A stretch of DNA of 32,329 bases, taken from a bacterium. GTDB lineage: Bacteria > Muiribacteriota > UBA9980. The stretch covers positions 1 through 32,329 of the forward strand of contig JAKPTH010000662.1 of assembly GCA_029571125.1 (NCBI GenBank), written 5' to 3'. Positions 1 to 32,329 of the stretch are shown here, piece after piece; the stretch's first letter is position 1, and every line of letters begins with the position of its first letter. The position numbers and the translations under genes are program-made. The notes under the pieces are model-generated. The model saw only the letters and a program-made list of their open reading frames with translations. It was not told the origin of the DNA and ran no database searches.

Positions 1-2
1 AT

Positions 3-101
3 AAATCCGAGCTTAAGTCTAAAAGAATGTTTAAACAATTGGGGAAATATTTCCAAAAGCATGTCAGAACCATTGCGAAAAAGGAACTTACAACGCAATA
101 A
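3..101 (+). CDS. possible C-terminal end of a gene cut by the window edge
   Basis: An open frame enters from the left edge and stops with TAA at 99-101, giving about 32 residues rich in Lys and hydrophobics (ending KKELTTQ) that could form a C-terminal amphipathic helix. A second frame is also open here until 114, so the choice is weak. No family is recognisable in so short a piece. Confidence 0.2.
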   Translation, partial: KSELKSKRMFKQLGKYFQKHVRTIAKKELTTQ

Positions 102-132
102 ATATTTTGCTTAAGTTAGCGCTTATGTGCCT

Positions 133-391
133 AAGGCCCCTCCCTTCCCTTAAAATCCCTTCAACCCCTGATCCGCCTGACGCTTTATTTTTGCGGATTG
201 CCGGTCTTTCCGCCGGAACTTTAATTCAATTTTACCCTTTTCTTATGTAGTTATAAATTACTTTCTGCTTTTTTGCATTTTCTTATTTCTGCTTTTCTTT
301 TTGCAGACGCGCGCACGCGCGCGTCTGCGCTGCAATAATGGCTGGCTGGTAAGTCAACACCAAGTTTTATAGTCGAAACTTTGGTTAATCA
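133..391 (+). repeat. dispersed repeat element, copy A
   Basis: About 225-260 bp that reappears in inverted orientation at 17168-17460. The shared parts, in order, are a pyrimidine-rich stretch starting AAGGCCCC, the block CCTGACGCTTTATTTTTG, a small CCGG-paired hairpin, a T-rich tract, a long GC palindrome (303-328) and two spaced copies of a GGTAAxTCA-like 11-mer (346-356 and 381-391). No coding frame is conserved between the copies. It is a non-coding dispersed element of unknown type. Confidence 0.75.
303..328. repeat. GC palindrome inside repeat copy A
   Basis: An 11-bp arm GCAGACGCGCG pairs with CGCGCGTCTGC across a CACG loop. It is the counterpart of the longer palindrome at 17225-17262. 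The arm is far richer in GC than the T-rich sequence on its left. Confidence 0.85.
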
Positions 392-443
392 GCCTATAAT
401 AATACTTTCAGGTTAAAACACATTGTTTAAATTGCTTTTAGCG

Positions 444-612
444 AATAGCAGGGGCCAGACAAAAATTTTGAGGGGCGTTGCGGAAGCGCCGGAGCCCATG
501 GATGGGCGAGAGGCGCTGAGCACGAGCGGCGAAAATCCCGGAGGGATTTTCGAACGAGTCCCCGAAAAATTTTGTCTGGCGCCATGCCCCAAACTACCAG
601 CTTAAAATGCAA
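444..612 (+). repeat. stem-loop-rich intergenic repeat with inverted ends
   Basis: The ends are inverted repeats: GGCCAGACAAAA near 453 pairs with TTTTGTCTGGC near 571-581, and GGGG near 472 with CCCC near 560. Inside are several hairpins: GGCGTT/AGCGCC, CCCAT/ATGGG, and the perfect GAAAATCCC-GGA-GGGATTTTC. The final 60 bp (553-612) is duplicated at 706-765. The architecture is that of a REP- or MITE-like non-coding element. The short open frames across it follow the repeat and are not credible genes. Confidence 0.6.
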
Positions 613-705
613 AAGGTCATGCTTAAGTTGAAACAGTAGCCGCATAAAATTTTAAGGACTGCATCCCATGTCTATCGGGCTAGAGGTTCAGTGCACAGAC
701 GCCCT

Positions 706-765
706 AACGAGTCCCCGAAAAATTTTGTCTGGCACCATGCCCCAAACTACCAGCTTAAAATGCAA
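706..765 (+). repeat. 60-bp direct repeat, partial second copy of the 444-612 element
   Basis: Sixty bases beginning AACGAGTCCCCG and ending AAAATGCAA match 553-612 with one visible substitution (GGCGCC becomes GGCACC). Only the right end of the element is present, so this is a truncated or degraded copy. From 766 to 908 I see nothing further except AT-rich sequence. Confidence 0.8.
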
Positions 766-908
766 GGAAACCTGTTTAAAATCTTGTAGCTTTTCTATAA
801 AGAACGATATATTTTTAACTTTTCAATCTTTTAATTTTATCATAAACATAGCCGCTATGTAAAGAAAAACTCTTATGCTCGATCTCTTAGTCGTCTTTTT
901 AACCGGCA

Positions 909-937
909 TTGACTTATCCTCAATATTCTGTTAAAAT
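909..937 (+). promoter_or_regulatory. sigma70-type promoter for the EamA transporter
   Basis: TTGACT (909-914), a 17-nt spacer and TAAAAT (932-937), about 35 nt upstream of the transporter start. Confidence 0.6.
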
Positions 938-971
938 CCCGTTGTAAATTTTTAGTTTATACTTCGCGGTC

Positions 972-1853
972 ATGGAGGAAATATTGTTTTACATTCTGAT
1001 AGCCGTAATCATCATTTTATGGGCGGCAGGCCAGTCCGTTTTAAAGGCTGGACTGGTTGATTCCACGCCGGTAAGCTCCGCCATAATTAACGGCGCCTGC
1101 GGACTGATAGCGGGAACGCCGTTTTTTTATTTTAACCCGCCCGATTTTACAGACTTCTGGACGTTTTTCCCTGTCTGCTCCTGGATCGCGCTCTGCTATA
1201 TTACTTACTATTACGCCCTCAATATAGGCGATTTAGGCGCGGTAAGCTCACTTTTAAACACTTTTCCTTTATATACCGTTTTATTCGCGGTCATGATACT
1301 CGGCGAAAAATTAATTTTAAGACAATGGATAGCCGTTTTTTTTATAATAACCGGCGGAACCATAATCTCCATAAATTACGTCGAACCGCTCGGAGATGAA
1401 TCCGAAAAAAATAAAAAAGACGGCGGCAAACTTAAAAAAATTATTTTAGGATTTATAGTGATTTCCGCTGCCGCATGCATCGGAGTGGCCGACGCGGTTA
1501 CCATGCCGGTAGTCATAAATAAAGGGCCGTCCACTCACCTGGTTTATTTCTGGTCCTCGCAAATTATACTGGGATTGATTCTAAAGCTTTGCTTCGAAAG
1601 AAAAAAATTCGATTTTAAAAAGCTGATTTCAAAATACTCTATCATAGGCACTTTTTTATTGAATTCCGGCGGGATATGTTTCGTATATTCCATGCAGCAT
1701 GGGCAGATCAGTATAATCGAACCGCTGACTTCAACATATACCCTGCTGGTGGCCTTCATAGCATGGAAATTTTTCGGCGAAAAGTTCAATCCCGCAAAAA
1801 TTGCCGCCATGACCATTATCATAGCCGGAATCATAATGATCCTTAAATGGTAG
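972..1853 (+). CDS. EamA/DMT-family membrane transporter
   Basis: A 293-residue, very hydrophobic protein with about ten predicted membrane spans in two halves of five, the EamA-type drug/metabolite transporter layout. Each half ends with the family's typical segment: 'LGEKLILRQWIAVFFIITGG' in the first and 'FGEKFNPAKIAAMTIIIAGI' in the second. A charged loop rich in Lys and Glu (around residues 140-155) separates the halves. The substrate cannot be predicted. The start is uncertain: ATG 972 has no clear ribosome-binding site, whereas GGAGG at 974-978 lies 5 nt before TTG 984, which would remove four residues. TTG starts are used elsewhere in this window. A shared bidirectional terminator separates it from convergent tpiA. 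Confidence 0.85.
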   Translation: MEEILFYILIAVIIILWAAGQSVLKAGLVDSTPVSSAIINGACGLIAGTPFFYFNPPDFTDFWTFFPVCSWIALCYITYYYALNIGDLGAVSSLLNTFPLYTVLFAVMILGEKLILRQWIAVFFIITGGTIISINYVEPLGDESEKNKKDGGKLKKIILGFIVISAAACIGVADAVTMPVVINKGPSTHLVYFWSSQIILGLILKLCFERKKFDFKKLISKYSIIGTFLLNSGGICFVYSMQHGQISIIEPLTSTYTLLVAFIAWKFFGEKFNPAKIAAMTIIIAGIIMILKW

Positions 1854-1893
1854 CCCTCGCAAAAACATAAAAATAAATTTAACGCAATTAAAA

Positions 1894-1924
1894 ACGCGCG
1901 GTTTTTCAATGCCGCGCGTCTTTT
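1894..1924. terminator. bidirectional intrinsic terminator between transporter and tpiA
   Basis: ACGCGCGG (1894-1901) pairs with CCGCGCGT (1912-1919). It is followed by CTTTTT on the plus strand and preceded by AAAAA, which is a T-run on the minus strand. It lies between two convergent genes. Confidence 0.85.
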
Positions 1925-1962
1925 TATAGATCATTCATGCCCTATACCGGCTTTAATCAAAC

Positions 1963-2730
1963 TTATAAAACCGATTCGCATATTTTTATGAATTTAGCCG
2001 CATCGAGCGATGCGCCGCCTACAAGCGCGCCGTCGATGGTTTCGTCTTTCATATATTCGGCTATGTTTTCGGGTTTAACCGATCCGCCGTATTGCACGCG
2101 AATTTTTTCCGAAAGCGGCTTCGAATATATTTCCGACATGGTTTTCCTGACAAAATTAACCACGTCCACGGCGTCTTTTGAAGTTGCGTTCTTTCCGGTG
2201 CCTATGGCCCATATGGGTTCGTAAGCTATTACTATTTTTTCGGCGTCGGCTTCGACGATGCCGGCGAAATCGGCTTTTAACTGGCCGAGTATCTTCGATT
2301 CGGTTTTACCGGCTTCGCGCTCTTCGATAGTTTCACCCACGCATAAAATCGGAGTCATATTGTTAGCGAGCACGAATTTAAGCTTTTTATTGACCGACTC
2401 GTCCGTTTCGTTGTAATAGGCGCGCCTTTCAGAGTGGCCTATTATAACGTATTTAACGCCGAATTCCAGAAGCATCGCGGGAGCTATTTCACCGGTGAAC
2501 GCGCCTTCTTTTTCAAAGTTCATGTTCTGCGCGCCCAGCGAAAAACCACTTCCGGCAAGTTTTTCGGCCGCTTTGAACAAAGACGTGTAAGGCGGGCATA
2601 TAACTGCTTCGACTTTGTTTTTATCGAAAGCCTTGAAATTGGTTTTGAATTCGTCTATGAACTTAGCCGTTTCGCCGAAAGTTTTATACATCTTCCAGTT
2701 GGCCGCAAATATTGGCATTCTTTTGCGCAT
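1963..2730 (-). CDS. tpiA: triose-phosphate isomerase
   Basis: A 255-residue TIM-barrel enzyme interconverting dihydroxyacetone phosphate and glyceraldehyde 3-phosphate in the cytoplasm. The three catalytic elements are in place: Lys13 in 'NWKMYK', His99 in 'IGHSERR' and Glu171 in 'AYEPIWAIGTG', followed by the phosphate-gripping 'YGGSVKPEN' and 'GALVGGASL' loops. Length is normal. An AAAGGTG ribosome-binding site precedes the ATG. It lies 63 nt downstream of pgk in the same direction, so the two are probably cotranscribed, and it ends at the shared terminator. Confidence 0.97.
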   Translation of the reverse strand: MRKRMPIFAANWKMYKTFGETAKFIDEFKTNFKAFDKNKVEAVICPPYTSLFKAAEKLAGSGFSLGAQNMNFEKEGAFTGEIAPAMLLEFGVKYVIIGHSERRAYYNETDESVNKKLKFVLANNMTPILCVGETIEEREAGKTESKILGQLKADFAGIVEADAEKIVIAYEPIWAIGTGKNATSKDAVDVVNFVRKTMSEIYSKPLSEKIRVQYGGSVKPENIAEYMKDETIDGALVGGASLDAAKFIKICESVL

Positions 2731-2793
2731 ATATGTTTATCACCTTTCATTGATTAATTAAAAAAATAATAAAAGAGAACTCTGTAATCCAAA

Positions 2794-4020
2794 TTAATGG
2801 CACGAGCCCGAGCAGGAGCAGGAACCGCACGAAGATCTTTCGGTGAGAGCCGCTACGCCGGGAAGTATCTTACCTTCCATAAATTCAAGCGAAGCGCCGC
2901 CGCCCGTCGATACGTGCGTCATTTTGTCGGCTACGCCGGCTTTTTCAACTGCCGCAACGGAATCGCCGCCGCCGACTATCGTCGTGGCTTTCATTCCGGC
3001 CAGAAGTTTCGCTACGTCGAAAGTGCCTTTGGCGAATTTATTGACTTCGAATACGCCCATGGGGCCGTTCCATATGATAGTTTTAGCGTCCTTCAAAACG
3101 CTCATGAAATGCTCTATGGATTTCGGGCCTATATCGTAACCCGCCATGTCGGCCGGTATCGAATTGATATCGACTATCTTTTCAGGGGACTCTTCCTTCA
3201 TTTCAGCCGCTATAACCGCGTCGGTAGGAAGGACTATCTCTTTTTTCAATTCTTTCGCCTTTTTGAGAATTTCCTTCGCCACTTCGAGCTTGTCGTCTTC
3301 CACAAGGGATTTGCCGACGGCTACGCCCTGCGCCTTAAGGAACGTGAACGCCATGCCGCCGCCGATGATAAGCTTGTCTACTATTTTTAAGAGATTTTCG
3401 AGGACTTCGATCTTCGACGAAACCTTTGCGCCGCCGATTAAAGCATAAAAAGGCCTTTCCGGATTCGAAAGCGCCTTGCCTATTATGGCGATTTCCTTTT
3501 CCATTAAAAAGCCCGCTATGGCGGGGCTCAGGAATTTCGTAACGCCTTCCGTGGAAGCGTGCGCGCGGTGAGCCGTTCCGAATGCGTCATTGACGTATAT
3601 ATCGCCCCATGCGGCGAGTTTTTTTGCGAATTCAGGGTCGTTGCCCTCTTCGCCTTTGTGGAATCTTAAATTTTCGAGCAGCAATATCTCTCCGGCGTTA
3701 AGAGAATCCACCATTTTTTTGACTTCGTCGCCTATGCAGTCGGGAGCGAATTTAACGGTTACTCCGGGAAGAAGCTCGCCCAGACGCTCGGCTGCGGGTT
3801 TCAGTGAAAACTGCGGATCGGGAGAGCCTTTCGCTTTTCCAAGATGCGACATTAAAATTACGCGGGCGCGAGATTCGAGCAGATTTTTAATGGTGGGCAA
3901 AGTGGCGCGTATTCTGGTGTCGTCGGTTATTTTTCCGTTTTTTATGGGCACGTTGAAATCGACTCTGACAAGAGCTCTTGCACCGTTAAAATCGATGTCT
4001 CTAACCGTGAATTTATTCAT
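2794..4020 (-). CDS. pgk: phosphoglycerate kinase with a Cys-rich C-terminal tail
   Basis: A 408-residue enzyme transferring phosphate from 1,3-bisphosphoglycerate to ADP. The N-domain substrate motifs '[11 protein letters not shown]' and 'SHLGKAKG' and the C-domain nucleotide motifs 'GGAKVSSKI', 'NGPMGVFE' and 'GGGDSVAAV' are all present. The body ends as usual after '[20 protein letters not shown]'. An unusual extension follows, ending [11 protein letters not shown], with four Cys and a terminal His in eleven residues. The start has GAGGT upstream. It follows gap with a 186-nt gap containing a terminator and precedes tpiA closely. Confidence 0.97.
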
Positions 4021-4157
4021 TACTTTATACCTCGCTTTTATTTAGTAAAATAGTCGATCGTTGAAGATAAATTTATGACTAAAAACTTTTATCCGGTTCC
4101 TGTTTTATTTTATTTATTATCCAAACCTTACGATAGTTTTATTTTTTATTAAAGAAG

Positions 4158-4188
4158 AAAAGCAGAGGGCGTTCGCGCCTCTGCTTTT
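4158..4188 (-). terminator. intrinsic terminator after gap
   Basis: AAAAGCAGAGG (4158-4168) pairs with CCTCTGCTTTT (4178-4188) around a GC-rich loop that can pair further. On the minus strand a T-rich run (TTTTCTTCTTT) follows. It should reduce readthrough from gap into pgk. Confidence 0.75.
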
Positions 4189-4206
4189 ATAAACCTTTAA
4201 TTTATG

Positions 4207-5325
<1,119 letters not shown>

Positions 5326-5431
5326 CTACATACTGCATTGTAAATTGATTAACTTACAGGTTATACTTCAAACTCTATTTAACTATAATTTTAATTTATC
5401 AATCCGTTAGTTCAACCGATATTTATACGGA

Positions 5432-5456
5432 AAAGGCAGGTTTTAAACCTGCCTTT
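5432..5456 (-). terminator. intrinsic terminator after the S1 gene
   Basis: AAAGGCAGGTTT (5432-5443) pairs with AAACCTGCCTTT (5445-5456), an almost loop-free inverted repeat. On the minus strand it is downstream of the S1 stop codon and ends in TTTT. Confidence 0.8.
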
Positions 5457-5472
5457 CCGATTTATTCAAGGG

Positions 5473-7785
5473 TTATTTCTGATTGAGCGAGCCGAGTTTT
5501 TCTTTCCATTCCGGAGTGTCGTCGTCTCCGTCGTTGTCGTTTTCTTTATTTATTTTATTGACGAGATCTTTATCTTTTGATGAAGATGACGAATGGTGGC
5601 TCGAAGCCGGCGACGAAGACGAAGAGGAAGCCACGGCGTTGGTACGCATCGAAAGCTTGATCTTGCGTTCGTTCATATTAACTTCTATAACTTTCACTTT
5701 AACCTGCTGACCAGCTTTTACAACGTTTTCGACCTTGTCCACGCGCTCGTCGGCGAGCTGGGATATGTGAATGAGGCCTTCTATGCCGTCGTCGAATTCA
5801 ATGAAAGCGCCGTATTCCTGAATGCTTTTTACTTTTCCGTCAAGCATTTCGCCGCTGTCCATTTTTTCTTTGTAGGCGATAAGAGGATCCTGAGCGAGCT
5901 GCTTTACGCCGAGGCTCATCTTTCTGTTGTCTTTGTCTATGTTAAGCACGAGAACTTTTACGGTTTCGCCTTCTTTTAACACTTCGGAAGGATCGGAATA
6001 TTTTTTATTCCATGCGAGATCTGAAGTGTGCAGCAGGCCTTCTACGCCTTCTTCAACTTCGACGAATGCGCCGAACGAAGCGAAATGCGTAATTTTACCT
6101 TCAACCGTAGCTCCTATCGGGAAACGGGTTTCGATATCGCTCCACGGGTCTTTAGTTAAATGCTTGTAGCTTAAAGCTATTTTCTTTTCAACGGGATTGA
6201 TTTCGATTATTTTAACTTTGACCGGATCGCCGGTTTTAAGCATTTCGTTAGCGTGGTTGAGACGTTTCGTCCAGGAAAGGTCTGAAATATGGATAAGGCC
6301 TTCAATGCCTTCTTCGAGCTCTACAAAAGCTCCGAATTTTTTAACGTTGGTGACTTTTCCTTCGACTATCTGATCTACTTTGAACTTTGATTCAACCATG
6401 GTCCACGGATCTACATGCGTCTGCTTGATGCCCAGATTGATTTTTTTAGTTTCAAGGTCGAGCTTTAAAACTTTAACTTCGATGCTGTCGCCGACTTTTA
6501 AAAGCTCCGACGGATGGTTGATTTTCTTGGTCCACGATATGTTGGATATGTGGATAAAGCCTTCTATGCCGTCTTCCAGCTCAACAAATACGCCGTAGTT
6601 GAGAATGGATTTGATTTTACCGTTGGTAATAGTGTTTTCAGGATAAGTTTCTGTGACTTTTTCCCAGGGATCTTTCGTAACCTGTTTGATGCCGAGCTTT
6701 ATCTTTTTGATTTCAAGGTTGACATCTATTACTTTAGCTTTTATCTTCTGGCCCGATTTGAAATCGTTAGGCCTGGTTCTGCCGGACCACGACAGGTCTG
6801 AAACGTGGATAAGACCGTCTACGCCGGGTTCTAATGTAGCGAATACGCCGTAATCGGCTATATTTTTTACCGTGCATTCGTAGATTTCGCCGACTTTATA
6901 TTTGTCGCCGACTTCTTCCCACGGGTTCTTTGAAAGCTGTTTCAGGCCGAGGCTTATCTTTTTGGTCTTGCGGTCGAGTTTTAAAACTTTGCAGGTTATC
7001 TGGCTTCCGATCGATGAAACGACGTCCGCGGGATTTGAAACGTGGCCGTACGACATATCGGTGATATGCAGAAGGCCGTCGATGCCGCCGATATCGATAA
7101 ACGCGCCGTATTCGGTGAAGCTTTTAACCGTACCTGTAACGGTGCTGCCTTCTTGAAGGGTCGAAAATATTTTATCGAGCTTTATATTTTCTTCGGCTTC
7201 TACGAGGGCCTTGCGCGAAAGAATTATATTGTTGCGTTTTTTATTGACTTCGAGTATTTTGAAATCGTAGGAATTGCCGATGTAGTCCGAGGGCTTGCTG
7301 TCTTTTCTGTCGAGGAGCTGCGAGCTCGGAACGAAACAACGGACGCCTTTGTAGTAAGCTTCGTAGCCGCCTTTTGTGGCTTTGATAACTTTAGCTTTTA
7401 TGGGCTTGTCCGCGGCCTGGTTGTTCATTATATCGTCCCAGGCAAATTTTGCGTCAGCGCGTTTCTTGCTGAGTATGAGATCGCCGTTTTTGTCTTCGGG
7501 CTTTAAAACCATTACCGATACTTTCGAGCCCACTTCAGGCTGCTCTCCGGCATCCGTAAATTCTTCAATGGCTATAAGACCTTCTGATTTATGGCCGACG
7601 TTCACATATACGGTGTCGCTGGTAACTTTTATCACTGTGCCGCTTACGACGTTGCCGCGGGATATCGCGGCGCCTTTGCCGTCCGCAGCCGCAGCCGCGT
7701 CCATAGACGCTATTACCTGGTCCATCGTTAAATCGTTGTGCGCTTCATTTTTTTTGTTGTTTGTTCCGTTACCTGTAGTTTCCAT
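5473..7785 (-). CDS. rpsA: ribosomal protein S1-like RNA-binding protein with eight S1 domains
   Basis: A 770-residue protein built from eight consecutive S1 (OB-fold) repeats of about 75 residues, from about residue 45 to 715. Repeats 3-8 carry the strong signature 'YGAFIDI..GIDGLLHITDMSW' and similar, each closing with 'KKISLGLKQL'-like sequence; repeats 1 and 2 are more divergent, as in known S1 proteins. Classical S1 has six. The C-terminus is a low-complexity Ser/His tail followed by an acidic stretch. S1 assists mRNA binding at the ribosome, but the extra domains also allow a broader RNA-binding role. The start at 7785 has GAGGAG upstream; an earlier in-frame ATG at 7833 lacks this support. 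Confidence 0.9.
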   Translation of the reverse strand: METTGNGTNNKKNEAHNDLTMDQVIASMDAAAAADGKGAAISRGNVVSGTVIKVTSDTVYVNVGHKSEGLIAIEEFTDAGEQPEVGSKVSVMVLKPEDKNGDLILSKKRADAKFAWDDIMNNQAADKPIKAKVIKATKGGYEAYYKGVRCFVPSSQLLDRKDSKPSDYIGNSYDFKILEVNKKRNNIILSRKALVEAEENIKLDKIFSTLQEGSTVTGTVKSFTEYGAFIDIGGIDGLLHITDMSYGHVSNPADVVSSIGSQITCKVLKLDRKTKKISLGLKQLSKNPWEEVGDKYKVGEIYECTVKNIADYGVFATLEPGVDGLIHVSDLSWSGRTRPNDFKSGQKIKAKVIDVNLEIKKIKLGIKQVTKDPWEKVTETYPENTITNGKIKSILNYGVFVELEDGIEGFIHISNISWTKKINHPSELLKVGDSIEVKVLKLDLETKKINLGIKQTHVDPWTMVESKFKVDQIVEGKVTNVKKFGAFVELEEGIEGLIHISDLSWTKRLNHANEMLKTGDPVKVKIIEINPVEKKIALSYKHLTKDPWSDIETRFPIGATVEGKITHFASFGAFVEVEEGVEGLLHTSDLAWNKKYSDPSEVLKEGETVKVLVLNIDKDNRKMSLGVKQLAQDPLIAYKEKMDSGEMLDGKVKSIQEYGAFIEFDDGIEGLIHISQLADERVDKVENVVKAGQQVKVKVIEVNMNERKIKLSMRTNAVASSSSSSPASSHHSSSSSKDKDLVNKINKENDNDGDDDTPEWKEKLGSLNQK

Positions 7786-7934
7786 CAATTTCACTCCTCG
7801 TATTGCCCGAATTAATATAATGTCCGCAGGCAAAAAAACCTGACAGACGCCCTGATTGAAAGGGTTAAAAGTACGCCGGCTTTTCTTATTACAATAATCA
7901 TAAAAATATAATAATAAGTTTTTATTTTTGAAAT

Positions 7935-7963
7935 ATTATATCATAAAATAGACGATTTGTCAA
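7935..7963 (-). promoter_or_regulatory. consensus sigma70-type promoter for the S1 gene
   Basis: On the minus strand, TTGACA (7963-7958), a 17-nt spacer and TATAAT (7940-7935): both boxes match the consensus. The predicted leader is about 140 nt and includes a CAGG/CCTG hairpin near 7820-7845, which could host S1 autoregulation (inference). Confidence 0.85.
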
Positions 7964-8128
7964 TTTAATATTTCGCGCCAGACTGTAATTGCCGGTTAAA
8001 ATTAGCTTAACCTTATTCTTCAGATAAACATTTCGGCCGTTTATATTTTTAAAATTACCTGAATTACACATTATAACAATACCTTAAATATAAAATGAAA
8101 AAAACGGAAAAATAATTTTAAATAGTTA

Positions 8129-8157
8129 TTGACATATTAAAAATAATGTGTTATCAT
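8129..8157 (+). promoter_or_regulatory. consensus sigma70-type promoter of the large ncRNA
   Basis: TTGACA (8129-8134), a 17-nt spacer and TATCAT (8152-8157). The predicted start is near 8164, exactly where the 5' strand of the RNA's terminal helix begins. It diverges from the S1 promoter about 165 bp away. Confidence 0.85.
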
Positions 8158-8445
8158 TACAAAGCTTTGAACATTTAATAGTGTTCAGTTTGACAAGTGA
8201 ATAGCTCCGACAGTAATCTGCTTCACGGCAGGTTGACGTAAGGACAAAAAACCTAAAAGGGCCAGTGACCTTCGCTTGCGGAGGAAAACTGATTCCGCGG
8301 ATGAAAAGCTTTAAGGCACAGAATTATAAGTAAGGAAAATCCGGCGCGAGCCGAGTTGTACGCTTATCTTTTGAAGTGCGAAAGAGCATCGTAGGCGAAG
8401 GCCAAACAGCTTCGCGGAGGGGAGAGCCCTAAAAGGTGAAACTAC

Positions 8446-8525
8446 TAAGATGGCACGGCGCGTTAATAAGCGGTTAATCATATCGCTATTGCGCGAAGCG
8501 GACGCGAGTGATAAAAGCCATGAAA
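8446..8525 (+). repeat. repeated stem module 1 within the ncRNA
   Basis: It begins TAAGATGGCA and ends GATAAAAGCCATGAAA; ATGGC (8450-8454) pairs with GCCAT (8517-8521) to close the module. Inside is a CGCG/CGCG, AAT/ATT, AGCG/CGCT hairpin (8459-8495). Confidence 0.75.
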
Positions 8526-8582
8526 AACAGTTCGACGAAATTTCACCGGTCACCGGCGTAAGACTCGTTTGGATCTGAAGTT

Positions 8583-8642
8583 TAAGATGGCAGCTGAACC
8601 CGAAAGGCTTCAAGGCTCTCGCGAACGATAAAAGCCATGAAA
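8583..8642 (+). repeat. repeated stem module 2 within the ncRNA
   Basis: It has the same borders as module 1 (TAAGATGGCA and GATAAAAGCCATGAAA, both exact) and the same closing helix, ATGGC (8587-8591) with GCCAT (8634-8638). The interior differs: a GAAA-loop hairpin at 8596-8611. Confidence 0.75.
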
Positions 8643-8901
8643 GTAAAGCTCATGCATGCAGCGCATGAAACACTGCGCAAGATTTTTCGGGGTGCGAAAA
8701 CCGTTAAGAGGTTTAGAAAACCTGAAAACGGAAGGCCGCGCCTAGGCAAAGCGCGGAACTACTCGAAACTTTTTATTACATGGAAGAGCGAAAAACCGTG
8801 AAGAAGGAAGCAAACGTTCCCGCGAAGAAAATGCGGGCGAGAAAACGGAATAGTTAACTCTGTTCAATAAAGTTTTCTACTGCCGGCGCATATAGGCCGG
8901 T

Positions 8902-8925
8902 AAAAAGATCATTAGTGATTTTTTT
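8902..8925 (+). promoter_or_regulatory. internal terminator-like hairpin in the ncRNA
   Basis: AAAAAGATCA (8902-8911), loop TTAG, then TGATTTTTTT (8916-8925): a ten-pair weak stem whose 3' arm is a seven-T run. It could end some transcripts at about 0.76 kb, or it may simply be a structural helix. Confidence 0.35.
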
Positions 8926-9311
8926 GCTCCTATGGCGGCGGAGGAAGTTAAAGGGATTTTCATTTATGAGAATACGCGTTTGCGGTTTGTGCTTGATTAC
9001 TTAAAAGCAGGCGAAATGCTAAGAGAGTGATAGTTAAACATTTTTTACTAAATGTTTTAATTGGTGCGTTCAGCGAATACCGAAGGGCCTAAAACGGCGT
9101 ATCGGGGAGGGTTAAACCAATAAAGCCCTAGTCGAACGTAAGAAGAACTCTGAAAGCCTGAGTAACTGCATATAAGTGAGGTTTTCCCCGGAGACGGGCG
9201 AAATTCCTAAAAGCTTCATACCAAATACTTCAAGACGGCAAAATTCACTTGAACGGCTCATATTTAGATGTTCAAAGCACCTATATGAAATCAAACAAAT
9301 CAATAAAAAAA

Positions 9312-9337
9312 ACCACCGTTTATCGGTGGTTTTTTTA
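9312..9337. terminator. strong intrinsic terminator of the ncRNA (bidirectional)
   Basis: ACCACCG (9312-9318), loop TTTAT, CGGTGGT (9324-9330), then seven T. The A-run before the stem also makes it usable for the convergent gene on the minus strand. Confidence 0.92.
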
Positions 9338-9433
9338 TTTTTATCTTATTCTTATAAGGGATGGGCTTTCGGCATCTCCAGTCACCTTATCAAAAAAAAC
9401 TTTTTTACTATTTTAAGATTTTAACCGGCCGGT

Positions 9434-10210
9434 TCACAGCCAGATTTCAAGGCCGTCATACGCTATTTCTATATTAAGGCCCAATTTAGCGAGCGATTCG
9501 GATTCACGCTCATGCATTATTTCATGATCTATATGCGTAAAATATGCTTTTGCGGGTTTCAGCGCTTTTACTATTTCAACCGATTCATTCAGGCAGAGAT
9601 GGGTGGAATGCGGCCGCGCCCGAAGGGCGTCTATGATTAAAACTTCAAGGCCTTCGAGTTTTTTTAGGCTTTCGGCGGGTATTTCTTTAACGTCGGGAAT
9701 ATAAGCCGCGTTAAAAAAACGATATCCGTATGTTTCGGCCTGGCCGTGAATAACGGGAATCGGAACTAATTCCACGCCGGCCGCTTCAAAATTTTGGTCC
9801 ACGGCCGAAAGCGATATGCGCGGAGTACCCCCGCCTACGGGCATTTTATCTAAAAAAATATAGGAAAATCTCCTTTTAACGTCGGAACAAAAAGAAGGCG
9901 GACCGAAGCATTTTATAGGAGGCGACGATTTAGTTTGATACGCTCTTATATCGTCAATGCCGTGAAGATGGTCGGCATGCGCATGCGTGAATAAAATAGC
10001 GTCGATGGCTTTAATTTTATACTTTAAAGCCTGAGCGCGAAAATCGGCGGAAGTATCTATCAGTATGTTGCTTGCGCCTGATTCGACTAATATGGAGCAG
10101 CGAAGTCTTTTGTTAAAACCGCTTTCAGAAGCGCAAACTTCGCAGCCGCAATTTATTTTCGGCACGCCGTGGGAAGTGCCGGTTCCAAGAAACGTTATTT
10201 TCGTTTTCAT
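9434..10210 (-). CDS. PhnP-like metallo-beta-lactamase-fold phosphodiesterase
   Basis: A 258-residue cytoplasmic metal-dependent hydrolase. The metal site 'HAHADH' (His76, His78, Asp80, His81) follows 'FT', and 'IDTSADFR' supplies the preceding strand. An N-terminal Cys cluster, 'CGCEVC' (21-26), and the opening 'FLGTGTSHGVP' are typical of the PhnP branch, where Cys residues hold a structural zinc. The C-terminal 'FTHIDHE' supplies another His. PhnP cleaves cyclic ribose phosphates in phosphonate use, but no other phn gene is nearby, so the physiological substrate is unknown. No clear ribosome-binding site precedes the ATG. Confidence 0.85.
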   Translation of the reverse strand: MKTKITFLGTGTSHGVPKINCGCEVCASESGFNKRLRCSILVESGASNILIDTSADFRAQALKYKIKAIDAILFTHAHADHLHGIDDIRAYQTKSSPPIKCFGPPSFCSDVKRRFSYIFLDKMPVGGGTPRISLSAVDQNFEAAGVELVPIPVIHGQAETYGYRFFNAAYIPDVKEIPAESLKKLEGLEVLIIDALRARPHSTHLCLNESVEIVKALKPAKAYFTHIDHEIMHERESESLAKLGLNIEIAYDGLEIWL

Positions 10211-10225
10211 TTTTGATTTAACAGA

Positions 10226-10255
10226 GAAAAAGAAGGAACTTATTCCTTCTTTTTC
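10226..10255 (-). terminator. AT-rich hairpin between ssb and the PhnP-like gene
   Basis: GAAAAAGAAGGAA (10226-10238) pairs with TTCCTTCTTTTTC (10243-10255), 13 of 13 around a 4-nt loop. It sits 16 nt before the PhnP-like start. It is a possible terminator for ssb, or a leader structure that affects translation. Confidence 0.5.
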
Positions 10256-10373
10256 CCGAAATTACCTCTTTATAAAAGTTAGTTCCTTTTCATTTTTATT
10301 AATCGCTGCCAGCCTTATATTTTTTTTCGAAAAACACCTTTCGAAAATTTTATCAGGCCACGCACCGCCGCCG

Positions 10374-10745
10374 TTAAAAAGGCATTTCAGCGGTTTTAGC
10401 CTTATCGGCGGGGCTCAGAAGAGTTATACCGTTTCCGATAATGTTGGTATAAATAACGGGAAGCTTTCCCGTTTCTTTAGATTCTATTTTACTGTAACTC
10501 ACTCTTCCTTCGACGAAAACGCGTGAACCTTTTTTTACATATTGGTTGGCTATATCCGCCGTGGTTCCGAAAAGTTTAATTTTATGCCACTGCGTAATCT
10601 CATCGTAACCGCCGTTCTGGTTCTTAACTAATTCGTTGGTAGCGACTCTGAATGAAGACATGGATTTGCCGTTTTTCGTTACCGAAGCCTCTGGATCGTT
10701 TCCGGCGTTTCCGAGAATGAATACCTTGTTTACGCTTTTACCCAT
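10374..10745 (-). CDS. ssb: single-stranded DNA-binding protein
   Basis: A 123-residue OB-fold protein that coats single-stranded DNA in replication and repair. It opens 'SVNKVFILGNAGNDPE', the usual 'NKVxLxGxLxxDPE' pattern, followed by 'SFRVATNE', 'QWHKIKLFG' and 'KGSRVFVEGRV' in family order. It is shorter than typical SSB (about 160-180 residues): there is almost no flexible linker, and the end 'AEMPF' keeps a short acidic-to-hydrophobic tip like the usual DDDIPF. The start at 10745 has GGAGG five nt upstream; an earlier in-frame GTG overlaps that site and is less likely. Confidence 0.92.
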   Translation of the reverse strand: MGKSVNKVFILGNAGNDPEASVTKNGKSMSSFRVATNELVKNQNGGYDEITQWHKIKLFGTTADIANQYVKKGSRVFVEGRVSYSKIESKETGKLPVIYTNIIGNGITLLSPADKAKTAEMPF

Positions 10746-10862
10746 AATTACCTCCACTTTTATGTTTTCGTGAAAGTAACTAAAACAATTTTTATGCCAT
10801 CGTGATAAAACTTGAAAACAGCCTGAAACAAAGAATAATAAAGATATTTTAATAATTCGCCA

Positions 10863-10928
10863 TTCTCAAAATGATACAAATCTTATATCATATTGAGAAA
10901 AATTTAATAATTTTTATCAAATTGAGAA
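10863..10928. promoter_or_regulatory. three copies of a TATCAtaTTGAGAA motif upstream of ssb
   Basis: The 14-mer occurs inverted at 10863-10876 and direct at 10886-10899 and 10915-10928, each differing by one or two bases. The last copy overlaps the end of manA. The inverted pair can form a hairpin. Arrangement suggests an operator or an iteron-like protein site. The 117 bases between it and ssb are AT-rich with no obvious promoter. Confidence 0.45.
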
Positions 10929-11987
10929 TGAGCTTTTTATAATATTCGATTTTTCAGGCGTATGGGGAAGCGTAAAGGCCTGAATAAGGGATATGCCGTT
11001 TTCGCTGTCGGCCGCTTCGAAATGAGCGCCTTCATATCCGGCCGGCATCAGAAGCGACGAATATTTTGGAAAGTAGTCGCAGCCGCTGTCGCCGTAACTT
11101 ACATAAATATCTTCGCCTATATTCATAAAAACCGAAAAAACCGGAAGTTTGAATTTATAATCGAAACCGCTATCGCCGTTAAATTCATAAGCAACGACAT
11201 CGAAATATGCGTTGGAATTTAAATGCGTAACCGATCCGCCTTTAAAATCGCAAAGCCTCAAAGCGCGCGGAGCGTTCACGTTGATCTGAGCGTAATCGAC
11301 GCATTTGAGCGCTTTTTTTATGTGCAGTTCTCGAGTTTTGCCGTCTGCGTCCTTTCTGGCATAGTCGTAAACCCTGTAAGTTATATCGCAGTTTTGCTGA
11401 ATTTCGGCTATAAGGACGCCTTTTCCGATAGCATGAACGCAGCCGGGCGGTATAAGGAACGTATCGCCTTTTTTGACTCTTACGTGATTTAAAACGCTTT
11501 CAAGCGAATTATTTTCGATATACTGCCTGAATTCATTTTCGTCGATTTTACGGTTAAACCCAAGAATTATCTCGGAATCGTGAGACGCGTCTAACACGTA
11601 CCACATTTCGGTTTTACCGCAATAATATTTTTCGAGTTCGCGGGCTTTTTTATCGTCAGGGTGCAATTGTATTGACAGGCGGTCGTTGGCGTCTATTATT
11701 TTCATTATAAGCGGAAAATGCTGATTTTGAAAAGAGCCTCCTAGAAATTCCGCCGGAACGTTTTTTAAAATATCTTCGAGCATGAATAATTTATACGGCC
11801 CGTTAAGCGCAACTATATTATGGTTTTCGCATAAGCTCCATATTTCGCCTATTTTCGGGCATGAATCAAGCGGGCCGTTTTCGGGATTACGGCCGGAATA
11901 CAATCTGCGGCCGCCCCATATGGTCGATTTAATTTTTCTGCTGAAGATAATCGGATATATTTTGTTTTCGTTTATTATATCGGGCAT
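10917..11987 (-). CDS. manA: class I mannose-6-phosphate isomerase
   Basis: A 356-residue cupin-fold, zinc-dependent enzyme interconverting mannose 6-phosphate and fructose 6-phosphate. The zinc-site motifs 'SIQLHPDD' and 'GKTEMWYVL' are present, as is 'IPPGCVHAIGKG', the family's active-site strand, followed by 'EIQQNCDITYRVYDY'. The upstream gene's stop ends only 11 nt before this ATG, so the two are translationally coupled or cotranscribed. An in-frame TTG at 11996 would add three residues. No strong ribosome-binding site is visible for either start. The product would feed glycolysis or supply mannose for surface sugars. Confidence 0.93.
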   Translation of the reverse strand: MPDIINENKIYPIIFSRKIKSTIWGGRRLYSGRNPENGPLDSCPKIGEIWSLCENHNIVALNGPYKLFMLEDILKNVPAEFLGGSFQNQHFPLIMKIIDANDRLSIQLHPDDKKARELEKYYCGKTEMWYVLDASHDSEIILGFNRKIDENEFRQYIENNSLESVLNHVRVKKGDTFLIPPGCVHAIGKGVLIAEIQQNCDITYRVYDYARKDADGKTRELHIKKALKCVDYAQINVNAPRALRLCDFKGGSVTHLNSNAYFDVVAYEFNGDSGFDYKFKLPVFSVFMNIGEDIYVSYGDSGCDYFPKYSSLLMPAGYEGAHFEAADSENGISLIQAFTLPHTPEKSNIIKSSFSI

Positions 11988-11998
11988 TTCAATCAATA

Positions 11999-13972
11999 TT
12001 ACATTATTTTTTTCGTATAAATTCTTTTTTCGTTGATTTTTTCGATAAACATGTTAAGTTCTTTGCTCTTCGACGGAATTTTAGCCATCACGTTAATAAG
12101 CTTTGAAACATGGCCGTAATTGTCACGGTCCCCGCCTTTGCTTACGATCGAGCCAATTCTATGTTTGAACAAATCAAAAACTTCGTCAGGCTTTTCGTTC
12201 ATTATAAGGCCGCAGATGCTCGAAAACATATAATCATCGGGGGTTTTATTGGCCACTCCGATGACCAGATCGTTTCGGCACATTTTTTTGAAAATTTTAG
12301 CTTTGAAAAGGTTGTCGCACACGTCTTCGTTGATAAGGGTTCCTGAAAAACTTTCAAGGCTTATGTTTTCGTCGGCCAGCTTAACCGAAATACCCTGCGA
12401 ATTTAATTTTTCAATTTCATCTATCACGTTAAGAAGTTTATCAACCACGTCAAGGTTATTGTTATATACGGCCTCGGTGTAAAGCGCGCGGTACAAATCT
12501 TTCAGGCATGCCGCTTTTTTCTGCTTGGAGCCCGCGAAATTCACGAGCGAAGTGAGTATTTCGTCCATGCTTTTAACGGCCGCCGAAAGCGCTTCCTTGA
12601 GTTCGTTAAAAGTGCCGCATTTCAGGCCTTCTCTTATTTTTTCAGGGTTTTTATCGAAAATTTTCAAGATTGCGACCGATAATTTTAACGCTTTTTTATG
12701 CTCGAAGTTCTTCATCAGAAATTCTATATATTCGCGATGAAGAATAATATTCATCTGCCAATATTTTTCGGCTATCTTGACGGCCCGTCCGGTTTCGCCT
12801 GAAATATTCAGAAGGTAAAACGCCTCGTGCGAGTTCTGGGCGTTGATATAAGGCGGGCATCCGGTTTTGGGGTCGCTGTTATTTATAAGATTTTCGTTGA
12901 TGAAATCGAGCATATACTCGACCGAACCATGGCGGGAGCATATGAGTTTGAGCCTGTCGAAATTACCCAGCCGTCTGTCGCTCGCAATACCTGAAGAAAA
13001 ATATATAGCAAGAAGTCCGTTATAAAACCATCTGGCGTCGTCTTTTTCAAAATTTTCAGACAGCGCGATTTCTATAAGCGCGCTGAAAGCCTTATTAAGA
13101 TGGTATTTAACGCATCCTTCGAGCACTTTATATATTTTTTCTTCTATGGCGGTTTTTATATAACTAATGTTAAAGTCCTGCGCGAAATTGTAAATCGCGT
13201 GTAAAAAGCTCGCGCCGCCGCAAATATCGCCCATTTTAAGCGAACGTTCGGCTTTGGCGTAAAAAATATCGAAAATATAATCCGCCGATTTTTGAAAATA
13301 TCCGCGGTATTCTCCAGCGCCGTAATTTTCAACGCTGATCGCGCCGGAAGAAACTATATTAGCGCGTTGCGATATATAATTTTGAGGCTTATAAAATTCG
13401 GCCTTCATAAAAACGCTTTTAATTTCGTTGATTGAATCTTCGACGCGCTTCTGGTAATAAATGGCGCCGCCTTTTTTCCGGCCGTCTTCTTTCAGCGAAT
13501 ATACTCCGTCGTAATATGCCTGAAATTCCTTAAAAGATTCGGGAAATTTTTTAAAAAACTCCGCAAGGGGCTTTTTAAGGCTTTTTTCTTTTTCGACGCG
13601 CTCGAGGTATTTTTCGATTTTTTTATCGTACATATCGTCAGGCGCGCTTTTGATTTTATTTATCTTTTTAAATTCGGCTTTTATCTTTTCGTTGTTTTGC
13701 ATCAAATGCACCAGCGCAGCGGCTATATGCTTGCAGTAATCGTCGAGATCGTAAGGGCAGTCGCATGCCGCACTGAATTTTGACGAATCGCCGAAATACA
13801 GTTCGACATGATACAATTTTGCGCCCTCGACCGAAACGCTTATGACGCCGTCGTCGTTAATACTCAATGATTTGACGTTTCCCCTGTTATAGTAATCGAG
13901 TCCCTTGACGTAAGAAGAATAGCTCGAATTATCTATTATAAAAGCCTTGTCGATAGTCGGAAATTCATTCAT
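11999..13972 (-). CDS. SWIM zinc-finger protein, function unknown
   Basis: A 657-residue cytoplasmic protein. Near its N-terminus is a SWIM finger with Cys70, Cys72, Cys80 and His82 ('ACDCPYDLDDYCKH', CxCx7CxH), preceded by the beta-rich segment typical of SWIM proteins. The remainder is long, Lys-rich and apparently all-helical, with a repeat-like look but no family I recognise. In other bacteria SWIM domains are often next to SNF2 helicases; none is present here. AGGTG precedes the ATG. It is followed directly by manA. Confidence 0.8.
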   Translation of the reverse strand: MNEFPTIDKAFIIDNSSYSSYVKGLDYYNRGNVKSLSINDDGVISVSVEGAKLYHVELYFGDSSKFSAACDCPYDLDDYCKHIAAALVHLMQNNEKIKAEFKKINKIKSAPDDMYDKKIEKYLERVEKEKSLKKPLAEFFKKFPESFKEFQAYYDGVYSLKEDGRKKGGAIYYQKRVEDSINEIKSVFMKAEFYKPQNYISQRANIVSSGAISVENYGAGEYRGYFQKSADYIFDIFYAKAERSLKMGDICGGASFLHAIYNFAQDFNISYIKTAIEEKIYKVLEGCVKYHLNKAFSALIEIALSENFEKDDARWFYNGLLAIYFSSGIASDRRLGNFDRLKLICSRHGSVEYMLDFINENLINNSDPKTGCPPYINAQNSHEAFYLLNISGETGRAVKIAEKYWQMNIILHREYIEFLMKNFEHKKALKLSVAILKIFDKNPEKIREGLKCGTFNELKEALSAAVKSMDEILTSLVNFAGSKQKKAACLKDLYRALYTEAVYNNNLDVVDKLLNVIDEIEKLNSQGISVKLADENISLESFSGTLINEDVCDNLFKAKIFKKMCRNDLVIGVANKTPDDYMFSSICGLIMNEKPDEVFDLFKHRIGSIVSKGGDRDNYGHVSKLINVMAKIPSKSKELNMFIEKINEKRIYTKKIM

Positions 13973-14061
13973 AACGCACCTGTTCCATTAATAATATACT
14001 CACATACGCGCCCGGAAATTTTGCGCCTTATATTTTACCGTTAAGCCCTGTAATGAAATAT

Positions 14062-14090
14062 AATATAATTTAAAATTAACGATTTGTCAA
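14062..14090 (-). promoter_or_regulatory. sigma70-type promoter of the SWIM-manA unit
   Basis: On the minus strand, TTGACA (14090-14085), a 17-nt spacer and TATATT (14067-14062). The 12 bases TTGACAAATCGT are identical to those at the S1 promoter. Confidence 0.8.
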
Positions 14091-14124
14091 TTAAATATGT
14101 TAAAATATGATATTTTTAATATAT

Positions 14125-14165
14125 AAAAAGCCGGCGGCCCGCTGATGCTTACCGCCGACTTTTAT
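14125..14165 (-). terminator. intrinsic terminator after the metalloprotease gene
   Basis: On the minus strand a GTCGGCGG arm pairs with CCGCCGGC across a 14-nt loop, followed by TTTTTATAT. It separates the metalloprotease unit from the SWIM promoter. Confidence 0.8.
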
Positions 14166-14201
14166 GGTTTTTATTGATTTTACGGTATTACTGTTTTACG
14201 T

Positions 14202-15749
14202 TTACTCGCCCGAGTCGATATTTCCGCTTTTGATTTTTTCGGACATTATCTTAATTTTAACGTTATCAGAGCTTGAAGCGCCTGGCTTACCCTTAACCGT
14301 CCTGGTGTATTTAACGGCGGTTTCAGACGTTGCCGCGCCCGGTTCCGCCGCCGGGATATCTTTAATTTCAGACTGGCCTATGCTTATTATAAGCGAACTT
14401 GTATTGCCGAGCAGTTCAGCTATTTTACGTCTTTCGTCGGTCTGGATTCTTCTGGTGCTTTCGGCGTTTACGGCGCTGATTTCTTCTGTGAATTTAACTT
14501 TGAATCTTTCGAAATCCTGCGGATAATTAGCCGCAAATATTTTAATAAAGCTGTTTAAATTCGGAGATTTTCTGAATTCATCGCTTGATTTTATATTTAC
14601 GATGTTCTGATAGCCGTCATAAGGGTTGTCGTATGACATGGCGATTCTATGCAGCAGTTTGGCTATAAAAAATTCGGTATCCATGAGCTCGCCTGTATTT
14701 TTAACGGTATCGCTCCATTCCAGAGTGGCGCTAACTTCGTTAGTTCCCTTGCTGAGCCTGTAGCCTATTTTATTTGCCTGAAAATCCTTATCGGCTATAT
14801 TATCTCCGTCGTGGTTAGGGCTCAAAAAGAACGAAGCCGTAAACTCGGCGAATTCTTCTTCGAAGGCGGCCTGCGAGCTTATAACCTTGGCGCGCCAGTG
14901 CGAATCCGGCATTGGATCGCCTTTTTTCATAAATTCAACCACCTGGGTATCGGTTCTTAAATTTTCATCGACAAGAAATAAAGGGTTTCTGTCTTTATAA
15001 TCCAGGTTTATATTTCTAAGGTAAGTCGTATTATTGCTTATTACATGACCCGTTTCATGAGCCAGAACGCTGAGGCCTTCGAGTTTTGTATTTTCATTGG
15101 CCATGCTGACGAATTCGTCGTATTGAAGCATTATATAGCCCGGCGATTCGATAGTTTTAAGCCCTGATTTTGCCGCAGAAGAAGAGGGAGCGCTGAATTC
15201 TATAGGAGACGCCATCATATAGCTGGTTTTTTCTTCGGGTTTTCTGCCTACGACTATAGCGAGCGGCGGGGCTTTTGATTCGCTGATTTTTTTGAGTTCA
15301 TTGTTGTAATAATTAAGATCGAACCTGGCGTCGCTTTTGCTTATTTTTCTTTTAGCCAGCATTTCTTCGGTTTCTTTTATTTTATCGTTCAGTTCTTTTT
15401 TCTTTGCGTCAAAACGTTTTTCATGGCTTTTTTTATAAAAATCAAGCATGGCCCTGAATTCGGGATTTTCCCCCAGATGCTTTGCTGCGGCGGCCATTCC
15501 CTGCATAACGACGGGATCTTTAATATTGTTGGCGCCCGCGGCTTCAAATTCGCCGTTTTCTTTCTTAACTAAAAAAACGAAGTTTTCTGTTTGAAATGAA
15601 GGTTTAACGCTGACTTCCGACGATTCCGCGATTCTTTTTGGCTCGCCCTGTTCCTGTGCGGAAGCGGTAAAAAGAGGCGCCTGTAAAATTATTAAAAATA
15701 CCGATAATACAAGCGATATTAGTAAAATTTTTCTTTTCATACAAGTCAT
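14202..15749 (-). CDS. secreted HExxH zinc metalloprotease-like protein
   Basis: A 515-residue exported protein. The N-terminus is a signal peptide (Lys/Arg, a long hydrophobic run, then a 'TASA' cleavage-like site). A Lys/Glu-rich helical section around residues 95-150 looks like coiled coil. The zinc motif 'LAHETGHV' (His231, Glu232, His235) is clear, and 'FEEEFAEFTASFF' about 80 residues later could supply the third, glutamate ligand, as in gluzincins. Start 15749 has GAGGA six nt upstream; the longer frame from 15767 does not. It lies 79 nt downstream of another exported protein in the same direction. The substrate is unknown and the exact peptidase family is not recognised. Confidence 0.75.
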   Translation of the reverse strand: MTCMKRKILLISLVLSVFLIILQAPLFTASAQEQGEPKRIAESSEVSVKPSFQTENFVFLVKKENGEFEAAGANNIKDPVVMQGMAAAAKHLGENPEFRAMLDFYKKSHEKRFDAKKKELNDKIKETEEMLAKRKISKSDARFDLNYYNNELKKISESKAPPLAIVVGRKPEEKTSYMMASPIEFSAPSSSAAKSGLKTIESPGYIMLQYDEFVSMANENTKLEGLSVLAHETGHVISNNTTYLRNINLDYKDRNPLFLVDENLRTDTQVVEFMKKGDPMPDSHWRAKVISSQAAFEEEFAEFTASFFLSPNHDGDNIADKDFQANKIGYRLSKGTNEVSATLEWSDTVKNTGELMDTEFFIAKLLHRIAMSYDNPYDGYQNIVNIKSSDEFRKSPNLNSFIKIFAANYPQDFERFKVKFTEEISAVNAESTRRIQTDERRKIAELLGNTSSLIISIGQSEIKDIPAAEPGAATSETAVKYTRTVKGKPGASSSDNVKIKIMSEKIKSGNIDSGE

Positions 15750-15828
15750 ACGCAATCCTCGATTCAATAAAATTTAATAAATTAAAATTTTGCCGGGCTG
15801 CCGGTTAAGCGGCGATTTTACTTTATAC

Positions 15829-17016
15829 TTATTCGGTTATGAGTCCTTTATTTTCTGAAACCGCTTTTCTGAAGTATCTTTTATAATCTATAGCGCCTGA
15901 TTTTTTTGACATTTGCGCCAGGTTATAATAAAAATAACCTGCGATCGATTTTTTTAAAACTTCGGTTTTATATAATCCACTTTCACTAATTAAATTTAAA
16001 ACGGCCTCATAATTTTTAATAATATCTTTTTCACCGTCTTTTTTATTAAAGCAATTTTTGAAATTTACTGTAAAATACAAGTTATAATAGGTCGCAATAT
16101 AAATATGCTCCGGGCCGTTATCTTTAATATACTCCGAGGACGCTTTTTTTGTTTCATTAAAATATTTAAAACGGGCTTCTATAAATTCGAATATTTTTGC
16201 GTAATCGGCCGAAACGGATTTTAATTCTTTTACAGCTGCGGTTTTATTATTTTCGCCGATACCGGCGGCTGAGTAATTATAAGCGTGAAGGCCTTTAAAA
16301 TAATCGTTTAAATCTTTTAAAAAATCGCAGTTAGTTCTTTTAATGAATTTATAAAAACCGTCTTTGTTAAGATCAAAAATGCCGGCATATTTCGCTTCGA
16401 ACGATTCGATTTTATTTAAAGCATCCTGCGTTGAAATTGAAGGCTTCATGTTTAAAAAATCTTCGCCGGCGCTTTTTTCAAAATATAATTCAGGGTTGAG
16501 AGCGCATTCTGTTTCGGTAACGATTAATTTAAAAGGAATCGAAGCCGAGTAATTATTTGAATGAAAATTAATTTTTCTGGTCAATTTTTTTACTTCGTAC
16601 AGATCCGAACCGAATTTTTTTTCAATAGTTTTAATTAAATCGGCTGCGGGATATGCGGTTGAAAATTCCGCCGAAAAATTTCCATAAACCGGTTCGGTTG
16701 TGGTAAATTCAAAATCGTAAAAAATTTTACGCATATTTGAAGTTTTCAATTTTTTTGAATCGCTCTGCTTTAATTTAATGTTTTTTGAGTTAACGTTCAG
16801 CGCGGCCTTAAATTCAAAATCGCCTTCTATAAGGGGTTTGATTGAAAAGCGAAGAACGCCTGCCGAACCGGTTTTTATATTTACCGGCTTGATAAGGGCG
16901 ATATCGGCCTCATACCATTCCGGTTCCGCAATAGAGCCGGTTTCGGCGTAAGATAAATTATTGTTCAGTAAGATCATAACAATTAAAATTAATAAAAATA
17001 CATATTTATTCAGCAT
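15829..17016 (-). CDS. exported protein of unknown function
   Basis: A 395-residue protein with a clear signal peptide ('KYVFLLILIVMILLNN...SYAE'). The first half looks like a beta-rich extracytoplasmic domain. The second half is helical, Lys-rich and Tyr/Phe-rich, with possible TPR-like helices. No family is recognised. It precedes the metalloprotease gene and is probably transcribed with it, so a shared envelope role is plausible. A TATAAT box ends only six nt before the ATG, which implies a leaderless mRNA. Confidence 0.75.
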   Translation of the reverse strand: MLNKYVFLLILIVMILLNNNLSYAETGSIAEPEWYEADIALIKPVNIKTGSAGVLRFSIKPLIEGDFEFKAALNVNSKNIKLKQSDSKKLKTSNMRKIFYDFEFTTTEPVYGNFSAEFSTAYPAADLIKTIEKKFGSDLYEVKKLTRKINFHSNNYSASIPFKLIVTETECALNPELYFEKSAGEDFLNMKPSISTQDALNKIESFEAKYAGIFDLNKDGFYKFIKRTNCDFLKDLNDYFKGLHAYNYSAAGIGENNKTAAVKELKSVSADYAKIFEFIEARFKYFNETKKASSEYIKDNGPEHIYIATYYNLYFTVNFKNCFNKKDGEKDIIKNYEAVLNLISESGLYKTEVLKKSIAGYFYYNLAQMSKKSGAIDYKRYFRKAVSENKGLITE

Positions 17017-17022
17017 GAAATA

Positions 17023-17051
17023 ATTATACTAAAAAATAAGTACAAAAACAA
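17023..17051 (-). promoter_or_regulatory. promoter abutting the start codon, leaderless mRNA predicted
   Basis: On the minus strand, TTGTTT (17051-17046), a 17-nt spacer and TATAAT (17028-17023). The predicted start site coincides with the A of ATG at 17016. Confidence 0.65.
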
Positions 17052-17167
17052 GTTTCCTTTGCATTTTCTTTTTTCATGTAACTCAATTGTAAGTAAAGAA
17101 TGGTTCAGATGTATAATGTTTTAATAAAAGCTTGTCATAAATGATTTGTAATTATCAGTTTAAAGGG

Positions 17168-17460
17168 TGATTTACCTGAACGCATATCATTAAACTATAA
17201 ATCTGATTTACCTGCCAGTCATTATTTTGTGCAGACGCGCGCATGCGCGCGTCTGCACAAAACAGAAAAAGAAAAATAGAAAGCTGAGGATAAAATAAAT
17301 TTTAGCAATCAATGAAAAGAAAAGCCAAAAATAGTTTATTGCGGCATAAGAAAAGAATATGACAAAATTAAAGACCCGGCAAAAATGCCGGCAATCCACA
17401 AAAATAAAGCGTCAGGCTAATCAGGGGTTGGAAGGGATTTTAAGGGAAGGCAGGGGCCTT
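17168..17460 (-). repeat. dispersed repeat element, copy B (inverted relative to copy A)
   Basis: Read on the minus strand it follows copy A (133-391) closely: AAGGCCCCT-CCTTCCCTTAAAATCCC, then CCTGACGCTTTATTTTTG, a CCGGCA/TGCCGG hairpin, a T-rich tract, a GC palindrome and two CAGGTAAATCA 11-mers about 36 nt apart (17204-17214 and 17168-17178 on the plus strand, as TGATTTACCTG). No open frame is shared. The surrounding 17052-17500 region holds no gene. Confidence 0.8.
17225..17262. repeat. perfect 38-bp palindrome in repeat copy B
   Basis: Seventeen-base arms beginning TTTTGTGCAGACGCGCG flank a CATG centre that is itself palindromic, so the whole 38 bp is a perfect DNA palindrome. It would form a cruciform or a very stable RNA hairpin. 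Confidence 0.95.
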
Positions 17461-17480
17461 CGGCCCATTGCCTTCCCTTA
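17441..17480. repeat. strong hairpin at the end of repeat copy B
   Basis: TAAGGGAAGGCA (17441-17452) pairs with TGCCTTCCCTTA (17469-17480), 12 of 12, with a GGGCC-TTC-GGCCC inner stem. There is no T-run, so it is not a classical terminator. It lies just before the htrA promoter. Confidence 0.8.
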
Positions 17481-17500
17481 TCAAAAAAAGCGAAGCGCAC

Positions 17501-17530
17501 TTGACAAAAATATTTTAGTTATTGTATAAT
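17501..17530 (+). promoter_or_regulatory. consensus sigma70-type promoter for htrA
   Basis: TTGACA (17501-17506), an 18-nt spacer and TATAAT (17525-17530). The predicted leader is about 60 nt. No stress-sigma-type promoter was noticed. Confidence 0.85.
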
Positions 17531-17595
17531 TTTTTCGTTTCAAGCTTTATTTTTAAAAGCTTAAGCACTATCAAACAATAAGGAGGACGGTTAAA

Positions 17596-19194
17596 TTGAA
17601 AAAATCAGTTTTATTTCTTTCACTTTCTTCTTTTATTAAAACCAATGCGGCCGGTTTACTAATTTTTCTTTATGTTTTAAGTTGCAGTCAGGCATTTGCC
17701 GCCTCCGGCGCTTCTATCCCGGCGGATTCATCGGGAGTGGAGCTGGTGGCCGACATAGCAGAAAAAGTATCGCCCGCCGTCGTTTTTATAAATACCATAA
17801 AAGAAATCAAAGTAAGAAGGCCTTACGTGTGGGGGTTCGAAGAAGGGTATCTCGAGCAGTTGTTCCCTCAAAAAGGCAGCGGCTCAGGGGCTATTATAAG
17901 CAAAGAAGGGTATATAGTCACCAATGAGCACGTCATTCATGGCGCCGATAAAATCAGCGTTACGCTTCTTGATAAAAGAAAATTCGATGCGGTCCTTGTG
18001 GGTTCAGACATCAAAACGGACCTGGCGGTAATAAAAATAACCGCCGAAAATTTACCGGTTCTGGAGCTGGACGATTCGGATAAAATAAGGGTCGGGCAAT
18101 GGGTAGTGGCTATAGGTAATCCGTTCGGCCTGGAGCATACGGTGACGTGCGGCGTCATTTCGGCGCTCAACAGAACGCTCGCCATTCCTGGCGAACGCAA
18201 TTACAACAATCTGATACAGACCGACGCTTCGATCAACCCGGGCAATTCGGGCGGGCCGCTGGTTTCCCTCAAAGGAAAGATCATAGGCATAAACACCGCT
18301 ATTATTCCTCACGGCCAGGGCATAGGGTTTGCGATTCCGGCCAATCTCTGCAAAAACATAACCGACCAGCTCATTAAAAACAAAGCCGTAGTAAGGTCCT
18401 GGCTTGGCGTTTTCATACAGGAACTGACGCCCGACTTACAGAAGATGTTCAAGGTAAGCGAAGGCGTGGTCATAGGATCCGTGGTGGCCAATTCTCCAGC
18501 GCATAAAGCGGCAATAATGCGCGGCGACATAATGATCAGTTATGACGGGCATAAAATCAACGACAGGAATTCGCTTATAGAGTTAATTTCGACCTCAGAA
18601 TCCGGCAAGCCAAAAAAAGTTAAGGTTATCCGCGATGGAAAGGAAATAGAGCTCACGGTAACGCCCGAAGCTATGCCTGATGAAAATAAAATCGCGGCGG
18701 CGCAGGCTTCGCCTGAAAACGAAGCGCAAAAAGAAAAAGCGCAGGCGGCAGAAATAGAATACGTTCTTTTTGGCATAAGCTGTAAAGATGCGGTAAGCGA
18801 TAATAAAAACGTCGGCGGCGCTGAAATTACGGCTATCGATCAAGCAGCGGAAGCTTCTGAAAAGCTGACTCCAGGGGATGTTATAATACAGATAGGCACC
18901 GAGCAGATTAAAGACGTAAAGCAGCTCAGGGAATATCTGGTTAAAAACAAGAATGAAAAATCTTTCGTAGTAGCCGTTACAAATAACGGCGTTTCGAGGT
19001 ATTTAAGCCTCAACGCGGAAGCGCCCGATAAATTCAAGAGCATGGCGGTCGAACCTAAAAAAGAGCAGAAGCAGGATAAGCGCGGCGGAGGCAATTTTAA
19101 ATATTATGTAATTCCGCCAAACTCGATACCGCAGGGGTTTGATTTTAACGATCTTTTCAACCGGCAGTTCATGGAAGAATTTTTGAACGAATAA
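17596..19194 (+). CDS. htrA: HtrA/Deg-family serine protease with two PDZ domains
   Basis: A 532-residue envelope protease/chaperone that degrades misfolded proteins. An N-terminal hydrophobic segment (about 18-35, with AFA or a VLSC lipobox-like site) directs export. The trypsin-like domain carries the catalytic triad His112 ('NEHV'), Asp142 ('KTDLAVIKI') and Ser218 ('INPGNSGGPLVS'). PDZ1 covers about 265-355 ('VVIGSVVANSPAHKAAIMRGDIMISYDG'). A linker rich in Ala, Gln, Glu and Lys precedes PDZ2 (about 400-475), and a Lys/Gln-rich tail follows. The TTG start is supported by AGGAGG nine nt upstream. It has its own promoter and is the first gene of the plus-strand run. Confidence 0.95.
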   Translation: MKKSVLFLSLSSFIKTNAAGLLIFLYVLSCSQAFAASGASIPADSSGVELVADIAEKVSPAVVFINTIKEIKVRRPYVWGFEEGYLEQLFPQKGSGSGAIISKEGYIVTNEHVIHGADKISVTLLDKRKFDAVLVGSDIKTDLAVIKITAENLPVLELDDSDKIRVGQWVVAIGNPFGLEHTVTCGVISALNRTLAIPGERNYNNLIQTDASINPGNSGGPLVSLKGKIIGINTAIIPHGQGIGFAIPANLCKNITDQLIKNKAVVRSWLGVFIQELTPDLQKMFKVSEGVVIGSVVANSPAHKAAIMRGDIMISYDGHKINDRNSLIELISTSESGKPKKVKVIRDGKEIELTVTPEAMPDENKIAAAQASPENEAQKEKAQAAEIEYVLFGISCKDAVSDNKNVGGAEITAIDQAAEASEKLTPGDVIIQIGTEQIKDVKQLREYLVKNKNEKSFVVAVTNNGVSRYLSLNAEAPDKFKSMAVEPKKEQKQDKRGGGNFKYYVIPPNSIPQGFDFNDLFNRQFMEEFLNE

Positions 19195-19203
19195 TAATTT
19201 ATA

Positions 19204-19232
19204 TTGAATTTTAGCTTAAAATTAAATATAAT
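19204..19232 (+). promoter_or_regulatory. probable promoter of the flavoprotein-fab-ispH operon
   Basis: TTGAAT (19204-19209), a 17-nt spacer and TATAAT (19227-19232), in AT-rich sequence directly after htrA. The predicted start is near 19239, just before the inverted repeat. Confidence 0.55.
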
Positions 19233-19248
19233 ATATAGATTTTTTAAT

Positions 19249-19291
19249 GCGTTCATTCTAAGGACTTAAAAATAGTTTTTAGAATGAACGC
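19249..19291. promoter_or_regulatory. 13-bp inverted repeat in the operon leader
   Basis: GCGTTCATTCTAA (19249-19261) and TTAGAATGAACGC (19279-19291) are perfect complements around a 17-nt loop. It lies just after the promoter and 7 nt before the ribosome-binding site, with no T-run. That suits an operator or a leader hairpin controlling translation. Confidence 0.65.
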
Positions 19292-19313
19292 GTGATATTG
19301 AAGAGGTGTATAA

Positions 19314-20714
19314 TTGAAAGAAATTAAAAATTCTTACGACGTAGTCGTCATAGGAAGCGGACTCGCGGGGCTCACCGCGGCCAACATGCTCGCTAAATCA
19401 GATAATTCGGTGCTCTTATGCGAGCATCATTTTAATCTGGGCGGTCTTGCCACATGGTTCAACAGAAAAGGCGGGCATATATTCGACGTATCTTTGCACG
19501 GATTTCCGGTCGGCATGATAAAAACCTGCCGCAAATACTGGAATAAAGAAATCGCCGATTCGATAGTCCAGTTAAAAGATATCCGATTCGACAATCCGCA
19601 ATTTTCTTTCACCACCACATTCGATGTGAACGATTTCAAAGACAAGCTGGTGAATAATTTTAAGGTGCCGCAATCCACCGTGGATGATTTTTTCACGACG
19701 GTGCGCGGAATGGATTACTTTCAGGACAATAAAATGACCGCTCGCGAATTATTCGACAGGTTTTTTCCGGGCAGAAGCGATGTGGTAAGGCTTTTAATGG
19801 AGCCTATAACTTACGCCAACGGCTCCACGCTCGACGATCCGGCGATTTCGTATGGAATAGTATTTTCAAATTTCATGAGCAAGGGCGTTTTCACTTTCGA
19901 AGGCGGCACCGACAAGCTCATAGGCGCCATGAAGGCTGAGCTCGAAAAAAACGGCGTGGATATAGCGCTTAGAAGCCGCGTCGAAAAAATACTGACAAAT
20001 GGCAAAGCCGTGAGCGGGGTCATAGTCAACGGCCGCGAAATAAAGTGCAAAGCGGTCGTTTCGAACGCCAACATAGTCACCACGGTAAACGATCTGTGCG
20101 GACGCGCAAATTTCAGCGAAGATTTTTTGAAGCAGTTCGATACGGTCAGAATAAATAACAGCAGCTCGCAGGTGTATATGGGTATTAAAAAAGGCGAAAA
20201 GATCGATTTTATAGGCGATCTTATTTTCACGTCTTTCGCCCCTGAATTTTCGTCGTCCGAGCTTATAGATAAAAACACGTCCAGCCGCACCTTTTCAGTT
20301 TATTATCCCAAAACCCGCCCCGGCCATGACATGTATTCGATAGTTTCGTCCACAAATTCCAATTACGACGACTGGGCAAAGCTATCAAAAGAGGATTACC
20401 ATAAAGAGAAGGAAGCGCTGATAGAGCGTTCCATCAAGCATCTAGAAAAGTACGTGCCCGACGTCAGAAAAAAAATCGACTACGTCGAGGCGGCCACTCC
20501 GCTGACGTTTAAAAGATACACGCTGCATCCGGGCGGCTCGTCTTTCGGCACTAAATTCGAAGGTTTGAAGCCGAGCATGGAAATAGGCAACGAAGTCGGC
20601 GGCCTTTTTCATACGGGCTCGGTGGGGATAATAATGTCCGGATGGCTCGGAACGGTCAACTACGGCGTAATAGTGGCAAATAACGCCGACAGGTATGTAA
20701 AAGCTAATAATTAA
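19314..20714 (+). CDS. CrtI-like FAD-dependent oxidoreductase
   Basis: A 466-residue flavoprotein of the phytoene desaturase / carotenoid isomerase / retinol saturase superfamily. The FAD-binding '[16 protein letters not shown]' and its acidic partner 'CEHH' are at the N-terminus, with 'NLGGLATWF' following. '[14 protein letters not shown]' in the middle and the C-terminal '[23 protein letters not shown]' match the second FAD-contact region. It could desaturate, isomerise or saturate a polyene or prenyl chain; its position with an IspH-UbiA gene favours an isoprenoid substrate (inference). TTG start with GAGGTG upstream. First gene of the operon. Confidence 0.85.
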
Positions 20715-20743
20715 AAATATAAAGTAAAAATTGGAGAATCATA

Positions 20744-21205
20744 ATGAGCGACGAAAAGTTAAAGGCCGTATATGATGCTATACCGCACAGGCCGCCGTTT
20801 CTGTTTGTGGACGAAATAGCGGAAACCGGAGAAAGTAAAATCGTAACGCGCACTAAAATGGATAGCGGGCGCGATTTTTTCCGCGGCCACTATCCGGGCC
20901 GCCCTATAGTTCCGGGCGTAATTTTGTGCGAAGCGGCCTTCCAGAGCGGAGCCATTTTGATATCTTCTTTACTCAAGGGCAAAACGGACTTATCACAGGC
21001 CGTTCCGGTAGTAACCCGGGTATCCGAAGTAAAATTCAGAAAAATGATTTCTCCCGGCGAAGTTATTGAAACAACGGTTGAAATTATAGAAAAAGTCGGC
21101 CCGGTTTACTTCATGAAGGCCCAGATATCTTCGGGCGGCAAAAACGCGGTTCGCTGCGAATTCGCGGTCAGTTTAGTAGAAAGCGAAGGCGGTAACGGTC
21201 AATGA
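20744..21205 (+). CDS. fabZ: FabZ-like 3-hydroxyacyl-ACP dehydratase
   Basis: A 153-residue hotdog-fold dehydratase removing water from 3-hydroxyacyl-ACP. The opening 'AIPHRPPFLFVDEI' is the FabZ pattern, and the catalytic pair is His49 in 'RGHYPGRPIVPG' and Glu63 in 'ILCEAAFQSG'. Length is normal. GGAG precedes the ATG. The gene overlaps fabI by four bases (ATGA), so the two are translationally coupled. With an isoprenoid fusion gene and a CrtI-like gene in the same operon, it may serve a dedicated acyl chain rather than bulk lipid. Confidence 0.9.
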   Translation: MSDEKLKAVYDAIPHRPPFLFVDEIAETGESKIVTRTKMDSGRDFFRGHYPGRPIVPGVILCEAAFQSGAILISSLLKGKTDLSQAVPVVTRVSEVKFRKMISPGEVIETTVEIIEKVGPVYFMKAQISSGGKNAVRCEFAVSLVESEGGNGQ

Positions 21206-22023
21206 GTTATTTAAATATAGAAAATAAAAAATTTCTAATATTCGGAGTAGCCAATAAGCGAAGCGTGGCTTATCACATAGCTAAAACTCTTGAAGAAAAC
21301 GGCGCCATAGCGATTCACAGCGTTCAAAACGAAAAGAACGCAGACGCGGTTTTAAAGCTTTTCCCGAAAGCGGAAACCCACGTCTGCGACGTTGAAAACG
21401 AAGGGCAGATTTACGATATGGCCGCCATATTAAAGGAAAAGCACGGCGAAATACAGGGAATAGTGCATTCGCTAGCCTACGCTAATTACTCGGAAGGCCT
21501 GAAGCCTTTTTATGAAACCAAAAAGAAAGATTTTCTTCAGGCGATGGATATTTCATGTTTTTCTTTAATATCCATAGCCAACGCGATGCGCGATATAATA
21601 AACAAAGACGGCTCGGTTATAACTATTTCAATATCGGCCACCAACATGGCCGTTGAAAATTACGGATATATGGCGCCGGTAAAGGCCGCGCTCGATTCTT
21701 CGGTCTGTTTTCTGGCAAAATCGTTCAGCAAATTTTCCAATATAAGGTTTAACGCCGTGGCGGCGAGTCTTTTAAAAACATCCGCTTCGGCTGGAATTCC
21801 GGGTTACCTCGATTATTACGACTTCGCCGAAAAGTTCACGCTCAGAAAGAAAAACCTTATGACGGAAGAAGTGGGAACGCTGGGCGCGTTTTTGCTGAGT
21901 CCGGCTTCGAGCGGAATAAACGCGCAGCGTATAGTTATCGACGCCGGAATGGGAGTTAACTACTTCGACAACGAAGTGATAAAACTCGCCACCATAGGAA
22001 GCAAGCACGCTAACGGCCAGTGA
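21202..22023 (+). CDS. fabI: FabI-like enoyl-ACP reductase (SDR family)
   Basis: A 273-residue short-chain dehydrogenase. The N-terminal 'FGVANKRSVAYHIA' matches the FabI cofactor loop, 'GIVHSLAYA' is the FabI-type core strand, and the catalytic Tyr154 and Lys161 (Tyr-x6-Lys in 'NYGYMAPVKAAL') are present. At the place where E. coli FabI has a second conserved Tyr (ten residues before the catalytic one) this protein has Ile144. It is probably still an enoyl reductase, but perhaps a divergent paralogue with another substrate. It overlaps fabZ by four bases and has only a weak ribosome-binding site. Confidence 0.85.
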   Translation: MSYLNIENKKFLIFGVANKRSVAYHIAKTLEENGAIAIHSVQNEKNADAVLKLFPKAETHVCDVENEGQIYDMAAILKEKHGEIQGIVHSLAYANYSEGLKPFYETKKKDFLQAMDISCFSLISIANAMRDIINKDGSVITISISATNMAVENYGYMAPVKAALDSSVCFLAKSFSKFSNIRFNAVAASLLKTSASAGIPGYLDYYDFAEKFTLRKKNLMTEEVGTLGAFLLSPASSGINAQRIVIDAGMGVNYFDNEVIKLATIGSKHANGQ

Positions 22024-22066
22024 CTCGCATATAAAAAAGGCTCTAATAAATAACGGCGGAGCTTAA

Positions 22067-23860
22067 ATGAAAATAAAAATAGCCCGCACCGCGGGTTTCT
22101 GTTTCGGCGTCAAGCGCGCCATGGATAAAGTTTTAAACACGTCCAACCGCCTGCGCTCGGCGATTTATACCGACGGCCCGTTAATACACAACCCTCAGAT
22201 AGTCAAAGCGCTCGAGCAGCGCAAGATCAGCGTTCTCGACGACGCGGCGGCGCCCGGCGGCGGCTCTACCGTCGTAATACGCGCCCACGGGGTGTCTCCG
22301 GCTAGAAAAGCCTTTCTCGAATCCAGGTGCGCTCAGGTAATAGACGGCACCTGCCCGCTCGTATCCAAAATCCAGAACATAGTGAAAAAAGAAATAGAAA
22401 ATGGCCGCTACGTGATTATAATAGGCGAAGCGGGGCATCCCGAAGTCATCGGCATACTGGGTTTCGCTTCGGGCAGGGGCGCGGTTATCAACAGCGAAGA
22501 AGAGATATCGCGGCTTACTGAAGAAGCCCCGGGAAGCGGAGGCGATAAAAACAAAAACGCGGCGCAGTTCGCCGGCGGGGTATCGGTAGTGGCGCAATCG
22601 ACGCAGGAACTCGAACACTTTGAAAATCTGGTTTCGGTTTTAAAATCAAAATATAACGGCATAAAGGTTTTCAACACCATCTGCAACGCGACCAGAAAAA
22701 GGCAGGAAGAAGCCGCTCAGCTGGCGCGCGAAGTGGACCTGATGGTCATAGTGGGCGGCAAAAACAGCGGCAACACCAAGCGGCTGGCTGAAGTGGCGCA
22801 GTCTTCAAAAACTCCTGCGGTGCTGGTAGAAACCGAAGAAGAGTTGAGCGCCGGGATGTTCGCCGGCAAGCGGACGGTCGGAATAACGGCCGGGGCTTCA
22901 ACTCCGAACTGGATGATAAGAAACGTCGCGCAAAAAATAGAGGAAATATCGTATGATTCGAAACCTTTTCCATTGAGGTTGCTTAAAAAAACCGTCAATT
23001 TCCTTATAGACAGCGACATTTATATAGGAATCTGCGCTTTCGCGATGGCGTACGTGGCTTCCACGCTGATAGCTAAAACCATACACCCTTTCGAAGCCTG
23101 GCTCGCCGCGCTTTATATCTTTTCCATGCACACCCTCAACCGTTATATAGACCGCGACGCGAGCCGCTACAACAGTTCAAGCCGCAATAAGATATACCAT
23201 AAATTCGCAAGGTATATAATGGCGGGCGGCGTTCTTGCTTCGCTTTCCGTAGTGGCGCTTTCGCTGCATTTCGGCGTATGGCTTTTTTTATTTTACGTAC
23301 TTTGCTCGCTGGCGGGGGTTTTATACAGCATAAATTTCGTGCCGGTCGGCTTCCGTCCTTACGTGCGTTATGCCTCGCTCAAGGACATACCTGGTTCGCG
23401 CGACCTTTTCATTTCCACCGCCTGGGCGGTGGTGTTGACGTTCTCCCCTGCGGTAAGCGGCAAATGGATATTCGAGTGGCGGCTGCTTTTCACGTTTTCG
23501 ATAATATTCATAATGGCTTTCTGCCGCACTATAACGCTCGACATCAAAGATATACAGGGCGACAGCATAGTGGGAAAGGAGACCATACCGACGCTTATAG
23601 GAAGCAAATATTCGGTTTTACTGATGAAGTTCCTTCTTCTCTGCGCGAGCGTCATAACTATAGTGGCGGTGCTGGTGAACGAATACGAGTATTATAGCCT
23701 TTCGCTCATAGCCAATTTTGCATATATGCTGGTAATCATAAATAAATTCGGCAAAGAAACCAATTATTACGGAAATTATATAGAGGGCCTTATAGATTTT
23801 AATTTTATTTTAGCCGCGCTGTTTTTGCTTATAACCAAATGGACGTTGATTTTATTTTAG
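22067..23860 (+). CDS. ispH: fusion of IspH (HMBPP reductase) and a UbiA-type prenyltransferase
   Basis: A 597-residue two-domain protein. Residues 1-285 are a complete IspH, the last MEP-pathway step yielding IPP and DMAPP: the three iron-sulfur cysteines Cys12 ('GFCFGVKRA'), Cys96 ('GTCPLV') and Cys206 ('NTICNATRKRQ'), plus His41, His74, His124 and Glu126 in their usual contexts. From about 315 it is a polytopic membrane domain with about eight spans and both UbiA Asp-rich motifs: 'NRYIDRDASRY' (358-368, imperfect) and 'DIKDIQGDSIVGKETIPTLIG' (492-512). UbiA enzymes transfer prenyl chains to aromatic or other acceptors. GGAG precedes the ATG. The acceptor is unknown. Confidence 0.92.
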   Translation: MKIKIARTAGFCFGVKRAMDKVLNTSNRLRSAIYTDGPLIHNPQIVKALEQRKISVLDDAAAPGGGSTVVIRAHGVSPARKAFLESRCAQVIDGTCPLVSKIQNIVKKEIENGRYVIIIGEAGHPEVIGILGFASGRGAVINSEEEISRLTEEAPGSGGDKNKNAAQFAGGVSVVAQSTQELEHFENLVSVLKSKYNGIKVFNTICNATRKRQEEAAQLAREVDLMVIVGGKNSGNTKRLAEVAQSSKTPAVLVETEEELSAGMFAGKRTVGITAGASTPNWMIRNVAQKIEEISYDSKPFPLRLLKKTVNFLIDSDIYIGICAFAMAYVASTLIAKTIHPFEAWLAALYIFSMHTLNRYIDRDASRYNSSSRNKIYHKFARYIMAGGVLASLSVVALSLHFGVWLFLFYVLCSLAGVLYSINFVPVGFRPYVRYASLKDIPGSRDLFISTAWAVVLTFSPAVSGKWIFEWRLLFTFSIIFIMAFCRTITLDIKDIQGDSIVGKETIPTLIGSKYSVLLMKFLLLCASVITIVAVLVNEYEYYSLSLIANFAYMLVIINKFGKETNYYGNYIEGLIDFNFILAALFLLITKWTLILF

Positions 23861-23904
23861 CAAAACGGCGGCGTGGACCGATCAAATAAGTTCAGGGCGT
23901 TTTT

Positions 23905-25680
23905 ATGAAAAAAAACATGGACAGGTTCATAATAATATTAGCGGCGGCGGCGTTAATTTCAATGCTGCCGGCGGCGGCGTATTATCACGGGCAATATTTA
24001 AAAAACGCGGCGCGCGGCCCGCTCGAAAAAATAAAAAACGAGATACGCGGATTAATAAAAAAAGAAATCGATAATTATGCCGCCGAAGAAAATTACGCCG
24101 GCGATATATTCTATGATCCTGTTATACGCCTCGACCTTTCGGATATGAGCGTAGTCCCGCCGCAGTATAAAGCGCGGCTTCTGGCGGAGCTCGAACTCAA
24201 GCATGCGGATTTCGATTCGGCGGTTTTAGGCAGGCTGGTATCGGCGATTAAAACCGCAACGCCCGAAACCGCGGCCTCTCTGCTTTCATATTACCTTAAC
24301 GACCGTGCCGATTCGTATGTTTTTGAAAAAGCGGTTTTATATATTTATCTTATAAAAATTAAAAACGGACTGGGGCGCCCTTTCGACGAAGATCTGATAG
24401 CATTTAAAAATCTGGCGGCGGCGGTTAAAAACGATAATGAAGTAAAATTTTTATACGAAAAATTAAAGCTTTCGGTCGTATCTTCAAAAGCTTCAGCGGC
24501 GGATTCAATCGGCGACATTTTAAGCGGCGCGGATTACGGGACGGGCGCAAGGCCCGATGCGGGCCCGTCAGACGAAAAAATCCCGGCGCTTTTTGTCAGC
24601 ATAAAGAGCGAAGCGCTTTCAGGGGAATCCGGCGGCGGCATAAGCATAAGGCCTTTAAATACCGGCGGCGGGCGAACGCACATACTGGTTTCGGCCGGAG
24701 TGGAAACTTCGTCCGGCAAAGAGAAAGCGGCCGGAAAAATAGCCTTGGCGGGCGTCGTCAGCATAGACAATTTAAACGCCGTTATAAAAAGAAAACATAA
24801 CGCCATATTGAGCGCAGAAGATTCCGGCATAGACATTAATTCGATAGAATTTTGCGGACCTTATAAAATCATAGCGGCCGGCGTTAATTTCAGCAGGAAT
24901 TATTTTATAGAAGCGGCGTTTTATCTTCCGCTGATAATAACCATAACGGTTTTTTACATTCTAAAGAAACGTGAAAACGAGGCATACCGGCTCAGCGTCA
25001 ATATGACCGATTTCGTTTCTAAAATTTCGCATCAGCTTAAAACGCCGCTTTCATCGTCGCTGCTATATCTTGAACTCGCCGAAAAGCACCTGGAATCAGG
25101 CGAGGCGGAAAAAGCTCGCGGCGCGATATCTCTGGCGCATGAACAGGCCAAATCGCTTTCGTTTTTATTCGAAAACTATTCGGTCTTAAACCGTATTTTT
25201 TCCGACAACGTCCTTCTTAATATCGGCGAAGCGGATATCGAAGAAGAGCTGATACTTCACATTAAATCCTACGGCGCCCAAATAGAGAGCGCCGTATTGA
25301 AAGTGGCTTTCGAGCTGGCTGAAGAAAACAGGGCGCTAATAGACAAATGGGCGTTTTATAATATAATAGCCAACCTGATTTCAAACAGCCTGAAATATTC
25401 AAAAAAAAGCACGACCGAAATAATTTTCAGATCGGAAATATCCGGCGGCCGCCTTGCGCTTTCAATTTCCGACAACGGCCCCGGCGTGAGCGAAACCTAC
25501 GCGCCTAAAATATTCGACAAATTTTATAAAGGATCGGCTTCCGCCGGGGAATTCCGTTCGAGCGGCCTCGGCTTATATATAGCCAGGGCGCTTGCCGTCA
25601 AAATGAACGGCGAGTTGACGCTAGACGATAATTACAAAAACGGCGCAAGGTTCATTTTATATTTGCGCATACCGTCATAA
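23905..25680 (+). CDS. membrane-bound sensor histidine kinase
   Basis: A 591-residue kinase. Membrane segment 1 lies at about 7-27 and segment 2 at about 335-355, enclosing a large extracytoplasmic domain of about 300 residues with an Ala/Gly/Ser-rich middle and no family I recognise. No HAMP domain is visible. The kinase core follows at once: His376 in 'ISHQLKTPLSS', N box 'NIIANLISNSLKYS', G1 'DNGPGV', F box 'FDKFYKG' and G2 'SGLGLYIARALAVK'. It lies 44 nt after the ispH-ubiA fusion and 15 nt before its response regulator, so it probably senses an envelope condition linked to this operon. Confidence 0.92.
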   Translation: MKKNMDRFIIILAAAALISMLPAAAYYHGQYLKNAARGPLEKIKNEIRGLIKKEIDNYAAEENYAGDIFYDPVIRLDLSDMSVVPPQYKARLLAELELKHADFDSAVLGRLVSAIKTATPETAASLLSYYLNDRADSYVFEKAVLYIYLIKIKNGLGRPFDEDLIAFKNLAAAVKNDNEVKFLYEKLKLSVVSSKASAADSIGDILSGADYGTGARPDAGPSDEKIPALFVSIKSEALSGESGGGISIRPLNTGGGRTHILVSAGVETSSGKEKAAGKIALAGVVSIDNLNAVIKRKHNAILSAEDSGIDINSIEFCGPYKIIAAGVNFSRNYFIEAAFYLPLIITITVFYILKKRENEAYRLSVNMTDFVSKISHQLKTPLSSSLLYLELAEKHLESGEAEKARGAISLAHEQAKSLSFLFENYSVLNRIFSDNVLLNIGEADIEEELILHIKSYGAQIESAVLKVAFELAEENRALIDKWAFYNIIANLISNSLKYSKKSTTEIIFRSEISGGRLALSISDNGPGVSETYAPKIFDKFYKGSASAGEFRSSGLGLYIARALAVKMNGELTLDDNYKNGARFILYLRIPS

Positions 25681-25695
25681 AGAAAAAGGTAAATT

Positions 25696-26397
25696 ATGAA
25701 CGAAGAATATTCAAAAACCAAAATATTACTCGTCGAAGACGACGAAGCGCTTGCGAACGGATTAAAAGAAGCTCTAAAGCTGGAAAATATAGAAGTGGTA
25801 ACGGCCGGATCAGCCGGGGAGGCGGGCCGCGTCATTACTGAAAGCGGCCTTTCCGGATTCGACATAATGGTTCTCGACCTGACGCTGCCGGACGGTTCCG
25901 GGCTCGACATTCTCAAAAAAGTCCGCAGAGAGTCGCTGGATTTCGCCGTAATAATACTTTCGGCCAGGTCTTCCGAGCTCGATAAAGTGGTGGGTCTCGA
26001 GCTCGGAGCCGACGATTACATGTGCAAGCCCTTTTCGCTAAAAGAGCTGCACGCGCGGATAAAAGCTTTAATAAGACGGTCGAAAAGAAGCGCCGGCAAG
26101 GATGCGCCTGATATTTTCAGGCACGAGAATCTGAGCGTTAATTTAGGCTCGCGCGAAGTATTCATAAAAGACAAGGCTGCAAAATTAAGCTTTACCGAAT
26201 TTGAAATACTTAAACTGCTGCTGCTAAATAAAAATATAGTCGTCGAAAGGCAGACTTTAATAGAACGCGTCTGGAATGGAATTTTTATAGATTTAAGAAG
26301 CGTGGACCCTCATATATCCAGACTAAGAAAAAAAATCGCGCCTTATGGAGCGCTCATCGAAACGCTTCCCAATATAGGATATAAATTTAAAATATAA
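25696..26397 (+). CDS. OmpR/PhoB-type response regulator
   Basis: A 233-residue DNA-binding regulator. The receiver domain (1-125) has the acidic pair 'VEDDE', phosphoacceptor Asp61 in 'VLDLTLPDGSG', and the Lys of 'CKPFSLKEL'. The winged-helix output domain (about 135-233) ends 'RSVDPHISRLRKKI...IETLPNIGYKFKI', the classical OmpR-family recognition helix and wing. It is the partner of the kinase just upstream. Its target sites are unknown; the inverted repeat at 19249-19291 in the operon leader is a candidate. Confidence 0.95.
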   Translation: MNEEYSKTKILLVEDDEALANGLKEALKLENIEVVTAGSAGEAGRVITESGLSGFDIMVLDLTLPDGSGLDILKKVRRESLDFAVIILSARSSELDKVVGLELGADDYMCKPFSLKELHARIKALIRRSKRSAGKDAPDIFRHENLSVNLGSREVFIKDKAAKLSFTEFEILKLLLLNKNIVVERQTLIERVWNGIFIDLRSVDPHISRLRKKIAPYGALIETLPNIGYKFKI

Positions 26398-26434
26398 GGC
26401 GATTGTAATGCCGCCGCAACACTATTGCAAGGTC

Positions 26435-26475
26435 CCTGACAGATAATAAAATCAGGAAGTAAAAAAACTGATTTT
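26435..26475 (+). promoter_or_regulatory. mutually exclusive hairpins in the leader of the 572-residue gene
   Basis: CCTGA (26435-26439) can pair with TCAGG (26452-26456), while AAAATCAG (26448-26455) can instead pair with CTGATTTT (26468-26475). The two helices share bases, so only one can form. The strong ribosome-binding site AGGGGG follows at 26482-26487. The arrangement resembles an attenuator, but it is short. Confidence 0.35.
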
Positions 26476-26494
26476 AATTTAAGGGGGAATTTTT

Positions 26495-28213
26495 ATGAAT
26501 AAAAAGAAAACGGGTAACCATAGTAAAATTTTCGGCGTTTTTTCAGGATTATTGCTGGCTGCGCTTATTTTAGCATTAATTCCGGCGGGTTATCTTCATT
26601 CGCAAACTCTGTCTGAAGGCCTCTGGAAAGAATTCGTAGAAGGCGATACGGGAGCGGCCAGAACGATATATGAAAATATAGTCAATAAAACGGCCACCGA
26701 CGAAACGGTAATTCAAAAAGCCCGAATGCGCCTGAAAGCTATCGGCGAAAGCTCCAATATCGGAGTATCGTCCGCAACTAAATCCAGTTTCGCCATAGCG
26801 CGGCTCAATTTAAAATTTCTGTTAAATAAATTAAAATCCAGAGCCATGAATAAAGAGAATGCCGCCGGCGTGAATGTTCTTATGGACAATATTAAATCGG
26901 AACTATCCACGTTCATAAAAGAAGATTTAAAAAGCCATTCACTGCCCGAAATTTTTATTATAAGCAGGAATTCGTCTTTAAGTTTAAACGCCGTAGATAT
27001 AATATTATCTTTCGATAAAGACGTAACTTTCAAATCCGGCGAAGCGGCTTCGGCATATAATATAAACGGCTATAATATCGACTGGAAAACGTTATTGATT
27101 TCATCCATATCCAGCGAATCGGAAATAATTTCAGAATATAAAAAAATAGGGTTCTGGAACGAACCGGACAATAACGCCGGCATTCAAAGCGGATTGTATA
27201 ATATTTACGATCATTGCTTTAAAAACGCGCCTTTCGACATATCGTTTTATACCGATGATTTAGAGCGATTTATCGGAGTAAATAAAATAATGCCGGCTTA
27301 TTTTAAAAGCGTTCCAAAAATAAACGAAGCGTCAATCATGTTAGATAACAAGCGTTTGATCCTTTCCACCGCCGCTGAATTAAGCGACATTAACCGGTTC
27401 CTCTCGGCGCTGGATTCGTTTACTGGCTTAAAAATTCTTCCGGCAAGCATAATACATAACGAAAAAAAAGGGCATCAGGTGAAGTTGATAGGCATCGAAG
27501 AGCTTTATGACATTTTAATGCAGGCCCTGCCTTATATTAATAAAAAATACAGCGCAGCCAGACAGCTATCCGTTTATAAATCCTGCCTGGCTAATTTAAG
27601 AAATATAACATCGGTCACTGAATTATATTCGATGGAAAATGAAAATTTTAAAAAGGAAAATATAAAAGATGGTTTTATTCAAGAGCTGTTTTTTAAACAA
27701 TATTTAAAAACCGAACCGGTATGCGCGGCAGGCGGAAAATATATTTATAAAAATTCCGAATTTATGTGCACGGCGCATGGTTCGAATTCAAAAATAATAG
27801 AATTCAAAATAGTAAAGTTAACTGACGGTAAAGAAAAGATCATATCCGCGCCTAAAATTAAAACACTTATATTTCATGATTCGGCCATAACCATAGGCAC
27901 TCAGAAAGCTACGGACGAAACCGCGGAAGTCGATATTAATAAAGCCGGGCGCACAATGGACGGCGTAGCTGAAACCCTCAAATTTTTAAAGCTCGCAATC
28001 AGAATTTCAAAAGACGAAGAAACCGCCGAAACGGACTATATTATCGCGGCGATATCAGTCAGCGCGATATTATATGCAGGCGAAAACAAGGAACGCAGCG
28101 TTCAGTTTAACTCGAAATACAAAATATCTTGCGGCACAGATAAATGGACGGAAATAGGCGAAGTTCAGAATAATGCATTAAAAGATTTTAAAATTTATAT
28201 GAAAATTTACTAA
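26495..28213 (+). CDS. exported protein of unknown function with a pilin-like Cys motif
   Basis: A 572-residue protein. The N-terminus has Lys residues and a long hydrophobic stretch (about 12-36) ending near 'LHSQ', a signal peptide or anchor. A short TPR-like segment follows. Near residue 410 is 'VCAAGGKYIYKNSEFMCTAHG'-type sequence: two Cys, a GG-K-Y and a terminal HG. The same motif is common at the C-termini of type II/IV pseudopilin-like proteins in poorly characterised phyla. The rest is not recognised. The ATG has a strong AGGGGG site. It starts 98 nt after the response regulator and could belong to its regulon. Confidence 0.8.
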   Translation: MNKKKTGNHSKIFGVFSGLLLAALILALIPAGYLHSQTLSEGLWKEFVEGDTGAARTIYENIVNKTATDETVIQKARMRLKAIGESSNIGVSSATKSSFAIARLNLKFLLNKLKSRAMNKENAAGVNVLMDNIKSELSTFIKEDLKSHSLPEIFIISRNSSLSLNAVDIILSFDKDVTFKSGEAASAYNINGYNIDWKTLLISSISSESEIISEYKKIGFWNEPDNNAGIQSGLYNIYDHCFKNAPFDISFYTDDLERFIGVNKIMPAYFKSVPKINEASIMLDNKRLILSTAAELSDINRFLSALDSFTGLKILPASIIHNEKKGHQVKLIGIEELYDILMQALPYINKKYSAARQLSVYKSCLANLRNITSVTELYSMENENFKKENIKDGFIQELFFKQYLKTEPVCAAGGKYIYKNSEFMCTAHGSNSKIIEFKIVKLTDGKEKIISAPKIKTLIFHDSAITIGTQKATDETAEVDINKAGRTMDGVAETLKFLKLAIRISKDEETAETDYIIAAISVSAILYAGENKERSVQFNSKYKISCGTDKWTEIGEVQNNALKDFKIYMKIY

Positions 28214-28234
28214 AATACGGTTATAAATATATTT

Positions 28235-28284
28235 AAAAGGCCGCTTTCGGATTGATTATCAGCTGAAAGCGGCCTTTTAGTTTT
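28235..28284. terminator. bidirectional intrinsic terminator
   Basis: AAAAGGCCGCTTTC (28235-28248) pairs with GAAAGCGGCCTTTT (28265-28278), 14 of 14, between convergent genes. A T-run follows on the plus strand. Confidence 0.92.
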
Positions 28285-28302
28285 TTATTAAAGTTATAAT
28301 TT

Positions 28303-28698
28303 TTACAGGTTAACGCATTTATTTATTTCAGCGGTCAAAACATTTATATCCCATGGTTTCGTTATAAAAGCGTTTAACTTCAACTTAGAGCAGATTCTTT
28401 CGATAACTTCCGGAGCGGCGTAACCCGATATCATTATAGTTTTAATATCCGGCCGAGTTTGATGCACTTTTAAAATAAATTCATCGCCCTTCATTTCAGG
28501 CATCAGCCAATCTGAAATAATCAATGGAATAGCTACTCCCGAATGCGACAGCTCTTCGATGGCGTTTAAACCTTCTAACGCGCTCAAAGCCGTTTTATAT
28601 ATAAAAGCGTTGCCATAAATATTAATAAGAGTATTTTTTAGAAGATTCACCATTATGATATCGTCATCGACGATTATTATAGCTCTTTTCGGGTCCAT
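28303..28698 (-). CDS. single-domain response regulator (CheY-like), paralogue 1
   Basis: A 131-residue receiver domain with no output domain. Acidic triplet 'VDDD', phosphoacceptor Asp63 in 'IISDWLMPEMKGDEF', 'MISGYA' and the conserved Lys of 'ITKPW' are all visible. The start at 28698 is chosen because GGGAGG lies 12 nt upstream; a frame from 28722 would place that site inside the gene. It resembles the regulator at 31855-32247 along its whole length. The two bracket a large cytoplasmic-looking kinase, so they are likely its phosphorylation partners. Confidence 0.9.
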   Translation of the reverse strand: MDPKRAIIIVDDDIIMVNLLKNTLINIYGNAFIYKTALSALEGLNAIEELSHSGVAIPLIISDWLMPEMKGDEFILKVHQTRPDIKTIMISGYAAPEVIERICSKLKLNAFITKPWDINVLTAEINKCVNL

Positions 28699-28815
28699 TT
28701 GAAAAGTTATCCTCCCAAACATGGCAGCATAGTTATAAAGAAAAATAGCCGCATATAATTTTAACTTATATTAACACATAAAATTTTTAAATTCAATAAT
28801 ATTAGCATAAAAAAC

Positions 28816-28844
28816 TTGATTAATTTACTTAAAAATGCTAATAT
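28816..28844 (+). promoter_or_regulatory. promoter and 11-bp inverted repeat at the start of the PocR kinase gene
   Basis: TTGATT (28816-28821), a 17-nt spacer and TAATAT (28839-28844). The box overlaps the upstream ATG (28835) and ends 8 nt before ATG 28853, implying a leaderless or near-leaderless mRNA. The inverted repeat AATATTAGCAT (28798-28808) and ATGCTAATATT (28835-28845) encloses the promoter and could be an operator. Confidence 0.5.
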
Positions 28845-28852
28845 TTTTCAAT

Positions 28853-29953
28853 ATGACACCTCAAAATTACTCGCTATATAAAAATTTGATAGATAACATT
28901 CCCGGAATAGTTTTTCAGTTTTATGTCAAAAGCGATGGACGTAAAGGGTTTCACTATGCAAGCCCAAAAATAGCCGGATTACTGGAAATCGAAAACTATA
29001 CAATGGAAAATCTTTTCGATAAATTTGCCGAACGCCTGGTACCTGAATATAAAGACGCTTTTATGGACTCCGTTAATTCTGCCATTAAAGATTTTCACGA
29101 ATGGAAATTCGACTGCTGCCTTCTTAAATCATCCGGAGAGCAAATCTGGTTCAACGGAATCGCCGATCCGCAAAAATCCGGAAATGAAATTATTTTCAAC
29201 GGCATTTTATTCGATATAACCGAACGCAAAAAACTAGAGATCGAGCAGCAAAAAAGAATCGAGCAACAAAAAAAGTCTTCACGGATTCTGTGGGAATTTG
29301 TTAACAACCGCGGATTTTTCTTGAAAAGCCTTAATGAAAATCTGGACGACATAATAGTAATCGCTTCTCAAATCATGAACGCGGAAAGAGTAAGCGTCTG
29401 GCTCTACAACGAAGATATGTCTCAAATGAAATGCAATTCTTTATTTCATAAAGGAAAATTATCTTCCGAAAATGAAGAAATATTATTATCTTCTGAATTT
29501 CCAGAATATACTTCAAGCCATAAAACAGGAGATGTCATAGCCGTAGAAAACGTTTTCAGCGATTACCGAACGGCCAAAATCTCATTCGATTACTTCAAAC
29601 GAAACGATATTTATTCCCTTATAGATGCGCCCATATGGGTAAAAGGACATTTATTCGGAGTTTTAAGTTTTGAGTATTGCGGAAAAAAACGTGAATTTTT
29701 TCAGGAAGATAAGCAGCTCGCTCTCACATTCGCCTCATGCATAACATACTGCTTTGAAACCGACGAAAATAAAAGGGCGGAAATCGCTTTAGAAAAACGA
29801 ATAATAGCCATGACCAAGCCGTTACAGAAGTCCGGCCCGATTGAATTAGACGACCTTTTCAATATCAAAGAAATTCAAAAACTGCAAGACCTGTTCGCCG
29901 AGGCTACGGGAGTCGCTTCCGTTATAACCGCGATGTCAATGGCGTTCCTATAA
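28853..29953 (+). CDS. PAS-GAF-PocR sensor kinase, N-terminal part (frameshifted)
   Basis: A 366-residue fragment, the front of a large histidine kinase whose remainder lies in another frame. A PAS domain (about 8-125, ending 'GILFDITERKKLE') is followed by a short Gln/Lys-rich coiled coil and a GAF domain (about 145-305, with 'DAPIWVKGHLFGVLSFEY'). It then begins a PocR ligand-binding domain ('DLFNIKEIQKLQDLFAEATGVASVIT') and breaks off eight codons later. No membrane span is visible, so it is a soluble sensor. Start 28853 is preferred over 28835 because the likely promoter overlaps the latter. Neither has a ribosome-binding site. Confidence 0.75.
   Translation: MTPQNYSLYKNLIDNIPGIVFQFYVKSDGRKGFHYASPKIAGLLEIENYTMENLFDKFAERLVPEYKDAFMDSVNSAIKDFHEWKFDCCLLKSSGEQIWFNGIADPQKSGNEIIFNGILFDITERKKLEIEQQKRIEQQKKSSRILWEFVNNRGFFLKSLNENLDDIIVIASQIMNAERVSVWLYNEDMSQMKCNSLFHKGKLSSENEEILLSSEFPEYTSSHKTGDVIAVENVFSDYRTAKISFDYFKRNDIYSLIDAPIWVKGHLFGVLSFEYCGKKREFFQEDKQLALTFASCITYCFETDENKRAEIALEKRIIAMTKPLQKSGPIELDDLFNIKEIQKLQDLFAEATGVASVITAMSMAFL
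29927..29934 (+). other. frameshift site within the PocR domain
   Basis: The upstream frame reads ACC-GCG-ATG and stops at 29951-29953. The next frame reads GAT (29932-29934) onward as DVNGVPITAPSNFCRLCDDI, exactly the PocR continuation after 'VIT'. Two extra bases (GC, 29930-29931) or one missing base would explain it. No homopolymer is present at the spot. Confidence 0.85.
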
Positions 29954-30099
29954 CCGCTCCAAGCAATTTTTGCAGATTATGCGACGATATAATAAGCTGC
30001 ACCAAAAAAGGTAAAAAAAATTGCAAGATATCCGAAGCGGTTACCGGCCGTTATAATCCTGAAGGCCCGACTATTCAGCAATGCCCGGGCGGCGGGCTG

Positions 30100-31848
30100 A
30101 TGGACGCCGTAGCCAACATAAGCGTGGGCGGCCGTCATATAGCCAACTGGCTGATAGGCCAGGTAAGGGATGAAACGCAAACCAAAGAAAATATGGCAAA
30201 ATATGCCCGTGAGATAGGGGCCGATGAAACCGAGTTTATTAAAGCGTTTCAGGAAATCCAGCCAATGTCCAGGGAAAAATTTGAAAAAATATCGTTATTT
30301 TTATTTAATTTAGCCGAACATCTTTCATTGAAAGCTTATCAAAATATTCAGCATATTCGATTTATTCAGGATAAAACCATGGCAGAAGAAAAACTAAAGG
30401 AAAGCGAGGAAAAATTCAGGCTAATATTTGAAAATTCGCCTTATGTGATAGCTATAAACCGATTAAGCGACGGAAAATATATTGACGTAAACCAAAAATT
30501 TGAAATAGAAACAAGCATAAGCAAAAGCGAGGCACTTAATAAAACATCTTTAGATGTCGTAAAAATGTACGACTATAATGACATTAATATAATCATAAAC
30601 GAATTAAACCAAAAGGGAAGCCTTAACCAATATTTATTAAAAACTTTAAAAAAAGACGGAAGTCTGGCTTATAATTTTTATTCTATTTTTCCAATTACGT
30701 TAAAAAACGAAAAGTGCGTAGTTTCTATAGCTGTTGATATATCCAGGCAAATAGAAGCCGAAGAAGCTTTAAAAAAGCTCAACGCAGAGCTGGAACAAAA
30801 AGTTATGCTGCAAACCGAGAACCTCAGACTTATAAATAAAGAATTAAGCAAAGCAATCGAGGATTTAAATAATACTCAGGATCAGCTTATTCAATCAGAA
30901 AGATTAGCTGCTTTAGGCCAGCTCGTCGCCGGAATAGCTCATGAATTAAACACGCCGCTCGGCGCTATTTTATCTTCCAGCCGTTCTATAAATGAATATG
31001 TAAGCGTTAAATTCGAAAAATTACTAAACTTTATAACATCGCTCAGCCATTCTGAAATAAACTTATTTAAGCTTTTATTAAATGAATGCATCAAAAAAAC
31101 GTCTTCAACCATAATATCCGTCGACAGGAAGACCCGCAAAAATATTCAATCCGGCCTTGAAGATATGGGCATTCATAACAGCGAATTCATATCGTCTTTA
31201 ATATCGTCAACCGGCGCAGGCTTAAATTTTCTGAAAGACATTTCTTTTTTCGAATGCAATAGATACTGCGATATTCTGTCAAATACAGCCGACATAATAT
31301 CCATTAAAGTCTTGACCGAAATAATATCCAACGCCGCGGAAAAGACTTCAAGCGTCGTAGGGGCGCTAAAAAGCTACCTCCAAAGCGACGATTCGGGCGC
31401 TAACGAAATTATAGACATTGAAAAAGAAATAGACACCGTGCTCACTTTATTTTATAACATAACGAAACAGGGCATTATTATAGAAAAAAAATACTGCAAT
31501 AATGCCAGAGTTTTTGCCTGCAAAAATAAGTTAAACCAGGTATGGATAAATTTAATTAATAACTCCATACAGGCCATGAATTATAAAGGAATTATAACCA
31601 TAAAAACTGAAATCGTCGAAGGACGCGTGAAAATTCATTTTACTGATTCCGGGCCGGGAGTGCCGCAATCCTTAAAAGATAAAATTTTCGAGCCTTTTTT
31701 TACAACCAAAAAACGCGGAGAAGGAATAGGGCTCGGACTTAATATATGCAAACAAATAATCGAAAAATGCTCAGGTAGTATAAGCCTTGAAAGCGAGCCC
31801 GGAAAAACTACATTCTGCGTAGAGCTTCCTGAAAAAGTTCTTGTTTGA
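30100..31848 (+). CDS. PocR-PAS-histidine kinase, C-terminal part (frameshifted)
   Basis: The same gene's remainder. The frame is already coding from 29932: the Cys-rich PocR core (CRLC at the start, then further Cys, and 'CPGGGLMDAVANISVGGRHIANWLIGQV') spans the shift, so ATG 30100 is only the first internal Met. After PocR come a PAS domain (about 105-225 of this part), a coiled coil and the kinase core: His281 in 'IAHELNTPLGA', N box 'NQVWINLINNSIQAM', G1 'DSGPGVP' and G2 'GEGIGLGLNICKQI'. About 200 residues separate the His and N boxes, roughly twice the usual. Restored, the protein would be about 1000 residues. It ends 6 nt from a convergent regulator. Confidence 0.8.
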   Translation: MDAVANISVGGRHIANWLIGQVRDETQTKENMAKYAREIGADETEFIKAFQEIQPMSREKFEKISLFLFNLAEHLSLKAYQNIQHIRFIQDKTMAEEKLKESEEKFRLIFENSPYVIAINRLSDGKYIDVNQKFEIETSISKSEALNKTSLDVVKMYDYNDINIIINELNQKGSLNQYLLKTLKKDGSLAYNFYSIFPITLKNEKCVVSIAVDISRQIEAEEALKKLNAELEQKVMLQTENLRLINKELSKAIEDLNNTQDQLIQSERLAALGQLVAGIAHELNTPLGAILSSSRSINEYVSVKFEKLLNFITSLSHSEINLFKLLLNECIKKTSSTIISVDRKTRKNIQSGLEDMGIHNSEFISSLISSTGAGLNFLKDISFFECNRYCDILSNTADIISIKVLTEIISNAAEKTSSVVGALKSYLQSDDSGANEIIDIEKEIDTVLTLFYNITKQGIIIEKKYCNNARVFACKNKLNQVWINLINNSIQAMNYKGIITIKTEIVEGRVKIHFTDSGPGVPQSLKDKIFEPFFTTKKRGEGIGLGLNICKQIIEKCSGSISLESEPGKTTFCVELPEKVLV

Positions 31849-31854
31849 TGTTAT

Positions 31855-32247
31855 TTAATTTAGGCATTTGTTCACTTCTAAAATTAAATTTTCAGCTTCC
31901 CATGGTTTCGAAATAAAAGCTCTTAATTTAATAGTAGAACACATTTTTTCAACCGCTTCGCGATCCGCGTATCCCGATATCATTATAGCTTTGATATCCG
32001 GATGTTTTTCGTTGACTTTTAAAAGAAATTCATCGCCTTTCATTCCTGGCATGAGCCAATCAGAAAGTATCAATATAACTTTTACTCCTGAGCTATTAAG
32101 GTCGTCGATAATATCAAGAGCTTCTTCGGCGTTTAAAGCCGTTTCATATAAGTATTTATCGCCAAAGCTATTTAAAAGCGTGTATTTTAAGAGAAATACC
32201 GTGGAAGTGTCATCATCCACTATCAATATAGCCTTTTTCTCACTCAC
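31855..32247 (-). CDS. single-domain response regulator (CheY-like), paralogue 2
   Basis: A 130-residue receiver domain: 'VDDD', phosphoacceptor Asp63 in 'LSDWLMPGMKGDEF', 'MISGYAD' and Lys in 'ISKPW'. It shares most of its motif sequence and length with the regulator at 28303-28698, so the pair arose by duplication. GTG start with AAGGAGG nine nt upstream. It is tail-to-tail with the PocR kinase, without an obvious terminator in the 6-nt gap, so the two transcripts probably overlap. Confidence 0.92.
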   Translation of the reverse strand: MSEKKAILIVDDDTSTVFLLKYTLLNSFGDKYLYETALNAEEALDIIDDLNSSGVKVILILSDWLMPGMKGDEFLLKVNEKHPDIKAIMISGYADREAVEKMCSTIKLRAFISKPWEAENLILEVNKCLN

Positions 32248-32329
32248 CAGGTACTTCCTCCTTCAAAATTATATACATACCAGGCGTAAAATTTAAAAAG
32301 GTAATTAATTTTAACTAAAGCCTTTTTAT

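Follow-up and report, generated by a model that had tools for sequence, protein, structure and literature searches.

We observed that the gene-free stretch at 8164-9337 encodes a folded RNA of about 1.1 kb that is conserved, together with its structure, across at least two families of one little-known bacterial phylum and matches no catalogued RNA family, and we therefore call it a new class of giant structured non-coding RNA. The analysis was carried out on a stretch of 32,329 nucleotides (contig JAKPTH010000662.1 of assembly GCA_029571125.1; hereafter the window). The conclusion rests on sequence analysis, as no transcript has been seen, but we consider it very likely to be correct. Homologues were found in all four genomes of the window's own genus (Ca. 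Wallbacteria-type) and in a second family of the phylum, referred to here as f5. Two covariance models, R1 (central domain) and R2 (3' domain), were built from f5 RNAs only. The features of the locus are as follows.

5473-7833, minus strand: ribosomal protein S1 gene (rpsA), divergent; not a conserved neighbour of the RNA.
8129-8157, plus strand: sigma-70 promoter, TTGACA-17-TATCAT, conserved in the genus; f5 RNAs also have TTGAC at the same distance.
8164-9337, plus strand: giant structured RNA gene, with a body at 8164-9278 (1115 nt) plus a terminator tail.
8164-8178, plus strand: 5' arm of the outer end (leader-trailer) helix, beginning at the predicted +1.
8181-8237, plus strand: 57 nt identical in all four genomes of the genus.
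8189-8201, plus strand: boxA-like TTTGACAAGTGAA between/overlapping the end helices, tentative in the window; its core is nearly identical to the 16S-23S spacer site of relative G023 (TTTGACAAGTGGA).
8194-8202, plus strand: 5' arm of the inner end helix.
8446-8525, plus strand: module copy 1, TAAGATGGCA ... CGCGAGTGATAAAAGCCATGAAA.
8583-8642, plus strand: module copy 2, TAAGATGGCA ... CGCGAACGATAAAAGCCATGAAA.
8647-8804, plus strand: central domain homologous to model R1, full length 1-159.
8701-8731, plus strand: most conserved hairpin across families, CCGTTAAGAGGTTTAGAAAACCTGAAAACGG, with an AAG/GAA 3x3 internal loop.
8997-9178, plus strand: 3' domain homologous to model R2, full length 1-174.
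9243-9251, plus strand: 3' arm of the inner end helix.
9264-9278, plus strand: 3' arm of the outer end helix.
9306-9336, plus strand: intrinsic terminator, 13-bp stem with T tract, conserved as a structure in the genus.
9434-10210, minus strand: MBL-fold metallohydrolase gene, convergent; not a conserved neighbour of the RNA.

We first re-examined the locus itself, which lies in the 1.6-kb gap between the rpsA and hydrolase genes. The promoter matches the consensus at 11 of 12 positions, has a TG before the -10, and puts the start at about 8164. A perfect TTGACA-17-TATAAT promoter, presumably that of rpsA, lies back to back with it (7963-7935, minus strand). The sequence-only reading had proposed a giant structured RNA of unrecognised class with an 11-bp helix pairing its ends (8164-8174 with 9268-9278) and a nested 9-bp helix (8194-8202 with 9243-9251). 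We observed that the outer helix is real and longer than this, pairing 8164-8178 with 9264-9278 (15 nt, 93% complementary), while the inner helix is matched at 9 of 9 positions. The minimum free energy (MFE) was -354 against -306 +/- 8 for dinucleotide shuffles (z = -6.1), and the outer helix scored 13-18 in the genus against maxima of 11-13 with a shuffled 3' region. The local hairpins were re-derived from alignments. The proposed interpretation was supported, and the expectation in that reading that the RNA would exceed OLE and ROOL and rival or exceed GOLLD in size also holds, since it measures 1115 nt end to end (1.17 kb with the terminator) against 833 residues for the solved GOLLD and about 600 nt for OLE (PMC12286853, PMC9723947).

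As the RNA lies between two genes, we considered whether it might be a leader, a riboswitch or a pseudogene region. However, the neighbours run divergently and convergently, so that it leads into no gene, and it has its own terminator. The longest ATG ORF inside it is about 55 aa on either strand, and 10 of 15 gap runs between congeners are not multiples of three. This explanation is very unlikely.

We next examined close homologues. All four genomes of the genus carry one full-length copy, the other three being 95, 85 and 82% identical to that of the window. Conservation is high from the first base of the outer helix to its last, with a conserved promoter and a structurally conserved terminator, and falls off outside. 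RNAalifold on the four sequences gave -331 kcal/mol. The two closest share the rpsA/hydrolase context, while in the other two the RNA sits beside other genes, giving three contexts in all. So the unit is the RNA gene, not a leader.

Several weak blastn hits in other genomes of the phylum fell on the same 30 nt of the window RNA (about 538-569 of the body). Reading around two of them revealed complete, uncatalogued RNAs of about 1.05 kb with promoter, paired ends and terminator, and a search with one of these found it in 23 genomes of family f5 at roughly 60-100% identity. Most of the weak blastn hits at the 3' end were terminator hairpins rather than homologues, and five other hit loci (L008, L023, L026, L030 and L032) lie in long open frames. 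A pattern scan of 85,000 genomes with the duplicated AAGATGGC...GCCATGAAA module gave 15 hits, of which only the three congeners are real; the other 12 lack any neighbouring similarity and look like chance matches, probably in coding sequence. A hit in a viral contig (L051) looks the same.

Model R1 was built from 13 f5 sequences and searched against 40 genomes of the phylum. It hit 23 of 24 f5 genomes (11 genera) and all four genomes of the window's genus, but none of 12 genomes of six other families. In the window's 4.9-Mb genome the hit at 8647-8804 was the only one (E 1.2e-11), and the three congeners gave E 1.7e-11 to 8e-10. None of 342 genomes outside the phylum was hit, in a search run with stricter filters. 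Model R2 hit 8997-9178 at 43.6 bits in a direct search; it was not recovered in the genus by the genome-wide search, presumably because it was lost in the first look of that search. An nhmmer profile of the f5 RNAs also found the 5' end, and the order of 5' end, R1 and R2 is the same in both families, although the spacing differs (about 190 nt between R1 and R2 in the window against about 33 in f5). The E-values are rough, since calibration was short, but two domains, four congeners and collinearity make homology secure. In genus g16 (genomes G031, G026 and G035; loci L074, L029, L069 and L073) we observed a more diverged version of the RNA with several copies per genome, model R2 matching four contigs of G031 and three of G026.

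The multiple copies in g16 and the three contexts in four congeners could suggest a selfish or mobile element that is transcribed but has no host function. However, the RNA is single copy in nearly all genomes, no transposase or integrase was seen beside it, it is nearly universal in f5, and no phage, plasmid or viral homologue was found. We consider this explanation unlikely. Several f5 members (L056, L057, L062, L064, L066, L067 and L068) share an upstream same-strand gene for a repetitive, possibly barrel-like protein (...EPNRDLRTQFKYKIENTSK...), while other members have unrelated neighbours.

We further evaluated the covariation of the structure. On 30 matches to the R1 model, among them the four from the window's genus, 41 of 45 pairs showed compensatory double changes and 93.7% of cells paired, against 39-43% when partners were slid. 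On 17 full-length f5 RNAs there were 274 pairs, of which 190 had double changes (67-77 when slid) and 94.3% of cells paired (36-43% when slid), and the alifold energy was -284 kcal/mol against -21 to -34 kcal/mol for column-shuffled alignments. The R1 alignment was fitted to the model, which leans it towards the structure; the full-length MAFFT alignment was not, although its structure is its own consensus. A scan for pseudoknots found no convincing covarying stem outside the nested fold, the best having 3 pairs with 11 double-change cells.

Covariation of the end helices, which the sequence-only reading had named as a test, came out positive. Among all possible stems, the f5 counterpart of the inner end helix ranked first for compensatory changes. 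The outer end helix changes sequence between members (GTTGAACGAACAGAT/ATTTGTTCGTTCAAT, GTTGAGTGACTGG/CCGGTCACTCAAC, GCTTTGAACATTTAA/TTAGATGTTCAAAGC), yet begins about 32-36 nt after the start of the -35 box, where transcription should start (28 in one, where the helix finder extended it past a mismatch). This statement rests on all four congeners and on 13 of 20 f5 sequences, since in the other seven (L055, L057-L061, L075) the ungapped helix finder returned nothing better than shuffled sequence.

The consensus folds of the two families, made separately, each contain nine 3x3 internal loops, mostly of the form ANG opposite GNA, and these recur in both orientations. The window's own MFE has five such ANG/GNA loops, while shuffles average 0.08. 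R1-like second copies were observed in the 5' part of several f5 RNAs (E 5e-6 in L072, at 1166-1308, and E 6.5e-5 in L070, at 2153-2291 on the minus strand; weaker in others), and the window has the duplicated 23-nt module. The RNA thus appears to have grown partly by domain duplication.

Between the end helices, f5 RNAs carry a site like GATCTTTGACAA. A profile of these sites, run over a 4.6-kb piece of an f5 rRNA operon, ranked the 16S-23S spacer and the 16S leader first and second, where boxA antiterminators are expected, and in another genome ranked a site just upstream of 23S first (the rRNA sites of G023 and G021). The window has TTTGACAAGTGAA at the same place, close to the spacer's TTTGACAAGTGGA, but it scores only 1.7 bits by the f5 profile, so that antitermination in this genus rests on its 13-nt core and its position. 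E. coli boxA scored 3.0 bits (7.8 on the core), which carries little weight.

We also evaluated whether the RNA could be a very divergent member of a known large RNA (OLE, ROOL, GOLLD, group I/II intron, RNase P, tmRNA or an rRNA fragment), as suggested by its similar size class and end pairing and by the rRNA-like boxA (weak in the window) and leader-trailer helix. Searches against all of Rfam 15, which should include GOLLD, ROOL and OLE, gave no match for the whole window at gathering cut-offs. With E up to 5, the window RNA and f5 members gave only terminator-like low scorers and one stray low-scoring hit in a flank. The only RF00010 match in the genome is on another contig (252 bits), SRP RNA lies elsewhere in relatives and 6S lies elsewhere in f5, so these RNAs are separate where they could be found. 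ARAGORN found no tmRNA in the window, and no intron-type protein lies beside the RNA. This explanation is largely refuted and very unlikely.

GOLLD is likewise a giant, elaborately folded bacterial RNA of unknown function with many helices and separable domains, but it is borne by prophages and phages, often near tRNA islands (PMC12286853), whereas here the neighbours are housekeeping genes and no phage or viral link, and no tRNA in the window, was found. ROOL is a large ornate stand-alone RNA and a model for possible homo-oligomer formation; it too is described from phages and prophages, and the domain architecture seen here (R1, R2, ANG/GNA loops) was not matched to it. OLE is a large, highly conserved, stand-alone RNA and a candidate RNP scaffold or ribozyme, found mostly in Bacillota (PMC12054373, PMC9723947). 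Ribosomal RNA operons show the same apparent production logic of strong promoter, boxA-like element (clear in f5 but weak in the window) and long untranslated RNA with ends paired in a leader-trailer helix, but the present RNA has no detectable rRNA similarity and is monocistronic with its own intrinsic terminator. Literature searches pairing the phylum names with non-coding or structured RNA gave nothing relevant among open-access papers, so that an unseen description cannot be excluded. Giant ornate RNAs as a broad kind have precedents, but no homologous class was found. Giant structured RNA classes in bacteria are very few, and this one, present in 12 genera and nearly universal in one family, is longer than the three best known (OLE, ROOL and GOLLD). 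Part of a phylum thus appears to maintain an RNA machine nobody has described.

Taken together, this is most likely the gene of a stand-alone, trans-acting giant non-coding RNA, a divergent member of the new class. How it is made and what it forms are inferred. In rRNA operons, boxA recruits the antitermination complex; the leader-trailer helix is essential for active 30S subunits in E. coli, and tethering of boxA may help it to form (PMC10250234). The same logic suits a kilobase-long untranslated RNA with paired ends. In this scheme, RNA polymerase starts on the first base of the outer end helix and the boxA-like site just downstream recruits the NusB/S10 antitermination complex, which keeps Rho off the untranslated kilobase and tethers the 5' strand until the 3' strand emerges and closes the leader-trailer helix. 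We consider such an rRNA-like route about as likely as not. If the boxA link holds, this would be a non-ribosomal RNA made and closed the way rRNA is, which bears on how kilobase-scale RNAs fold during transcription.

The body may then form a stable particle, either an RNA-only homo-oligomer, as GOLLD, ROOL and OLE do (PMC12286853), or a protein-bound scaffold. This step is by analogy; nothing observed tells an oligomer from an RNP scaffold or a ribozyme, and a structural particle or scaffold, rather than a catalyst or antisense regulator, is again about as likely as not. A regulatory or storage scaffold that sequesters, for example, a ribosomal or RNA-binding protein, comparable to the OLE RNP, overlaps with this possibility. 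The repeated near-identical modules would suit multiple protein sites, and the RNA sits beside rpsA in two genomes of the genus (G000 and G001); however, rpsA is absent beside it in the two other congeners and no protein co-occurs at the locus, so that this specific role is doubtful. A ribozyme acting in trans, as has been argued for OLE (PMC11332333), would be in keeping with the long invariant stretches such as 8181-8237 and the nearly universal presence in f5. However, there is no known catalytic core and no hint of a substrate, and much of the conservation lies in repeated structural motifs, which makes this explanation unlikely. It is also possible, though only tentatively, that the RNA both borrows the rRNA production line (boxA antitermination plus leader-trailer closure) and assembles, through the repeated ANG/GNA internal-loop modules and duplicated domains, into a previously unseen cellular RNA particle specific to this phylum.

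Elsewhere in the window, two long ORFs of 521 and 395 aa (14202-15767 and 15829-17016, minus strand) were without any Pfam match, and one ORF at 22067-23860 is an apparent fusion of a LytB (IspH-type) domain with a UbiA prenyltransferase domain.
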